Assembly (NCBI GenBank): GCA_902626505.1
Contig: CACOFQ010000002.1
Coordinates: 75,409 to 139,408 of the forward strand
DNA from: an uncultured Marinoscillum sp.
GTDB lineage: Bacteria; Bacteroidota; Bacteroidia; Cytophagales; MED-G16
DNA: 64,000 nucleotides
Direction of reading: 5' to 3'
This document shows, piece after piece, positions 1-64,000 of this stretch. Under the pieces are notes generated by a model. The model was not told the origin of the DNA, did no database searches, and saw only the letters and a program-made list of their open reading frames with translations. Positions within the stretch are counted from its first letter, which is position 1. Every line of letters starts with the position of its first letter. Made by a program: the position numbers and the translations under genes.

Positions 1-39
1 TTAAAAGATTTAACTAAAGAAAATTATTATTTTTATGAA

Positions 40-732
40 ATGGTCAATAGATATACTTTAATTAATGTAGAAAATTTAATGAATTCATTTAATATAAAAG
101 AAGTCAATTTAAAATCTATTTATAATGCTTTCCCTACAAAAAAACTACCTATTATTTCATTAAAAGAATCTCATAAAGTTTCTCTGGAAAATTGGGGATC
201 AACAAATGATTTTTCTAAGAATAAAAATTTACCAAATAGACTAGTTAATGTTAGTTTTTCTAAAGTAGAAAAAAGTAATATTTATATTAATCAATTTAAA
301 TCAGAAAGATGTTTAATTCCTTGTGATGGTTTTTATTTTTGGAAAAATTATAATTCAAAAGAAAAAACTCCTCATTATTTTAAATTACATAAAGAAAAAT
401 TAATCTATTGTGTTGGAATTAGAGATTCTTTTGAAGATTTCAATGGATTAAAATTTACATATTTTTATTTTTTAACTAATCCATCTTTAGGTATGTGGAA
501 AGATTACACCTCAAAGATTCCTATAGTTTTTGATATGAGATATTTTGACATATGGCTAAATAAAAAATCTACTCTTCAAAAATTGACTCCTTTTATGACT
601 GGTTTAAAATTTGATGATTTAAAAAATCATTCAGTTTCACCTTATTTTGAGGATAAAAATAATGATTATTCTTCTTTAATTAAACCAATGAAAAGTTTAA
701 ATCAATATGGAAATTATTCTCTTTTTGATTAA
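40..732 (+). CDS. SRAP-domain (YedK/HMCES-like) protein with degenerate active site
   Basis: SRAP proteins bind abasic sites in single-stranded DNA and crosslink to them through Cys2. The fold is recognisable here: an N-terminal MVNRY in place of MCGRY, an Asn (N70) where the family has the NAR motif, then RCLIPCDGFYFW, and a late HSVSP like the family HPVS. The key residues are missing: Cys2 is Val, the Glu of GFYEW is Phe100, and the His of the IHDRMP motif is Thr157. The frame is open to the window edge, but the Met at 40 aligns with the family start, so this start is preferred. At 230 residues the length is normal for the family. Fold assignment is good; a catalytic role is doubtful and the function is unknown. 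Confidence 0.7.
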   Translation: MVNRYTLINVENLMNSFNIKEVNLKSIYNAFPTKKLPIISLKESHKVSLENWGSTNDFSKNKNLPNRLVNVSFSKVEKSNIYINQFKSERCLIPCDGFYFWKNYNSKEKTPHYFKLHKEKLIYCVGIRDSFEDFNGLKFTYFYFLTNPSLGMWKDYTSKIPIVFDMRYFDIWLNKKSTLQKLTPFMTGLKFDDLKNHSVSPYFEDKNNDYSSLIKPMKSLNQYGNYSLFD

Positions 733-752
733 TAAAAAAAAATATACTTTTG
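725..752 (+). promoter_or_regulatory. Bacteroidota-type promoter of fabH
   Basis: TTG at 725-727, a 17-nt spacer, and TACTTTTG at 745-752, an exact match to the TAnnTTTG -7 element. It lies at the end of the upstream gene. Only 3 nt separate the -7 box from the ATG at 756, so transcription would start at about the start codon. Confidence 0.5.
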
Positions 753-755
753 ATA

Positions 756-1757
756 ATGATTAAATCAAAAATATCAGGTGTTGGATATTATGTTCCTGAT
801 AATGTAGTTAAAAATTCAGATCTTGAAAAAATGATGGATACATCTGATGAATGGATACAAGAAAGAACTGGTATTCAAGAAAGAAGATGGGTTAATGATA
901 AAAATTTATCAACATCATTAATGGGAACTTATGCTGCTGAAGATGCTATATCTGATTCAGGAATCGATAAAAATGAGATTGATTTTATTATTTTCTCAAC
1001 CTTAAGTCCAGATTATTATTTTCCAGGATCAGGAGTTCTTCTTCAAAGAAATTTAAATATTAAAGAGGTAGGTGCTTTGGATGTTAGAAATCAATGCTCT
1101 GGTTTTATTTATGGTTTATCTATTGCAGATCAATATATAAAATCAGGTATGTATAAAAACATTTTGGTTGTTGGAAGTGAAATTCATTCTGGTGGTTTAG
1201 ATAAATCCCCAAGAGGGAGATCTGTATCTGTTATATTTGGTGATGGTGCTGGTGCAGCTGTTGTGTCTGCAACAAAAAATAATGAAGGAGTTTTATCAAC
1301 ACATTTACATTCTGAAGGGAAATTTGCTGAAGAGTTAGCACTTATTAAACCAGCAACCACTTTTTGGATTGATAAAATAATTGATGATAAAAATGAGGAT
1401 GGAACTGGTTACTCACCTGTAATGAATGGAAATTTTGTTTTTAAAAATGCAGTAATTCGTTTTGAAGAAGTAATTTATGAAGCATTGAATTATTCTAATC
1501 TTAAACCAAAAGATATAACTCTTCTTATCCCACATCAAGCAAATTTAAGAATCAGTCAGTATATCCAGAAAAGGCTTGGTCTTAGTGATTCACAGGTTTA
1601 TAATAATATTATGAAATATGGTAATACTACTGCTGCTTCAATCCCAATTGCTTTAAAAGAAGCATTGATTAATAATAAATTACAAAAAGGCGATATACTA
1701 TGTTTAGCGGCATTTGGAAGTGGTTTTACCTGGGCGTCTGCATTAATAAAATGGTAA
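756..1757 (+). CDS. fabH: 3-oxoacyl-ACP synthase III (KAS III)
   Basis: Starts fatty acid synthesis by condensing an acyl-CoA with malonyl-ACP. The thiolase-fold active site is complete: Cys114 in QCSGF, His in IPHQAN near residue 264 and Asn in YGNTTAAS near 294. The N-terminus (GVGYYVPDNVV, then TSDEWI..RTGI) is typical of FabH. An in-frame TTG at 750 is possible, but the ATG at 756 gives the normal N-terminus and 333 residues. It overlaps the following secreted protein by 7 nt. Bacteroidota often carry more than one FabH-like gene, so its role in branched-chain or specialised priming cannot be decided here. Confidence 0.93.
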   Translation: MIKSKISGVGYYVPDNVVKNSDLEKMMDTSDEWIQERTGIQERRWVNDKNLSTSLMGTYAAEDAISDSGIDKNEIDFIIFSTLSPDYYFPGSGVLLQRNLNIKEVGALDVRNQCSGFIYGLSIADQYIKSGMYKNILVVGSEIHSGGLDKSPRGRSVSVIFGDGAGAAVVSATKNNEGVLSTHLHSEGKFAEELALIKPATTFWIDKIIDDKNEDGTGYSPVMNGNFVFKNAVIRFEEVIYEALNYSNLKPKDITLLIPHQANLRISQYIQKRLGLSDSQVYNNIMKYGNTTAASIPIALKEALINNKLQKGDILCLAAFGSGFTWASALIKW

Positions 1758-3253
1758 AATTTAAGTTTAATTTCTTATTATTTTTTTTAATTATTAATTC
1801 AGGGTCATATATTTCAAAAGCTCAAAAGCTATTTATTCCAATTAGTGATCAGGAAATTATTTCAATTTATAAGACAGGTGAAAAAAATAATGATGGTTCC
1901 TATGAATCTAAAGATAAAAATGGTAATGTTAGAATTAAAGGAAGATTTAATAAGTTAATTCCAGTTGGAAAATGGTTTATATTATTTGAAGATGGTAAGT
2001 TAATGTCGACTTATTCATATTCTGATCAAGGAAAGTTAGATGGTATTTTTGTAGAATACTTTTCAAATGGAAAAATAAAAACCACTGGTGAATTTGAAAA
2101 CAATATTCAAACTGGGATATGGAAATCATTCTACATGAATGGAAATATTGAAACTGAAGGATTTCTTCTTGAGGGTAGAAGATATAAGCAATGGAATTAT
2201 TATTTTGAAAGCGGTCGAATAAAAGAAATTTCAAATTATAATTATGAAGGTAAGTTAGATGGTGAGTTAATTTCTTTTGATCAATTTGGTACGATCGTAT
2301 CAAAGTCGTCATATAAAGAAAATAAAATACATGGTGAATATTTAGAGTTTTACTTTAATGGTAATCTAGCGCTAAGTGGTTATTATGAAATGGGGTACAA
2401 AGATAGTGTATGGTTAGAATACACAATGTTTAAACGAAAATCTTTTGAAAAGAGATATAAAAATAATTTACCTCATTCTAGATGGGTTTATTACTATCCT
2501 AATTCAAATTATATTCAAAAAGAAGAATATTATAATAATGGATTAAAAGATGGATTATTTAAAGAATTTTATTTTGGAGGTAGAATTTCAAAATCTTCAA
2601 TTTATAAAAATAATTTAATTCAAGGTGAATATTTTGAATTCTTACCTTCAGGTCAGATAAGTGTTAAGGGTTTTTATATTAATAATCTCAAAGATAGTTT
2701 ATGGGAAACTTATAGAGAAGACGGTTCAATTTATTCAATTGGTAAATATAAAAATGATTTAAAGGAGGGAGATTGGAAATATTTTCATAGATCTGGAAAT
2801 ATTTCTCATGAAGGTATATATAAAAATAGTTTTAAAAATGGTCAGTGGATTTATTATTTTGAAACTGGAGATCTCGATGAAGTAGGGTCTTTCATTTCAG
2901 GATTAAAACATGGATTATGGGGAAGGTTTCACGAAAATGGAAATATTAAACAAGAGGAAAATTATTTTTATGGCAAACTTGAAAACGTATCTAACTTTTA
3001 TTTGTCTGATGGAAATAAAATTAAAAATGAAACTTTTATAAATGGAAATGGTAAATTATTAGATTATTACGGAAATGGCGATATTTTTTCAAAATCAAAT
3101 TATAAAGATGGTTCTTTGGATGGTTTATTCGAGGAATTTCATCCTAATGGAAAATTAGCATCTAAAGGAAAATATAAAAAAAATAATAAGGTAGGAACTT
3201 GGTTTGAATATAGTAAAAGAGGTATTGAAAAAAAAAGAACTTCATATGATTAA
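1751..3253 (+). CDS. Secreted MORN/YwqK-type repeat protein
   Basis: A 500-residue exported protein made almost wholly of about 18 tandem repeats of 23-25 residues with the pattern G.W..Y..NG.I...G.Y, i.e. MORN_2 repeats, often annotated as YwqK-family antitoxin. The ATG at 1751 is chosen because it gives a clean signal peptide (MVKFKFNFLLFFLIINSG, cleavage near SKAQ). A longer frame from 1700 would bury this inside fabH. The gene overlaps fabH by 7 nt and cmk by 8 nt, so the three are co-transcribed. No toxin gene lies beside it, so the antitoxin label is probably only a family name. Likely periplasmic or cell-surface; function unknown. Confidence 0.75.
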   Translation: MVKFKFNFLLFFLIINSGSYISKAQKLFIPISDQEIISIYKTGEKNNDGSYESKDKNGNVRIKGRFNKLIPVGKWFILFEDGKLMSTYSYSDQGKLDGIFVEYFSNGKIKTTGEFENNIQTGIWKSFYMNGNIETEGFLLEGRRYKQWNYYFESGRIKEISNYNYEGKLDGELISFDQFGTIVSKSSYKENKIHGEYLEFYFNGNLALSGYYEMGYKDSVWLEYTMFKRKSFEKRYKNNLPHSRWVYYYPNSNYIQKEEYYNNGLKDGLFKEFYFGGRISKSSIYKNNLIQGEYFEFLPSGQISVKGFYINNLKDSLWETYREDGSIYSIGKYKNDLKEGDWKYFHRSGNISHEGIYKNSFKNGQWIYYFETGDLDEVGSFISGLKHGLWGRFHENGNIKQEENYFYGKLENVSNFYLSDGNKIKNETFINGNGKLLDYYGNGDIFSKSNYKDGSLDGLFEEFHPNGKLASKGKYKKNNKVGTWFEYSKRGIEKKRTSYD

Positions 3254-3920
3254 AGATATTATTATAGCAATTGATGGACATTCAGGTTGTGGCAAAAGTA
3301 CAACAGCTAAAATATTAGCAGAGAAGTTAAATTATAGTTATCTTGATTCAGGTGCAATGTACAGATCTGTAACCTTATTTTTCCACAGAAAAAAAATTAA
3401 TTATTCTAATATTAATGAAATTAAAATATTTTTAAATCAAATTAAAATTAGTTTCAAATATGTTAATGGAGTTCAGAATACTTTTCTAAATGGAGAAAAT
3501 GTTGAGAAAGAAATTAGAAATGAGAAGATAACCGATCTAGTTAGTAAGTATAGCTCTATTCCTGAAATCAGAAAATATCTAGTTCAAAGTCAGAAAGAAT
3601 TAGGGAAAAATAAAAAAATAGTAGTTGAAGGTAGAGATATAACTACAGTAGTTTTTCCTAATGCAGAAATTAAAATTTTTATGACAGCTAATATTGATGT
3701 GAGAGCAAAGAGAAGATTTGAAGATATGAAAGCTAATAATCCTGAAATTACTTTTAGTGATGTTATGAAAAATCTTCATGATAGAGATATTAAAGATTCA
3801 AGTAGAAAAGATAGTCCTCTTACTCATGCAGAAGGAGCAATTTTAATTGATACAAGTGATCTTGAAATTAATGATCAAGTAAAAAAAATTATAGATATTG
3901 TTGAACAAAAATTTTCTTGA
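3246..3920 (+). CDS. cmk: Cytidylate kinase
   Basis: Phosphorylates CMP and dCMP with ATP. The P-loop is GHSGCGKST close to the N-terminus, followed by LDSGAMYRSVT (nucleotide-binding), VEGRDITTVVFPNA and RRFEDMK..NP, all typical of Cmk. The start at 3246 overlaps the stop of the repeat protein by 8 nt and gives 224 residues, the normal length. An upstream in-frame Met at 3204 would add 14 residues not found in the family. Translational coupling to the preceding gene is likely. Confidence 0.95.
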   Translation: MIKDIIIAIDGHSGCGKSTTAKILAEKLNYSYLDSGAMYRSVTLFFHRKKINYSNINEIKIFLNQIKISFKYVNGVQNTFLNGENVEKEIRNEKITDLVSKYSSIPEIRKYLVQSQKELGKNKKIVVEGRDITTVVFPNAEIKIFMTANIDVRAKRRFEDMKANNPEITFSDVMKNLHDRDIKDSSRKDSPLTHAEGAILIDTSDLEINDQVKKIIDIVEQKFS

Positions 3921-3960
3921 TTTTTTTGAATAAAAAAAGTTATTTATAAATATTTAGGAT

Positions 3961-3968
3961 TATTTTTG
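3961..3968 (+). promoter_or_regulatory. Candidate -7 element for the nqr operon
   Basis: TATTTTTG matches TAnnTTTG exactly in the 81-nt gap between cmk and nqrA, 33 nt before the nqrA ATG. No good -33 TTG lies at the expected distance, so the call rests on the -7 box and position alone. Confidence 0.35.
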
Positions 3969-4001
3969 TCGCGAAAAATCTAATTATTATTCTGTTATAG
4001 A

Positions 4002-5357
4002 ATGTCATTAAAATTTGATCTAAAAAAAGGTTTTAATATTAATCTTGAGGGAAATCCTTTAAGGGAATTTGGAGATGATTTTGAAGTAAGTTCATATGCC
4101 TTAAAACCTACAGATTTTATAAATATTACAAGGCCAAAATTATTAGTTGAAGTTGGAGAAGAGGTTAAAGCTGGATCTCCAATACTATTTGATAAATTAT
4201 CAGAAAAAGTAATGTATTGTTCCCCTGTTAGTGGTGAAATTTCAGATATTGTAAGGGGAGAAAAAAGAAAATTAGAAGAAATTAGAGTTTTATGTGATAA
4301 AAAAATTAAATTTTTAAAACATAAAAAATTTTCGTTAAAAGATATTGGTAATTTAAATAGAGATAAAATTGTTGATCATTTATCTAACTCAGGTGCTTGG
4401 CCTCATATAATTCAAAGACCTTTTGGTTTTGTAGCTGATACCCAAGCTATTCCTAAATCTATTCATATATCTTTTTTTGATACAAATCCATTATCTCCAA
4501 GTTATGATACTTTATTTGATAGCGAAAAAGAATATATAGAATATGGCTTAAAAGTTTTAAGTAAACTAACAGATGGTAATATTCATTTAAATCATAATAG
4601 AGAAAGTTTTGAAAAGTTTAATTTTTCTGACTATGAAAATAATATTTTTTCAGGTCCTCACCCAGCTGGAAATGTAGGAATACAAATTCATCATATTGAT
4701 CCTATAAATAAAAATGATATAGTATGGTCAACATCTCCTTTTGGATTAATACAAATTGGTAAATTATTTAAAGAAGGTATATATGATGCCTCAAAGAAAA
4801 TATGTTTAGTTGGCTCTAGCGTAAATAAACCGATGTACTATAATTGTATTTCTGGATTTTCAGTTAAAAATTTAATATCTGGAAATTTAAATGATGATAA
4901 TGTTAGAGTTATTTCAGGTAATGTTTTAACAGGAACATCTATAGGTAATGATGGATATCTTGGTTTTTATGATAATATGATAACTGTAATACCTGAGGGT
5001 AATACACATGAGTTTTTGGGTTGGATAATGCCTATAATAAATAAATTAAGTTTTCAGAGGGCTTTTGGACTTTTATCCTTTTTAAATCCTAATAAAAAAT
5101 ATAATCTAAATACTAATACTAATGGTGAGTTAAGAGCTTTTGTTCAAACTGGTATTTTTGAAAAGGTTTTACCTATGGATATTTATCCTACATTTTTATT
5201 TAAGGCTATTCTTGCTAATGATTATGATGAGATGGAAGAACTTGGTATTTACGAACTACTAGAGGAAGATGTAGCATTATGTGAATTTGTTGATGTATCA
5301 AAAAATGAAATTCAAAAACTTTTAAGAAGAGGATTAAATATGTTAAATGAAGGCTAA
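4002..5357 (+). CDS. nqrA: Na+-translocating NADH:quinone reductase subunit A
   Basis: Peripheral quinone-binding subunit of the sodium-pumping NADH dehydrogenase. The 451-residue length, the N-terminal barrel-sandwich-like segment (KPTDFINITRPKLLVEVGEEV...GSPILFDK) and the SGPHPAGNVGIQIHHIDP stretch near residue 219 are characteristic of NqrA. It is the first gene of a tight nqrABCDE cluster and shares one base with nqrB. Confidence 0.95.
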   Translation: MSLKFDLKKGFNINLEGNPLREFGDDFEVSSYALKPTDFINITRPKLLVEVGEEVKAGSPILFDKLSEKVMYCSPVSGEISDIVRGEKRKLEEIRVLCDKKIKFLKHKKFSLKDIGNLNRDKIVDHLSNSGAWPHIIQRPFGFVADTQAIPKSIHISFFDTNPLSPSYDTLFDSEKEYIEYGLKVLSKLTDGNIHLNHNRESFEKFNFSDYENNIFSGPHPAGNVGIQIHHIDPINKNDIVWSTSPFGLIQIGKLFKEGIYDASKKICLVGSSVNKPMYYNCISGFSVKNLISGNLNDDNVRVISGNVLTGTSIGNDGYLGFYDNMITVIPEGNTHEFLGWIMPIINKLSFQRAFGLLSFLNPNKKYNLNTNTNGELRAFVQTGIFEKVLPMDIYPTFLFKAILANDYDEMEELGIYELLEEDVALCEFVDVSKNEIQKLLRRGLNMLNEG

Positions 5358-6571
5358 TGAAATTTTTAAGAAATATATTAGATAAACAAAAACCTCATTT
5401 TGCAAAAGGAGGAAAATTTGAAAAATTTCATTTTTTATTTGAGGCAGGAGAAACGTTTATGTTTGTTCCTAATGAAGTAACTCCAAAGAAAGGAGCTCAA
5501 ATTAGAGATGCTATTGATTTAAAACGGTTGATGATGACAGTGGTCATTGCTATGATTCCATGTTTATTATTTGGAATTTGGAATGTGGGTCATCAACATT
5601 TTATTTCATTGGGGCAATCAGCTACTTTAATCGAAAAATTATTTATAGGTTCAAAACAAGTTCTACCAATTGTATTAGTTTCATATGTAGCTGGTGGATT
5701 GGTTGAAGTTGTATTTTCAACTATTAGAAGACATCCAATTAATGAGGGGTTTTTAGTAACAGGTATGTTAATTCCACTTATTATGCCACCAAATATTCCT
5801 TTGTGGCAAGTCGCATTAGCTACAATATTTGCTATTGTTATTGCAAAAGAAGTTTTTGGAGGAACTGGAATGAATATTTTAAATGTTGCATTAACCGCTA
5901 GAGTATTTTTATATTTTGGTTTTCCAAGTGATATAAGTGGAGATGTTTGGACATATTATGGAGATAATAGAGAAGAGATTGTAAGTGGATATTCTGGTGC
6001 AACACCTTTATCAATTGGGGCAGAAACTGTTACTAAATCTGAATCAAACTCAGTAGTAAATCTAATGGATGGGTATTCTGTATCAATTAATCAACCTGAT
6101 TTTTACTCTTTTAATAACATGCTGATTGGATCTATACCGGGATCAATTGGAGAAACTTCAGCATTGATGTGTTTAATTGGAGCTATTATATTAATTTTTA
6201 CAGGTGTTGCAAGTTGGAAAATAATAGTTAGTGTATTTGCAGGAGCTTACTTTATGGGATATATTTTTAATTTGATTGGAGCTAACGAGTTTATGTTAAT
6301 TCCTCCACATTATCATTTCGTTATGGGAGGACTTGCTTTTGGAGCTGTTTTTATGGCTACTGACCCAGTATCTGCTGCACAGACTGAGACAGGTAAATGG
6401 ATTTATGGTTTTATGATTGGATTATTAACAGTTTTAATTCGTATTTTTAATCCTGCATATCCTGAGGGAATTATGCTTGCGGTTCTATTTATGAATGTTT
6501 TTGCACCACTAATAGATTTTTATATTGTAGAAGCTAATAAAAAAAGAAGGTTAAAACGTGCAACAGTCTAA
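5357..6571 (+). CDS. nqrB: Na+-translocating NADH:quinone reductase subunit B
   Basis: Integral membrane subunit carrying covalent FMN, related to RnfD. The flavinylation motif SGAT is present, with the acceptor Thr at about residue 216 in GYSGATPLS. Several hydrophobic helices and the conserved GGTGMNILNVAL and MATDPVSAAQT stretches fit the family. The length (404) is close to the usual about 410. The start ATG shares a base with the nqrA stop, and the end overlaps nqrC by 14 nt. Confidence 0.95.
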   Translation: MKFLRNILDKQKPHFAKGGKFEKFHFLFEAGETFMFVPNEVTPKKGAQIRDAIDLKRLMMTVVIAMIPCLLFGIWNVGHQHFISLGQSATLIEKLFIGSKQVLPIVLVSYVAGGLVEVVFSTIRRHPINEGFLVTGMLIPLIMPPNIPLWQVALATIFAIVIAKEVFGGTGMNILNVALTARVFLYFGFPSDISGDVWTYYGDNREEIVSGYSGATPLSIGAETVTKSESNSVVNLMDGYSVSINQPDFYSFNNMLIGSIPGSIGETSALMCLIGAIILIFTGVASWKIIVSVFAGAYFMGYIFNLIGANEFMLIPPHYHFVMGGLAFGAVFMATDPVSAAQTETGKWIYGFMIGLLTVLIRIFNPAYPEGIMLAVLFMNVFAPLIDFYIVEANKKRRLKRATV

Positions 6572-7313
6572 TACATACATAATAATATTTACATTAATAA
6601 TGACCATATTTTTTGGTACATTACTTTCTTTCACTAGAATGCAATTAGGGCCGATTCAAAAAGTCCAGGTAGAAATTGATACAAAAAAGAAGATATTAGG
6701 AGCAGTTATGGATATATCTTCCCTTTCACCTGATGAAATTCTTAGTTTATATTCAAAAAAAATGACCTCTATGGTTTTAGATATTTCTGGAAACGAAGTA
6801 TTATCTAGCGATGGTAAGTTACTTATTGCTGAAGAAGTAAATATTCAAAAGAATTATAAGATCTATAAAGATGATAGAAAATATCCTGTATTTATGTTCA
6901 GCGAGGATGGAAATTCGGTTGACTACTATATATTTCCAATGTTTGGAAATGGTTTATGGGATTGGATATCAGGATTTGTTGCTCTTGACAAAGACTTAAA
7001 TAAGGTTATAGGTGTTGCTTTTGATCATAAAGCTGAAACTCCAGGTCTGGGTGCTAGAATTTCCTCAGATGAAATTCAAGACAGATACAAGGGTAAAGAA
7101 ATATTTGATATTGAGGGTAACCTTGTTTCTATTAAAATGTTAAAAAAAGAAAAAAATCCTGCTTTAAGTATTCATGAAGTTGATGGCATGTCAGGTGCTA
7201 CAATTACTGCAAATGGCTTAAATGATATGATGAAAAATTATTTAAATTGTTACTTGCCATTTATTTTAAAAAATAAAAAACTAGATGAAACTTTAATATC
7301 TTATAATGAGTGA
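6558..7313 (+). CDS. nqrC: Na+-translocating NADH:quinone reductase subunit C
   Basis: Single-helix-anchored subunit with the second covalent FMN. An N-terminal membrane helix (residues about 6-25) is followed by a periplasmic FMN-binding domain with DGMSGATITANG; the acceptor Thr is about residue 215. AETPGLGARI is also a family signature. The start is GTG, overlapping nqrB by 14 nt; no in-frame ATG would preserve the membrane helix. It overlaps nqrD by 8 nt. Confidence 0.94.
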   Translation: MQQSNTYIIIFTLIMTIFFGTLLSFTRMQLGPIQKVQVEIDTKKKILGAVMDISSLSPDEILSLYSKKMTSMVLDISGNEVLSSDGKLLIAEEVNIQKNYKIYKDDRKYPVFMFSEDGNSVDYYIFPMFGNGLWDWISGFVALDKDLNKVIGVAFDHKAETPGLGARISSDEIQDRYKGKEIFDIEGNLVSIKMLKKEKNPALSIHEVDGMSGATITANGLNDMMKNYLNCYLPFILKNKKLDETLISYNE

Positions 7314-7974
7314 AGTAAAAGAAAAAGAAGTTGTAAAAGTTAAAAAATCAGAGGCTCTCTTTTCTAAAAGAAGAAGAAATATTTTAATCGATCCACTAGA
7401 TGACAATAACCCTGTTACCATTCAGGTACTTGGTATCTGTTCCGCATTAGCTGTTACAATTAAACTTGAGCCTACTATTGTTATGTCTCTAAGTGTTGTA
7501 TTTGTTATGATATTTTCAAGTTTATTAACCTCCCTAGTTAGAGATTATATTCCAACAAGAGTAAGAATTATCGTTCAACTTGCAATTATTGCTAGTTTAG
7601 TGACCTTAGTTTCTGAATTTTTAAAAGCATTTAATTATGAAATGTTTAAGGTATTGGGTGCATTTGTTGGACTAATAATCACAAACTGTATTATTCTTGG
7701 TAGATTAGAAGCATATGCTATGGGTAATAAACCTTATGACAGCGTTTTAGATGCTTTAGGAAGTAGTGTTGGTTATGCTTGGATCATATTAGCTGTAGCT
7801 TTTTTTAGAGAATTACTCGGTTCGGGATCTATACTTGGTTATAAAGTATTTGAAATGATTGGTTGGTCTTCTTTTCCAACTAATGGCTTATTTGTAGATT
7901 CTATTGGAGCATTTATAATTTTAGGTCTTATAATTTGGGTACAGAGATCTAGAAATGGTTACGTTGAAAATTAA
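7306..7974 (+). CDS. nqrD: Na+-translocating NADH:quinone reductase subunit D
   Basis: Multi-helix membrane subunit homologous to RnfE, which contributes to the intramembrane Fe-S site shared with NqrE. About six hydrophobic helices; PVTIQVLGICSALAVT and LGAFVGLIITNCIILGR are typical, the latter with the conserved Cys in the helix. At 222 residues it is slightly longer than usual because of a charged N-terminal tail of about 25 residues. It overlaps nqrC by 8 nt and ends 3 nt before nqrE. Confidence 0.94.
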   Translation: MSEVKEKEVVKVKKSEALFSKRRRNILIDPLDDNNPVTIQVLGICSALAVTIKLEPTIVMSLSVVFVMIFSSLLTSLVRDYIPTRVRIIVQLAIIASLVTLVSEFLKAFNYEMFKVLGAFVGLIITNCIILGRLEAYAMGNKPYDSVLDALGSSVGYAWIILAVAFFRELLGSGSILGYKVFEMIGWSSFPTNGLFVDSIGAFIILGLIIWVQRSRNGYVEN

Positions 7975-7977
7975 ACT

Positions 7978-8592
7978 ATGAACGAAATAATAAATTTAAT
8001 TATTAAGAGTGCATTCATGGATAATATGGTATTTGCATATTTTCTTGGTATGTGTTCATTCTTAGCTGTATCAAAAAAAGTAAGTACAGCAAATGGCCTA
8101 GGACTTGCTGTTATTTTTGTTTTAACTTGTACAGCCCCACTCAATTGGCTTATTCAACAAAATATTTTAAATGAAGGCGCGCTCTCATGGATTGGACCTG
8201 AATTTGCAACTGTAGATCTTACATTTTTACAATTATTAATGTTTATTGCTGTAATTGCATCTTTTGTTCAATTGGTTGAAATGATAATTGAAAAATTTTC
8301 TCCAGCACTTTATGGTTCTTTAGGTATATTTCTCCCACTTATTGCTGTAAATTGTTCTATTTTGGGAGGTTCATTATTTATGGTTCAGAGAGATTTTAAT
8401 TTGCAAGAAGCGACTGCTTTTGGATTTGGAAGTGGTTTCGGTTTTTATTTAGCAATAATTGCTCTTGCAGCGATAAGAGAAAAATTAAAATATTCTCATG
8501 TGCCAGATGGACTAAAAGGTCTTGGTATTACGATGCTATTAACAGGTTTAATGGGTTTAGCATTTAAAACATTTATTGGAATGACATTATAA
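7978..8592 (+). CDS. nqrE: Na+-translocating NADH:quinone reductase subunit E
   Basis: Membrane subunit homologous to RnfA and partner of NqrD. Six predicted helices, with MCSFLAVSKK and IAVNCSILGG carrying the conserved cysteines near residues 26 and 120. Length 204 is standard. In most Bacteroidota nqrF follows at once; here the next gene, 17 nt on, is a DUF502 protein, and no ferredoxin/FAD reductase subunit occurs anywhere in the window. Confidence 0.94.
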   Translation: MNEIINLIIKSAFMDNMVFAYFLGMCSFLAVSKKVSTANGLGLAVIFVLTCTAPLNWLIQQNILNEGALSWIGPEFATVDLTFLQLLMFIAVIASFVQLVEMIIEKFSPALYGSLGIFLPLIAVNCSILGGSLFMVQRDFNLQEATAFGFGSGFGFYLAIIALAAIREKLKYSHVPDGLKGLGITMLLTGLMGLAFKTFIGMTL

Positions 8593-8609
8593 ATTCTATA
8601 AATTTAACT

Positions 8610-9158
8610 ATGAGGAATTTTATTAATAATTTTTTAAGAGGCCTTCTTCTTATAGTTCCAATGGCTGCTGCAATATATGTAGTCTATTACCTATACAACT
8701 TCTTAGATAATTTAATTCCTATTGCTAAGAATATACCTGGTTTAAGTTTTTTTCTAGTTATAATTTTAATTACTATAGCAGGATCATATGCCAAAAGATA
8801 TAATACTGGTTTAGTAAATTGGTTTGAAAATTTTATAAAAGATATTCCGTTATTGAATCTTATCTATTCATCAATCAAAGATTTGATGACCTCTTTTGTC
8901 GGTGAAAAGAAAAAATTTAATAAACCTGTATTAGTTAAAGTAGAAACTAATTTGTTTAAACCTGGTTTTGTTACAAGTGATGACCTAAAAAATGTAGGTT
9001 TATCTGGTAAAGTTTCAGTTTACTTACCACATTCATATAATTTTAGTGGAAATGTCTTTATTACTGATAAAAAGAATGTTATACCGCTAAAAAACTCTTC
9101 TTCTGATGTAATGAAATATATTGTTTCTGGAGGAATTTCAGGAAGTATAAAGGCATAG
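8610..9158 (+). CDS. DUF502-family membrane protein
   Basis: A 182-residue protein with two N-terminal hydrophobic helices (residues about 8-32 and 43-60), then IPLLNLIYSSIKDLMTSF and a soluble C-terminal domain. This is the DUF502 family (related to plant COV-like proteins), whose biochemical role is not established. It follows nqrE by 17 nt and precedes a rhodanese by 1 nt, so it is likely in the nqr transcript. Nothing in the sequence suggests it replaces NqrF: it has no Fe-S, FAD or NADH motif. Confidence 0.8.
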   Translation: MRNFINNFLRGLLLIVPMAAAIYVVYYLYNFLDNLIPIAKNIPGLSFFLVIILITIAGSYAKRYNTGLVNWFENFIKDIPLLNLIYSSIKDLMTSFVGEKKKFNKPVLVKVETNLFKPGFVTSDDLKNVGLSGKVSVYLPHSYNFSGNVFITDKKNVIPLKNSSSDVMKYIVSGGISGSIKA

Positions 9159-9159
9159 A

Positions 9160-9480
9160 ATGAAAAATATTTCTCCTAAAGAATTAAGAAATCTTATAAA
9201 TTCTAATAATAATGATTATCAACTAATTGATATAAGAGATGATTATGAGTATGATATTTGTTGTATTGGAGGAGAAAAAATAAGTATGTATTCCATTATT
9301 GAAAATATTAATAAGCTATCAAAATCAAAGAAAGTAATTATCTACTGTAGAACAGGATCAAGAAGTTCTAATATTATTGATTTAATTGAAAAAAAATTCC
9401 ATTATAAAAATATCTATAATTTAGAAGGTGGTATTATGAAATGGAGGGAGGACATTGACCCGACTTTAGAAGAATATTAG
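9160..9480 (+). CDS. Rhodanese-like domain protein
   Basis: Small single-domain sulfurtransferase-type protein of 106 residues. The active-site loop CRTGSRS is intact (catalytic Cys near residue 68), and the N-terminal LIDIRDDYEYD and C-terminal LEGGIMKWR are typical. No signal peptide, so it is cytoplasmic. It starts one base after the DUF502 gene. Substrate unknown; single-domain rhodaneses often serve as sulfur carriers. Confidence 0.88.
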   Translation: MKNISPKELRNLINSNNNDYQLIDIRDDYEYDICCIGGEKISMYSIIENINKLSKSKKVIIYCRTGSRSSNIIDLIEKKFHYKNIYNLEGGIMKWREDIDPTLEEY

Positions 9481-9483
9481 AAT

Positions 9484-10185
9484 ATGAAGAAGTATTTTCT
9501 AAAGTATGGTTTTGAATTTATTGTAATTTTCTTAGGAATTTTAATCTCCTTATATTTTGAACAGTCTCGTCAAGATAGTAAAGAAAATGATCGTAAAAAT
9601 AATTCAATTGAACAATTAATTAAAGTTATAGATCAAGATATTAAACAAATTGATAATTTCATAAAATTACAACAAATGTCACTTGAAAGTAGTGATAAAC
9701 TATATGGTAATTTGAGATATGATGAAAAGTTATCAGATGATAAAATAATGTATAATATTTCATCAGTTGGTCGAGCTCTCAAATCATTTTTTCCTCAAGA
9801 AGGGATTTTCAATCAACTTATAAGTTCAGACTTAATAAAAAGAATTAATTCCGAAACACTAAAAAATAGACTTTTTAAGCTTTTTAATGAAGATTTAAGA
9901 AGACACGATGTTCATACAAAAGAATATGATAATTTCTTTCTACAATTTAATTATAATTTATCTGTTAAGTTTTTTTTAGAACATAATTGGAAAACAGATG
10001 CTTCTGATGCAAATCAAATTGAAATTTTAAAATATAGATTTAATAATGATTTTTATAGGAGTGATGAATTTTTTGGTAATCTTATTGAGGCAAGAAAGAA
10101 TATATCAGCTTATTTAATAGAACTTAAAGAATTAAAAATTAAATATTTAGATTTAAAATCACTTTGTCTTGATGAGATTAATTAG
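9484..10185 (+). CDS. Single-pass membrane protein of unknown function
   Basis: 233 residues. One N-terminal hydrophobic helix (KYGFEFIVIFLGILISLYF, residues about 7-25) is followed by a highly charged, probably helical and partly coiled-coil soluble part. The layout recalls Bacteroidota single-helix proteins of the DUF6090 type, but the match is weak. It follows the rhodanese by 3 nt. It could be the last gene of the nqr transcript or an independent membrane-anchored protein. No function can be assigned. Confidence 0.55.
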   Translation: MKKYFLKYGFEFIVIFLGILISLYFEQSRQDSKENDRKNNSIEQLIKVIDQDIKQIDNFIKLQQMSLESSDKLYGNLRYDEKLSDDKIMYNISSVGRALKSFFPQEGIFNQLISSDLIKRINSETLKNRLFKLFNEDLRRHDVHTKEYDNFFLQFNYNLSVKFFLEHNWKTDASDANQIEILKYRFNNDFYRSDEFFGNLIEARKNISAYLIELKELKIKYLDLKSLCLDEIN

Positions 10186-10245
10186 ACTTTTTTTTAATTC
10201 TTTATTATCTAAAGATTCTAAAACTTTAAAAAAAATAATAGTTGA

Positions 10246-10476
10246 ATGAGAATTGTTAGTAACTTATTTAAAGATGATATTAAAATTTCAATCTTTGATT
10301 ATGATTTAAAATATGTTATAAAGTTTGAATTTAATAGATTAGAGCAGACTTATAAAGTTGATAAATTTGAATATAGAAATTTACCAGAATTAGAAAAAAA
10401 AATTAACAATCATTTTTTAGAAAATATTAAAAAAAGATTTCATAAAATGAGTATTGACTTGAAGTTATTAAATTAA
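10246..10476 (+). CDS. Small hypothetical protein (76 aa)
   Basis: A short basic protein, MRIVSNLFKDDIKISIFDYD at the N-terminus, with alternating strand-like segments and then a helical C-terminus rich in Lys. No signal peptide, membrane helix or recognised motif. It has an ATG start and sits between two small genes on the same strand with gaps of 60 and 38 nt; the 60-nt gap upstream holds no clear promoter. Coding status is probable from its position but not certain. Confidence 0.45.
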   Translation: MRIVSNLFKDDIKISIFDYDLKYVIKFEFNRLEQTYKVDKFEYRNLPELEKKINNHFLENIKKRFHKMSIDLKLLN

Positions 10477-10514
10477 TTAAAACCTTTCGATATCTCATTC
10501 GTTTTTTTCAACTG

Positions 10515-10859
10515 ATGAGATTCTTTTTAATATTTATAGTTTTTTTTTCATGTTCAAATTTAGAGGAAATATCTATTGATTCTAAAAGACTTCGATACAG
10601 AGAGTTTTTTATAAATTTTTTAAAAACTTCTAATAATGGAGTAATAACTGATAGACATAGTTGTTTAGGTTGGAGTGAGATTATGGGTTGTGAATTAAAC
10701 TCTAAAAATTATCTAGAAGGAACAAATATAGAGGTTTGGGCTATTCCAAATGAAGGATATAAATTTATTGGTTGGTCTGGAAGTTATAATTCTCAAGAAA
10801 ACCCTCTAATTGTAACTGTTGATTCTGATAAAGAAATTATAGCTATGTTTTCTGAATAG
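10515..10859 (+). CDS. Lipoprotein with InlB-like beta-repeat
   Basis: A 114-residue exported protein. The N-terminus is a short hydrophobic signal ending in FFSCSN, a plausible lipobox with Cys near residue 13. The second half (GTNIEVWAIPNEGYKFIGW to the C-terminus) matches a divergent InlB B-repeat / bacterial-repeat domain, a small surface-adhesion type fold usually found in tandem in large surface proteins. Having only one copy on a small lipoprotein is unusual. Two cysteines (HSCLGW and MGCELN) could form a disulfide. Role unknown; a cell-surface location is inferred. Confidence 0.6.
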   Translation: MRFFLIFIVFFSCSNLEEISIDSKRLRYREFFINFLKTSNNGVITDRHSCLGWSEIMGCELNSKNYLEGTNIEVWAIPNEGYKFIGWSGSYNSQENPLIVTVDSDKEIIAMFSE

Positions 10860-10884
10860 TATTTTTTATATATATTGTTCAGCT

Positions 10885-11610
10885 ATGAATTTTATAATTA
10901 TGGTTATTCTTTATCATTCTATTTTTCTTCAAGAAAGAACCATTGATTCCTACATATCTAAAGAATTTGAATATAATGATTATGTTATGCCATATAAATT
11001 TCTAACGCCATACAAAAAAACCAGAAAGGATGTGCCTCTAATTGTTTTTTTACATGGAATTGGTGAAAGAGGAAAAGACAATAATAGTCAACTAGTTCAT
11101 GGAGGAAATTTTTTCTTAAAAATTACTGAAAAAAAACAGTTTAATAGCTATGTAATTTTTCCTCAATGTGATATAAAATTTACATGGTCTTCTGATAATC
11201 CTAACGAAATGTCAACATATGGTGAAATAGTAATTAATTTAATTGAGAATCTAATAAATAACTATAATATTGATAAAAATAGAATTTATTTAGTTGGTCT
11301 TTCAATGGGTGGATATGGTACATTTGATTTAATTTCTAAAAAACCTAATTTATTTGCTGCTGCAGTCCCAATATGTGGAGGTGCAAATTTAAATATATTA
11401 CAAAATTCAATTAATATTCCTCATTGGATTTTTCATGGAGAACTTGATAAGGTTGTCCCAGTTCAAGAGTCCAGAAGAGCTTTTAATTTTTTAAATGAAA
11501 GAAATTCAATTCATAGGTATACAGAATATAAAAATACCTATCATAATTCATGGGATAATGTTTTTGATGATAGTGAATTTATGAATTGGTTATTTTCCTT
11601 TTCAAAATAG
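10885..11610 (+). CDS. Alpha/beta-hydrolase esterase (predicted peptidase/feruloyl-esterase type)
   Basis: 241 residues with the alpha/beta-hydrolase fold. The oxyanion segment VFLHGIGERG is near residue 54. The nucleophile is Ser140 in GLSMGG, the acid Asp188 in HGELDKVVP and the base His220 in TYHNSW, so the triad is complete. The family is the dienelactone-hydrolase/prolyl-oligopeptidase-like 'predicted peptidase' group. The N-terminus is hydrophobic (residues 1-15), which suggests export. It stands alone, 25 nt after the lipoprotein gene. The substrate could be an ester-linked polysaccharide or peptide and cannot be fixed from sequence. Confidence 0.75.
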   Translation: MNFIIMVILYHSIFLQERTIDSYISKEFEYNDYVMPYKFLTPYKKTRKDVPLIVFLHGIGERGKDNNSQLVHGGNFFLKITEKKQFNSYVIFPQCDIKFTWSSDNPNEMSTYGEIVINLIENLINNYNIDKNRIYLVGLSMGGYGTFDLISKKPNLFAAAVPICGGANLNILQNSINIPHWIFHGELDKVVPVQESRRAFNFLNERNSIHRYTEYKNTYHNSWDNVFDDSEFMNWLFSFSK

Positions 11611-11627
11611 ATTTTTATTATTTTATT

Positions 11628-14600
11628 ATGACCAGAAAACCATTTATTATATATAAGTCTTCTGCTGGATCTGGAAAAACATATACTCTTGCAAAAAATT
11701 ACATAAGATTATCTCTAAAAAGTAAACATTATTTTAAGAAAATATTAGCAGTCACTTTTACAAATAAGGCAGCTGAGGAAATGAAAATAAGAATATTAGA
11801 GATGATAGATTCTATTTCTAATGGAGAAGAAAAAGATCTTATTTTAGAATTTTCAAAATACTATAAAATTTCTCCCGAGGAAATAATATTAAGATCCGAA
11901 AACCTAAAATCTAATATTCTACATAATTATTCTTATTTTTTAATCACTACTATAGACACCTTCTTTTATTCTATTATTCAATCCTTTACTAGAGATTTAA
12001 AATTTAGGGGAAAATTCAATATTGAAATGGATATTGATATGGTGATTAATGAAGTCGTTAAAAATTTTATATCTAAAATTAAAAAAGATTCTGAAATCTC
12101 AAAATGGTTAATTGATTTCTCAAAAGAAAAAATTTATCAAGGAAAGGATTTTATGATTGATTTAGAATTAAAAAGGATGACTAAAAATTTATTTAATGAA
12201 GATTTTAAGTCATTAGAGGATAAATTACCCAGAAAGAATTTTTCAAAGGAAATTAAGCTTTTAAAAAGTGAAGTGTTTGATGTCAAAAAGAAATTTGAAA
12301 AGAAAGTTTCATCAAAGTCCTCAGTAATTTATGAGATAATCTTAAAGAATAATTTTTCATTAAATGATTTTAGTTATGGAAAAAATGGTATTTGTGGATT
12401 TATAAAAAATTCTGCGGAGGGAAATATAAAATATCCTGGATTAAGGGTTTTATCTTGCAGAGTTAATGCAGATGCATGGGTAGCTAAAAATCAAAAAAAT
12501 AGAGATGAAGTTATTTCATTAATTAAAAGTGATTTGTTTCATAAATTAGATGATTTAGTAGAAGTTTTTGAAAAAGATTTTCCAAAGTATAATACATCAA
12601 TAGATATTTCAAATAATATTTATGCTTTTGGCATTTTAGGTGAATTACAAAATTGTTTAAGAGAATACCGAGATGAGAATGAGATTATATTAATTTCAGA
12701 TATTTCTGAGTTATTATATCAAATAATTAAGGATGAAAGTATTCCTTTTGTTTTTGAGAAAGTTGGTAATAATATTAATCATTTTCTAATAGATGAATTT
12801 CAAGATACAAGTCATTTTCAATGGAAAAATTTTAGTACTTTAATTAAAGAAACTCTTGCCTCAGCAAATGAAAATATAATTGTTGGTGATATAAAACAAA
12901 GTATATATAGATGGAGAGGTTCTGATTCTCAAATATTAAATAATGATATTTTCAATGATATCCCATCTGAATTATGTGAGGTAAATAAATTAAAAATTAA
13001 TTGGAGAAGTGGAGAGAACATAGTGAGCTTCAATAATGAAGTATTTGTTGATATTCATAGATATTTTGACTCTGAAAACATCAAAAATCATTTACATAAA
13101 ATTTATAATAAAGACTTATCACAAATATCAAGGACTGATATGAAAGGAAAAGGCTACATTGAAGTATGTTTTGACGATAGTAAAAATCATAAAGAATCTG
13201 CAAGTGACTATACTATCAATTCTATAAAAAAAATTCAAGAAAGTGGTTTTAAAGCCGGTGACATTGGAATTATTGTTAGAGATAATAATGATGCTAAAGT
13301 TATAGCTGAATCTTTGATTTTAGAATCTCAAAATTCTGATGAATTTAATTTTAATCATGTTTCCTCTGATGCATTAGATATAAAGTCTTCTCCTGTTGTT
13401 AATTTTCTTATTAGCATATTTAATTATTTCAAGAATACTAAAGACAGATTAGCTATTTCTGAAATTGTTCATTTTTATTATCGATTTATATTAGAATCAA
13501 AAGATAATTCACATTATTCTCTTCCTAATGATGAAAAAATCAATTTATTACCGGCATCATTTAAAAATAAAATTTTTCAAATATCACGTTTACCTCTTTA
13601 TGAACTAGTAGAAGAAATTGTAAGAATTTTTAATCTTAATAACCTTCATGATCAGGTTCCTTATCTACAAGCTTTCATGGATCTTCTTTTAGAGTATAAA
13701 CAAACCAGAGGGTCAAAAATATCTTCTTTTTTAGAGTGGTGGGAAATTAATAAAAATAAAAAATTAAATATTACTGGTAAGTCTGATGCTATACAACTCA
13801 TAACTATTCATAAGTCTAAAGGATTGGAATTTGACCATGTTATAATTCCATTTTTAAATTGGTCACTAGATAATGATTCAGGAGGAGGTAAAGAAAAAAA
13901 TATGTGGGTTAATTTAAATGTTTTTAATAAAAAGTTTGATATGCCTTATCCAATAAAATATAAGTCGTCGAATCCAATAACAATTTATCCTGAATCATAT
14001 GATATGGAAAAAAAGAAAGCTTATGAGGACAATATTAATTTGATGTATGTCGCATTTACTAGACCTAAATTAGGTTTATTTATAAGAGCTAATACACCTT
14101 CAAAAGATTTAAAAAATGTATCTGATTTACTTTATAAATCACTTAACAATAAATTAGTTAACAATTTATATTCTTCTGGAGAAATAATAGAAAAAGAAAA
14201 CAAATTAACCTCTAAATCCTACCATTTAAATAGTTTTCCTTCATACTCATGGAGTGATAGGATAAAAGTTAAGCTGTCATCTGATAAAAGTATCGACTTT
14301 AAAAATAATGAAAGAGGAAATAAGTTTCATGATCTAATGTCATTTATATATAATTTTAATGATGTAGATAGTGGAGTTGAAAAAGCATTTAATAAAAACA
14401 TAATTACAGAGAAGGAAAAATCTTATTTTACAAAAATTATTCAAAACTTATTAAGAGATAAAGATATAAGGGGGTACTATGATCCAAAACTTAGATCATA
14501 TAATGAAATTGAAATTTTGAATGATAAAGGTGATGTATATAGATTAGATAGAGTTGTTGAGTTAGATAAAAATTCAGTAGCAGTAATTGATTATAAGACA

Positions 14601-14726
14601 GGTAAAAATAAGGAGGAAGATAAAAATCAAGTTAACTATTATAAAGAGTTATTGTCAAAAATTTATAAGGGTGAAGTTTATGGGTTTATAGCATATATTG
14701 ACCCAATTTTAATTATCAAAACATAA
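11628..14726 (+). CDS. AddA/RecB-like helicase-nuclease (UvrD superfamily)
   Basis: A 1032-residue SF1 helicase with a C-terminal PD-(D/E)XK nuclease. Walker A is SAGSGKT (residues 12-18), motif Ia AVTFTNKAAEEMK, motif II IDEFQDT, motif III GDIKQSIYRWRGSD, motif V TIHKSKGLEFD and motif VI MYVAFTRPK. The nuclease site is YRLDRVVE...VIDYKTGK near the end. The ATG at 11628 is chosen because Walker A should lie close to the N-terminus; the frame extends upstream into the esterase gene. It overlaps its AddB-like partner by one base. Together they should process double-strand breaks for recombination, as AddAB or RecBCD do. Confidence 0.88.
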   Translation: MTRKPFIIYKSSAGSGKTYTLAKNYIRLSLKSKHYFKKILAVTFTNKAAEEMKIRILEMIDSISNGEEKDLILEFSKYYKISPEEIILRSENLKSNILHNYSYFLITTIDTFFYSIIQSFTRDLKFRGKFNIEMDIDMVINEVVKNFISKIKKDSEISKWLIDFSKEKIYQGKDFMIDLELKRMTKNLFNEDFKSLEDKLPRKNFSKEIKLLKSEVFDVKKKFEKKVSSKSSVIYEIILKNNFSLNDFSYGKNGICGFIKNSAEGNIKYPGLRVLSCRVNADAWVAKNQKNRDEVISLIKSDLFHKLDDLVEVFEKDFPKYNTSIDISNNIYAFGILGELQNCLREYRDENEIILISDISELLYQIIKDESIPFVFEKVGNNINHFLIDEFQDTSHFQWKNFSTLIKETLASANENIIVGDIKQSIYRWRGSDSQILNNDIFNDIPSELCEVNKLKINWRSGENIVSFNNEVFVDIHRYFDSENIKNHLHKIYNKDLSQISRTDMKGKGYIEVCFDDSKNHKESASDYTINSIKKIQESGFKAGDIGIIVRDNNDAKVIAESLILESQNSDEFNFNHVSSDALDIKSSPVVNFLISIFNYFKNTKDRLAISEIVHFYYRFILESKDNSHYSLPNDEKINLLPASFKNKIFQISRLPLYELVEEIVRIFNLNNLHDQVPYLQAFMDLLLEYKQTRGSKISSFLEWWEINKNKKLNITGKSDAIQLITIHKSKGLEFDHVIIPFLNWSLDNDSGGGKEKNMWVNLNVFNKKFDMPYPIKYKSSNPITIYPESYDMEKKKAYEDNINLMYVAFTRPKLGLFIRANTPSKDLKNVSDLLYKSLNNKLVNNLYSSGEIIEKENKLTSKSYHLNSFPSYSWSDRIKVKLSSDKSIDFKNNERGNKFHDLMSFIYNFNDVDSGVEKAFNKNIITEKEKSYFTKIIQNLLRDKDIRGYYDPKLRSYNEIEILNDKGDVYRLDRVVELDKNSVAVIDYKTGKNKEEDKNQVNYYKELLSKIYKGEVYGFIAYIDPILIIKT

Positions 14727-17566
14727 TGGATAAAAAGTTTTTTTTAGAGGAGGTCGTAGATTATACATTTAAGAAGTATAAAGATTTTAGAAAGTTATCA
14801 ATTGTTTTTCCTAATAGAAGAGCTGGATTATATTTTCAAAAAGCATTATCTAAAAAAAATGATACGACTTTGTGGTCGCCAAAGGTTCAGACAATTGAGG
14901 AGTTTGTACAAGAACATATCGACATCAAAATATCAGATGATTTAGCAGATCAAATTAATTTAAATTATTTATTATATAATGTTTTAGAAAAACATCAAAG
15001 CAAAGATTACAAAGCTTCTTTTGATGAGTTTTATTATTGGGGCCAGATACTCATAAAAGATTTTGATGATGTAGACTTGAGTTTAAAGAACGAAGCTAAA
15101 ATTTTTAAACTTATAAAAAATCAAAAAGAAATTGAGGATTCATTTAATTTTTTAGAGAAAGAAAATTATGAAAAAATTAAATCTTTTTGGAATAAGTTCT
15201 TTCCAAAAATGTCTATCAACCAAAAGAATTTTAATAATACATGGAAAATTTTATTAGATGTATATAGAGACTATAAAAATATTTTAATTAAAAAAAAGTT
15301 ATCATATAAGGGATTAGTTTTTAAAGAATTTTTAAAAAAAATAGATTCAGGAATTATAGACAAAACCCGAAATTATTTATTTGTAGGTTTTAGCTATTTA
15401 TCTAATTCAGAAAAAAAAATAATAAAATATTTTATTGATAATCATGGTAGTATGGCATTCTGGGATTTTGATAAATATTATTTTAATGACTTTAAACAAG
15501 AAGCTGGAGATTCATTTAGAGATTATAGGGAAGATAAAATTTTAGCATCTACTTTCCCTGATATCACACCAAATAATTTTAATTCTATTGACAAGAAATT
15601 TGATTGTATTGGGATTGGTTCTCAGATTGGTCAGAGTAAAACATTAGGTAACTTATTATTCAAAAATATTTTATCAAAAAAATTCGATCAAGATAAAGTA
15701 TTAGTCTTACTCCCTGACGAGAAAATGTTGTTACCGGTTTTAAACTCTTTGCCCGATAAGGTGAATAAAATAAATGTTACCATGGGCTTGAACTTATCTG
15801 AAACTCCATTATTTGATTTGCTACAGCTAATAACTAAAATTCATAAGAATTCATCTATTAGAAACCTCAAGAAATCATATTATTTTGTAGATATAATCAA
15901 TTTCATTTCGCATCCTTATATTTATCAATTCGACTCAGTTGTATTTGATGATTTTATAGCGAAGGTTAGAAAAAATAAGATAATATATATTGACATTGGT
16001 ATTTTAAATGATACCTCTGATATATTTAAAAATATTTTTAATAATGATTCAGTTGTTGAATCATTAAAGAATATATGCCAAACTTTATTTGAGTTATCTC
16101 AGGAGATAGGAAAATTAGATAGAGAATATATTAAATCATTTCTTAAAATAATAAATAAAATTGATGAGGTAAAAATTAAATTAGACTCCTTAGATAGTCA
16201 GTATAAACTTCTTAATCAAATTTTGAAAACAACAAGAATTCCTTTTTCAGGAGAGCCTTTATCGGGCTTGCAAATAATGGGAGTTTTAGAGTCAAGAAAT
16301 CTTGACTTCGATCAAGTATATATTTTGAGTATGAACGAAGGAGATTTTCCAAGAAGTTCATTTAATATTTCATTTATACCCTATAATATTAGAAAAGCAT
16401 TTGATTTAGAAACAAAAGATTCTATGGACAAAGTATATAGTTATTTGTTCTATAGAGTAATTCAAAGGGCTAAAAATATCACTTTTATATATAATACAAA
16501 TTCCAGTATTTCTACTAAAGGAGAGAGAAGTAGGTTTATAAAACAATTAGAATCTGAATCTAAATTCAATATCAACAATTATATAATTTCTGATAAATTA
16601 GAATTAGCCCAAAAACCAAAGATGTTGATAGATAAAACAGATGAGATGATTGAATTATTAGAAAACAGATTTTATCATAATGGGTATATATCTCCGTCTG
16701 GTATTAAGGATTACATGGATTGTTCACTTAGATTTTATTATAAGTATATATCTAATATAAGAGAAACAAATGATTTTACATATGAAATTCAAAAGCCGGA
16801 TTTTGGAAAAATAACACACAAGGCACTCGAGATTTTATATAGTGATGTTGTCAAAAAGAATAATAATGGTAATATAAGTCACAATGATTTTTTTGTAATA
16901 AAAAATAGTATATCGGGCGCTATATATAAAGTGATTAAATCTCATTTTAAACTTAATAAAAAAAATAATCTATCCTTAGAAGGAAATAATATTATTTTAA
17001 CACAGATTATGGAAGATTATATAACCAGGATAATATCTTTAGACGAAAAATATGCGCCTTTTCAAATATTTTCATTGGAAGGAGATAAAAATTCAGGTTA
17101 TATAAAAAAGATAAATATTTCGAAAAAATTTTCAATCAATATTTCTGGTATTATAGATAGGATTGACTTAAAAAATAATACATATAGAATAATTGATTAT
17201 AAAACTGGTGGAGATTCTAAGAAAATAAAGGGATTAGATGATCTTTTTTCTAGTGAGAAAAAAGATAGAAATGATGCTGTTTTTCAATTACTTTTTTATT
17301 CTCTATTATTAAGACATAAGCTAGAGAAAGATAATCCAATTATTCCTGGTCTAATGAATATTAGAGAGATAAATAATAAAAATTTCACTATAAATATTTC
17401 TATTGGAAAAAATAAGGTTAATACAGTAAATGATTATTTAAATGAATTTGAGAAAATTTTATCAGAAAAATTAAGTGAAATTTTTGATAAAAATTTGCCC
17501 TTTATCGAAACACAGGATAAGGATAATTGTAAGTTTTGTGCCTATAAAAATCTTTGTGGAAATTAG
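14726..17566 (+). CDS. AddB-like PD-(D/E)XK nuclease subunit
   Basis: A 946-residue partner of the upstream helicase-nuclease. The N-terminal PNRRAGLYFQ segment and SRNLDFDQVYILSMNEGDFP near residue 540 are typical of AddB-like proteins, which keep a degenerate helicase fold. The C-terminal nuclease has IDRIDLK...RIIDYKTGG. A Cys in DYMDCSLRFYY plus CKFCAYKNLC at the extreme C-terminus form the four-cysteine set expected for a 4Fe-4S cluster that pins the nuclease domain. It shares one base with addA. Assignment to the AddAB class is by architecture; the Bacteroidota form is divergent. Confidence 0.85.
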   Translation: MDKKFFLEEVVDYTFKKYKDFRKLSIVFPNRRAGLYFQKALSKKNDTTLWSPKVQTIEEFVQEHIDIKISDDLADQINLNYLLYNVLEKHQSKDYKASFDEFYYWGQILIKDFDDVDLSLKNEAKIFKLIKNQKEIEDSFNFLEKENYEKIKSFWNKFFPKMSINQKNFNNTWKILLDVYRDYKNILIKKKLSYKGLVFKEFLKKIDSGIIDKTRNYLFVGFSYLSNSEKKIIKYFIDNHGSMAFWDFDKYYFNDFKQEAGDSFRDYREDKILASTFPDITPNNFNSIDKKFDCIGIGSQIGQSKTLGNLLFKNILSKKFDQDKVLVLLPDEKMLLPVLNSLPDKVNKINVTMGLNLSETPLFDLLQLITKIHKNSSIRNLKKSYYFVDIINFISHPYIYQFDSVVFDDFIAKVRKNKIIYIDIGILNDTSDIFKNIFNNDSVVESLKNICQTLFELSQEIGKLDREYIKSFLKIINKIDEVKIKLDSLDSQYKLLNQILKTTRIPFSGEPLSGLQIMGVLESRNLDFDQVYILSMNEGDFPRSSFNISFIPYNIRKAFDLETKDSMDKVYSYLFYRVIQRAKNITFIYNTNSSISTKGERSRFIKQLESESKFNINNYIISDKLELAQKPKMLIDKTDEMIELLENRFYHNGYISPSGIKDYMDCSLRFYYKYISNIRETNDFTYEIQKPDFGKITHKALEILYSDVVKKNNNGNISHNDFFVIKNSISGAIYKVIKSHFKLNKKNNLSLEGNNIILTQIMEDYITRIISLDEKYAPFQIFSLEGDKNSGYIKKINISKKFSINISGIIDRIDLKNNTYRIIDYKTGGDSKKIKGLDDLFSSEKKDRNDAVFQLLFYSLLLRHKLEKDNPIIPGLMNIREINNKNFTINISIGKNKVNTVNDYLNEFEKILSEKLSEIFDKNLPFIETQDKDNCKFCAYKNLCGN

Positions 17567-17567
17567 A

Positions 17568-17888
17568 TTAGAGTTTTGAGTCTATAGAACTAGAAAGAGT
17601 TTCTTTTGGAACTGCTCCAACATGTCTATCTACCATTTCTCCATCTTTAAAAACTAGAAGAGTAGGAATGCTTCTTACTCCAAACTTTACACTTGATTCT
17701 TGATTATTATCAACATCAAGTTTACCTATGACTGCTTTTCCATCATAATCATTTGCAAGTTCTTCTATCATTGGGGCAATCATTCTGCATGGACCACACC
17801 ATTCTGCCCAAAAATCTACTAAAACAACACTATTTTTTGATACTATATCATTAAAATTTGAGTCTGTAATTTCTACTGCTTTTCCCAT
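17568..17888 (-). CDS. trxA: Thioredoxin
   Basis: Cytoplasmic thiol-disulfide reductant of 106 residues. The active site WCGPC has its cysteines at 31 and 34; the cis-Pro loop (RSIPTLLVF) and the buried Asp (VLVDFWAEW) are present. It lies downstream of dnaE on the minus strand with a 32-nt gap, and meets the AddB-like gene tail to tail with one base between the stop codons. Confidence 0.96.
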   Translation of the reverse strand: MGKAVEITDSNFNDIVSKNSVVLVDFWAEWCGPCRMIAPMIEELANDYDGKAVIGKLDVDNNQESSVKFGVRSIPTLLVFKDGEMVDRHVGAVPKETLSSSIDSKL

Positions 17889-17920
17889 AATATTTTTTTT
17901 GTAAAACTAATTAAAAAAAA

Positions 17921-20900
17921 TTATTTATTAATTAAATATTCTATTTCTGGACTATCTTCTAATAGAGTTATAAGATTATCCTCTAATTTAAATTTTTTGT
18001 CTCTTGATATCATGTCTAGAGAAATATTTTTTCCATTATTATTAGAGATAACAGTTATTTTAAGATGACAGTTTCCATTATTTAAATCTTTAAATTTTTT
18101 ATCAAGACTTTCAACTGTTTCTTTCTTTAAATCATCTAAATTTATTTTTAAGTGTAATTCTTTTATCATTTTGTCCCTAACTTTTGACAATAAATTTATG
18201 TCGTCAACTTTATATTCAAATTCATCTGACTTATTCCACTTATTTTTAATTTTCCCCTTTAAGAATAGGAACCATCCCTCCTCAAAAAAGTTTTTAAACT
18301 TTACATAATCATCACTAAAAAATAGAAAATTATAAGAGTCAGAAAAATCTTCTATCACCACACTTCCGTAAGGTTTTCCATTTTTTGATATCCTATGATC
18401 AACATTAGTTACTATACCTGCAGTGTAAATACTTGATTTTCCATTAATGTTATTTAAATCTTTAATATTTCTAAAATTTGAATTACATAAGTTTTTTATT
18501 TCAAAAGAGTATTTATCTAATGGATGACCTGAGACATAGATTCCTAATAAGTCTTTTTCAATTTTCAGTTTTTCAATTTCTGAAAAAGGTTCTACTTCAG
18601 GAATTGAAGGTAAAGTCAATGATATATCATCAGAGTTTTCAAATAGAAATGTCTGTTTAGTTTCTTTCTGTTTCTGTACTTTATTTGAGTATACTATAAT
18701 TTTTTCTATAAGGGAGATATCTTTCTCGTTTGAGTAAATATATTGTTTTCTACTTATATCATTTATCTTATCAAATGATCCAGCAAGGGCTAATGATTCA
18801 TAAGTTTTTTTTGTAACTGATCTTGAGCTTGTTCTACATATAAAGTCATATATGTCTTTAAAGTCTCCATTAGAATTTCGTTCTTCAATTATATATGATA
18901 CTGCTGCATCTCCAGTACCTTTAATTGCTCCTAATCCAAAAAGAATTTCTCCATTATCACCAACAACAAAATTATTATCTGATTTATTTATATCAGGACC
19001 TAAAACTTTAATATTTTGTTTTTTGCATTCATCCATAAAATATGCAACCTTATCAATATTATTTTGATTATGAGTTAATACTGAAGCCATGTACTCCGAT
19101 TTATAATTAGCTTTTAAATATGCTGTTTTATAAGCTATTAAGGAATAACATGTGGAGTGTGATTTGTTAAATGCGTATGCAGCAAATGATTGCCAATCTG
19201 ACCATATTTTTTCCAAAATATCTTCTTTAATATTATTGTTTTTACCTCCTTCAAAAAATTTAGGTTTTAGTAATTCTAATAATTTAGCATCTTTTTTACC
19301 CATAGCTTTTCTTAGCTGATCTGCTTCACCTTTACTAAATCCAGATAATTTTTGAGATAAAAGCATAACCTGCTCTTGGTATACTGTAATGCCATATGTT
19401 TCGGATAAATATTCTTCCATTTCTGGGAGATCATAAGTAATTTTTTCTTTACCGTGTTTTCTAGCTACATAATTAGGAATATATTCCATTGGTCCTGGTC
19501 TATAAAGTGCATTCATAGCAATTAGATCTTCAAATCTGTCAGGTTTTAGAGACTTAAGATGTTTTTGCATACCATCTGACTCAAATTGAAATGTTCCATT
19601 TGTTTCTCCTCTTTGAAATAATTCAAATGTTTTTTTATCATTTAATTGAATATTATCAATATCAATTTTTTGACCTGTTCTTTTAAAAATATTTTTTATA
19701 GCAGTATTAATAATTGACAATGTTTTTAGTCCAAGAAAATCCATTTTTAACATTCCTGCTGATTCTATAACACTGTTATCAAATTGTGTAATTAAGAGTT
19801 CAGAATCTTTAGATTTAGAAACAGGAATATAATTAGTTAATTTATCAGGAGTTATGATAATTCCACAAGCATGAGTTCCTATATTTCTTATTGACCCTTC
19901 AATGACCTCTGCTTGTTTCAGAACTTCTGCCTCTAATGATTTTTTCTTTCTTATATCAAGTAATTCAGGAACCTCTTTAAATGATTCAATAAGTGTTACA
20001 CCTGGTCTTTCTGGAATTAGTTTAGCTAATCTATCTGTATCACTAAGTGGTAGTTCTAGTACTCTACCAGCATCTCTTATAGCAGATTTAGCTGCCATGC
20101 TTCCGTATGTTATTATTTGAGCAACTTGATCATAACCGTATTTATCAATAACATAATTTATTATTTTATCCCTTCCTTCATCATCAAAATCTATATCAAT
20201 ATCAGGAAGTGAAATTCTATCTGGATTAAGAAATCTTTCAAAAAGCAAATTATATTTTATAGGGTCTACATCTGTAATTCCTATACAATATGCGACAACT
20301 GATCCTGCAGCAGATCCTCTACCTGGACCTACTGTTACGCCTAGATTTTTTGCTTCATTAGTTATGTCTTGAACAATTAAAAAGTATCCTGGATACCCGG
20401 TGTTTTTAATTGTTTTTAATTCGAAGTCAATTCTTTCTTTTAGTTCATCTGTTATTTTTTCATATTTATTTTCTGCTCCGGTATATGTAATTTTTTTCAG
20501 GTAATTATTTTGGCTTTCTTTGATATCATTTTTATCATAGAATTCTTTAGGGACAGAAAATTTTGGTAGAACAACATCTCTCTCTAAATCAAAATCTTCT
20601 ACCTTATCAACTATTTCTTGTATATTTAAAATTGATTCTGGAATATCTTTAAATAACTCTTTCATTTCTTCCTGAGATTTGAAATAATATTCTTCATTTT
20701 GATATCCAAACCTTTTACCTCTCCCTCTTCCAATTGGAGTAGATTTAAATTCTCCTTGTTTAATACACAACAATATATCATGTGCAGAAGAATCTTCTTT
20801 ATTTAAGTAATAAACATCATTACAAGCAACAATTTTAATATTATATTTTTTAGAAAAATCTATTAATATTTTATTTACATGATTTTCTTCTTCTAAACCA

Positions 20901-22135
20901 TGACGATTGATTTCTATATAAAAATCTTCTCCAAAAATATCTAGCCACCATTTTAATTCCTCTTCTGCAAATTCAATTCCCTGATTTAGAATCAGTTGAG
21001 GGATTATACTTAATAAGTTTCCAGATAAAGCAATTACATCTTTTTTATATTTTTTTATTAAGTCTTTATCAATCCTTGGAAATTGTCCATATAAACCTTC
21101 AGTATATGCTAAAGATGACAAATGCAATAAATTATTATAACCGTTTTTATTTTTTGCAATTAAAACCTGGTTGTGTCTTATATCTTTCTTTTCTCTTGTA
21201 AATTTTGTTTTCTTTCTTTCTTCTGAGATAAAAAACTCTGCTCCAATTATTTTCTTTATATTATTTTTTTTAGCGATTTTACTTAATTTAAATGCACCAA
21301 ACATATTTCCTAAATCAGTAACTGCAACAGCATTCATTCCTGATTCTATAGTTTTTTCTATTATTTTTTCAATACTTGATGTGGCTTGTAATACAGAATA
21401 TTGAGAGTGGTTATGGAGGTGAATAAACTGATTGTCAGTTAATATTTCACTTGAAATTTCCTCATCTTTTTTTATATCTTTTATTTCTTCCTCTTGAAAG
21501 TTTGACTTAGTAAGTTGTGGTCCAACGTAGTTTATATTATCAAGTGATAAATCTTCATTAGCATATTCTCCTTTCTTTACTAACTCAAAAAAACATTTTG
21601 CAGTTGCGTTCACATCATGAGAGGCATCGTGCGCGTCAGAAAATTTTTCATTAAACAAAATTTCATACATTTCTATGAGTTTTGGCATTTTTAAACCACC
21701 TCCAAAACCACCTTTTAGATTACAGTATTTTTTTGAAATTTGACCTGTATCTAAATTTATTTTATCATTTAAATTTGAATTAAAACTTAATCGGAAATGC
21801 TCAGCTCCAATTATTTTTAAATCGAAATTTATATTGTGTCCAATTACATAATTTGAATTTTTTACGTCTTCTTCAAATTTTTGAATTATCCCTTCTAAAT
21901 CTTCTCCCTCTTTCAAAGCTTTTTCAGTAGATATTCCATGAACTTTCTCTGAGTTATAAGGTATAGTAAATCCTTCAGGTTTAACTATTAAAGATTTATT
22001 TGATATTAGTTTACCAGTTTCATCATTTAGTTGCCAGGCTAACTGTACTAGTCTTGGCCAATTATCACTATCAGAGACATCTGCTTTAAAATTTTTTGGT
22101 AATCCAGTAGTCTCAGTATCAAATGTTAAAAACAT
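17921..22135 (-). CDS. dnaE: DNA polymerase III alpha subunit with N-terminal DEDDh exonuclease
   Basis: Replicative polymerase, 1404 residues. Residues about 1-185 form a DnaQ-like 3'-5' exonuclease with all motifs: FDTETTGLP, HNINFDLK and HDASHDVNA. A PHP domain follows from about 236 (FIHLHNHSQYSVLQ). The polymerase core has GRGSAAGSVVAYC and the catalytic aspartates in PDIDIDFDDEGR; the C-terminus has a helix-hairpin-helix and an OB-type region. The exonuclease fusion is, to my knowledge, a feature of Flavobacteriia and Cytophagia, so proofreading sits on the same chain. It is followed by trxA and preceded by rsmG with a 3-nt gap. Confidence 0.95.
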   Translation of the reverse strand: MFLTFDTETTGLPKNFKADVSDSDNWPRLVQLAWQLNDETGKLISNKSLIVKPEGFTIPYNSEKVHGISTEKALKEGEDLEGIIQKFEEDVKNSNYVIGHNINFDLKIIGAEHFRLSFNSNLNDKINLDTGQISKKYCNLKGGFGGGLKMPKLIEMYEILFNEKFSDAHDASHDVNATAKCFFELVKKGEYANEDLSLDNINYVGPQLTKSNFQEEEIKDIKKDEEISSEILTDNQFIHLHNHSQYSVLQATSSIEKIIEKTIESGMNAVAVTDLGNMFGAFKLSKIAKKNNIKKIIGAEFFISEERKKTKFTREKKDIRHNQVLIAKNKNGYNNLLHLSSLAYTEGLYGQFPRIDKDLIKKYKKDVIALSGNLLSIIPQLILNQGIEFAEEELKWWLDIFGEDFYIEINRHGLEEENHVNKILIDFSKKYNIKIVACNDVYYLNKEDSSAHDILLCIKQGEFKSTPIGRGRGKRFGYQNEEYYFKSQEEMKELFKDIPESILNIQEIVDKVEDFDLERDVVLPKFSVPKEFYDKNDIKESQNNYLKKITYTGAENKYEKITDELKERIDFELKTIKNTGYPGYFLIVQDITNEAKNLGVTVGPGRGSAAGSVVAYCIGITDVDPIKYNLLFERFLNPDRISLPDIDIDFDDEGRDKIINYVIDKYGYDQVAQIITYGSMAAKSAIRDAGRVLELPLSDTDRLAKLIPERPGVTLIESFKEVPELLDIRKKKSLEAEVLKQAEVIEGSIRNIGTHACGIIITPDKLTNYIPVSKSKDSELLITQFDNSVIESAGMLKMDFLGLKTLSIINTAIKNIFKRTGQKIDIDNIQLNDKKTFELFQRGETNGTFQFESDGMQKHLKSLKPDRFEDLIAMNALYRPGPMEYIPNYVARKHGKEKITYDLPEMEEYLSETYGITVYQEQVMLLSQKLSGFSKGEADQLRKAMGKKDAKLLELLKPKFFEGGKNNNIKEDILEKIWSDWQSFAAYAFNKSHSTCYSLIAYKTAYLKANYKSEYMASVLTHNQNNIDKVAYFMDECKKQNIKVLGPDINKSDNNFVVGDNGEILFGLGAIKGTGDAAVSYIIEERNSNGDFKDIYDFICRTSSRSVTKKTYESLALAGSFDKINDISRKQYIYSNEKDISLIEKIIVYSNKVQKQKETKQTFLFENSDDISLTLPSIPEVEPFSEIEKLKIEKDLLGIYVSGHPLDKYSFEIKNLCNSNFRNIKDLNNINGKSSIYTAGIVTNVDHRISKNGKPYGSVVIEDFSDSYNFLFFSDDYVKFKNFFEEGWFLFLKGKIKNKWNKSDEFEYKVDDINLLSKVRDKMIKELHLKINLDDLKKETVESLDKKFKDLNNGNCHLKITVISNNNGKNISLDMISRDKKFKLEDNLITLLEDSPEIEYLINK

Positions 22136-22138
22136 AAA

Positions 22139-22753
22139 TTATCTATGAATTTCTATTATTTTTTTTTCTTTAAAATAATTTTCTGAATATATATCATCTA
22201 AATTATATATAGTAAATCTTGAACTAATATTTTTCAACTCTTTGTTAACATTTCCACCTTTAAGTAATATTAACCTTCCTTCATCGTTAAGAAGTCCTTT
22301 GGTCCATTGAATTAAATTATCTATTGATGAAACAGATCTGCATATAATTATGTCTGCTTTTATATCTAAATTTTCAACTCTATTATTTAAAGTAGATATA
22401 TTTTTTACATTTATTTTATTAATTATTTTATCAACTGCTGAAATTTTTTTCCTAATTGAATCTACAAGTAAAAAGTTTTTTTTATTGTAATAAATGGCTA
22501 ATGGAATTCCAGGTAGACCTCCTCCAGTTCCTATGTCAATAATATTATTTTCATCTTTAATTAATTCAAATTTTGTTATAGATAAGGAATGGATAATGTG
22601 GTGGAGATAAAAGTTTTCAAAATCTTTTCTTGAAATAAGATTTACTTTATCATTTAAATCTTTATATATACCATAAAGCGATCTATATATTTCAAGTTTT
22701 TCTGGGGGTATCTCCATGTAGTATTTTTCAAGGAGATCAAAATATTTTGACAT
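22139..22753 (-). CDS. rsmG: 16S rRNA m7G527 methyltransferase
   Basis: SAM-dependent methyltransferase that modifies G527 of 16S rRNA. The SAM-binding motif is DIGTGGGLPGIPLAIYY near residue 71, and SVSSIDNLIQW..GLLNDEGRLILLKGG fits the family. 204 residues, normal length. It sits between the sigma factor gene (1-nt gap) and dnaE (3-nt gap), so it is co-transcribed with both. Confidence 0.93.
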   Translation of the reverse strand: MSKYFDLLEKYYMEIPPEKLEIYRSLYGIYKDLNDKVNLISRKDFENFYLHHIIHSLSITKFELIKDENNIIDIGTGGGLPGIPLAIYYNKKNFLLVDSIRKKISAVDKIINKINVKNISTLNNRVENLDIKADIIICRSVSSIDNLIQWTKGLLNDEGRLILLKGGNVNKELKNISSRFTIYNLDDIYSENYFKEKKIIEIHR

Positions 22754-22754
22754 T

Positions 22755-23363
22755 TTAGATTTGAGATTTTTTATCTTTCAGAATTTCAAATAATAATTCT
22801 CTTGCTCTGAATAATTGAGCTTTTATTGTTCCAAGAGGAGATTTAGTTTTTTCTGCTATCTCGTTATAAGATAATTCTTCGAAGTATCTATATTTTATAA
22901 GATTCTCGTATTTGTCCGGAAGTTTTGATACAAATTTCCTTACTAATAAAATTTTTTGTTTATGAATAGCCTCCTCACCAGGTGTTTTATCTTGATCTTT
23001 AACATCTATATCTATATTCTTTCCACTATCATCTTTAAATGTGGTATTGAGACTTGTTGTTTTTAATTTTTTCTTTCTTATAAAATCAATGGTATTATTA
23101 GTTGCTATTCTAAATAACCAAGTTGAAAATGTATAATCTTTTTTAAACTTATCTAATTTATTAAATGCCTTAGAGAATGCTTCTATTGTTAAATCTTCAG
23201 CATCGTCAGGATCTTTAATCATTTTGAGTATTGTAAAATAAATAGAGTTTTTATAGTTTGCCATTAACTCTGCAAATGCATTTTGATCATTAAATTCTAT
23301 AGCTGCATCTATTAACTCAAAGTCTCTTAACGCTTTTTTTGAAAATTTTCTTTTTTTATCCAT
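22755..23363 (-). CDS. RNA polymerase sigma-70 family factor (ECF type)
   Basis: Region 2 (NQNAFAELM-like segment; DPDDAEDLTIEAFSKAF; FSTWLFRIATNNTIDFIRKKK) and region 4 (LPDKYENLIKYRYFEELSYNEIAE..SPLGTIKAQLFRAR) are both present. The start at 23363 (MDKKRKFSKKAL) gives 202 residues; an extension to 23498 would overlap the divergent tgt gene by about 95 nt and is unlikely. No anti-sigma gene is adjacent. The regulon is unknown. Tgt starts 40 nt away on the other strand. Confidence 0.9.
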   Translation of the reverse strand: MDKKRKFSKKALRDFELIDAAIEFNDQNAFAELMANYKNSIYFTILKMIKDPDDAEDLTIEAFSKAFNKLDKFKKDYTFSTWLFRIATNNTIDFIRKKKLKTTSLNTTFKDDSGKNIDIDVKDQDKTPGEEAIHKQKILLVRKFVSKLPDKYENLIKYRYFEELSYNEIAEKTKSPLGTIKAQLFRARELLFEILKDKKSQI

Positions 23364-23403
23364 TAATGAGTATAATATTGAGTAAAATTTAGTTCGTTTC
23401 AAT

Positions 23404-24531
23404 ATGTTCTTCAAATTAACACATAGATCTCCAAAATCAAACGCTAGAGTTGGTAAAATTTTTACAGATAGAGGTGAAATAGATACACCAATATTCATGC
23501 CTGTTGGTACTTTAGGTACGGTAAAGGGTGTTTTTAATCAAGATTTGAAAGAAAAAATTAATGCTCAAATCATTTTATCTAATAATTATCATCTTTATTT
23601 AAGACCTGGTGTTGATATAATTAATAAAGCTAGAGGTTTACATAAATTTATCAATTGGGATAAACCTATCCTAACAGATTCTGGAGGATATCAAGTTTTT
23701 TCTTTGTCGAATAATGTTAAGATAAAATCTGAGGGGGTTTATTTTTCTTCACATATTGATGGCTCTAAACACCTTTTTACTCCTGAGTCAGTAATAAAAT
23801 CCCAGAACTTTATTGGTTCGGATATAATGATGGTATTAGATGAATGTCTACCTTATCCTTGTGAATACTCTTATGCTAAAAATTCATTAGATCTCACTCA
23901 CGATTGGTTAGATAGGTCTGTTGAAGAATTAAATAAAACGAAAGATTTGTATGGCCATAGGCAGTTTATGTTTCCAATAGTCCAGGGAGGAACATTTAAA
24001 GAGTTAAGAATCAAATCTTCAGAATATATAGCCGCTAAAGATCTTCCTGGAAACGCAATTGGTGGTCTTTCAGTTGGGGAGCCTAAGGAAATCATTTATG
24101 AAAATGTGGATTTAGTTTGTTCTTATTTACCAAAGGATAAGCCCAGATATCTCATGGGTGTTGGAACCCCAGAAAATATTTTGGAGTGTATTTCATTAGG
24201 TGTTGATATGTTTGATTGTGTTATGCCAACTAGAAATGGTAGGAATGGAATGTTGTTTACTTCAGAGGGTACAATTAATATTAAAAACAAAAAATGGGAG
24301 AAAGATTTTTCTCCTATTGACTCAAATCTTAATTTTTATAGTTCAGATTATTCAAAAGCATATTTGAGACACTTAATTACCAATAAAGAAATACTTGGGT
24401 CTCAGATTGCAAGTTTTCATAATTTGCAATTTTATTTGTGGTTAGTTAATAAGGCGAGAAAAAAAATTAAAAATAATACTTTTGAATCCTGGAAAGATAA
24501 AATTTTAATTAAACTAAATTCTAAATTATAA
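23404..24531 (+). CDS. tgt: tRNA-guanine transglycosylase lacking the zinc cysteines
   Basis: Exchanges guanine 34 for preQ1 in GUN-anticodon tRNAs. Catalytic Asp92 (TDSGGYQVFS), nucleophile Asp271 (MFDCVMPTRNGR) and the substrate motif GGLSVGEP are intact. The C-terminal CxCxxC zinc ligands of E. coli Tgt are replaced: by alignment to the SKAYLRHL segment they are Asn308, Asn310 and Ser313, while the His (about 339, in FHNLQFY) remains. From memory, other Bacteroidota Tgt proteins also look like this, so it may be a lineage trait. 375 residues. LptG follows with one base between. Confidence 0.93.
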   Translation: MFFKLTHRSPKSNARVGKIFTDRGEIDTPIFMPVGTLGTVKGVFNQDLKEKINAQIILSNNYHLYLRPGVDIINKARGLHKFINWDKPILTDSGGYQVFSLSNNVKIKSEGVYFSSHIDGSKHLFTPESVIKSQNFIGSDIMMVLDECLPYPCEYSYAKNSLDLTHDWLDRSVEELNKTKDLYGHRQFMFPIVQGGTFKELRIKSSEYIAAKDLPGNAIGGLSVGEPKEIIYENVDLVCSYLPKDKPRYLMGVGTPENILECISLGVDMFDCVMPTRNGRNGMLFTSEGTINIKNKKWEKDFSPIDSNLNFYSSDYSKAYLRHLITNKEILGSQIASFHNLQFYLWLVNKARKKIKNNTFESWKDKILIKLNSKL

Positions 24532-24532
24532 C

Positions 24533-25606
24533 TTGAATATTTTAAATAGATACATATTAAAAAAATTTTTCACGACATTTCTTTTCGTAGTGGGTATAAT
24601 GGTGCTTGTTGTAGTAGTAATCGATTTTACAGAAAAAAATGATAAATTCATAAAAAACAATATTTCAAAAAATGATATATTAAATTATTATTTTGCATTT
24701 ATTCCTTATGTAGTATCACTTGTAACTCCAATTACTGCATTTATAGCAACTGTTTATGTGACTGCTCAATTAGCAATGAGAACCGAAATTATTGCTATTT
24801 TATCCTCTGGAAAAAGTTTTTTGTCAATTATTTATTCTTTCTTTTTTGGATCTATAATTATCGCTATTTTGAGTTTTATACTTAATGGATGGATAATTCC
24901 TCACTTAAATAAAGATAGAGTAGCATTTGAGGTTATGTATATTAAAAGCCCATTTTATTTTTCTGATAAAAATGTTCATTTTAAAATAGAAGAGAATTCA
25001 TACTTGTATCTTGAAAGGTATGATAACAACATGGAAATAGGATATAATGTTACTCTTGAAAATTTTGAAAAAAATAAATTAAAAAGTAAACTATTTGCAA
25101 GACAAATTATTTGGGACAAGAAGAGTAAAAAATGGAAATTAAAATCTTGGATATCCAGAAAGTTAGATATTAATAAGGAAATTATAACTAATGGGTTAGA
25201 ATTGGACACTACACTTCTTGTAAATCCATCTGATTTTGATAATAATTATAGATTAAGTGAAACTTTTACTATGAATGAGCTCGATAAATTTATTAAACTT
25301 CAAAGTTTGAGGGGAGCTGATGATATAGATATTTATAAGATTGAAAAATACATAAGATATGCACAACCTTTTACAGTAATTTTATTAGTAATTCTTGGTG
25401 TTATTATTGCATCTAGAAAATCAAGGCAAGGAACTGGTTATTTAATTGCTTTAGGATTTACATTTGCTTTTGCATTCATAATATTTTTTGTAATGTCAAG
25501 AGCATTTGCTGAAAATGGAAGTATTGATCCATTATTTGCTATTTGGCTTCCAAACTTAATTTTTGGATTGATTACAGTAATAATCTACAGAAAAATGCCT
25601 AAATGA
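24533..25606 (+). CDS. lptG: LptF/LptG-type lipopolysaccharide export permease
   Basis: YjgP/YjgQ family inner-membrane permease that, with LptB, extracts LPS for transport to the outer membrane. Six predicted helices: three N-terminal (residues about 12-33, 53-75 and 96-120) and three C-terminal (about 283-300, 305-325 and 333-353), flanking a periplasmic jellyroll domain. 357 residues. The start is TTG one base after the tgt stop; no ATG would keep helix 1 intact. tgt-lptG adjacency is common in Flavobacteriia. Whether it is LptF or LptG cannot be decided from one copy. Confidence 0.85.
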   Translation: MNILNRYILKKFFTTFLFVVGIMVLVVVVIDFTEKNDKFIKNNISKNDILNYYFAFIPYVVSLVTPITAFIATVYVTAQLAMRTEIIAILSSGKSFLSIIYSFFFGSIIIAILSFILNGWIIPHLNKDRVAFEVMYIKSPFYFSDKNVHFKIEENSYLYLERYDNNMEIGYNVTLENFEKNKLKSKLFARQIIWDKKSKKWKLKSWISRKLDINKEIITNGLELDTTLLVNPSDFDNNYRLSETFTMNELDKFIKLQSLRGADDIDIYKIEKYIRYAQPFTVILLVILGVIIASRKSRQGTGYLIALGFTFAFAFIIFFVMSRAFAENGSIDPLFAIWLPNLIFGLITVIIYRKMPK

Positions 25607-25608
25607 TT

Positions 25609-26103
25609 TTAAAAATAAATAAGTTCAATTTGGTTTTTGAAAATATCTACAACTTCATCACCATTATCAAGACCACGTAATATTGATTCAAAATCTTTAG
25701 TTTCTTGATATCTTATCATTAAAGCAATATCTAATATTTCAATTATTTGATCTATAGCTTCTTCTTTTGTCATAGATTTTGTTTTTATCTTTCCCTTGTA
25801 AAATCTAGGAGATATTACTTTTTTGAGTGCAAAGTAGATAGGTTGTTTTTCAATTTTAATTAGCGGAGTACTTCTAGTTGGAGTAGGTGGATCTTCCCAT
25901 TTGTATGCTAGATCAACTAATTTTACTTTTCTTGCTACTTTATCTCCAAGAAAATGCGATTTAATATATTGATAATCTTTTAAAATAGTTTCATCAAGGC
26001 TGGATGACAAATAATCAAATTCAAATTTTTGAGAATAACTGCTTAATGCAATACTGTTAAAAGTGAATAGAGCTGAAATAAGAATCAAAAAAATTTTTTT
26101 CAT
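25609..26103 (-). CDS. Secreted protein of unknown function
   Basis: 164 residues from the ATG at 26103, which begins a clear signal peptide (MKKIFLILISALFTFNSIAL, cleavage near SSYSQ). A longer frame from 26160 would place a polar stretch in front of the signal. An exact TAATTTTG -7 box lies 5 nt upstream of 26103, which supports this start. The mature part has a Pro-rich WEDPPTPTRSTP segment and an acidic helical C-terminus. No known domain recognised. It ends 2 nt from lptG, tail to tail. Function unknown. Confidence 0.6.
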   Translation of the reverse strand: MKKIFLILISALFTFNSIALSSYSQKFEFDYLSSSLDETILKDYQYIKSHFLGDKVARKVKLVDLAYKWEDPPTPTRSTPLIKIEKQPIYFALKKVISPRFYKGKIKTKSMTKEEAIDQIIEILDIALMIRYQETKDFESILRGLDNGDEVVDIFKNQIELIYF

Positions 26104-26108
26104 AAAAG

Positions 26109-26116
26109 CAAAATTA
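26109..26116 (-). promoter_or_regulatory. -7 element next to a start codon
   Basis: On the minus strand TAATTTTG (26116 to 26109) matches TAnnTTTG exactly. Only 5 nt lie between it and the ATG at 26103, which predicts a leaderless or nearly leaderless mRNA. No -33 TTG is seen at the usual spacing. Confidence 0.4.
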
Positions 26117-26195
26117 TTTATTAATGATCTAATATCATTAAAATTTATGATTTTTTTCATAAAATCATATTTTGAATTTAATTTTCTAACTTAAA

Positions 26196-27389
26196 CTAAC
26201 TTTTTAATAATTTTAGTGATGGAAGAGTTTCATTAGACAAATATTCAATTAAAGCTCCTCCACCTGTTGATATAAACGAAATTTCTTTTTGTTTGTTATT
26301 TTTTTTAACTGATGCTACAGAATCACCACCTCCAACTAATGAGAATGCGCCATTTTTTGTTGACTCAGCAATAAAATTACATATTTCATAAGTTCCTTTT
26401 GAAAAATTATCTATTTCAAAAACACCCATTGGTCCATTCCAAATTATTTTCTTTGAGTTTAGTATAACTTTTTTAAATAATTTAATTGACTGATCTCCTA
26501 TATCAAAGCTAGAATATTCTTTAGGTATATTATTTGAATCAAAAACCTTAGTATTAAAGTCTTCAAATGACTTAGAACATATAAAATCATTAGGTAGGAA
26601 TATTTGTACATTATTTACTAGTGCCTTTTTCTGTAAGGTTATAGCTACATCTAAATTATTCTTCTCAAATAATGAATTTCCTATATTTCCACCATTAGAT
26701 TTAATAAATGTATTTGCCATAGCTCCACCAATTATAATATTATCAACAATTGGAATCAATTTTTCAATAATATTAATTTTATCTGATACTTTTGCCCCCC
26801 CTAATACTGCAGTAAATGGTCTTTTATTTTCATGTAGAACTTTATTTATATTTATGATTTCATTCTCTATTAATTCACCTATACAATGATTTTTAATATA
26901 ATTAACTATTCCGTAAGTAGATGCATGTTTACGATGACAAGTTCCAAAAGCATCATTTACATAAATATCTCCAAATGAAGCTAACTTTTGAGAAAAATTA
27001 TTATCATTTTCTTTTTCTTCAGAATAAAATCTAAGGTTTTCTAATAAAACTACTTCTGAATCTTTAAGGTATTTATCTATTTTAAACTTATCATCAAAAT
27101 AATTTTTTACCAAAGAGACTTTTCTGTTCAGTTTATATGATAAATAATCTAAAATATTTTCTAGCGAAAATTTTCTTTCGTAACCATTTCCTTTAGGTCT
27201 TCCAAGATGACTCATAACAACACATTTTCCTCCATTTTCTAAAATGTATTTTACGGATTTTATTCCAAGATCAATTCTTGTAGAATCAGTAATTATAAGT
27301 TCTTTGTCAAGTGGAACATTAAAGTCAACTCTAATTATTGCAATTTTGCCTTTAAATTTAAAATCATTTAATTTTTTAATTTTCATCAT
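26196..27389 (-). CDS. pgk: Phosphoglycerate kinase
   Basis: Glycolytic enzyme that makes ATP from 1,3-bisphosphoglycerate. RVDFNVPLDK near the N-terminus, MSHLGRPKG, the substrate-binding NDAFGTCHRKHAS, the hinge VLGGAKVSDK and the nucleotide loop SLVGGGDSVASV are all present. 397 residues, usual length. Two adjacent ATG codons (27389 and 27386) can serve; either overlaps the TsaC/Sua5 gene by 11-14 nt. It is the last gene of the ilv-queA-sua5-pgk run. Confidence 0.96.
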   Translation of the reverse strand: MMKIKKLNDFKFKGKIAIIRVDFNVPLDKELIITDSTRIDLGIKSVKYILENGGKCVVMSHLGRPKGNGYERKFSLENILDYLSYKLNRKVSLVKNYFDDKFKIDKYLKDSEVVLLENLRFYSEEKENDNNFSQKLASFGDIYVNDAFGTCHRKHASTYGIVNYIKNHCIGELIENEIININKVLHENKRPFTAVLGGAKVSDKINIIEKLIPIVDNIIIGGAMANTFIKSNGGNIGNSLFEKNNLDVAITLQKKALVNNVQIFLPNDFICSKSFEDFNTKVFDSNNIPKEYSSFDIGDQSIKLFKKVILNSKKIIWNGPMGVFEIDNFSKGTYEICNFIAESTKNGAFSLVGGGDSVASVKKNNKQKEISFISTGGGALIEYLSNETLPSLKLLKS

Positions 27390-28338
27390 TATCTTCCGCA
27401 GATTTAATTAATCTATTATTTATTGTTCTTCCAATTAATGTGTCTTTAACTAATGAAGATAATATTATATCTATATTTTTCATATTATCTAGTTCGTATA
27501 AAGATGAATATAAATTTTTACTCGCTTCAAGAAGAGAAGAGTTTTTTGAAAGTAAAATTTGGTTTTCTTCTTTTATAAATTCGTAATATTTATCAAAACA
27601 TAAAATACCAACTCTTTTATTTTTAAATTTTTCTATAAGCATATTAATATCTCCTAAATATAATTTTTTTGAAGGAGAGTAGTGACTTTTGAAAGATCCA
27701 GGGAAACTTTCTTCATTTGAATAAATAGTTATATCTCCAATACATTTTTCTATATCTTCAACAACTAAACTGCCTAGTCTATATACTATAGTGTTTTTAT
27801 TTTCAAAACCAATAATAGTTGATTCAATTCCTAATTCACATTTGCCTCCATCTAAAATATAATCTATTCCTTGGTTAAAATTTTTAAGAATATGTTCTGT
27901 TCTTGTAGGGGATATATATCCAAATTTATTTGCACTTGGAGCTGATAGAGGATAGTCTAAATTATTCAATAAATCTAAGGTAATTTCTTTATTTGGAATT
28001 CTAAATCCTACAGTATTGAGGTTTGAAGTTGTTTTATTTGGTATTATATCATTTTTTTCAAAAATTAATGTTATTGGTCCTGGCCAAAATTTTTCAGCTA
28101 GTTTGTAGGCTTCATCTGGAATTTCATTTACATATTTTTCAATTTTTGATATTGAGTTAGTATGGCAAATTAATGGGTCATTGCTTGGTCTATTTTTTAA
28201 ATTAAATATTTTATCAATGGATTCTAAGTTTAATGCATTACCACCGAGGCCATAAACTGTTTCTGTTGGGATAGCTACTAAACCTCCTTTATCTAATTTA
28301 TCTTTAGCAAAATCTATGTTTTTACCAATTTTTATCAT
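27376..28338 (-). CDS. tsaC: L-threonylcarbamoyladenylate synthase (Sua5/TsaC type)
   Basis: Makes threonylcarbamoyl-AMP for the t6A37 modification of ANN-decoding tRNAs. The YrdC domain has KGGLVAIPTETVYGLGGNA, SNDPLICH, GPITLIFEK and PLSAPSANKFG; a C-terminal Sua5 domain (GSFKSHYSPSKKLYL onwards) makes 320 residues. The ATG at 28338 is chosen over the upstream one at 28365 because the family begins shortly before the KGG motif. It overlaps queA by 17 nt. Its partner tsaE lies at 47005. Confidence 0.92.
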   Translation of the reverse strand: MIKIGKNIDFAKDKLDKGGLVAIPTETVYGLGGNALNLESIDKIFNLKNRPSNDPLICHTNSISKIEKYVNEIPDEAYKLAEKFWPGPITLIFEKNDIIPNKTTSNLNTVGFRIPNKEITLDLLNNLDYPLSAPSANKFGYISPTRTEHILKNFNQGIDYILDGGKCELGIESTIIGFENKNTIVYRLGSLVVEDIEKCIGDITIYSNEESFPGSFKSHYSPSKKLYLGDINMLIEKFKNKRVGILCFDKYYEFIKEENQILLSKNSSLLEASKNLYSSLYELDNMKNIDIILSSLVKDTLIGRTINNRLIKSAEDNDEN

Positions 28339-29491
28339 TTCTGTATAAAATTGAACTATCTCCATAGCTCAACAATCTATAATTATTTTTCAGAGCGAAA
28401 TTATATACTTTTCTCCAATCTTCTCCGATAAAAGCAGCAACTAGTAATATTAATGTTGACTTGGGATAATGGAAATTTGTTATAAGTTGGTCACAAAATC
28501 TAAATTTATAACCGGGAGTGATAAATAAACTGGATTTGAAATCAATTTTATTAATTTTTTTTTTCTCCATATAATTCAAAACTATTTCACAGGCCTTGTC
28601 TCTGCTTACTTCGGTTCTATGATTAAGATAAATGTCTTGTTCTATAAAACTTATGTCCTCATTATTTAAAATTTTTAAACTTAAATAATAAATTGATTCT
28701 ATAGTTCTTAAGCTTGTTGTCCCCACAGCAACAACATTTTCTGATTTTCTAATATTAGAAATATTGTTTTGAGAGATAGTTATATTCTCAGAATGCATCT
28801 TATGATTTTTTATTTTTTTAGAGTTTATTGGCTTAAATGTTCCAATTCCTACATGAAGAGTTATTGTATCAACCGTGTGATTATCATATAAATTATTAAT
28901 AAGATTCTTAGAAAAATGTAATCCAGCAGTTGGGGACGCTATTGATCCCTTTACTTTTGAATATACTGTTTGGTAATTAATGTAATCATTATCTTCTACC
29001 TCTCTTTTAATATAGGGTGGAAGTGGAATTGAGCCGAATATGTCTAAAATTTCTTCCCAACTATTTTTTGTGTTCCAACTAAAAAATATTCTTTCATTTT
29101 TTTTCTGAACTTCTAATGTGATTGATTTTTTTTTTGAAATTAATATTTCATTTTCCTTCCATTTTTTACTATTACCTATTAAACCTTCCGCCTCTATAAT
29201 TTTCTTTTTTTCTTCTCTAATATCTAAAATATTAGTTACTAATATTTCTATAATTTTTTTATTTGAATTTGAAAAAAAGAATCTACTGTTAATAACCCTA
29301 GAATCATTTAAAATAATTGTTGATTTATTGGGAATATGATTTAAAATATCTAAAAATTTAACCGAATTAATTTTTCGATTTTTATAAACTAGAAGCTTTG
29401 ATTCATCTCTTTTTTCGCATGGATAATTTGCTATATTTTTTTTATTTAATATGTAATCGTAATTATCTAACCTCTGATTTTCATCTATCAT
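28322..29491 (-). CDS. queA: S-adenosylmethionine:tRNA ribosyltransferase-isomerase
   Basis: Adds the epoxycyclopentanediol ring to preQ1 in tRNA, the step after Tgt. ANYPCEKRDESKLLVY near the N-terminus, the SPTAGLHFS motif, LHVGIGTFKPI, TTSLRTIES, and FITPGYKFRFCDQLITNFHYPKSTL at the C-terminus are family signatures. 389 residues; the middle is somewhat divergent and Lys/Ile-rich as expected from base composition. It starts 8 nt after ilvC and overlaps sua5 by 17 nt. Confidence 0.94.
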   Translation of the reverse strand: MIDENQRLDNYDYILNKKNIANYPCEKRDESKLLVYKNRKINSVKFLDILNHIPNKSTIILNDSRVINSRFFFSNSNKKIIEILVTNILDIREEKKKIIEAEGLIGNSKKWKENEILISKKKSITLEVQKKNERIFFSWNTKNSWEEILDIFGSIPLPPYIKREVEDNDYINYQTVYSKVKGSIASPTAGLHFSKNLINNLYDNHTVDTITLHVGIGTFKPINSKKIKNHKMHSENITISQNNISNIRKSENVVAVGTTSLRTIESIYYLSLKILNNEDISFIEQDIYLNHRTEVSRDKACEIVLNYMEKKKINKIDFKSSLFITPGYKFRFCDQLITNFHYPKSTLILLVAAFIGEDWRKVYNFALKNNYRLLSYGDSSILYRNDKNW

Positions 29492-29499
29492 AATTTAGA

Positions 29500-30537
29500 T
29501 TATGGCCTAAGTTTTCGAACTTCTGAGCCGGTTTTCCAAAGCTCTGAATCTTTAAGTTCGGCTAATTCTTTATCTAGCCCTTCTCTGTAATTATTTTTTT
29601 TATTTGCTTTAATAGTAATTCTAGCTTCTTCTCCAGACTCTACAGAATTATACAAATCTTCGAATACGGGATATACAGCATCTCTAAATTTCTTCCACCA
29701 ATCTAGCGCTCCTCTCTGAGCAGTTGTAGAACAATTAGCATACATCCAATCCATACCGTTTTCAGCAACAAGAGGGTATAAAGATTGAGTTGCCTCCTCG
29801 ACAGTCTCATTGAAAGCTTCTGAAGGAGAATGTCCTTTTTTCCTTAGAATAGAGTACTGAGCAGCAAATAAACCTTGAATTGCACCCATAAGAGTACCTC
29901 TCTCACCAGTTAAATCGCTATAAACTTCTTTCTTAAAAGTAGTCTCAAAAAGATATCCAGATCCTACTCCAATACCTAAAGCAATGACCCTATCTCTTGC
30001 ATTTCCTGTGAAATCTTGATGAATAGCAAAACTTGAATTTAATCCATTTCCTTGAACAAATAATCTCCTTAAGCTAGTTCCGGAACCCTTTGGAGCAACT
30101 AAAATTACATCAACATCTTCTGGTGGTATAATATTAGTTTGATCTTTATAAGTTATCCCAAACCCATGAGAAAAATAAAGTGCTTTACCTTTTGTGAGAT
30201 GTTTTTTAACTGTATCCCACATCTCAATTTGACCTGCATCAGATAATAAGTATTGGATAATAGTACCTTTCTCACAAGCCTCCTCAATTTCAAAAAGATT
30301 TTCACCCTCTACCCATCCATCAGAAATAGCTTTATCCCATGATTTTGAGTTTTTTCTTTGACCCACTATTACATTGAAACCATTATCTTTTAAATTCAAG
30401 GACTGACCTGGTCCTTGTACACCATACCCTATAATAGCTATTGTTTCATCTTTTAAGTACCCTAAAGCTTTATTTAATGGAAATTCCTCACGTGTTACTA
30501 CTTCTTCTATAGTACCTCCAAAATTTATTTTTGCCAT
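29500..30537 (-). CDS. ilvC: Ketol-acid reductoisomerase
   Basis: Second step of valine and isoleucine synthesis, NAD(P)H- and Mg2+-dependent. Rossmann motif IGYGVQGPGQSLNLKDNG with the GPGQ variant of the loop, which I associate with Bacteroidota and fungal enzymes; VAPKGSGTSLRRLF and SDLTGERGTLMGAIQG are present. 345 residues, class I size. It ends the ilvDBHC run, 10 nt after ilvH. Confidence 0.95.
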   Translation of the reverse strand: MAKINFGGTIEEVVTREEFPLNKALGYLKDETIAIIGYGVQGPGQSLNLKDNGFNVIVGQRKNSKSWDKAISDGWVEGENLFEIEEACEKGTIIQYLLSDAGQIEMWDTVKKHLTKGKALYFSHGFGITYKDQTNIIPPEDVDVILVAPKGSGTSLRRLFVQGNGLNSSFAIHQDFTGNARDRVIALGIGVGSGYLFETTFKKEVYSDLTGERGTLMGAIQGLFAAQYSILRKKGHSPSEAFNETVEEATQSLYPLVAENGMDWMYANCSTTAQRGALDWWKKFRDAVYPVFEDLYNSVESGEEARITIKANKKNNYREGLDKELAELKDSELWKTGSEVRKLRP

Positions 30538-30547
30538 AATTTTTAAT

Positions 30548-31141
30548 TTAAATGTTTAATTTATTCGATTTAGTTTTTTCTAATTTTTTAATAAAGTTTA
30601 TAGTCTTTCTTTTCTTTTTTGATAGTGCTACTCTTCCTGACCTAGCAAATTCTAAAATTTCACCAAATTTTTTAAGTTCATCATAAAGTTTTTGGGTTCC
30701 TACTTTTGTACCTGTTTTTTGAATAATAATATGGTCTTTTTCTATTTTTAAAATTTTTGCTCCATATTTTCTAATAATAATTTTTTCAACTAGATCGCCT
30801 TTTAAAAAAATTTTAGTAGATAATTTATACAAAGCTATTTCTTGATAGTATATTTCATCTTCCTCATAAAGAAATGCTGCCAACACATCAATAAGTTTAT
30901 TTATATGATTAACAATTTTTATAATTTTTTCTTTACTAGATTCAACTACTATAGTAAACCTACTAACTCCCTTAACTTCAGTAGTTGATACATTTAAACT
31001 ATTTATATTCATTTTTCTTCTATTAAAAATAATAGTGATATGATTTAATAGTCCAGCTTTATCTTCAGTTAGTACAGACAAAGTGTACTCCTTAATTTTA
31101 TTATCTGACTTTTTAAGTTGATATAATCCTTTCTTTTTCAT
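30548..31141 (-). CDS. ilvH: Acetolactate synthase small (regulatory) subunit
   Basis: ACT-domain regulatory partner of IlvB that mediates valine feedback. YTLSVLTEDKAGLLNHITIIFNRRKMNINSL-type ACT motif near residue 19, then SRFTIVVESS; a second domain follows from about residue 95. 197 residues. It overlaps ilvB by 4 nt, so the subunits are translationally coupled. Confidence 0.93.
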   Translation of the reverse strand: MKKKGLYQLKKSDNKIKEYTLSVLTEDKAGLLNHITIIFNRRKMNINSLNVSTTEVKGVSRFTIVVESSKEKIIKIVNHINKLIDVLAAFLYEEDEIYYQEIALYKLSTKIFLKGDLVEKIIIRKYGAKILKIEKDHIIIQKTGTKVGTQKLYDELKKFGEILEFARSGRVALSKKKRKTINFIKKLEKTKSNKLNI

Positions 31142-32826
31142 TCTAATCTAATATTTGAAACAGATTCTCCAGATGGAACCATTGGAAATACATTTTCTTC
31201 TTTCTCCACAATTACATTTAATAGATAGGGTCCATCAAATTCTATAAATTCTTTAATTACTTTATCTAAATCTTCTCTCTTTTCTAATTTTTTATTTTTA
31301 ATTCTATACCCATCAGTAATTTTATTAAAATTAGGATTTTTCATTTCTGTGAAGGAATATCTATTATCGAAGAAAAGTTCTTGCCATTGTCTTACCATTC
31401 CAAGAAAATTATTATTTAGTATTAAAATTTTTACCCCTATACTATACTGTGATATTGTTGCAAGTTCTTGAATAGTCATCTGAATTCCTCCGTCACCGAT
31501 AACTGCAATTACCTCTCTATTTGGATTGCCAATTTTCGATCCCATTGCTGCAGGGAGCGCAAAACCCATAGTTCCAAGACCACCAGATGTAATATTACTA
31601 TTTGGTTCTGTAAATTTGTAATATCTTGAAGCTACCATTTGATGTTGCCCTACATCTGTCACGATAATTGATTTTCCTTGAGTAAATTCGGAAATTTTAT
31701 GAATTACCTCTGCCATTGATAATTTATCATAAAACCCATTTATTTCTTTATTAATTATTTTATCAAATTCTAGCTTATCACATTCTCTGAATTCATTAAT
31801 CCATTCTTCATGACTATTTTTTTGGACAATTTTATTTAGACCTATTAAAGCTTCTTTAGCGTCTGCATTTATTGCAACATCAGTCTTTATAATTTTGTCA
31901 ATCTCAGAAGGATCTATTTCTATGTGAATAATTTTAGCATTCACTGCATATTTTGATGTATCTCCAGTAACTCTATCATCAAACCTCATTCCAATAGCGA
32001 TGATTAAATCTGCTTCATTTGTCTTTACATTTGGGCCATAATTTCCATGCATTCCTAAATATCCGACATAGTTTTTATGATCACAGCTTACTGCAGATAA
32101 TCCTAGTAATGTAGATGCTAATGGAATTCCTGTTATTTCTGAAAACTTAATTAATTCATTTTCAGCATTTGATAGTAGGACTCCTTGACCTACTAAAATT
32201 AGTGGTTTCTTAGCTTTATTGATCAATTTTGATGCTTTTTTAATTTTTTTATCATTAATTATAGGGTAGGGATGGTAGCTTCTTATTCTCTCACATTTTT
32301 TATAATTAAAATCAACTTCTGAAAATTGAGCATCTTTAGTAATATCAATTAAAACAGGTCCTGGTCTCCCAGATCTAGCTATGTAAAATGCTTTGGATAT
32401 AATTTCACCTATCTCATCAGAACTAGTTATTTGATAATTCCATTTTGTGACTGGCATAGAGATACCAATTACATCTGATTCTTGAAATGCATCAGTACCG
32501 AGAAGCTGAGATGGTACCTGACCAGTAATACAAACTAATGGGGTAGAATCTATCTGGGCATCTGCTATTCCTGTAATAAGATTTGTTGCTCCAGGTCCTG
32601 AAGTAGCAAAACAAACTCCAACTTTTCCAGAAACTCTTGAGTATCCTTGAGCTGCATGAATAGCACCTTGCTCATGTCTAGTGAGTATGTGATTTATTTT
32701 ATCTTGATATGAATAAAGAGAGTCATAAATAGGCATAATAGCTCCTCCAGGATATCCAAAAATAGTATCTACACCTTCTTCAAGTAAGGATTTGATAAGA
32801 GCCTCTGATCCTAATATTTTTTTCAT
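31138..32826 (-). CDS. ilvB: Acetolactate synthase large (catalytic) subunit
   Basis: TPP-dependent synthase for acetolactate and acetohydroxybutyrate. The N-terminal GVDTIFGYPGGAIMP with the catalytic Glu in HEQGAIHAAQGYSR, the FAD-binding middle (GMRFDDRVTGD) and the TPP motif GDGGIQMTIQELATI...NNNFLG are complete. 562 residues, normal. It lies 3 nt after ilvD and overlaps ilvH by 4 nt. Confidence 0.96.
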   Translation of the reverse strand: MKKILGSEALIKSLLEEGVDTIFGYPGGAIMPIYDSLYSYQDKINHILTRHEQGAIHAAQGYSRVSGKVGVCFATSGPGATNLITGIADAQIDSTPLVCITGQVPSQLLGTDAFQESDVIGISMPVTKWNYQITSSDEIGEIISKAFYIARSGRPGPVLIDITKDAQFSEVDFNYKKCERIRSYHPYPIINDKKIKKASKLINKAKKPLILVGQGVLLSNAENELIKFSEITGIPLASTLLGLSAVSCDHKNYVGYLGMHGNYGPNVKTNEADLIIAIGMRFDDRVTGDTSKYAVNAKIIHIEIDPSEIDKIIKTDVAINADAKEALIGLNKIVQKNSHEEWINEFRECDKLEFDKIINKEINGFYDKLSMAEVIHKISEFTQGKSIIVTDVGQHQMVASRYYKFTEPNSNITSGGLGTMGFALPAAMGSKIGNPNREVIAVIGDGGIQMTIQELATISQYSIGVKILILNNNFLGMVRQWQELFFDNRYSFTEMKNPNFNKITDGYRIKNKKLEKREDLDKVIKEFIEFDGPYLLNVIVEKEENVFPMVPSGESVSNIRLE

Positions 32827-32829
32827 AAT

Positions 32830-34494
32830 TTAATCTGTGATACAACCTTTTGAAGCTGATGAAACTGAATTGATATATTTTTTAACTACTCCTTTATATT
32901 TATTATTAGACTGTAATTTTAAGGAATTTATCCTTTTATCAAACTCTTTTTTATCAATTTTAAGATCTATTTTATTATTTTTTGCATCAATAATAATTTT
33001 ATCATTATTTCTTATAATACAGATAGGCCCCCCGTCATAGGATTCTGGTGTTATATGTCCAACAACGAATCCATGAGATCCACCTGAAAATCTCCCATCT
33101 GTAATTAAAGCCACGTCTTTGCCAATACCTGCTCCAATCACAGCACTTGTTGGTTTTAACATTTCTGGCATTCCTGGACCTCCTTTTGGCCCAGAGTTTT
33201 TGATAACTATTACATCTCCTCTCTGAACCTCACTTTCAATACCTTTTATAGCTTCAAACTCATCTTCATAAACTTTAGCATATCCCTCAAAAATTTCACC
33301 TTCTTTCCCTGTTATTTTTGCAACTGCACCTTCTGGTGCTATATTTCCATATAAAACCTGTATATGACCACTATTTTTAATTGGTTTATCAAAGGACTTA
33401 ATAATTTTAGTATCTATTGAATTTTTAACTCTTTTTAGGTTTTCTTCAAGAGTTTTGCCTGTAACCGTTAGGCAATCTCCGTGTAGATATCCATTCTCTA
33501 GCATATATTTCATCAGTGCAGGAGTCCCACCCATATTATGCAAATCTTCCATCAGAAAATCACCACTAGGTTTTAAATTAGCTATAAATGGAGTCTTGTC
33601 ACTGAAATTTTGAAAATCATCCAAGCTAACTTCAACCCCAACGGACTTAGCCATAGCTATTATGTGAAGGACAGCATTAGTAGATCCTCCTAAAACCATT
33701 ATTATTGATAATGCATTTTCAAAAGCTTTCCTTGTCATGATGTCCTTAGGTCTTATATCTTCTTTAAGTAGGTTATAAATTGATTTACCTATGGTCTGTG
33801 TTTCTGATAATTTATTATTACTTTCAGCTGGATTGGATGAGCTAAATGGTAAACTCATCCCAAGAGCTTCAATAGCAGAAGACATAGTATTTGCGGTATA
33901 CATACCACCACATGCTCCAGGTCCAGGAATACTATTTTTAATTATTCCTTTATATTCTTCTTCTGATATTTTACCTTTTATTTTTTGACCATATGCTTCA
34001 AAAGCTGAAACAATATTTAAACTTTGATCCTTATATTTTCCTGATTTAATTGTTCCTCCATACACTAATATTGATGGCCTATTTAATCTACCTATTGCCA
34101 TCATTGCTCCAGGCATATTTTTATCACATCCAACTACTGATATTAGCCCATCATAAAATTGAGCATTTACTATTGTTTCTATCGAATCAGCAATAATTTC
34201 TCTAGAAATTAATGAATAGGTCATCCCCTTTGTACCATTCGTAATTCCATCACTAACACCTATTGTATTAAATATTAATCCAACTAAATCTTCATCAGAT
34301 ATACTTTTCTTAATTTGAAGCGCTAGATCGTTAAGATGCATATTACATGGATTTCCTTCAAAACCAGTACTTGCAATTCCTATTTGAGCTTTTTTGAAAT
34401 CATCGTATTTTAAGCCAATGCCATATAACATGGCTTGGGCTGCTGGTAGTGAATCATCCTGTGTAATCTTCCTGCTAAATTTATTTAATTTCAT
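32830..34494 (-). CDS. ilvD: Dihydroxy-acid dehydratase
   Basis: Fe-S dehydratase, third step of branched-chain amino acid synthesis. Cluster ligands lie in [11 protein letters not shown] and [16 protein letters not shown]; the C-terminal [19 protein letters not shown] is present. 554 residues, normal. It is the first gene of ilvDBHC-queA-sua5-pgk. The 103-nt region in front holds a hairpin with a T-tract ending 3 nt before the ATG, an inverted repeat and an Ile/Leu-rich reading frame, which suggests attenuation control. Confidence 0.96.
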
Positions 34495-34497
34495 AAT

Positions 34498-34522
34498 AAA
34501 AAAACCATTCTTTCAAGAATGG
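34498..34522 (-). terminator. Attenuator-like hairpin upstream of ilvD
   Basis: Read on the minus strand: CCATTCTT (34522-34515), a 2-base loop, its exact complement AAGAATGG (34512-34505), then seven T (34504-34498), ending 3 nt before the ilvD ATG at 34494. With the outer loop bases unpaired it is still a 7-8 bp stem. No minus-strand gene ends here, so a simple end-of-gene terminator makes no sense; an attenuator for ilvDBHC is the natural reading. The stem is only moderately G+C-rich. Confidence 0.55.
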
Positions 34523-34539
34523 AATTAAGAAATATTTAT

Positions 34540-34578
34540 TTAATAACTATATTAGTTCAAGATAAAAATAGTTATTAA
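34540..34578. repeat. 10-bp perfect inverted repeat in the ilvD leader
   Basis: TTAATAACTA at 34540-34549 and TAGTTATTAA at 34569-34578 are exact reverse complements, with a 19-nt loop. It lies between divergent ilvD and the DUF819 gene, upstream of the attenuator-like hairpin. It could be an alternative leader RNA stem or a protein operator. All A/T except one G/C pair, so RNA stability would be low. Confidence 0.4.
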
Positions 34579-34587
34579 TGTTTTTAT
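34552..34587 (-). other. Possible ilv leader-peptide reading frame (no standard start)
   Basis: On the minus strand the frame ATA AAA ACA ... TAA reads IKTLITIFILN then stop. Six of 11 residues are Ile or Leu. A single G for A in the first codon would give the typical leader start MKT. The frame overlaps one arm of the inverted repeat and ends 29 nt before the hairpin. In a genome this AT-rich, Ile/Leu codons are common by chance, so this is only a candidate. Confidence 0.2.
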
Positions 34588-34597
34588 ATTAAAAGGA

Positions 34598-35824
34598 ATG
34601 ATAACAAATGATGCAGTAATTTTTGGAATTTTAATTACTATCCTTGGAATAGTTTTCTATACATCAAACCTAAAGTCTAAGTTTTGGAAAAGATTCTACA
34701 CAGTTTTTCCAGTTATTCTTGTGTGCTACTTTTTTCCTTCTTTTTTTAATTCGACAGGTATTATTGATTCTAGTAATTCAAATTTATATTTTGTAGCATC
34801 AAGGTATCTTCTCCCGTGCTCTTTAGTTTTATTAACTCTTAGTGTTGATTTGAAAGAAATTTTAAAATTAGGTCCAAAAGCTATAATTATGTTTCTCACT
34901 GGTACTATTGGTATTTTATTAGGTGGTCCGTTTGCATTGCTGATAATAATAAATTTTTTTCCTGATATTATAAATTTTGATTTTAATGAGTTAGGAAGAG
35001 GTATGACCACTATAGCAGGTAGCTGGATCGGTGGTGGAGCTAATCAAGCTGCGATGATGGAGGTATTTAATGTGGATTCAAATTTATTTTCAAAAATGGT
35101 AGCTGTAGATATAATTTGTGCAAATGTCTTACTTGCATTTTTATTAATTGGTGTCAATAAAAGTAAAAAAATTGATAAAAAGCTAAATGCAAATAGTTCT
35201 GCTATTGAAGATATTAAAAAGAGAATTGAAAGTTATAACCAAAGCATAACTAGAATTCCAGAGCTAAGGGATTTAATATTTATTTTGTCAATTGGTTTTG
35301 GTATTACTGGATTATCGCATCTGCTATCAGATATAATTTCTAATTTTATTTCATTGAATTTTTCTTATCTGGAAAAGTATAGTCTAACTTCTAATTTTTT
35401 CTGGTTAGTTATTTTTTCAACTTCAATTGGAGTTGCTTTATCTTTTACAAGGTTAAGGAAACTTGAAGGAGCTGGATCATCAAAAATGGGGAGTATATTT
35501 ATATATATTTTAGTTTTAACTATAGGACTCAAAATGGATTTACTTGCAATTTTTCAAAATCCAGGTTTATTTCTTCTTGGTTTTATTTGGATTGGTTTTC
35601 ATGTTGCGCTATTAATTATAGTTGCAAAATTTATTAGAGCTCCATTCTTTTTTGTTGCTGTAGGTAGTCAAGCAAATGTTGGAGGAGCTGCTTCTGCTCC
35701 AGTGGTTGCTGCTGCTTTTCATCCATCTTTAGCTGCAGTTGGAGTTCTTCTAGCAGTTTTAGGTTATGCTGTTGGAACTTATGCAGCATATATATGCGGA
35801 ATAATTATGCAAAATCTAGTTTAA
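34598..35824 (+). CDS. DUF819-family membrane protein
   Basis: A 408-residue integral membrane protein with about ten hydrophobic helices. The signatures are LLPCSLVLLTLSVDLKEI near residue 73, TIAGSWIGGGANQAAMME and VGSQANVGGAASAPVVAAAFHPSLAAVG near the end, matching DUF819 (YjcL-type). The paired GG.N(Q/V).A motifs look like an inverted-repeat transporter, but the substrate is unknown. Divergent from ilvD with a 103-nt gap; a link to branched-chain amino acids would be speculation. It overlaps the next minus-strand gene tail to tail by 9 nt. Confidence 0.82.
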   Translation: MITNDAVIFGILITILGIVFYTSNLKSKFWKRFYTVFPVILVCYFFPSFFNSTGIIDSSNSNLYFVASRYLLPCSLVLLTLSVDLKEILKLGPKAIIMFLTGTIGILLGGPFALLIIINFFPDIINFDFNELGRGMTTIAGSWIGGGANQAAMMEVFNVDSNLFSKMVAVDIICANVLLAFLLIGVNKSKKIDKKLNANSSAIEDIKKRIESYNQSITRIPELRDLIFILSIGFGITGLSHLLSDIISNFISLNFSYLEKYSLTSNFFWLVIFSTSIGVALSFTRLRKLEGAGSSKMGSIFIYILVLTIGLKMDLLAIFQNPGLFLLGFIWIGFHVALLIIVAKFIRAPFFFVAVGSQANVGGAASAPVVAAAFHPSLAAVGVLLAVLGYAVGTYAAYICGIIMQNLV

Positions 35825-36361
35825 TTTAGGTTTTAGTTCTCCCCTAAGAAATAAATTATATTCATCACATGTTAAGAATCCCTTGTTATCACTAAAAGGA
35901 CATGTTTTATAAATTTTCTGGATCTCGTTCTCAATTATCATTACTGAACTCCCATCACAAATAGGACATAATTTCCTATTATTTTGACAATTTACATAAC
36001 TATATGAAAATAGTTCGACATATACATTTTCAATATCTTTTTCTGTTTCAATCAATAATTTGGTATTTGAAAGTTCCAAAAATTTTATAGTTTCATCAGA
36101 ATATTTTCCATTTAAACCTTTAAGCTCAAGATACTTATTTAACCAATTAATTGATTGATTATATTTTTTTAAAAAGTATGAATTTTTGCCAAAAAGGAAA
36201 GTAATTTCTGAACTTACCTTATCTTCCTTTAAAATATCTTCTTTAAGTAATTTATCTGCATATTCATATTTTTTTTCTATTATTAAATTTTCAATAAATC
36301 TTACATGTTGAGCATTTGATAAATTTGAAATAAGAAGTATAAAAAAAAATAGTTTTTTCAA
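35816..36361 (-). CDS. Exported TPR-like protein with a four-cysteine zinc-ribbon-like tail
   Basis: 181 residues. The start is TTG (36361), chosen because it gives an intact signal peptide (MKKLFFFILLISNLSNAQ). Residues about 20-95 look like TPR-type helices (EKKYEYADKLLKED, KKYNQSINWLNKYLEL). The C-terminal part has NCQNNRKLCPICDG and then YKTCPFSDNKGFLTC, a cysteine pattern resembling a DnaJ-type zinc-binding repeat (CxxCxG). That pairing on an exported protein is unusual. It overlaps the DUF819 gene tail to tail by 9 nt. Function unknown. Confidence 0.55.
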   Translation of the reverse strand: MKKLFFFILLISNLSNAQHVRFIENLIIEKKYEYADKLLKEDILKEDKVSSEITFLFGKNSYFLKKYNQSINWLNKYLELKGLNGKYSDETIKFLELSNTKLLIETEKDIENVYVELFSYSYVNCQNNRKLCPICDGSSVMIIENEIQKIYKTCPFSDNKGFLTCDEYNLFLRGELKPKLN

Positions 36362-36372
36362 AGGAATAATAA

Positions 36373-36870
36373 TTAAGAATGTAAAACAACTCCTTTTCTT
36401 TTGAATACTTGAATATTAAATTTCTTTCTAATATAAGTTGAAATTTTATATTGGTATTCAGATAATGTATTTTTTGAAAAATTCAATACAATAATTGATA
36501 ATACATATTTCAGAAAAGAAATGTCTTCAATCATCTTATTAGTTTCTTTTTTAAAAAATTCTTTCCATTCATTTTTATAATATTCTTCATGTGTATTTCC
36601 ATCCCATAAAAAACTTAATTGAACTTCACCATGATTATATCTATAAATTGCAGATAATTTTTTATAAAAAAAATTTAAATTTTTGTAGTCCAATATTTTT
36701 TTATTTTTAAATAGAGACGATATTGAATCATTAAGATTAAGGGAATTTGATTTATTTTCATAAACACTTATGCATTCAATGATAAAATTTTTTAAAATCT
36801 CATTCTTACATTCAGTCTGAACTTTTTTTAATATATGATTTTTATCGTTCTTAAATAGCTGATCTGCCAT
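36373..36870 (-). CDS. Hypothetical cytoplasmic protein
   Basis: 165 residues from the ATG at 36870 (MADQLFKNDKNHILKK). An exact TAAATTTG -7 box 3 nt upstream supports this start; a longer frame reaches 36960. Mostly helical and rich in Lys, Asn and Phe, with a central YNHGEVQLSFLWDGNTHEEYY strand region. No signal peptide, membrane helix or recognised motif. It lies 11 nt upstream of the TPR-like gene on the same strand. Function unknown. Confidence 0.5.
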   Translation of the reverse strand: MADQLFKNDKNHILKKVQTECKNEILKNFIIECISVYENKSNSLNLNDSISSLFKNKKILDYKNLNFFYKKLSAIYRYNHGEVQLSFLWDGNTHEEYYKNEWKEFFKKETNKMIEDISFLKYVLSIIVLNFSKNTLSEYQYKISTYIRKKFNIQVFKRKGVVLHS

Positions 36871-36873
36871 TTC

Positions 36874-36881
36874 CAAATTTA
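36874..36881 (-). promoter_or_regulatory. -7 element next to a start codon
   Basis: On the minus strand TAAATTTG (36881 to 36874) is an exact TAnnTTTG match, with only 3 nt before the ATG at 36870. It predicts a leaderless mRNA for the hypothetical gene. No -33 TTG at the usual distance. Confidence 0.4.
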
Positions 36882-37016
36882 TGAAAAAAATGATTATCTT
36901 GTATTGTAAAACATTATCATTTTTTGAATAGTATGTTTTACTTAACTTAAGTTTAAACATATGTTAACTTTAGTTATATGAGTTTAGACTTATTAATGCT
37001 AACTTTTACTTAAAAT

Positions 37017-39656
37017 ATGAAAAACAATTACAAAATTTTATTACAAATTTTTGTAGTTTCCTTTTTTTCATTCGCTTCATATTCACAATCCCTTATTTCA
37101 GGTGTAGTTGTTGATGGTTCAACAAATGAACCTCTAATTGGAGCTAATGTATCTATTAAGGGGACTACTGATGGAACATTCAGCGGCTTGGATGGTTCCT
37201 TTTCATTTACTGGATCAGGTGATATAGTTCTAGTCTCATACATTGGTTATGAAGAAATAGAACTTAGTAATTCAGGTGATTTAGGAATGATTAAAATGAC
37301 CTCACTTAATACAACCCTTGAAGAGGTTAGAGTTACAGCAGATTATGGTGTTGATAGAGTAACACCAGCTACTTATTCTAATGTTTCAACACAGTATGTA
37401 GAGGAATATGCTGGTACTCAGGAAGTTCCAGAACTATTAAAAATGACTCCTGGAGTTTATACTACTAAAGAAGGAGGAGGTGTTGGTGATTCAAGAGTAT
37501 ATATTAGAGGATTTGCTCAGGAAAATATAACAGTTATGATTAATGGTGTTCCAGTTAATGACATGGAAAATGGTAGAGTTTACTGGTCAAACTGGAATGG
37601 TTTAGGTGATGTTACTTCAGCTATGCAGGTAGTTAGAGGGCTTGGTGCCTCAAAATTAGCAATTGGTTCAATTGGTGGTACAATTAATATTATTACCAAA
37701 TCAATTGATTCAAAAAAAGGGGGATCATATTTACAACAAGTTTCTGATTATGGACAGTTTAAAGAAACTATATCATATAACACAGGTAGAACAAAAAATG
37801 ATTGGGCTGTTTCTTTATTATATTCAAGAACTGATGGAAAAGGTTATGTTGATGGAAGTTACGTAAATGCAAATACTTATTTCGTATCAATCTCAAAAGA
37901 ATTTAATGAAAATAATTCATTAGTTCTAACTGCTGTAGGTGCACCTCAAAAACATGGACAAAGAGATCAGTACTTAACTCCTGAAGAAGTAGATCAATAT
38001 GGTCATAAGTACAATAGAGATTGGGGGTATTTAAATGGTGAAGAATTAAATGGTAGAAATAACTACTATCATAAACCCCATATTGTTTTAAATCATTATT
38101 ATAATATTAATGAAAATACATCATTGAATACTTCAGTTTATGCTTCTTATGGAAAAGGTGGAGGTTCAGGTCCATTAGGATCTTATGGTAGATATTATGG
38201 AAATCAAGACAGGACAGATGATGGATTAATTAATTGGGATGCAGTTGTTAGTGATAATGTTGCAAACGATGGAGGTTCACCAAGTTATGGTTTATCAACT
38301 ACAAAGGGATCATCACTGATTTTAAGGAACTCCGTAAATAACCATAAGTGGTATGGTGTTTTAACTAATCTAGAACACGATTTTAATGATAATCTTTCAT
38401 TAACTGTTGGTTTAGATGCAAGAACTTATACTGGAGAACATTTCAGAGAAGTAAGAAATTTACTTGGAGGTTCTCATTGGGTTGAGTTATATAAGTATAC
38501 TGTGGATTATAGTAGAAATTCAGAGAAATCATCATATGGTGATGGTGGAATTAGAGACCATCTCAAATATGTAAATGAAAATTCAACTTCTTTATTTTTT
38601 ACTAAAACACCAGAGAATCAAAGAATTGCTTATGATAATGATGGAATACATAGATATGCTGGTCTTCATGGTCAGTTAGAATATGCAAATGATAAGGTTT
38701 CTGCATTTGTTGGTGGTTCAGTTTCAAGAACTCAATACGTTAGAGTAGATAGAATGAATTATGCTGGTGTTGAAAATGGAGGGCAAGATCCAACGTCTGA
38801 AAAAGTTAATATTACGGGTCATAATTTAAAAGCTGGATTTAATTTTAACTTTTCAGATCAAAGTAATTTTTATATGAACGCTGGTACTTTCTCAAGAGCT
38901 CCATTCTTCAATTTTGTATTTACTAACTATCAAAACATAGTTGTAGATCCATTAGAAAATGAAAAAGCTAAATCATTAGAAATGGGTTATGGTTTTAAAT
39001 CTCGTAAATTCTCAATGAAGATAAATGGTTACATAACAAAATGGGAAGATAAAGGTTTACTTTCACCTAGGGTAACTATTAATGGTGTTGCAACTAGATC
39101 TGCAATAAGAGGTCAAGATGCTTTACATAAGGGAGTTGAATTGGAATGGAATACAAAATTTACTCCTAAATTAGATATTGGAGGTATAATTTCACTTGGT
39201 GAGTGGAAATGGGCAAATGATGTTCAAGGTGAGATTAGAAGTGATGGTGATTTAGAAATTATCAATGTTGATATATACTCTAATAATATTTATGTTGGTA
39301 ATCATCCTCAAAATCAAATTGGATTTAAAGGAAGATATCAAATAAATAATGTTTTAGATATAGGAGGTCAGTATTTATATAATGCTAAATTATATTCTGA
39401 TTATGATGTTTCTGATAGAGATGACGTCAATCTTGCAAATGTACAACCATTTCAATTAGAGAATTATGGTGTATTAGATATGAGGGTTGGTGCTAAATTC
39501 AATTTAGGTAATTTAGGAGCATATGCTCAAGTTCAGGCATATAACTTATTAGATAAAATTTATTGGGCTAGAGGTGTTGAAGATTCTGGGTCACTTGGTG
39601 AGGGATTTCCAAGTTATGGTAGAACTTTAAACTTTTCTCTAAAACTTAATTTTTAG
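37017..39656 (+). CDS. TonB-dependent outer membrane receptor
   Basis: 879 residues. Signal peptide (MKNNYKILLQIFVVSFFSFASYS), then a carboxypeptidase-regulatory-like domain (ISGVVVDGSTNEPLIGANV, residues about 27-105), a plug domain (about 125-235 with VYIRGFAQENITVMINGVP and GSIGGTINI) and a 22-strand-type barrel ending in the aromatic LNFSLKLNF. No SusD-like gene follows, so a SusCD polysaccharide pair is unlikely; an iron-complex or other small-ligand receptor is more plausible. The next gene is a small lipoprotein beyond a strong terminator. The upstream TAACTTTT at 37000 is one base off the -7 consensus. Confidence 0.9.
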   Translation: MKNNYKILLQIFVVSFFSFASYSQSLISGVVVDGSTNEPLIGANVSIKGTTDGTFSGLDGSFSFTGSGDIVLVSYIGYEEIELSNSGDLGMIKMTSLNTTLEEVRVTADYGVDRVTPATYSNVSTQYVEEYAGTQEVPELLKMTPGVYTTKEGGGVGDSRVYIRGFAQENITVMINGVPVNDMENGRVYWSNWNGLGDVTSAMQVVRGLGASKLAIGSIGGTINIITKSIDSKKGGSYLQQVSDYGQFKETISYNTGRTKNDWAVSLLYSRTDGKGYVDGSYVNANTYFVSISKEFNENNSLVLTAVGAPQKHGQRDQYLTPEEVDQYGHKYNRDWGYLNGEELNGRNNYYHKPHIVLNHYYNINENTSLNTSVYASYGKGGGSGPLGSYGRYYGNQDRTDDGLINWDAVVSDNVANDGGSPSYGLSTTKGSSLILRNSVNNHKWYGVLTNLEHDFNDNLSLTVGLDARTYTGEHFREVRNLLGGSHWVELYKYTVDYSRNSEKSSYGDGGIRDHLKYVNENSTSLFFTKTPENQRIAYDNDGIHRYAGLHGQLEYANDKVSAFVGGSVSRTQYVRVDRMNYAGVENGGQDPTSEKVNITGHNLKAGFNFNFSDQSNFYMNAGTFSRAPFFNFVFTNYQNIVVDPLENEKAKSLEMGYGFKSRKFSMKINGYITKWEDKGLLSPRVTINGVATRSAIRGQDALHKGVELEWNTKFTPKLDIGGIISLGEWKWANDVQGEIRSDGDLEIINVDIYSNNIYVGNHPQNQIGFKGRYQINNVLDIGGQYLYNAKLYSDYDVSDRDDVNLANVQPFQLENYGVLDMRVGAKFNLGNLGAYAQVQAYNLLDKIYWARGVEDSGSLGEGFPSYGRTLNFSLKLNF

Positions 39657-39672
39657 ATACTATCTAATTTTG

Positions 39673-39705
39673 AAAAAGGTCATCAATTTGATGACCTTTT
39701 TTTTT
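39673..39705 (+). terminator. Intrinsic terminator after the TonB receptor
   Basis: AAAAAGGTCATC (39673-39684), loop AATTT, GATGACCTTTTT (39690-39701), then a run of T to 39705. The stem is perfect over 12 bp and lies 17 nt after the receptor stop codon. The clearest terminator in the window. Confidence 0.85.
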
Positions 39706-39737
39706 ACATTTATGGTAATAATGAACTAAATTTAATT

Positions 39738-40169
39738 ATGAAAAATTTTAAGATATTATATATATTTTTGTTTGTCACCACTATATCATGTAATAGCGTA
39801 GATCAAGAGCCAGATGTTGAAGATCCATTGGATATTCAAGCTAATCTTTTAAATGGTACTTGGATATTAAAAGATGCTTCCTCTGCTGTAAAAGATGGAA
39901 ACATCATTCCAGATTTTAAGGATATTACTTTAACTTTTTCGGGTGCAACAAAAGATGGAGGTAATTATTCTACAACTAATTCTATTGATGTAGATGTTTG
40001 GCCTAATTCTGGAAGTTGGCAATTTCAAAATAATGATCAAAGAAAGTTATTAAGGTCTGATAATGTAGCACTCAGCATTTCTGTCACTCAAACTACTTTA
40101 AGAATAAGTTTTACTATCATTGGTGGTCTTAAAGAAGGTAATTGGGTTTTTGATTTTATAAAACAGTAA
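39738..40169 (+). CDS. Lipocalin-like lipoprotein
   Basis: 143 residues. Lipoprotein signal ending in TTISCNS with the Cys near residue 18. The mature part begins with an acidic linker (QEPDVEDP), then LLNGTWILKDASSAV and repeated beta strands ending GNWVFDFIK, which resembles small Bacteroidota lipocalin-like domains. The TonB receptor is upstream beyond a terminator and an SLC13 transporter follows by 7 nt. Ligand unknown; an outer-membrane or periplasmic location is inferred. Confidence 0.65.
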   Translation: MKNFKILYIFLFVTTISCNSVDQEPDVEDPLDIQANLLNGTWILKDASSAVKDGNIIPDFKDITLTFSGATKDGGNYSTTNSIDVDVWPNSGSWQFQNNDQRKLLRSDNVALSISVTQTTLRISFTIIGGLKEGNWVFDFIKQ

Positions 40170-40176
40170 TAAGTTA

Positions 40177-41625
40177 ATGCTTAAAGGTTTTAATATAATA
40201 TTAGGACCATTTACTTTTATTATTTTCTATTTTTTTATTGGTCCCTTCGATGGAATGACAAATGAATCTCATGGAATATTTTGTAGTGTTCTATGGATTG
40301 CAATTTGGTGGATTACAGAAGCTATTCCAATTCCTATAACATCCCTTTTGCCTTTAATTTTATTTCCTATAACTGGTGGATATGATTTAAATTCAACTGC
40401 TAGTGCCTATGGTAATGATATAATTTATTTTTATTTAGCGGGGTTTTTTCTTGCCATTGCTATGGAAAAATGGAATTTACATAAGAGAATTGCATTAAAT
40501 ATTATTTCATTGGTAGGTACAGACAAAAAATCCATGATACTTGGGTTTATGATTGCCACTGCTATTTTATCTGCTTTTCTTTCAAATACATCAACTAGTA
40601 TAATGATGTTACCCATAGGTATTGCAATAATATCGCAAGTATCAGGAAAAGGTGTAAATCAAGAAAGTAATTTTGGAAAAGTTTTAATGTTAGGTATAGC
40701 ATATTCAGCATCTATTGGAGGTTTTTCTACATTGTATGGTACTCCACCAAACTTAATTTTAAAATCTAATTTTGAACAATTTTTCAATTTTACAATGGAT
40801 TTTGATTATTGGTTTATAATGGCACTTCCCTTATCAATTTTACTATTAATAATTTGTTGGATTTATCTAGTTAATTTTTCATTTAGCTTATCAGGATCTT
40901 CTAAAATAAATAAAGATCAAATTATAAATAAATTAAAGGAACTTGGAAAAATTAAATATGAGGAGACTATAGTATTGATTATTTTTTCATGTTTTGTATT
41001 TTCTCTTCTTTTCAAAAGTAAAATTGAATTAATTTTTAGTTCAATAGATGATACGATTATTGCAATATTCTATGCTATTTTATTATTCATGTTTAATTCC
41101 AAAAATAAAAATAAAAAAATTATTGATTGGAAGGATAGTAAAAAATTACCATGGGGTATAATTTTACTTTTTGGAGGAGGCTTATCTTTAGCTGCTGCAA
41201 TGCAAGGAAGTGGTTTGACTTTATGGATTGGAGAAAAATTATATGCTTTAAATAATGTAAGCTTGATATTAATTATTATAACAATAGTATTTGTAGTTAA
41301 TTTTCTAACTGAAATAACTTCAAACTTGGCAACTGTTTCTATGATTTTACCAATATTGGCTACAATGAGTATATCTCTTGGACTTCACCCATTTGTTATT
41401 ATGATTAGTGCAACTATTGCTGCATCTTGTGCATTTATGCTTCCAGTAGCAACACCACCAAATGCTGTTGTCTTTGGTTCTGGATACTTAAGAATAAGAG
41501 ATATGGTAAAGACAGGAATAGTTATGAATATTATTTCAATTTTACTAGTTAGTTTATATGTATACTATATAGTTCCTTTAATTTGGAATATTGATATATC
41601 AATTTTTCCAGATAGCTTTAAGTAA
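40177..41625 (+). CDS. SLC13/DASS-family sodium:anion symporter
   Basis: 482-residue membrane protein with about 12 helices. The two substrate/sodium-site hairpins are visible: SNTSTSIMMLPI near residue 138 and TEITSNLATVSMILPI near residue 380, along with WWITEAIPIPITSLLP and PVATPPNAVVFGSGY. The family carries dicarboxylates, citrate or sulfate with Na+. The exact substrate is undetermined; a dicarboxylate is most likely. It overlaps the ABC ATPase gene tail to tail by 8 nt. Confidence 0.88.
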   Translation: MLKGFNIILGPFTFIIFYFFIGPFDGMTNESHGIFCSVLWIAIWWITEAIPIPITSLLPLILFPITGGYDLNSTASAYGNDIIYFYLAGFFLAIAMEKWNLHKRIALNIISLVGTDKKSMILGFMIATAILSAFLSNTSTSIMMLPIGIAIISQVSGKGVNQESNFGKVLMLGIAYSASIGGFSTLYGTPPNLILKSNFEQFFNFTMDFDYWFIMALPLSILLLIICWIYLVNFSFSLSGSSKINKDQIINKLKELGKIKYEETIVLIIFSCFVFSLLFKSKIELIFSSIDDTIIAIFYAILLFMFNSKNKNKKIIDWKDSKKLPWGIILLFGGGLSLAAAMQGSGLTLWIGEKLYALNNVSLILIIITIVFVVNFLTEITSNLATVSMILPILATMSISLGLHPFVIMISATIAASCAFMLPVATPPNAVVFGSGYLRIRDMVKTGIVMNIISILLVSLYVYYIVPLIWNIDISIFPDSFK

Positions 41626-42205
41626 TGTCTATTATATGTGTATCATTTATAACGATATCATTTTTATCGTTTGTAGCAATAATAATTCCTTTAGAATTAG
41701 AAAACTTATTCATCATTTTTGAGTAAATTTTTTTACTATCATAATCTAAATTAGTAGTCGGCTCATCTAAAAGGATAAAATTTGAATCTGAAAAAAATGC
41801 AATAGATAGTTTTATTTTTTGAATTGTTCCAGAAGATAAATTTTCGATTTTATCATTTTTAAAATTTAAAAGTCTAAATTCATTCAATAGTTCATCTATA
41901 CTAACTTCTAGATTTCTAAATTTTTTATGAAAAATTAAAAACTCTTCAAGTGTTAATTCTGATATAATGTCTTGATATGGTGCACAAAAGAATAATTGTT
42001 TAATTAAATCCTTATTATCAATATTGTAATCTATATTTCCAGAACTTGGTAAAAGTATATTTCCAATAATTTTTAAAAGTGTTGATTTTCCGGCGCCATT
42101 TTTACCTAAAATAGCATATGATTTTTTTTCAAAAGAAAAGGTAAAATTTTTAATTACTATATTAGATCCATAGCTTTTTGAAATATTATCTAAAATAATT
42201 TTCAT
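41618..42205 (-). CDS. ABC transporter ATP-binding protein
   Basis: 195-residue nucleotide-binding domain. Walker A GKNGAGKST near residue 34, a Q-loop-like FCAPYQDII, the signature LSSGTIQKIKL, Walker B FILLDEPTTNLD and an H-loop replaced by Asn in IIATNDKND. The domain is short and stands alone, with no permease gene in the window. It is the last gene of the lpx cluster, 6 nt after lpxA. This neighbour is often seen after lpxA in Flavobacteriia. Substrate unknown. Confidence 0.82.
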   Translation of the reverse strand: MKIILDNISKSYGSNIVIKNFTFSFEKKSYAILGKNGAGKSTLLKIIGNILLPSSGNIDYNIDNKDLIKQLFFCAPYQDIISELTLEEFLIFHKKFRNLEVSIDELLNEFRLLNFKNDKIENLSSGTIQKIKLSIAFFSDSNFILLDEPTTNLDYDSKKIYSKMMNKFSNSKGIIIATNDKNDIVINDTHIIDIT

Positions 42206-42211
42206 AAAATA

Positions 42212-42985
42212 TTAGTCTAATAACCCTTTAATTATTCCCCTTTCACTAGACCTAAAAAAATTTAATACAATTTTTTTTTCATTTGTATCCTCTAAATCTT
42301 TTTCAATTTTTTCAATTGCTTGAGTATTATTTCTTCCTTCTAAATAAAGAATTCTATAAATATTTTGAATTTGGTTAATTTGATCACTTGAGAAATCTCT
42401 TCTTTTTAATCCAATAGAATTCACTCCTCCGTAACTTAAAGGTTCTTTACCTGCTTTACAGAAAGGTGGAACATCTTTTCTTATAAGAGATCCTCCTGCT
42501 ATCATAGCATGTTGTCCTATTTTAACAAACTGGTGAACTAATGTTCCTCCACCAATAATAGCATATTCATCAACACATACGTGTCCAGCAATTTGAACAC
42601 TATTTACTATTACACAGTTATTACCTATAATGCAATCATGTGCAATATGGCTGTATGCCATAATTAAACAATTTTCACCAATAGATGTCGTCATTTTATC
42701 TTCAGTTCCTCTACTAATTGTAACATATTCTCTAATTGTAGAATTATTACCTATAGTAACCGTAGTTTTTTCACCTCCAAACTTCAAATCTTGAGGTATT
42801 GAGGATATTACTGCACCAGGAAAAATTCTAACATTGTCACCAATTCTTGCACCAGAATAAATTGTAACGTTATTACCAATCCAACAATTATTACCGATCT
42901 CTACGTCAGTATCTATATAACTAAATGGCTCTACTTTAGTATTTTTTCCAATTATTGATTCTGGGTGAATATAATTTTTACTCAT
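42212..42985 (-). CDS. lpxA: Acyl-ACP:UDP-N-acetylglucosamine O-acyltransferase
   Basis: First step of lipid A synthesis. A left-handed beta-helix of hexapeptide repeats runs from YIHPESIIGKNTKVEPFS through about residue 185; IAHDCIIGNN carries the catalytic His, and HVCVDEYAIIGGGTLVHQFVKIG is typical. The C-terminal helical domain has IGLKRRDFSSDQI. 257 residues. It overlaps the lpxC-fabZ fusion by 8 nt. Confidence 0.95.
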   Translation of the reverse strand: MSKNYIHPESIIGKNTKVEPFSYIDTDVEIGNNCWIGNNVTIYSGARIGDNVRIFPGAVISSIPQDLKFGGEKTTVTIGNNSTIREYVTISRGTEDKMTTSIGENCLIMAYSHIAHDCIIGNNCVIVNSVQIAGHVCVDEYAIIGGGTLVHQFVKIGQHAMIAGGSLIRKDVPPFCKAGKEPLSYGGVNSIGLKRRDFSSDQINQIQNIYRILYLEGRNNTQAIEKIEKDLEDTNEKKIVLNFFRSSERGIIKGLLD

Positions 42986-44369
42986 TAATTCTACTTATTG
43001 TTGCCGTCATATTTCCTTCACTAACTAAATTATTACCGACGAAAGCTTCAGCTTTCATTTTTGCGATACCTCTTTTGATAGGTGCCATAAATCTTAATCT
43101 CATAACTAAAGTATCACCAGGACTTACCATTTTTCTGAATCTAAAATTTTCAATTCCAGCTAGGTAGGGAATATGTTTTTCTGGTTCTTTAATTGAATTC
43201 ATGACAAGAATTCCACCAACTTGAGCTAATGCCTCAATTTGAAGAACACCTGGCATAACTGGGTTCCTTGGAAAGTGTCCATTAAAAAAATCTTCATTTA
43301 CAGTAACATTTTTAACTCCTACTACTTCAGATTCATCAAGATAAGTAATCTTATCTACTAGAAGGAATGGGTATCTATGTTTCATAATATTTTTTACACC
43401 ATTTATATCAAATACAGGTTTTTGATTAGGATCGTATTTGGGTGCGTTAATATTTCTTTTTTTAATAAAGTTTTTGAGAATTTTAGCAAACTCAATATTT
43501 GACTTGTGACCTGGTCTAGCAGCAATGATATGACCTTTTATTGGCCTTCCTACAAGAGCTAAATCACCAACAATATCTAATAATTTATGTCTTGCAGGTT
43601 CATTATTATATTTTAATTTAATATTATTAAGAATTCCTTGTTTATCAACTTTAATATTTTTTTTGCCTAACAACTTAGAAATATCCTTGAGTTTTTTTTC
43701 ATCAATAACTTTATCAACAATTACTATAGCGTTATCTAAATCACCTCCTTTAATCAAGTTCTTTTTAAATAAATCTTCAATTTCATGAAGAAAACAAAAG
43801 GTTCTTGCATCTGATATATCTTTTTTAAAATTTGATATCTGATTTAGTGTGTAATGCTGACTTCCCAAAATTTCTGAGTTATAATCTACCATTGATGTAA
43901 TTCTATAGTTATTATGCGGGTATATTGATATTTCCACATTATTTTCTTCATCATTGTAAGTGAGTTTTTCAGAAATTTCTATGTATTTTCTAGCCGCATC
44001 TTGTGTTTTTAAACCACATTTTTCAAGACAATTAATAAAATATTTAGAACTACCATCTAAAATTGGAATTTCTTCACCATCTATTTGAACTAAGATATTA
44101 TCAATTTGTAAACCAACAATAGAAGCAAGAAGATGTTCTACTGTTGATACAGTTGCGTCATTTTGTTTTATAGTAGTTCCCCTTTCAACAGTAATAACAT
44201 TATCAACATCTGCATCTATAATTGGCATTCCATCTAAATCAATTCTTTGGAATTTAATCCCATGATTTATAACAGCAGGAACAAACTTTAATTTTGACTT
44301 TTTTCCTGTATGAAGACCTATACCCTCTATATTTCCTTCTTCATTAATAGTTCTTTGAAAATTTATCAT
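42978..44369 (-). CDS. lpxC: Bifunctional LpxC deacetylase / FabZ dehydratase
   Basis: Fusion of UDP-3-O-acyl-GlcNAc deacetylase (residues about 1-305) and 3-hydroxyacyl-ACP dehydratase (about 315-463). LpxC zinc ligands are His79 (VEHLLAS), His261 and Asp265 (HKLLDIVGDL). The FabZ active site is His365 (NGHFPRNP) and Glu379 (MPGVLQIEALAQ). This fusion is known in Bacteroidota. It ties lipid A commitment to the supply of hydroxyacyl-ACP. It overlaps lpxD by 4 nt and lpxA by 8 nt. Confidence 0.96.
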   Translation of the reverse strand: MINFQRTINEEGNIEGIGLHTGKKSKLKFVPAVINHGIKFQRIDLDGMPIIDADVDNVITVERGTTIKQNDATVSTVEHLLASIVGLQIDNILVQIDGEEIPILDGSSKYFINCLEKCGLKTQDAARKYIEISEKLTYNDEENNVEISIYPHNNYRITSMVDYNSEILGSQHYTLNQISNFKKDISDARTFCFLHEIEDLFKKNLIKGGDLDNAIVIVDKVIDEKKLKDISKLLGKKNIKVDKQGILNNIKLKYNNEPARHKLLDIVGDLALVGRPIKGHIIAARPGHKSNIEFAKILKNFIKKRNINAPKYDPNQKPVFDINGVKNIMKHRYPFLLVDKITYLDESEVVGVKNVTVNEDFFNGHFPRNPVMPGVLQIEALAQVGGILVMNSIKEPEKHIPYLAGIENFRFRKMVSPGDTLVMRLRFMAPIKRGIAKMKAEAFVGNNLVSEGNMTATISRINE

Positions 44370-45412
44370 TCTGATTGCAAATTATATAATTTTTCTTCTA
44401 TTTTTTTAATTTTTTCTTCAATTGAAGGTAATTTTTTAAAAATTATATATGATTTAATATATTTTTCCTTTGGCATGGCTGGATAACCAATAACTGTCTG
44501 ATTTCCTTTCATATTTTTTGTTACTCCTGCCTGAGCACCATATTTTATGTTATCACCCATTTTAAGATGCCCTACAATCCCTACTTGACCACCCAACATG
44601 CTATTTTTTCCTATTGATGTTGAACCAGATATTCCAGTTTGAGCAGCAATAACAGTATTTTCTCCAATTTCAACATTGTGACCTATTTGAATAAGATTAT
44701 CTAATTTAACACCCTCATTGATAATTGTTGAATTTAGTGTGGCTCTATCAATAACAGTATTTGAGCCTATACTTACATTATTTTTAATAATTACATTACC
44801 TACTTGTGGAATGGTAGAATATGAACCATCCTCTGACGGCGCAAAACCAAATCCGTCGCTACCTATTACTGCATTTGCATGTATTACACATTTATCTCCA
44901 ATCTCAGAAAAATTATAAATTTTAACACCAGGATATATAATCGTATTATTACCTATTTTACTATTATCTCCAATATATGAATAAGGATATATTTTACAAT
45001 TATCACCTATAGTTACATTTTCACCTATATAACTAAAGGCACCTAAGTAAATATTTTCTCCAATTTTTGATTTTTTATTAATATGTGATGGAATTTCAAT
45101 TCCACTTTTTCTTGAAATATTCAATTTTTCAATTTCAGAAAGTAACAATGCAAAGGATAAGTAAGAATCTTTAACTACTAAAAAAGTTAATTTTGAATTA
45201 TTAGGTAATTTAACTTCTTTATTTATAATGACAGCTGATGCTTTGGTTGAATCTAAATATTTTTTGTACTTCTCATTACTTAAGAATGTAATGTCTCCTT
45301 TTTCAGCGTTTTCTATATCACTTATTCCAGTTATTTTGACTTCTTTATTCCCAATAAGTTTAGCGTCAAATATTTCAGCTATCTTTTTGATTTTAAAATC
45401 AAGATTTTTCAT
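44366..45412 (-). CDS. lpxD: UDP-3-O-acylglucosamine N-acyltransferase
   Basis: Third step of lipid A synthesis. N-terminal uridine-binding domain (residues about 1-95, with KGDITFLSNEKYKKYL), then a hexapeptide-repeat beta-helix. HANAVIGSDGFGFAP and LIQIGHNVEIGENTVIAAQTGISGST carry the family's key residues, including the catalytic His in GHNV. 348 residues. It heads the lpxD-lpxCfabZ-lpxA-ABC operon and is divergent from porX with a 37-nt gap. Confidence 0.95.
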   Translation of the reverse strand: MKNLDFKIKKIAEIFDAKLIGNKEVKITGISDIENAEKGDITFLSNEKYKKYLDSTKASAVIINKEVKLPNNSKLTFLVVKDSYLSFALLLSEIEKLNISRKSGIEIPSHINKKSKIGENIYLGAFSYIGENVTIGDNCKIYPYSYIGDNSKIGNNTIIYPGVKIYNFSEIGDKCVIHANAVIGSDGFGFAPSEDGSYSTIPQVGNVIIKNNVSIGSNTVIDRATLNSTIINEGVKLDNLIQIGHNVEIGENTVIAAQTGISGSTSIGKNSMLGGQVGIVGHLKMGDNIKYGAQAGVTKNMKGNQTVIGYPAMPKEKYIKSYIIFKKLPSIEEKIKKIEEKLYNLQSE

Positions 45413-45424
45413 TATAAACTAATT

Positions 45425-45432
45425 TATATTTG
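45425..45432 (+). promoter_or_regulatory. Candidate -7 element for porX
   Basis: TATATTTG matches TAnnTTTG exactly in the 37-nt gap between lpxD and porX, 17 nt before the porX ATG. No -33 TTG at the right distance. Confidence 0.35.
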
Positions 45433-45449
45433 ATTTATAATTTTTAGAA

Positions 45450-47003
45450 ATGCAAAGATATAAGATTTTGTGGGTAGATGACGAAATTGATTTATTAAAG
45501 CCTTACATTTTATACTTAGAAGAAAAAAATTATATAGTAGAATCATTCAATAATCCATTTTCATTAGTAGAATACATAGAATCAAATAATGATTATTATT
45601 TAATATTAATAGATGAGAATATGCCAGGCAAGTCAGGTATTAATTTAATTTCAGATATTAAAAAGAATTCTAGTTCAGTTCCAATAATTATGATTACAAA
45701 GAATGAGGAAGAAGATTTAATGAATGAGGCTATCGGATCAGAAATAAATGACTATTTGTTAAAACCATTAAACCCCAATCAATTACTAATTTCTGTAAAA
45801 AAAGTTCTAGAAAATTCTTCTATAATACAAAATAAATTAAAATCAGATTATGTAAGTTTTTTTAGTGAATTATCTGAAATGATAAAGAATAATAAAGATC
45901 ATAGAGATTGGTATGAAACCTATTTAAAAATTATTGATTGGGAGATCTCTTTGGATAGGAGTGATGAAAATCAAATACTAGAAATGCTTACAACACAGAA
46001 ATATGAGGCAAATAAAAAATTTTCAAAATTTATAATAGATAACTACTCTAACTGGGATTCAAATAATTCTAATAAACCATTACTTTCTAATGAATTGCTT
46101 AAAGAAAAAATTTTCCCTTATATCAATGAAGAAAAAGTATTTTTTATACTAATTGATAATTTTAGATATGATCAATGGAAAGTATTAGAAGATAAATTAT
46201 CTAAATATTTTTTTGTTAAAGAGGAGAAACCTTTTATGTCAATTTTACCAACGACAACTGAGTTTTCTAGAAATTCTATCTTTTCAGGCCTTACCCCTTA
46301 CCAAATGAATAAAGATGAATTTGATTTATGGTCTGATAAATCTAATGGCTTAAATAACAACGAATACTTTTTTCTAGATAATAATTTTAAAAGGAATAAT
46401 ATTGATATTAAGCATTCATATAACAAAATTATAACTTATGAAGATGGATCTAAGTTTATTAAAAATATTTCAAAATTAGATAGCTATAACTTCAGTTCTG
46501 TAGTATTCAATTTTATTGATATGCTATCTCATTCAAAAACTGATAGTAAAGTATTTAGAAACCTTGTTTATGATGAAAAGTCATTTAGATCCTTCACATC
46601 TTCATGGTTCGATAATTCATCATTTAACGATCTTATGAAGCATTTATCATCCAAAAAAAATATAAAAATTTTCTTAACTACTGATCATGGAACTATAAGG
46701 GTTGAAAAACCAGTAAAGATTAAAGCGAATAAAGATGTAAATAATAATATAAGATTCAAGAATGGAAAGAATATAAATTCAGATGAGTCAAAATTATATA
46801 TGGTTGAAAATGGTGAAGAAGTTTTTTTACCTAAAGTAAACATTTTTAATAAGTATATTTTTGCAACAGAAAATCAATATCTATTATATCCTACAAATTA
46901 CAATTACCATCTAAAAAATTATAATAATACATTTCAGCATGGAGGAATATCTATGGAGGAGATGATAATCCCATTTATCGAATTAAGTCCAAAAAATATT
47001 TGA
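45450..47003 (+). CDS. porX: PorX-type response regulator with PglZ domain
   Basis: 517 residues. Receiver domain (about 1-120) with phospho-acceptor Asp55 (LIDENMPG), Thr83 and Lys105 (LLKPLNP), then a helical linker and a C-terminal PglZ domain of the alkaline phosphatase superfamily (about 200-517: LIDNFRYDQW, PTTTEFSRNSIFSG, TTDHGT). PorX regulates the type IX secretion system with PorY in Porphyromonas and can hydrolyse cyclic oligonucleotides in studied members. No T9SS genes lie in the window. The tsaE gene follows by one base, the usual Flavobacteriia order. Confidence 0.9.
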   Translation: MQRYKILWVDDEIDLLKPYILYLEEKNYIVESFNNPFSLVEYIESNNDYYLILIDENMPGKSGINLISDIKKNSSSVPIIMITKNEEEDLMNEAIGSEINDYLLKPLNPNQLLISVKKVLENSSIIQNKLKSDYVSFFSELSEMIKNNKDHRDWYETYLKIIDWEISLDRSDENQILEMLTTQKYEANKKFSKFIIDNYSNWDSNNSNKPLLSNELLKEKIFPYINEEKVFFILIDNFRYDQWKVLEDKLSKYFFVKEEKPFMSILPTTTEFSRNSIFSGLTPYQMNKDEFDLWSDKSNGLNNNEYFFLDNNFKRNNIDIKHSYNKIITYEDGSKFIKNISKLDSYNFSSVVFNFIDMLSHSKTDSKVFRNLVYDEKSFRSFTSSWFDNSSFNDLMKHLSSKKNIKIFLTTDHGTIRVEKPVKIKANKDVNNNIRFKNGKNINSDESKLYMVENGEEVFLPKVNIFNKYIFATENQYLLYPTNYNYHLKNYNNTFQHGGISMEEMIIPFIELSPKNI

Positions 47004-47004
47004 T

Positions 47005-47418
47005 ATGTTAAATTTTGAAATTAATAGATTTGATGACTATAATGAGGTAATTGAAAATATTTTAGATAAAAATTCTTCTAAGATCATTTTATTTAACGGT
47101 GAATTAGGATCAGGTAAAACAACATTAATACAATTAATTTGTAAAAAACTTAAAATAAAAGAAAAAGTGTTGAGTCCTACTTTCAATTTAATTAATGAGT
47201 ATAAAATAAATAAAAATTTAAAAGTTTATCATTTTGATCTCTATAGAATAAAATCAGTCCAAGAGTTAATAGAAATTGATTTTATTGACTATATATATTC
47301 TGGAAATTATTGCTTTGTAGAATGGCCAAAGATTTGTGAGGATTTAATTGATATTAACTTTAAAGAAATATTTATAGATATTATTTCTGAAGACAAAAGA
47401 TTAATTAAAATCAACTAA
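47005..47418 (+). CDS. tsaE: tRNA t6A biosynthesis ATPase TsaE
   Basis: Small P-loop ATPase that works with TsaB and TsaD in t6A formation. Walker A GELGSGKTT near residue 33; LSPTFNLINEY and VYHFDLYRI match the family, and FVEWPKICEDLI is near the end. 137 residues. It follows porX by 1 nt and overlaps the exonuclease gene tail to tail by 8 nt. Confidence 0.93.
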   Translation: MLNFEINRFDDYNEVIENILDKNSSKIILFNGELGSGKTTLIQLICKKLKIKEKVLSPTFNLINEYKINKNLKVYHFDLYRIKSVQELIEIDFIDYIYSGNYCFVEWPKICEDLIDINFKEIFIDIISEDKRLIKIN

Positions 47419-48205
47419 TATCTCTTAGTTTTATTTCAGTAAATTTTTTTTTCGTATGTTCTGGAAAATTACTTTTAATTATCCAATGATAATATTCTGG
47501 ATTTGATTTAAATACTTCTGAGACTAATTGATTTTTATATTTTCCAAAATTAAAGACTTCCTCATTTTGAGAGTTTTTGATTATTCTGCCGGAAATATCA
47601 ACAATATTATTACTTATTATTGATCCAATTGAATCAATATATTGTGTTATTTTACCTAATTTATTGCCTTTATTGTCAATTACATCCATGTTGTCATATT
47701 TTTCAATCTGTTTATTTATTATTTCTAATGTAGCACTTGTATCTTCATATGCGTTGTGGGCATTTTCTAAATTTTTATTACAATAGAATTTATATGCAGC
47801 ACTTAAATTTCTTTTTTCCATTAGATGATAAATTCTTAATGCATCTATAATTTTTATTTTTTCAATTGATAATTCGATATCAGATCTTAGAAATTCTTCA
47901 ATAAGAATTGGTAAATCAAATTTAAGAATATTAAAACCAGCCAAATCACATCCTTTAATGAAATTAAATATTTCTTTTGCATAGAATTTAAATGGTTTAT
48001 GATTCTTTACATCATCATCATATATTCCATGAATATTACTACTTTCCTCAGAAATATGTATTAATGGATTTACTCTATAATTTTTTTCACTTTTGGTTTC
48101 ATCTGGATTTATTTTAATTAATGATATGTCAATAATTCTATCTTTTATTATATCAAGACCTGTAGTCTCAATATCAAATACTACTGTAGATTTATTTACT
48201 TTCAT
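47411..48205 (-). CDS. DnaQ-like 3'-5' exonuclease with exonuclease X-like C-terminus
   Basis: 264 residues from the ATG at 48205. DEDDh exonuclease domain: VVFDIETTGLD, GFNILKFDLPIL and HNAYEDTSA. A linker is followed by a C-terminal VFNFGKYKNQLVSEVF..NPEYYHWII segment, which matches the exodeoxyribonuclease X-like C-terminal module. Since dnaE already carries its own exonuclease, this one is more likely in repair or RNA/DNA turnover. An upstream Met at 48235 would lengthen the overlap with mpl; the chosen start overlaps by 14 nt. Confidence 0.85.
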   Translation of the reverse strand: MKVNKSTVVFDIETTGLDIIKDRIIDISLIKINPDETKSEKNYRVNPLIHISEESSNIHGIYDDDVKNHKPFKFYAKEIFNFIKGCDLAGFNILKFDLPILIEEFLRSDIELSIEKIKIIDALRIYHLMEKRNLSAAYKFYCNKNLENAHNAYEDTSATLEIINKQIEKYDNMDVIDNKGNKLGKITQYIDSIGSIISNNIVDISGRIIKNSQNEEVFNFGKYKNQLVSEVFKSNPEYYHWIIKSNFPEHTKKKFTEIKLRDIS

Positions 48206-49559
48206 TATAAAAGTTATATATATTAAAATCATCAAAATTTCCTGACGACATAAATATCTTATTGTACTTCTTATATTTATTACTTCTTATTATTTTTTTT
48301 AATGAATTAATAGAATTGACAAGTTTTATGTTTTTATCATTAAAAAATTTTTGCAATTTATTTTCACTTATTTTTTCGGTAAAAAGATTAAGCTTTTTAT
48401 TAGATATATAAATAATTGAATAGTCTGAATCATTTAATGAATTATGATATTTTTCTAAAAATTTAAAATTAAAACTGCTTGAACTGTGAAGTTCATAAAT
48501 ACTTAATAATTTTTCTTTATACTGATTCTTTACCGCATTAATTGTTGCTTTTAACTTGGAGGGTGAGTGTGCAAAATCTATAAATATTTTAATTTTTTTA
48601 TCATAAACTTTTTGTAGACGTTTTTCAGGGAGATTATAAGTTTTTATTCCTAAGTAGAAATGTTTTTGCTTTATTCCTAGTTGTTCACATACTAATTTAG
48701 CACCTGCTATATTTTGCATATTATGTTTTCCAAAAACATTTAATTTTATTTTTTTATTATTTTCATCAAGTATAAAAGCAGATTTTTTATTAAGTGAATA
48801 TTTTTCATGTGAATATGGTTTTAAGGTTGTATTTTCATTCTTATATTTTTCTAATAAGGCTATAATTCTTTTATCATTTTCAAAATATATAATTTCTCCT
48901 CCTTTGGGAGTCATTTTTATTAATTTATAAAATTGATCAACATAAATTTTTTCGTTTTTAAAAACATTAAAATGATCCCACTCTATACCATTTATTAATG
49001 CTATATGATGATTATATTTTAAAAACTTAGGACTTTTATCCAAAGGACTAGTTAAATATTCATCTCCTTCAATTATTATAATTGGGTTATTTGATATTGA
49101 AATATTATTTTTAAATCCATGAGCTTTTGCTCCAATTACATAATCAAATTTTATTTTATTAGACTTTAAAACATGCATTATCATTGAAGTAATTGTTGTT
49201 TTTCCATGACTTCCAGCAATAACTATTCGATGTTTATTTTCTGATAGTTTGGTTATATATTCTGGATAAGATAGAATTGGTATATTTTTTTTCCTAGCCT
49301 CATTTAATTCTACATTATTTTTTTTTGTATGCATACCGGTAATTATAAAATCAATTTTATTGTGAATGTTTTTTTTAAAGTATCCAAATTCCTTTGGAAG
49401 TAAACCTTTTGATTTTAATTTTGATTTTGAAGGATCGTAAATTATATCATCACTACCTGTGACTATATTTCCTAGTTTTTTTAGTGTTATAGCTAAATCA
49501 TGCATTACACCTCCTCCAATAGAAATAATATGAATATTCTTAACTTGATCGATTAGCAT
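48192..49559 (-). CDS. mpl: UDP-N-acetylmuramate:murein peptide ligase (Mpl-like)
   Basis: Mur ligase that recycles murein tripeptide onto UDP-MurNAc. IHIISIGGGVMHDLA N-terminal motif, ATP loop IAGSHGKTTITSM near residue 113, IEGDEYLTSP, and LPEKRLQ..DFAHSPSKLKA in the C-terminal domain. 455 residues. The ATG at 49559 is preferred; an in-frame TTG nine bases upstream lies inside the -7 box. Its promoter (TTG, N20, TAATTTTG) is the best in the window and places transcription start at the ATG. Confidence 0.88.
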   Translation of the reverse strand: MLIDQVKNIHIISIGGGVMHDLAITLKKLGNIVTGSDDIIYDPSKSKLKSKGLLPKEFGYFKKNIHNKIDFIITGMHTKKNNVELNEARKKNIPILSYPEYITKLSENKHRIVIAGSHGKTTITSMIMHVLKSNKIKFDYVIGAKAHGFKNNISISNNPIIIIEGDEYLTSPLDKSPKFLKYNHHIALINGIEWDHFNVFKNEKIYVDQFYKLIKMTPKGGEIIYFENDKRIIALLEKYKNENTTLKPYSHEKYSLNKKSAFILDENNKKIKLNVFGKHNMQNIAGAKLVCEQLGIKQKHFYLGIKTYNLPEKRLQKVYDKKIKIFIDFAHSPSKLKATINAVKNQYKEKLLSIYELHSSSSFNFKFLEKYHNSLNDSDYSIIYISNKKLNLFTEKISENKLQKFFNDKNIKLVNSINSLKKIIRSNKYKKYNKIFMSSGNFDDFNIYNFYNESK

Positions 49560-49565
49560 ATATGT

Positions 49566-49596
49566 CAAAATTATAAATATTTGTCAGCGAGAACAA
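49566..49596 (-). promoter_or_regulatory. Promoter of mpl, leaderless layout
   Basis: On the minus strand: TTG (49596-49594), exactly 20 nt, TAATTTTG (49573-49566), then 6 nt to the ATG at 49559. Both elements and the spacing fit the Bacteroidota housekeeping promoter. Confidence 0.6.
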
Positions 49597-49677
49597 CATA
49601 ATTTAAATAACTTTATTTTGTTGATAATATATGGATAAGTAAAGTTTTATTTAAGTTATTACCATGCATTTTTTTTT

Positions 49678-49685
49678 TAGGTTTG
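49678..49685 (+). promoter_or_regulatory. Candidate -7 element for dnaB
   Basis: TAGGTTTG matches TAnnTTTG exactly, 13 nt before the dnaB GTG. No -33 TTG at the right distance. The surrounding 139-nt gap between mpl and dnaB holds nothing else recognised. Confidence 0.35.
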
Positions 49686-49698
49686 TTAAAAATTTTAG

Positions 49699-51180
49699 GT
49701 GAAAGAAAATAAAAGTTATATATCAAGAACAAAAACTAGTTTAGGTTTAAAAAATGATTTAGACTTAGGGAAGTTGCCCCCTCAAGCTTTAGATTTAGAG
49801 GAGTCTGTTTTGGGAGCTTTAATGCTTGAGAAAGATGCTCTAACTGATGTAATTGATATTTTAAAGCCTGATAATTTTTATAAGGATGCTAATAAAGAAA
49901 TTTATAAATCAATTATAGATTTATTTAATAATTCTGAGCCGGTTGATTTATTGACAGTTACAACACAACTTAAAAAGAATGGAAAATTAGACTTTGTTGG
50001 AGGCGCTTATTATGTCACTCAACTAACTACTAGGGTAAATTCAGCCTCTAATATTGAATATCATGCAAGAATTATCCTTGAGCAATCTATTAAAAGACAA
50101 CTTATTGAAGTATCAGGAGAAATTCAAAAAGAAGCATATGAAGATACTACTGATGTTTTTGATTTATTAGATAATACAGAGCAATCATTATTTGATATTA
50201 GTGAGTCTCATATAAGAAAAAATTATTCTCAAGTTAAGGGATTAATGAAGGAAGCAATTGATGAACTTGAATCAAAAAAAACAAAAAAAGATGGTATAAC
50301 AGGAGTTCCCACTGGATTTATAGATTTAGATAATATTACTTCAGGATGGCAACCTTCTGATTTAGTAATTATTGCTGGTAGACCATCTATGGGTAAAACT
50401 GCATTCGTATTATCAATGATGAGAAATGCTTCAATTGATCATGATAAGCCAGTTGCAATTTTCTCTCTTGAAATGTCATCATTACAAATTGTAAATAGAT
50501 TAATTTCTTCTGAAGCTGAGCTGGATAGTGATAAGATTAAGAAAGGTAATTTAAAAGATTATGAGTGGCAGCAGCTTCTTCATAAAACTGACCAACTAAA
50601 TAATGCAAAAATTTTTATTGATGACACACCTGCTCTAAGTATTCTTGAACTAAGGGCAAAATCAAGAAGGTTAAAATCTCAACATGATATTCAATGTATT
50701 ATTGTTGATTACTTACAATTAATGACTGGGGAATATGGTAAATCTTCAGGTAATAGAGAACAAGAAATTGCCTCTATTTCAAGATCTTTAAAGGCAATAG
50801 CTAAAGAATTAAATGTTCCAGTCTTAGCATTATCCCAATTAAGTAGAGCAGTAGAAACTAGAGGTGGAGATAAAAGACCTGTTCTATCTGATTTAAGAGA
50901 ATCAGGTTCAATTGAACAAGATGCTGATATGGTATTATTTATTTATAGAGCTGATAGATACGATATTACTGAAGATGAAGATGGAAACTTAACCGCCGGA
51001 GTAGCAGAAATATTACTTCGCAAAAATAGAAATGGTCCAACTGGTAAAGTGAAGTTAAAGTTTATAGAAAGGTTTGCAAAATTTGCAGATATGTCATCTT
51101 TGGATGATAATGAAGTTAAAAAGTTTCAAAGTAAAGCAAATAATGGTTTTAACTCTGATAATGGAAATGATCCATTCTAA
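49699..51180 (+). CDS. dnaB: Replicative DNA helicase
   Basis: Hexameric replication-fork helicase. N-terminal DnaB domain (PPQALDLEESVLGALMLEK, residues about 25-130) and RecA-like ATPase domain with Walker A AGRPSMGKTAF near residue 231, Walker B IIVDYLQLMTG, and SQLSRAVETRGGDKRPVLSDLRESGSIEQ. 493 residues. The start is GTG; the first ATG is internal to the N-terminal domain. No intein. Confidence 0.96.
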   Translation: MKENKSYISRTKTSLGLKNDLDLGKLPPQALDLEESVLGALMLEKDALTDVIDILKPDNFYKDANKEIYKSIIDLFNNSEPVDLLTVTTQLKKNGKLDFVGGAYYVTQLTTRVNSASNIEYHARIILEQSIKRQLIEVSGEIQKEAYEDTTDVFDLLDNTEQSLFDISESHIRKNYSQVKGLMKEAIDELESKKTKKDGITGVPTGFIDLDNITSGWQPSDLVIIAGRPSMGKTAFVLSMMRNASIDHDKPVAIFSLEMSSLQIVNRLISSEAELDSDKIKKGNLKDYEWQQLLHKTDQLNNAKIFIDDTPALSILELRAKSRRLKSQHDIQCIIVDYLQLMTGEYGKSSGNREQEIASISRSLKAIAKELNVPVLALSQLSRAVETRGGDKRPVLSDLRESGSIEQDADMVLFIYRADRYDITEDEDGNLTAGVAEILLRKNRNGPTGKVKLKFIERFAKFADMSSLDDNEVKKFQSKANNGFNSDNGNDPF

Positions 51181-51189
51181 ATTTAAATT

Positions 51190-51924
51190 ATGAAAATACT
51201 TGTTTGTGTTTCTTGTGTACCTGATACAACTTCAAAGGTTTCTTTTACTGAAGATAATAAATTTAATAAAGAGAATATTCAATTTATTATTGGTCCATAT
51301 GAGGACTATGCTTTAGCAAGGGCTGTCGAGCTAAAAGAAAAAAATAATGAAATAGATATAAGCTTACTTAATATTGGTCTTTCAGAAAATGATCCATTGT
51401 TAAGGAAAGGGTTAGCTATTGGCGCGGATAGGGCATATAGAATTAATTCAGAGCCTATTGACTCAAATTTTGTAGCTCATAATATCGCTAGCTTTATCAA
51501 TAAAAATAATTTTGACTTAATATTAATGGGTAAAGAATCAATTGACTATAATTCTGGATTAGTTCATTATTTATCGGGTTCTATACTTAATATTCAGACT
51601 TTCAATCCTGTTACATATTTAGATCTTGAGAATGATAAAAGTGTTATAATTAAGAGAGAAACTGATTCTGGTATAGAAAAAATAAAAGCAAAACTCCCTT
51701 TAATATTAGGGTGCCAGGAACCTATTGCAGAATGGAAAATTCCAAATATGAGAGGTATAATGAACGCAAGATCAAAGGAATTATCTGTCATTGAACCTGT
51801 TGGAGTAAAAGCGTCTTTAAAGCTCGATAAGTATACGCTTCCTCCAGAAAAAGAAGAGATAAAATATATTGATAAGGATAATTTAGAGTTACTAATTGAT
51901 GAACTAAAACTTAAAAATTTATAA
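51190..51924 (+). CDS. etfB: Electron transfer flavoprotein beta subunit
   Basis: Small ETF subunit that accepts electrons from acyl-CoA dehydrogenases. MKILVCVSCVPDTTSKV N-terminus, the adenine-nucleotide fold, and the conserved IPNMRGIMNARSKEL near residue 182. 244 residues. It shares one base with etfA. The usual acceptor, ETF:quinone oxidoreductase, is not in the window. Confidence 0.95.
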   Translation: MKILVCVSCVPDTTSKVSFTEDNKFNKENIQFIIGPYEDYALARAVELKEKNNEIDISLLNIGLSENDPLLRKGLAIGADRAYRINSEPIDSNFVAHNIASFINKNNFDLILMGKESIDYNSGLVHYLSGSILNIQTFNPVTYLDLENDKSVIIKRETDSGIEKIKAKLPLILGCQEPIAEWKIPNMRGIMNARSKELSVIEPVGVKASLKLDKYTLPPEKEEIKYIDKDNLELLIDELKLKNL

Positions 51925-52829
51925 TGTCAACTTTAGTTTTTATAGAATTTAATAAGAATACAATAAGTGAGTCATCTTCTCAAGCTGCGACTATAGCAAA
52001 TGAATTACATAATGATGTTTATGGTCTTACTTCAAATAATGATGAATCCTATATATCATCATTAGGTAGTAAAGGTTTTGATAAAATATTTGTAATAGAT
52101 GATTTAAATAATTATTCTGCTATTGAAGAGGTAATTAACAGCAATGGTATTAAAACTATTTTGTCTCCAAGTTCAAATACATTTAAAGAATTATCTTCTA
52201 AAATTTCTACCAAGTTAAATTTTCCTATTGCTTCTAATGTATTAAAAATAGATAAGAATGGTAAAATTTCCTGTTCTATTTTTACTGGAAAAGCTGAGTC
52301 ACACATGATTAATGATAATGATTCATGTATCTATTTGTTGAATAAAAATATTGTTGAGTCACAAGATTTCGAGAAAAAAGCTGATATAGTAAAAGTTGAT
52401 TCTAAGGTTTCTGAAAACTCAAGTTTTGAGATATTAGAACAAAAATTTATTGAGGAAGATATTTCTTTAAATGATGCAGATGTAGTAATCTCTGCTGGTA
52501 GAGGTCTAAAAGGTCCAGAAAATTGGCAAATGATAGAAGATCTTGCGAAAAAATTAAATGCAGCCACTGCGTGTAGTAAACCAGTTTCTGATGCTGGCTG
52601 GAGGCCACATCATGAGCACGTAGGACAAACTGGTTTAAAAATATCCCCAAAAATTTATTTTGCAATTGGAATTTCAGGTGCTATTCAACATTTAGCAGGT
52701 GTTAATTCTTCAAAAACCATTATTGTAATAAATAATGATCCCGAAGCACCTTTTTTTAAAGCTGCTGATTATGGTATAGTTGGTGACGCTTTTGAGGTAG
52801 TACCTAAAATTATAAACTCTCTAGGTTAG
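51924..52829 (+). CDS. etfA: Electron transfer flavoprotein alpha subunit
   Basis: FAD-binding ETF subunit. The C-terminal domain carries ISAGRGLKGPENW near residue 190, SKPVSDAGWRPHHEHVGQTG, and IGISGAIQHLAGV...INNDPEAPFFKAADYG, the FAD signature. 301 residues. It follows etfB with a one-base overlap and precedes the BFN-family gene by 1 nt. Confidence 0.96.
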   Translation: MSTLVFIEFNKNTISESSSQAATIANELHNDVYGLTSNNDESYISSLGSKGFDKIFVIDDLNNYSAIEEVINSNGIKTILSPSSNTFKELSSKISTKLNFPIASNVLKIDKNGKISCSIFTGKAESHMINDNDSCIYLLNKNIVESQDFEKKADIVKVDSKVSENSSFEILEQKFIEEDISLNDADVVISAGRGLKGPENWQMIEDLAKKLNAATACSKPVSDAGWRPHHEHVGQTGLKISPKIYFAIGISGAIQHLAGVNSSKTIIVINNDPEAPFFKAADYGIVGDAFEVVPKIINSLG

Positions 52830-52830
52830 A

Positions 52831-53400
52831 ATGAAAAAAGTCAAGTTAGATATTTTAGGTTTATCATCTAGTGTCGATTCCCAAACTGGATCTTTTGCTT
52901 TAGTTTTAAAAGAAAATAAAGGGGATAGGAGGTTACCCATAATTATTGGCATGTTTGAAGCTCAATCTATTGCTATGGAAATAGAAAAAATAATTCCTAA
53001 TAGACCAATGACACACGATCTTTTCAAATCTTTCTTGAAAAAAATAAATTTCGTAGTTAATGAAGTTCTTATAACTGATATTAAAGACGGAGTATTTTTC
53101 TCTAAAATAATTATATCAGATTCTACTAAAAAACACAGTATAGACGCAAGACCATCTGATGCCATTGCAATTGCTATAAGATATAAAGCAAATATATACG
53201 TTGATGAGAGGGTATTAGATGAGGCTGGAATAATTTTTGATGAGGCAGAAGTAGATAAAAAAGTTAATGATGATGGAAAAGTTAAAACATTAAAAGATTT
53301 TTCAGTTAAGGAACTTAATAAAAAATTAACTGATTCAATTGCTGAAGAAAATTATGAGTTTGCAGCTAGAGTTAGAGATGAAATCAAAAGAAGAAATTAA
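52831..53400 (+). CDS. Bifunctional nuclease (DUF151) family protein with UVR motif
   Basis: 189 residues. N-terminal BFN/DUF151 domain (about 1-135: LPIIIGMFEAQSIAMEIE, RPMTHDLF, DARPSDAIAIAIRYKANIYV), then a C-terminal UvrB/UvrC-like motif (LNKKLTDSIAEENYEFAARVRDEIK). Plant members have DNase/RNase activity, but the bacterial role is not settled. It lies in the etfBA-nupC run, 1 nt after etfA and one base overlapping nupC. The UVR motif suggests a protein contact. Confidence 0.85.
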   Translation: MKKVKLDILGLSSSVDSQTGSFALVLKENKGDRRLPIIIGMFEAQSIAMEIEKIIPNRPMTHDLFKSFLKKINFVVNEVLITDIKDGVFFSKIIISDSTKKHSIDARPSDAIAIAIRYKANIYVDERVLDEAGIIFDEAEVDKKVNDDGKVKTLKDFSVKELNKKLTDSIAEENYEFAARVRDEIKRRN

Positions 53401-54671
53401 TGGATTTAATTAGATTTATTATTGGCTTTATTTTTATAATATCTATTGCCTACTTATTATCTTCAGATAAAAGAAATATAAATTGGAGATTAGTTCTTTC
53501 AGGAATTGTCCTGCAATTAATTTTTGCAATCTTAATTACTAACGTCTCTTTTATTGAATCAATATTTAGTAGTATAAGTAAGTTTTTTGTTTTATTAATT
53601 GGTTTTTCAAAAGAGGGAACACTTTTTTTATTTCCAGCTGCATCTTTTAATGGATTTGCTTTTTCTGCTCTTCCTGTTGTAATTTTATTTTCAGCAATAA
53701 GTGCTTTTTTATATTATATCGGCTTTCTCCAGGTAATTGTTAAATCTATTGCTTGGGTAATGTCTAAGACTATGAAATTATCTGGTGCTGAATCTTTATC
53801 TGCAGCTGGAAATATTTTTCTAGGTCAGACAGAGGCTCCGCTATTAGTTAAACCATATATTAAAAATATGACAAAATCTGAATTAATGTGTCTGATGACA
53901 GGTGGGATGGCAACTATAGCTGGAGGAGTTTTTGCTGCTTATGTTGCCTTGTTAGGAGGTACAGATTCTGATGAGTCCTTAAAATTTGCTACAATTCTCC
54001 TAACCGCATCTATAATGAATGCCCCAGCAGGAATTGTGATGTCTAAGATTTTTCAACCTGAAGAAAAGAATAATAGTATCAATAAAAACTTAGATTTATC
54101 TAAAGAAGATTTGGGATCAAATGCAATAGACGCCTTGGCAAAAGGTGCTTCAGATGGATTAAAATTAGCTTTGAATATAGCAGCTATGTTATTGGCGTTT
54201 CTAGCTGTAGTATATATGCTTAATTACTTTTTAGAGTTTTTTGGAGATATTACTTCTATTAATGAATGGATCAAAGCCTCTTCAAATGGTCAGTTCAATA
54301 AATTATCAATGGAGTTTCTTTTGGGTCAAGTATTTAGAGTATTTGCATTTATGATCGGTATTGATTGGAATGAAACGGTATTAGTAGGTAGTCTTCTTGG
54401 TCAAAAATTTGTTCTTAATGAATTCATAGCTTATGTAAATTTAGCTGAGATGAAAACAGCTGGTCTTCTATCTGAAAAGTCAATTTTAATATCAACATAC
54501 GCACTATGTGGATTTGCAAATTTTAGTTCAATTGCTATTCAAATTGGAGGTATTGGTTCTATGGCTCAGTCTAGACAAAAGGATATATCAAAATTAGGTT
54601 TAAGAGCGTTGTTAGCCGCAACATTAGCTACTCTTTTGACTGGAAATATTGCAGGATTTATTATTGCCTAA
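53400..54671 (+). CDS. nupC: NupC-type concentrative nucleoside transporter
   Basis: CNT-family Na+- or H+-coupled nucleoside importer, 423 residues with about ten helices. GNIFLGQTEAPLLVKPYIKN near residue 140, MTGGMATIAGGVFAAYV and CGFANFSSIAIQIGGIG near the end are the substrate and sodium-site hairpins. It could supply nucleosides for salvage. One base overlaps the BFN gene; tail to tail overlap of 11 nt with pgi. Confidence 0.92.
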   Translation: MDLIRFIIGFIFIISIAYLLSSDKRNINWRLVLSGIVLQLIFAILITNVSFIESIFSSISKFFVLLIGFSKEGTLFLFPAASFNGFAFSALPVVILFSAISAFLYYIGFLQVIVKSIAWVMSKTMKLSGAESLSAAGNIFLGQTEAPLLVKPYIKNMTKSELMCLMTGGMATIAGGVFAAYVALLGGTDSDESLKFATILLTASIMNAPAGIVMSKIFQPEEKNNSINKNLDLSKEDLGSNAIDALAKGASDGLKLALNIAAMLLAFLAVVYMLNYFLEFFGDITSINEWIKASSNGQFNKLSMEFLLGQVFRVFAFMIGIDWNETVLVGSLLGQKFVLNEFIAYVNLAEMKTAGLLSEKSILISTYALCGFANFSSIAIQIGGIGSMAQSRQKDISKLGLRALLAATLATLLTGNIAGFIIA

Positions 54672-56289
54672 ATTTTTCTATAAAGTCTAATTGACCTTTT
54701 GTTGAATTATCAATGTCAGATCTATCTTTATTTTTAATTTTTTCATAAATTTCATCAGATAACACCTTACCTAATTCTACTCCCCACTGATCAAAGCTAT
54801 TGATATTCCATATACATCCTTGAACAAAGATTTTGTGTTCGTAAATAGCAATCAATCTACCAAGATTATATGGGGTTAGCTTATTGAATAGTAATGTATT
54901 TGAAGGCTTATTTCCTTTAAAAACCTTGGAATTTTTAATAATTTCATAATTAGTATACTTACTCTCATCTCCAAGTTCTTCTTTTACCTCTAGAATATTT
55001 TTTCCTTTCATTAGGGCCATCGTCTGACCAACCATATTGGATAGTAATATTTCATGTAATTCTTCTTTTTCATTATTAGAGTTTACAAAGCCAATAAAAT
55101 CACAAGGGATTTTTTTGGTGCCTTGATGAATAAGTTGGAAAAAAGAATGCTGTACATTTGTTCCCACATCTCCCCATAATATCGGGCCAGTGTTATAATT
55201 TACTTCTGTCGAATCTTTTGATATATTTTTTCCATTACTCTCCATATCAGCTTGTTGTAAATACATTGGTAAATATTTTAGGTAATCGTCATAAGGGAAT
55301 ATGGCATGCGTCTCACAATTATGAAAATTATTATATAGAATACCTAAACATGCTAAAACTATAGGAATATTTTTATCAAAAGGCTTTTCTCTGAAATGAT
55401 TGTCAATTTCATTTGCTCCATCAAGTAACATTTCAAAATTTTCATATCCAATTTTTAATATAATAGGTAAACCTACTGATGACCATAAAGAATATCTTCC
55501 GCCAACCCAGTCCCAGATGGGGAAAATATTATTTTCTTCTATACCAAATGCTTTTGCTTTTTTTATATTAGCAGTTACTCCAAAAAAATGTTTTTTTAGA
55601 TTCTGATTGTTTTTAGACTTATCCTTAAACCAATTTTTACAAATATTCGCATTCTTTAGTGTCTCAATAGTACCAAAAGATTTTGATGAAATAATAAAAA
55701 TTGATTCTTCGGGATTGATATTAAGTAATACCTCAGAAAGATTGCTGGGATCGACATTAGATATAAAATAATTATTTACACTTCTATTAGAATAATATTT
55801 TAACCCCTCACATATCATTTTTGGTCCTAAGTCAGATCCCCCAATACCTATGTTAATAACATTTTTAATTTTTTTTCCAGAATAACCTATTATCTCCCCA
55901 TTTTGGAATTTTTTTGAAAATAATTTTAATTTTTCAAGACCTTTTTTTATATCATTTTCATATAATTCTTTAGTTTTTGAAGTATAAGTACCTCTTAAGA
56001 GAAAGTGTAATACAGATCTGTTTTCTGAGGTATTAATCTTTTCACCATTAAATAAATCATGTATTTTACCTTTGAGATCAATTTCAACCAATAGTCGAGA
56101 AAATAATTCCATCATTTTATCATCTATATGATTTTTTGAAAAATCTAGAAGTAGATCATTTTCTAGAATAGAAAATTTATTGAACCTATCCTTATCTTCC
56201 ATGAAGATCTCATTTAAGGATTTTTCTGTAATCTTATTAGAATAATTACCAATCTCTTTCCAAGAAGATAATTTATTTAAACTACTCAT
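54661..56289 (-). CDS. pgi: Glucose-6-phosphate isomerase
   Basis: Interconverts glucose-6-P and fructose-6-P. NIGIGGSDLGPKMICEGL near residue 146, SKSFGTIETLKN, WDWVGGRYSLWSSVG, and the C-terminal EHKIFVQGCIWNINSFDQWGVELGK are diagnostic. 542 residues, full-length type. It overlaps pgm by 8 nt and follows it in the same transcript. Confidence 0.96.
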   Translation of the reverse strand: MSSLNKLSSWKEIGNYSNKITEKSLNEIFMEDKDRFNKFSILENDLLLDFSKNHIDDKMMELFSRLLVEIDLKGKIHDLFNGEKINTSENRSVLHFLLRGTYTSKTKELYENDIKKGLEKLKLFSKKFQNGEIIGYSGKKIKNVINIGIGGSDLGPKMICEGLKYYSNRSVNNYFISNVDPSNLSEVLLNINPEESIFIISSKSFGTIETLKNANICKNWFKDKSKNNQNLKKHFFGVTANIKKAKAFGIEENNIFPIWDWVGGRYSLWSSVGLPIILKIGYENFEMLLDGANEIDNHFREKPFDKNIPIVLACLGILYNNFHNCETHAIFPYDDYLKYLPMYLQQADMESNGKNISKDSTEVNYNTGPILWGDVGTNVQHSFFQLIHQGTKKIPCDFIGFVNSNNEKEELHEILLSNMVGQTMALMKGKNILEVKEELGDESKYTNYEIIKNSKVFKGNKPSNTLLFNKLTPYNLGRLIAIYEHKIFVQGCIWNINSFDQWGVELGKVLSDEIYEKIKNKDRSDIDNSTKGQLDFIEKFRQ

Positions 56290-57979
56290 AGTTATTTTTG
56301 ATATTTAAAATTTCTTTATCAATAAGATTAGATAATTTATTTTTATTTTCTTCACTATTATCACTAGATAAACTGAAATAAAACTTAATTTTTGGTTCTG
56401 TTCCAGATGGTCTCAAAGTTATAGAATAATTTTTTTCTGAAATTAATTGAATAACATTTGATTTAACATTAATTATTGGATTTTTTACTCTCTTATTATA
56501 GTCAATTACTTCTTTAACCTTATCACCAAATATTTTTAGAGGTGGAGCACTTCTATATTTTTCCATAATATCATTTATTTTATTACTTCCTGAAATCCCC
56601 TCCATTTTGATGGTATATAGCTTTTCTTTGAAAAAACCATATGTATCATAAATTTCTTCTAGAATATCATTTAAAGATTTACCATTGTCTTTAGCCCAGT
56701 TAGCAATTTCACATATGTAAGCACATGAAATAATTGCGTCTTTGTCTCTGACAAAATCATTAACGAGATAACCATAACTTTCCTCTCCACCTGCTATAAA
56801 CTTTTCTGCATTTTTACTTTTTATTAGTTCAGCTATATACTTAAAACCTGTAAGTGTAGAATAGGATTTTACCCCATAATCTTTTGCTATCTCATCAATT
56901 AATCTAGTTGTTACTATAGTTTTAGCAACATAAGGAGGTTTACTTAACTTATTTTTGTCTAGATTAATTAAGGAATAATATACAATTAATGAGGCAAGTT
57001 GATTGCCATTTAATATTTTAATTTTTTCCTTGTCGTATAATGCTACTCCAACTCTATCTGAATCCGGATCTGTAGCAAGAAGTATATCTGCTTTCTCTTT
57101 TTTTAATTTTTTTATTCCCAAATCTAGAGCATCTAAATCTTCAGGATTTGGAGAGGTAACTGTTGAAAATTCTGGATCCGGTAATTCTTGACTTCTTACA
57201 CTACTGATATTTTTGAAACCAAAAGCATTTAATGCGTTAGGAATCTGAGTAATCCCTGTACCATGAAGAGAAGAAAAAATAATTTTTAATTTCGATCTGG
57301 AGTTATCATAAACTGATAAATCTTGAATTTTTTCAATATATTTTTTGTCAATTTTATTATCAATTTCTTCAATAAGGTCACTATTAAAATTAAAATTTAT
57401 TTGGTTAAAATCAGTTATTTTTTCAACCTCAGAGATAATATTATTATCGTGAGGAGATGTTATTTGACCTCCATCATTCCAATAAACTTTATAACCATTA
57501 TATTCCTTAGGATTGTGGGAAGCTGTGATGACTATTCCACAAGAACAGTTTAACTCTCTAACAGCAAATGATAACTCTGGAGTTGGTCTTAAATCTGAAA
57601 AAATATAAGATTTAATATTGTTTGCTGAGAAGATTTTTGCTGTTTGATTACCAAATTCTTTACTGAACCTTCTACTATCATATGCTATGACTGCAGATTT
57701 ATTTCCATCAATAACTTTATTTAAGTAATTACATAATCCTTGAGTAGCTAAAGATATTGTGTAAGAATTTATTCTGTTACTTCCTATACCTATAAGACCT
57801 CTCATTCCTCCTGTACCAAATTCAAGCTTTTTGTGGAAGCTCTCCATAAGAATATCTTCATTTCCTACTAAAAGTAGATTATTAACCTCCTCTTCTTCAT
57901 TTTTTTTGAGTCCATAACGGATCCATTTATTAGCCTCAGCCTTTGATATCTCTAAAAGATTATTTTTATCTGATTGCAT
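56282..57979 (-). CDS. pgm: Phospho-sugar mutase (phosphoglucomutase/phosphomannomutase)
   Basis: Alpha-D-phosphohexomutase, 565 residues. The catalytic phosphoserine is in VITASHNPKEYNGYKVYW, the metal site in LLATDPDSDRVGVAL, the sugar loop in FIAGGEESYGYLV, and the phosphate loop in ITLRPSGTEPKIKFY. The N-terminal GGMRGLIGIGSNRIN segment is present. It sits between trpS (6-nt gap) and pgi (8-nt overlap), linking glucose-1-P, glucose-6-P and fructose-6-P. Specificity between PGM and PMM cannot be decided. Confidence 0.93.
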   Translation of the reverse strand: MQSDKNNLLEISKAEANKWIRYGLKKNEEEEVNNLLLVGNEDILMESFHKKLEFGTGGMRGLIGIGSNRINSYTISLATQGLCNYLNKVIDGNKSAVIAYDSRRFSKEFGNQTAKIFSANNIKSYIFSDLRPTPELSFAVRELNCSCGIVITASHNPKEYNGYKVYWNDGGQITSPHDNNIISEVEKITDFNQINFNFNSDLIEEIDNKIDKKYIEKIQDLSVYDNSRSKLKIIFSSLHGTGITQIPNALNAFGFKNISSVRSQELPDPEFSTVTSPNPEDLDALDLGIKKLKKEKADILLATDPDSDRVGVALYDKEKIKILNGNQLASLIVYYSLINLDKNKLSKPPYVAKTIVTTRLIDEIAKDYGVKSYSTLTGFKYIAELIKSKNAEKFIAGGEESYGYLVNDFVRDKDAIISCAYICEIANWAKDNGKSLNDILEEIYDTYGFFKEKLYTIKMEGISGSNKINDIMEKYRSAPPLKIFGDKVKEVIDYNKRVKNPIINVKSNVIQLISEKNYSITLRPSGTEPKIKFYFSLSSDNSEENKNKLSNLIDKEILNIKNNYE

Positions 57980-57985
57980 ATTTAA

Positions 57986-58954
57986 TTAATACCCAAGCCT
58001 ACTCCTTACTCTAACAAGAACTTCTTCTGCAATAATTTTTGCTTTTCTTTCTCCTTTCTCTAAAATATTAAAAAGATGATCTTTATTTTTAATCAATTCG
58101 GAATATAATTTTCTTTCATCATAATATAATTCTAAAATAAGATTAAATAAATGAGTTTTAGCATGACCGTATCCATATCCACCTTCAGTGTATTTTTTTT
58201 CCATTTCCTTAACTTCAACTTGACTTGCTATTAATTTAAATATATTAAATACGTTACATGTCTCTGGGTTCTTTTTATCATCAAGACCTTTGCTATCAGT
58301 TACAATTGACATAATTTGTTTTTTAAGAGATTTCTCATCGGCAAAAATATCAATAGTATTTTCATATGTTTTACTCATTTTTCTACCATCAGTTCCAGGA
58401 ATTGTCTGTACATTCTTATCAATTTTACTTTCAGGTATTATAAACGTCTCTCCATAATTATGATTAAATGATTTGGCAATATCTCTTGTGATTTCTAGAT
58501 GCTGCTTCTGATCTTTTCCTACCGGGACAATTTCTGAGTCATATAATAATATATCTGCAGCCATCAATACTGGGTATGTAAATAATCCTGAATTAACATC
58601 TGATAAGTTATCAGATTTATCTTTAAAAGAATGAGAGTTAGATAACATAGGATATGGTGTGAAACAATTTAAATACCAAGCCAACTCACACACCTCTGTA
58701 ATTTTAGATTGCCTATAAAAATAATTTTTATCATGATCAAAACCCATTGCTATCCACGAAGCAGCAACTGCTAATGTATTTTCGTTCATTATTTTTGAGT
58801 CTTTAATATTAATTAAAGAATGAAGGTCTGCTATAAAGAATAGAGACTCATTCTTAGAATTTTTTGATAATTCAATAGACGGTTTAATTGCACCAAGAAT
58901 ATTACCTAGATGTGGCTTCCCTGAACTTTGTATGCCTGTTAATATTCTTGTCAT
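57986..58954 (-). CDS. trpS: Tryptophanyl-tRNA synthetase
   Basis: Class I synthetase, 322 residues. The HIGH-like motif is SGKPHLGNILGAI near residue 11, and KMSKS appears as RKMSKTYENTI near 194. GKDQKQHLEITRDIA and the fold fit TrpS. It leads the trpS-pgm-pgi run. An exact TAATTTTG -7 box lies 4 nt before its ATG, so the mRNA is probably leaderless. Confidence 0.96.
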   Translation of the reverse strand: MTRILTGIQSSGKPHLGNILGAIKPSIELSKNSKNESLFFIADLHSLINIKDSKIMNENTLAVAASWIAMGFDHDKNYFYRQSKITEVCELAWYLNCFTPYPMLSNSHSFKDKSDNLSDVNSGLFTYPVLMAADILLYDSEIVPVGKDQKQHLEITRDIAKSFNHNYGETFIIPESKIDKNVQTIPGTDGRKMSKTYENTIDIFADEKSLKKQIMSIVTDSKGLDDKKNPETCNVFNIFKLIASQVEVKEMEKKYTEGGYGYGHAKTHLFNLILELYYDERKLYSELIKNKDHLFNILEKGERKAKIIAEEVLVRVRSRLGY

Positions 58955-58958
58955 ATTT

Positions 58959-58966
58959 CAAAATTA
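58959..58966 (-). promoter_or_regulatory. -7 element next to the trpS start
   Basis: On the minus strand TAATTTTG (58966 to 58959) matches TAnnTTTG exactly, 4 nt before the ATG at 58954. No -33 TTG at the normal distance. Confidence 0.4.
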
Positions 58967-58980
58967 ATTCAATTGTTTAA

Positions 58981-59011
58981 TTGATTGCATATAATTAATT
59001 ATATATTTTTG
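58981..59011 (+). promoter_or_regulatory. Promoter of the DUF1573 gene, leaderless layout
   Basis: TTG at 58981-58983, exactly 20 nt, TATTTTTG at 59004-59011, then 4 nt to the ATG at 59016. A full match to the Bacteroidota consensus, back to back with the trpS promoter in a 61-nt gap. Confidence 0.6.
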
Positions 59012-59015
59012 AATT

Positions 59016-59384
59016 ATGAAGAAAATTAGTTTTTTAACTATAATTCTTGTTGCATTCATATTTTCAGCAAATTCACAAGATCTTAAATTTAATGAGAGAG
59101 AATTTGATTTTGGTGAAATTAAAGAGATGGGTGGAAAAGTATCTCACAAGTTTGTTTTCACTAATAATTCTAAAAAATCAATTCAAATTCTGACTGTTAA
59201 ACCTTCATGTGGTTGTACTACTCCTGATTGGTCCAAGAAAGAAATTAAACCTGGAAAAGAGGGATTTATTGTTGCAGAATATAATCCCAGAGGAAGACCT
59301 GGTGTCTTTAGGAAATCATTGTCGGTAGTAACATCTGATAACAAAAGGTCAGTTATTTTTATAAAAGGAAAGGTAAGCCGTTAA
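59016..59384 (+). CDS. DUF1573 secreted protein
   Basis: 122 residues. Signal peptide MKKISFLTIILVAFIFSANSQ, then an Ig-like DUF1573 domain: FDFGEIKEMGGKVSHKFVFTNNS, the hallmark PSCGCTTPDW near residue 63, IVAEYNPRGRPGVFRKSL. The CGC motif is nearly universal in this Bacteroidota family, but its role is not known. Probably periplasmic. It stands alone, ending 4 nt from queF tail to tail. Confidence 0.88.
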   Translation: MKKISFLTIILVAFIFSANSQDLKFNEREFDFGEIKEMGGKVSHKFVFTNNSKKSIQILTVKPSCGCTTPDWSKKEIKPGKEGFIVAEYNPRGRPGVFRKSLSVVTSDNKRSVIFIKGKVSR

Positions 59385-59388
59385 TATT

Positions 59389-59811
59389 TTAAAGGTCTCC
59401 TTCCACACAGGTAGTATAGAGTCCACCTCTAACATTATACTTACTGGTTATTCTAATTTTCTTTGTTTTAAGAATCTCCTTCAAGTCACTATAAATTCTT
59501 TTTGTAACTTCTTCCTGATAGATACCAACATTTTTAAAGCTTATTAGGTAATATTTTAAAGATTTTAGTTCTAGAGCAACCTTACCTTCAGGATAGTACT
59601 CAATTTTAATTTTTGCTACATCAGGAAGTCCACTAAATGGACACACTGCTATAAATTCTTTTGTATAAATTTTTATGTACTGTTTAGTACTATTGAATTT
59701 AAATACTTTTAATTCTTCTTTCTCAATAGAATCTGTTGACTCAAATTCAATCTTTTTTCCTTCGGCAGTCTGACCTATGTAAGGGTTTACTATATTTGAT
59801 TTTAAATCCAT
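59389..59811 (-). CDS. queF: preQ0 reductase (type I QueF)
   Basis: NADPH-dependent reduction of preQ0 to preQ1. The nucleophile Cys57 (VCPFSGLPD) and Asp64 are present, and ELKSLKYYLISFKN is the QueF motif with Glu81. The B. subtilis FHE triad aligns with Tyr98-Gln99-Glu100, so the His is Gln here; this may be a subfamily trait. The C-terminal RGGLYTT is conserved. 140 residues, type I length. It overlaps queC by 10 nt. Confidence 0.92.
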   Translation of the reverse strand: MDLKSNIVNPYIGQTAEGKKIEFESTDSIEKEELKVFKFNSTKQYIKIYTKEFIAVCPFSGLPDVAKIKIEYYPEGKVALELKSLKYYLISFKNVGIYQEEVTKRIYSDLKEILKTKKIRITSKYNVRGGLYTTCVEGDL

Positions 59812-60467
59812 TTATTTTTTTTTGCTTTAAGATAACCTTTATGTCTTAAAATACTAGCAGGATTATCAAGATTTCCTAGTCCCCAATCATTTTCATTTTT
59901 AGAACCATTATAGTCTGTCATCGTTGACTTGATTATTGTATCTATACACCCAAGATCTTTAGCTAACTTCCAAGTTTCAGCTTTATCTAGATTCATTAGT
60001 GGTGCATGTATTTCTATTGACTTTTCTGTAGCTAAAAGTATCGTTTTTTTCATTGATTTTATGAATTCATCTCTACAATCAGGGTATCCACTAAAATCAG
60101 TCTCACAGACACCAATAACAATATTTTCTATTTCTCTGTTATATGCTATTGATGATGCTATTGATAGAAAAAGAAGATTTCTTCCTGGAACAAATGAATT
60201 AGGTAAATTTTGATTTGATGGATGGCTTTTATTTAAGTCCTCTTGAGGATTAATAAGAGCTGAGTTCGATAAAATCTCTTTAAGTGAAATAATATCAAAT
60301 GAGATATTTTCTTTATCACATATTTTCTTTGCAAAATCTAATTCAATTATATGTCTTTGACCATAGTTAAAACCTATCGCTTGTATTGAATCAAATTTTT
60401 TTTTAGCCCAGTATAAGCAAGTGGTTGAATCTTGACCTCCGGAAAATAAAATTAGGGCTTTATTCAT
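59802..60467 (-). CDS. queC: 7-cyano-7-deazaguanine synthase lacking all zinc cysteines
   Basis: Makes preQ0 from CDG with ATP and ammonia. The PP-loop LFSGGQDSTTCLYWA and the FNYGQRH, VPGRNLLFLSIA and DFSGYPDCRDEF motifs are intact. The C-terminal zinc site CX8CX2CX2C is gone: by in-register alignment to the TCYNG and C..C..C.LR segments the four ligands are Asp185, Asn199, Asn202 and Ser205. The DNA reads through cleanly, so this is not a frameshift. 221 residues. It overlaps queF by 10 nt and the transketolase gene by 4 nt. Confidence 0.93.
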   Translation of the reverse strand: MNKALILFSGGQDSTTCLYWAKKKFDSIQAIGFNYGQRHIIELDFAKKICDKENISFDIISLKEILSNSALINPQEDLNKSHPSNQNLPNSFVPGRNLLFLSIASSIAYNREIENIVIGVCETDFSGYPDCRDEFIKSMKKTILLATEKSIEIHAPLMNLDKAETWKLAKDLGCIDTIIKSTMTDYNGSKNENDWGLGNLDNPASILRHKGYLKAKKNKWI

Positions 60468-61423
60468 TTTTTATCAATAACCTCTAACGCTGCTTCTTTT
60501 ATCGACTCAGGATTAAGATTATATTTTTCTAGTAGATCTAATGGTTTTCCACTTTCACCAAATGAGTCATTTACTCCTATAACTTTAAAAGGAATTGGAT
60601 GTTTTTCTGATATTAACCTAGAAATGCTTTCTCCAAGACCCCCAATTATATTATGCTCCTCGCATGATATGGCACACTTTGTCTTTTTGATACTTTCTAA
60701 AATAATTTTCTCGTCGAGGGGTTTAATCGTATGAATATTAATTACCTCACAGCTAACACCTAAAGAAAATAAAATTTTTTCTGCTTCTAGAGCTTGCCAC
60801 AACATGTGTCCTGTTGCAAAAATTGAAATATCATTACCATCTAAAAATTTAATTCCTTTTCCAATCTGAAATTTTGCATTTTCAGGAGTGAATATAGGCC
60901 ATTTAGGTCTCCCGAATCTTAAATATGCCGGACCTACATGATCTCCTAGGGCTATGGCTGCTAACTTTGTTTGGTTATAGTCACATGGGTTAATTACTGT
61001 CATACCAGGCAACATTTTCATCATACCAATATCCTCTAAAATTTGATGAGTTGCACCATCTTCTCCAAGAGTTAGACCAGCATGTGAAGCACATATTTTT
61101 ACATTTTTATGCGAATAAGCTATAGATTGTCTTATCTGATCATAAACTCTACCTGTTGAAAAATTTGCAAAAGTACCTGTGAATGGAATTTTACCTCCAA
61201 TCGTAAGTCCTGCTGCCAAACCCATCATATTAGCTTCAGCAATTCCAACTTGAAAAAATCTTTCTGGATGATTATTTTTAAAATCATTCATTTTTAATGA
61301 ACCGGTAAGATCTGCACATAGTGCAACTACATTTTCATTATTTTTTCCTAATTCTGTTAAACCGTCTCCAAATCCAGATCTAGTATCTTTCTTTTCTGTG
61401 TAGGTATATTCTTTTCTTTCCAT
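60464..61423 (-). CDS. Transketolase, C-terminal subunit
   Basis: Pyrimidine-binding and C-terminal domains of a split transketolase, 319 residues. FFQVGIAEANMMGLAAGLTIGGKIPFTGTFA-type segment with the catalytic Glu (in GIAEANM), HAGLTLGEDGATHQ, and PAYLRFGRPKWP. A shared one-base junction with the N-terminal subunit shows the two are translated as a pair. Acts in the non-oxidative pentose phosphate pathway. Confidence 0.93.
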   Translation of the reverse strand: MERKEYTYTEKKDTRSGFGDGLTELGKNNENVVALCADLTGSLKMNDFKNNHPERFFQVGIAEANMMGLAAGLTIGGKIPFTGTFANFSTGRVYDQIRQSIAYSHKNVKICASHAGLTLGEDGATHQILEDIGMMKMLPGMTVINPCDYNQTKLAAIALGDHVGPAYLRFGRPKWPIFTPENAKFQIGKGIKFLDGNDISIFATGHMLWQALEAEKILFSLGVSCEVINIHTIKPLDEKIILESIKKTKCAISCEEHNIIGGLGESISRLISEKHPIPFKVIGVNDSFGESGKPLDLLEKYNLNPESIKEAALEVIDKK

Positions 61424-62268
61424 CAGTAGTCTCCTAAAGTTTCCTTATTTTGGCTTAAAGCATCATTCAATTGTTCGTCATTTGGTGGTATTCCATGCCA
61501 CTTATGAGAGTTTTCCATAAAGTCAACACCTTTACCCATCACAGTTTTCATAATATTAATTATAGGAAAACCATTAAATAAATTTTTTCTTGCTTTCTCT
61601 AGGGTAGAAGAGAGGCTATCAAAATCATTGCCATCACTTTCATATACCTTCCACCCAAAAGATTCAAGTTTATCTTTCAGGTCTATTAAGGAGTTAATTT
61701 CATCAACTGGCCCATCAATCTGTTGACCATTAAAGTCAATTGTTGCAATAATATTATCTACTTTATTATGTGCTGCATACATCATCGCCTCCCAGATTTG
61801 TCCTTCTTGTAACTCTCCGTCTCCCATCAGTACATAAACAACATTGTCTTCTTTATTTAACTTTTTTGCTAGAGCAGATCCTACAGCCACTGAAAGTCCT
61901 TGACCAAGAGATCCAGAAGCAACTCTAATACCAGGTAATCCCTCGTGAGTTGCAGGATGACCCTGTAATCTTGAATTTAATTTTCTAAAAGTACTCAGTT
62001 CACTTTTATCAAAATAACCAGCTCTTGAGAGAACACTATAAAAAACAGGTGAAATATGACCATTTGAAAGGAAAAATACATCTTCATTTAATCCATTCAT
62101 GTCAAATGAATCTTTTCTCTTCATCAAATTAAAAAATAGATATACTAGAAAGTCTGTACACCCAAGAGATCCACCTGGATGACCAGATTGGACCTGATGG
62201 ACCATCCTAACTATGTCTCTTCTTACTTGAGAAGAAATATTTTTTAAATCATCAATATTTTTACTCAC
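61423..62268 (-). CDS. Transketolase, N-terminal subunit
   Basis: TPP-binding half of the split transketolase, 281 residues. GHPGGSLGCTDFLVYLFF near residue 29, GHPATHEGLPGIRVASGSLGQGL, and the TPP motif GDGELQEGQIWEAMMYA...DFNGQQIDG. Start and end overlap bcp (8 nt) and the C-terminal subunit (1 nt). Confidence 0.94.
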   Translation of the reverse strand: MSKNIDDLKNISSQVRRDIVRMVHQVQSGHPGGSLGCTDFLVYLFFNLMKRKDSFDMNGLNEDVFFLSNGHISPVFYSVLSRAGYFDKSELSTFRKLNSRLQGHPATHEGLPGIRVASGSLGQGLSVAVGSALAKKLNKEDNVVYVLMGDGELQEGQIWEAMMYAAHNKVDNIIATIDFNGQQIDGPVDEINSLIDLKDKLESFGWKVYESDGNDFDSLSSTLEKARKNLFNGFPIINIMKTVMGKGVDFMENSHKWHGIPPNDEQLNDALSQNKETLGDY

Positions 62269-62713
62269 CTAAAATTTGATTTGCGTGTTCTTTTGTTTTG
62301 ACTTTAGTGATTATATCAGATATTACTCCATTTTCATTAATTATGAAGGTTTGTCTGGCTGTACCCATATATGTTTTACCATACATTTTTTTTTCTACCC
62401 AGGTACCATACATTTTATGTACAGACTTATCCTCATCAGAAATTAAATCAAAGTTTAAATCAAATTTTTCAATAAATTTTTGATGTGATTTTACAGAGTC
62501 TGAACTAACACCAAGAACAACATAGTTTCCATTATTTAAGTTTTCTTGGTTATCTCTTAGATCACACGCCTGAGCTGTACAACCTGGTGTGTTATCCCTA
62601 GGATAGAAGTATAAAATAACTTTCTTCCCAAGGTAGTTTTTTAATTCAATATCTTCACCTTTCTGATTTACAGATTTAAAGTTTGGTGCTTTGTCTCCTA
62701 CATTTAATGACAT
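62261..62713 (-). CDS. bcp: Thiol peroxidase, Bcp/peroxiredoxin-Q type
   Basis: Thioredoxin-dependent peroxidase, 150 residues. Peroxidatic Cys45 in PGCTAQAC, with the resolving Cys at 50 in the same helix, the classic CX4C layout; the FYPRDNTPGC segment is diagnostic. It overlaps the transketolase gene by 8 nt and starts 1 nt after the peptidase-like gene. TrxA at 17568 could be its reductant. Confidence 0.94.
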   Translation of the reverse strand: MSLNVGDKAPNFKSVNQKGEDIELKNYLGKKVILYFYPRDNTPGCTAQACDLRDNQENLNNGNYVVLGVSSDSVKSHQKFIEKFDLNFDLISDEDKSVHKMYGTWVEKKMYGKTYMGTARQTFIINENGVISDIITKVKTKEHANQILGE

Positions 62714-62714
62714 A

Positions 62715-64000
62715 TTATAAATTTAAATTTAAAGTTCTTATGTTATTGGCATTATCAATAACTTCAAGCACAAATTTACCTTTAAATGATTGAATTGAGT
62801 TCTTTTTTTTAGAAATAATGATATCATTTTTGTTGTCATACTCAAATAATATCCAGTTATTATTAATTCTAGCTTCATAAGATTTAATACCTGATAATTC
62901 ATCATATATCCTAAATTTCATTTGGTCACTATTAAATTTAATTCTTTCAATAATTGGTGGATCCATATCTTCCAGTATTGAATATTTTGACATTTCACTA
63001 GTCCTGAATTTAATATTATTTTCTTTCCATTCGCCTCCTATGAAAGATGGTTTATATGTTATATCGTAAATAAATGATTTTTCTTTATTGTATTTATTTT
63101 TAGGTTTTAATGTCACAGAAACTCCTTTTTTTAATGGAAGAGAATTTTTAAAAATGAATTTTTCTAAAGTGTCAACCTGTTTTTCAAATTCAATATACAT
63201 TGTATCAAAAATATTATTGTTTGAAATTTCAAGTTTAACATTTTCATTATCTAAATCATAAATTTTGTCCTTTTCTATTTCAATAAAATTAAAGTTTATT
63301 TCTTTATCTTGGAGAAAAGCTTTTTCCGGTAAATCTTTTCTTAAATCAAATATAAAGTAATGGTAGAGATCATCTTTAAAAATAGATTTAGATATATCTA
63401 ATCCGTTTGTGAACTTTATCTCCATAAATTCTCTATTTTCTATTTGTGATCTAATTACTAAAGTATTTCCTAATACATAATAGTCGTCATCAAATAAGTC
63501 AATGAAGTTATAATTATTTGCATTATTATTATTCACAATAATCTCAACACTTGATTGATTCTTGTAATAGTCAAAAACAACAATATTTATGTTGTAACTC
63601 TTTTCTTTATTAAAATTTATAATGCCATTTTCACTATTCTTATGGAAACTTAATTTATTTCCGTCATCCTGATATAACTTAACGTATTGTTTCCTAAATT
63701 TTTTAAAAATATTTTGGTCAATAAACCAGCTCACAAAATTTGTTTCTGAATAACTAAGAGTATCTATTTTATTGTCAATTATCAGTTTGTTATCTAAAAA
63801 AAGTTGAAATCTAGAAATTCCTACTTTATGTAAATATCCATCTAGCATGTCAAATGCAAAAACTGAAATACCAATATCACCTTCAAGGTTTAAATTTATT
63901 TTGTTATCACCCTTAATTGGAATATCTACTAATCCATACATTCCATTTATTCGAGAGTTAAAATCTAATGTTTTTAAAGAAATTGACTTAATTATAGGAT
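62715..64000 (-). CDS. C-terminal part of a probable M23-family peptidase (5' end outside window)
   Basis: The frame is open to the window edge (in-frame codons continue past 63941 to about 63998), so the N-terminus is missing; the Met at 63941 is internal. The text resembles the long C-terminal beta-sandwich region of Flavobacteriia M23 metallopeptidases: NGMYGLVDIPIKGDNK, a DMLDG segment, a FVSWFID region, and terminal SIQSFKGKFVLEVIDNANN. No catalytic HxxxD or HxH motif is in the visible part. The assignment is from memory of the family layout, so moderate. Confidence 0.55.
   Translation of the reverse strand, partial: PIIKSISLKTLDFNSRINGMYGLVDIPIKGDNKINLNLEGDIGISVFAFDMLDGYLHKVGISRFQLFLDNKLIIDNKIDTLSYSETNFVSWFIDQNIFKKFRKQYVKLYQDDGNKLSFHKNSENGIINFNKEKSYNINIVVFDYYKNQSSVEIIVNNNNANNYNFIDLFDDDYYVLGNTLVIRSQIENREFMEIKFTNGLDISKSIFKDDLYHYFIFDLRKDLPEKAFLQDKEINFNFIEIEKDKIYDLDNENVKLEISNNNIFDTMYIEFEKQVDTLEKFIFKNSLPLKKGVSVTLKPKNKYNKEKSFIYDITYKPSFIGGEWKENNIKFRTSEMSKYSILEDMDPPIIERIKFNSDQMKFRIYDELSGIKSYEARINNNWILFEYDNKNDIIISKKKNSIQSFKGKFVLEVIDNANNIRTLNLNL

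Follow-up and report, generated by a model that had tools for sequence, protein, structure and literature searches.

A conserved terminator in an attenuator-like position, with no family-wide AUG leader frame, upstream of ilvDBHC in an uncultured Marinoscillum sp. and its relatives

What sets the level of transcription into the biosynthetic operon ilvDBHC in an uncultured Marinoscillum sp., and does a leader peptide take part? A preliminary description of the DNA upstream of ilvD, within the window (the whole stretch of 64,000 nucleotides that was analyzed), had recognized the layout of amino-acid attenuation on the minus strand, comprising an Ile/Leu leader peptide, an inverted repeat, and a terminator hairpin. 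The conserved placement of the terminator bears out one part of this layout, whereas the proposed Ile/Leu leader peptide has a chance composition and overlaps the predicted promoter. The reading that we favor as a whole, with moderate confidence and on the basis of sequence comparisons, is an attenuator-type terminator whose AUG leader peptide was lost or never existed.

The ilvD-DUF819 intergenic region and its terminator

The genome that includes the window spans 1.55 Mb in 60 contigs and is 89% complete. The ATG codons of ilvD and of a DUF819 gene are 103 bp apart, and Pfam domains at the locus agree with DUF819, IlvD, IlvB, the IlvB small subunit, and IlvC. The features on which the analysis centers are the following:

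32830-34494, minus strand: ilvD, with its ATG at 34494; first gene of the operon, in the order ilvD-ilvB-ilvH-ilvC
34598-35824, plus strand: DUF819 gene, with its ATG at 34598; divergent from ilvD
34505-34522, minus strand: terminator stem-loop CCATTC-TTGAAA-GAATGG; core stem paired in all seven family sequences
34498-34504, minus strand: T7 tract of the terminator, followed by ATT and the ilvD ATG

Homologs of ilvD were present in 8 of the 15 family genomes searched, and the upstream region was intact in seven of these eight, the window's own included; locus L005 (genome G014) was left out of the family alignment because its ilvD is truncated by a contig end. DUF819 lies divergently beside ilvD in all seven family genomes with ilvD upstream sequence, and a partial DUF819 gene was identified in an eighth genome (G003), where ilvD was not found. 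DUF819 may share control with the ilv operon. Among the fetched loci, adjacency of DUF819 and ilvD was confined to the Marinoscillum-window family, with no DUF819 match in the flanks of the other loci. Alignment of the family's ilvD upstream regions revealed three conserved blocks: the terminator, CTAATATA with G or A as the next base, and TATTTTTA (TACTTTTA in G009).

The hairpin and the run of seven T ending 3 nt before ilvD, both noted in the preliminary description, were confirmed. When the 103 bp were shuffled 5000 times with dinucleotide content preserved, a terminator having a 6-bp stem and six or more T arose twice (P = 0.0004), and the terminator is retained in all seven family sequences, window included. 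Its outer pair is U-A in five sequences, A-U in G013, and mismatched in the window. Covarying stems had been suggested as a check: the core terminator stem is kept in 7/7 and hardly varies, its covariation does not exceed that of shuffles (140 of 500 do as well), and the inverted repeat is not kept. Among the frame, the repeat, and the terminator, only the terminator clearly exceeds chance, because the shuffle and folding tests gave weaker or chance-level values for the others. Collectively, these observations support a conserved intrinsic terminator just 5' of ilvD in an attenuator-like position, between a predicted promoter and the first structural gene of a biosynthetic operon (ilvD, ilvB, ilvH, and ilvC).

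In a scan of the window and 200 kb of G010, 123 genes had an upstream gap of 30 nt or more, and among them ilvD was the only one that combined such a hairpin near its start with a divergent neighbor; at the four further hairpin matches, the neighbor ran in the same direction. The tail pattern GGNTTTTTTTNTTATG (GGN-T7-N-TT-ATG), which was picked after both trpE and ilvD had been seen, matched ten times in the 7 of 15 family genomes searched (six at trpE, four at ilvD, none elsewhere), and its reversed control matched three times. The ilvD tails of G000 (the window's genome, one base short) and G013 fail to match the pattern.

The 3' arm of the hairpin holds an ATG (34506-34508, 14-15 nt before ilvD) that is the sole ATG common to all seven sequences within 260 nt upstream. 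It was considered as a conserved start and rejected, because it shares the ilvD frame in five sequences but not in G000 or G013. Apart from this hairpin AUG, no ATG-led leader frame is common to the seven upstream regions (260 nt each). A conserved ATG for the Ile/Leu frame, the presence of which in relatives had been suggested as a check, was not found; ATG-led frames in its register are limited to short ones in G004 and G013 and one of 66 codons in G010.

Screening of the window against Rfam returned no match at the gathering threshold, and the two matches near the site (E 3.6 and 4) lie far under the gathering scores. By this measure of Rfam covariance models, a known RNA family or T-box was rejected for the leader.

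A near-identical terminator, AAGGTCATCAAT..GATGACCTT, was observed at 39672-39702 and in G010; in each genome it lies before a gene of 143 codons whose product is lipoprotein-like. The product of 37017-39656 is one that we take, from its sequence alone, to be SusC-like; judged from this protein and from the relatives of its IlvD, the window is of Bacteroidota type.

Predicted promoters and the leader of ilvDBHC

The sigma-A box of Flavobacterium psychrophilum is TAnnTTTG at -12 to -5 (PMC9723704), and Bacteroides fragilis has TAnnTTTG at -7 with TTTG near -33, a motif that, according to the same source, could not be found in F. johnsoniae (PMC7366714). Comparable features are predicted between ilvD and DUF819:

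34563-34570, minus strand: predicted ilv -7 box TATTTTTA, the sole ilv-strand site with at most one mismatch to TAnnTTTG in 7/7 sequences
34590-34593, minus strand: weak -33-like TTTA (TTTC in others), identified by eye 19 nt before the -7 box; in six of seven sequences, absent in G013
34548-34555, plus strand: probable DUF819 -7 box TATATTAG (CTAATATA on the ilv strand), with at most one mismatch to TAnnTTTG in 7/7
34495-34558, minus strand: predicted 64-nt 5' leader of ilvDBHC, placed by assuming a box at -12 to -5 as in F. psychrophilum (PMC9723704)

Sites with at most one mismatch to TAnnTTTG are present in all seven sequences at just two alignment columns, one per strand. When columns were shuffled 3000 times, 324 shuffles yielded such a site on the ilv strand and 18 yielded one on both strands. 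Across 90 upstream regions (the window plus 200 kb of G010), TAnnTTTG occurred 22 times in sense and 12 times in antisense orientation; the forms present here were not enriched in these regions (TAnnTTTA, 26 versus 25; TATTTTTA, 6 versus 8). The DUF819 box has the form TAnnTTAG, as do nine of the ten trp boxes of the family. From the conservation of the boxes and the published box spacing, we infer transcription starts near 34558 for ilv and near 34560 for DUF819, and the two promoters may overlap.

Under the reading that we favor, ilvDBHC would be transcribed from a TAnnTTTG-type promoter with its -7 box at 34570-34563. The RNA would start near 34558 and run for about 36 bases before the intrinsic terminator, where part of the polymerases would stop and part would read through, such that partial read-through would set the ilvDBHC level. 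The A/U-rich sequence of the predicted leader is free of AUG in six of the seven sequences (G013 has the frame MSNTILC-stop), and would offer no AUG frame for the sensing of Ile, Leu, or Val; no conserved short frame combining a start codon with regulatory codons was found within the predicted ilvD transcript. The 67 nt from the predicted start through the ATG fold with a z of -1.15 (30 of 200 shuffles are equally stable), and the consensus fold of the seven leaders comprises the terminator and no second structure, with alternative folds covered non-exhaustively. It would be unusual for a biosynthetic operon to be preceded by a terminator that is not regulated, and this hints at a control element that has escaped recognition. 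If termination is regulated, the locus would be an attenuator stripped of its sensing peptide, which raises the question of what else sets read-through. If it is not regulated, the locus would illustrate the possible erosion of an attenuator in a small genome that keeps the trp attenuator intact.

Control might instead reside at the promoters, with the overlapping ilv and DUF819 promoters being mutually exclusive or answering to a shared regulator and the terminator merely lowering ilv output. The two opposed -7-like boxes, each kept in 7/7, and the constant presence of DUF819 beside ilvD in the seven genomes are consistent with such an arrangement; however, no operator or regulator was recognized and both boxes are predicted, and we consider promoter-level control possible though rather unlikely. 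We suggest with similar reserve, as a doubtful idea, that small-genome Bacteroidota might use a minimal ilvDBHC attenuator without an AUG leader, in which read-through of a terminator abutting the start codon would be set either by an ultra-short CUA-AUA-UAR frame with which the RNA all but begins, or by some factor or promoter switch.

Leader-peptide attenuation from a non-AUG start in the transcribed part is an improbable explanation. The strictly kept CTAATATAR would read CUA-AUA-UAR (Leu-Ile-stop) in 7/7, as CTAATATA is invariant and the next base, G or A, gives UAG or UAA. In addition, an AUA-led frame (AUA-RUU-AUN) is found in five of seven sequences, G007 has GUG-GCU-AAU-AUA-AUU-AUA-UAA (MANIII-stop), and GTG-led leaders occur before ilvD elsewhere (e.g., Elizabethkingia, L076). 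Yet a start codon is lacking in those registers in six of seven sequences, and the consensus fold of the leaders includes no second structure. Furthermore, the conservation of this 8-mer can be explained without translation, because the opposite strand reads TATATTAG, a good -7 box for DUF819, and the kept block is more simply read as that box than as an RNA signal.

Comparison with trpE and with ilvD leaders in other Bacteroidota

Of the 12 family genomes searched, 10 contain trpE, and in all ten it is preceded by a 14-codon, ATG-led leader in which two Trp codons are adjacent (MFKINTWWSFYNSM-stop in the window genome). A box with at most one mismatch to TAnnTTTG lies exactly 4 nt before the leader ATG in 10/10, and the terminator abuts trpE. 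By the box rule applied to ilvD, the trpE RNA is predicted to start at the leader ATG itself, yielding a leaderless leader peptide. The stem that pairs codons of the first-Trp region with bases beyond the stop codon is largely retained (86% of cells), and one of its pairs is changed on both sides in two sequences. The conserved WW leader, the box, the terminator, and the mostly kept stem make it very probable that the family uses leader-peptide attenuation at trpE. The leader in the window genome is at L158:1359-1464 (G000:C16), and nine relatives are alike.

This arrangement parallels rnTrpL/trpL of Sinorhizobium meliloti, for which PMC7298713 describes a 14-codon leader peptide with its ATG at the 5' end of the RNA, although S. 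meliloti belongs to a different phylum and its leader has no bearing on ilvD. The window-genome trpE leader and the ilvD upstream region share a near-identical tail (GG-N-T7-N-TT-ATG) abutting the first gene, but differ in that trpE has the 14-codon ATG leader with two Trp codons and ilvD has none. The shared tail also bears on whether the ilvD hairpin acts after transcription, on the translation start or on mRNA decay, without terminating. Although the hairpin ends 10 nt before the start codon and carries an AUG in its 3' arm, T7 directly follows the G+C-containing stem, and the near-identical tail at trpE stands behind a classical leader peptide. Post-transcriptional action is thus very unlikely in our judgment.

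Members of the HisG and homoserine dehydrogenase families were not found in any of the 12 family genomes searched (of 15), which may reflect auxotrophies, although most of the genomes are incomplete. The frame returned by a leuA-like search resembles an isocitrate dehydrogenase in its sequence.

A survey of 127 ilvD upstream regions in Bacteroidota identified a terminator, by the rule applied, in 29, six of them from the window family; the rule overlooks some terminators (e.g., L031), and the scanning script missed L114 (G004), which contains an N but is included in the family alignments. By hand count, 19 of the other 23 have an ATG- or GTG-led leader, with 38-65% Ile/Leu/Val, before the terminator. 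The four without such a leader are L077, L099, L110, and L118, of which the L118 terminator looks like chance at a gene end. In L099 and L110, as read by eye, a TACTTTT(G/A) box is followed by the terminator, with no ATG ahead of the hairpin; L077 has an ATG 2 nt after such a box, opening a frame that extends into the hairpin. As judged from these single sequences, the window family may not be alone in having a terminator that lacks a clear AUG leader.

Predicted Ile/Leu/Val leaders followed by a terminator before ilvD were observed in many Bacteroidota (L031, L034, L037, L046, L063, L071, L079, and others), and Rfam gave no match at the gathering threshold for the ilvD loci L031, L034, L037, and L063 or for the trp locus L158. 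Flavobacterium (L037), Saprospiraceae (L046), and L031 are comparable to the window locus in that a leader frame and then a terminator lie upstream of ilvD, but they have clear ATG leaders, such as MMQISIIIISVVVVNVIHTSASGML-stop (L037) and MFANIIVVVVVILCTQTV-stop (L031), unlike the window. Strong clues to leader-peptide attenuation before amino-acid operons are reported for F. psychrophilum (PMC9723704). The window ilvD resembles these attenuators in having an intrinsic terminator in the leader of the matching biosynthetic operon, but differs in having neither an AUG leader peptide nor a recognized antiterminator. The attenuator-type terminator without a leader peptide that we favor at ilvD would probably have descended from the ilvD leader-peptide attenuators of other Bacteroidota. 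Titles and abstract openings in the open-access literature covered by the terms used included none on ilvD leaders in Bacteroidota.

Matches to the window IlvD were almost all from Bacteroidota, apart from four loci titled Planktophila (L043), Thalassovita (L053), Anaerolineae (L102), and Sulfuriflexus (L112), whose ilvD is 60-65% identical to that of the window; these are perhaps binning errors.

The Ile/Leu-rich frame and the inverted repeat

34552-34587, minus strand: frame IKTLITIFILN-stop (ATA AAA ACA TTA ATA ACT ATT TTT ATC TTG AAC TAA), judged not to be a leader peptide
34540-34578, no strand assigned: inverted repeat TTAATAACTAT (34578-34568) / ATAGTTATTAA (34550-34540), with 11 perfectly matched bp in the window and 9 in G008

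The sequence of the frame is as the preliminary description gave it, with six Ile/Leu in 11 codons, and the caution expressed there that chance was a real alternative proved apt: an 11-codon frame with at least six Ile/Leu/Val before the stop arose in 29% of 5000 dinucleotide shuffles of the 103 bp (P = 0.29). A wrong base call in the ATA at 34585-34587, which had also been raised, was rejected as unlikely because G000, G008 (IKTLITIFIIN-stop), and G009 (IKTLITTFITN-stop) have ATA in common. Close versions of the Ile/Leu frame are restricted to G008 and G009, and the frame is not retained elsewhere in the family: in G007, a stop lies immediately 5' of it and the end is different, and the ends in G010 and G013 also differ from that of the window. 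Short ATG-led frames occupy the same register in G004 (MFLITIFTKX-stop) and G013 (MVIFTIKLI-stop), and the 66-codon frame of G010 enters it from within the DUF819 gene. With transcription predicted to start near 34558, 29 of the frame's 36 bases would lie 5' of the start and therefore stay untranscribed. The frame looks like a chance reading frame, probably lying in the promoter, and it cautions that Ile/Leu-rich frames in AT-rich DNA are risky leader-peptide calls.

The inverted repeat had been described as a perfect 10-bp repeat whose arms flank the frame. The repeat itself is present and extends to 11 bp, but its left arm (34578-34568) lies inside the frame rather than before it. Perfect inverted repeats of at least 10 bp and at least 11 bp arose with P = 0.086 and P = 0.035, respectively (separate sets of 5000 dinucleotide shuffles of the 103 bp each). 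In the family alignment its arms pair in 77.6% of cells, compared with 76.0% in shuffles, and a conserved hairpin formed by the repeat was rejected on this ground. The 106 nt from 34597 to 34492 fold with a z of -2.83 (3 of 200 shuffles are equally stable), a stability due to the inverted repeat plus the terminator. That IKTLITIFILN, begun at ATA or at a lost ATG, controls the terminator through its Ile/Leu codons is scarcely credible, since the existence of the Ile/Leu-rich frame, the ATG-led frames in its register in G004, G013, and G010, and the better fold of the entire intergenic stretch than of most shuffles are set against a chance-level Ile/Leu/Val content, an ATA shared by three genomes, a start or end altered in G007, G010, and G013, overlap with the predicted promoter box, and a repeat that is not kept.

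A promoter farther upstream, at a TAnnTTTG match identified by eye within DUF819 (TAGGTTTG), was set aside because it sits in the codons of the other strand. The sole ATG frame that follows it in the window is MYRKLFQG-stop, with one Ile/Leu/Val.
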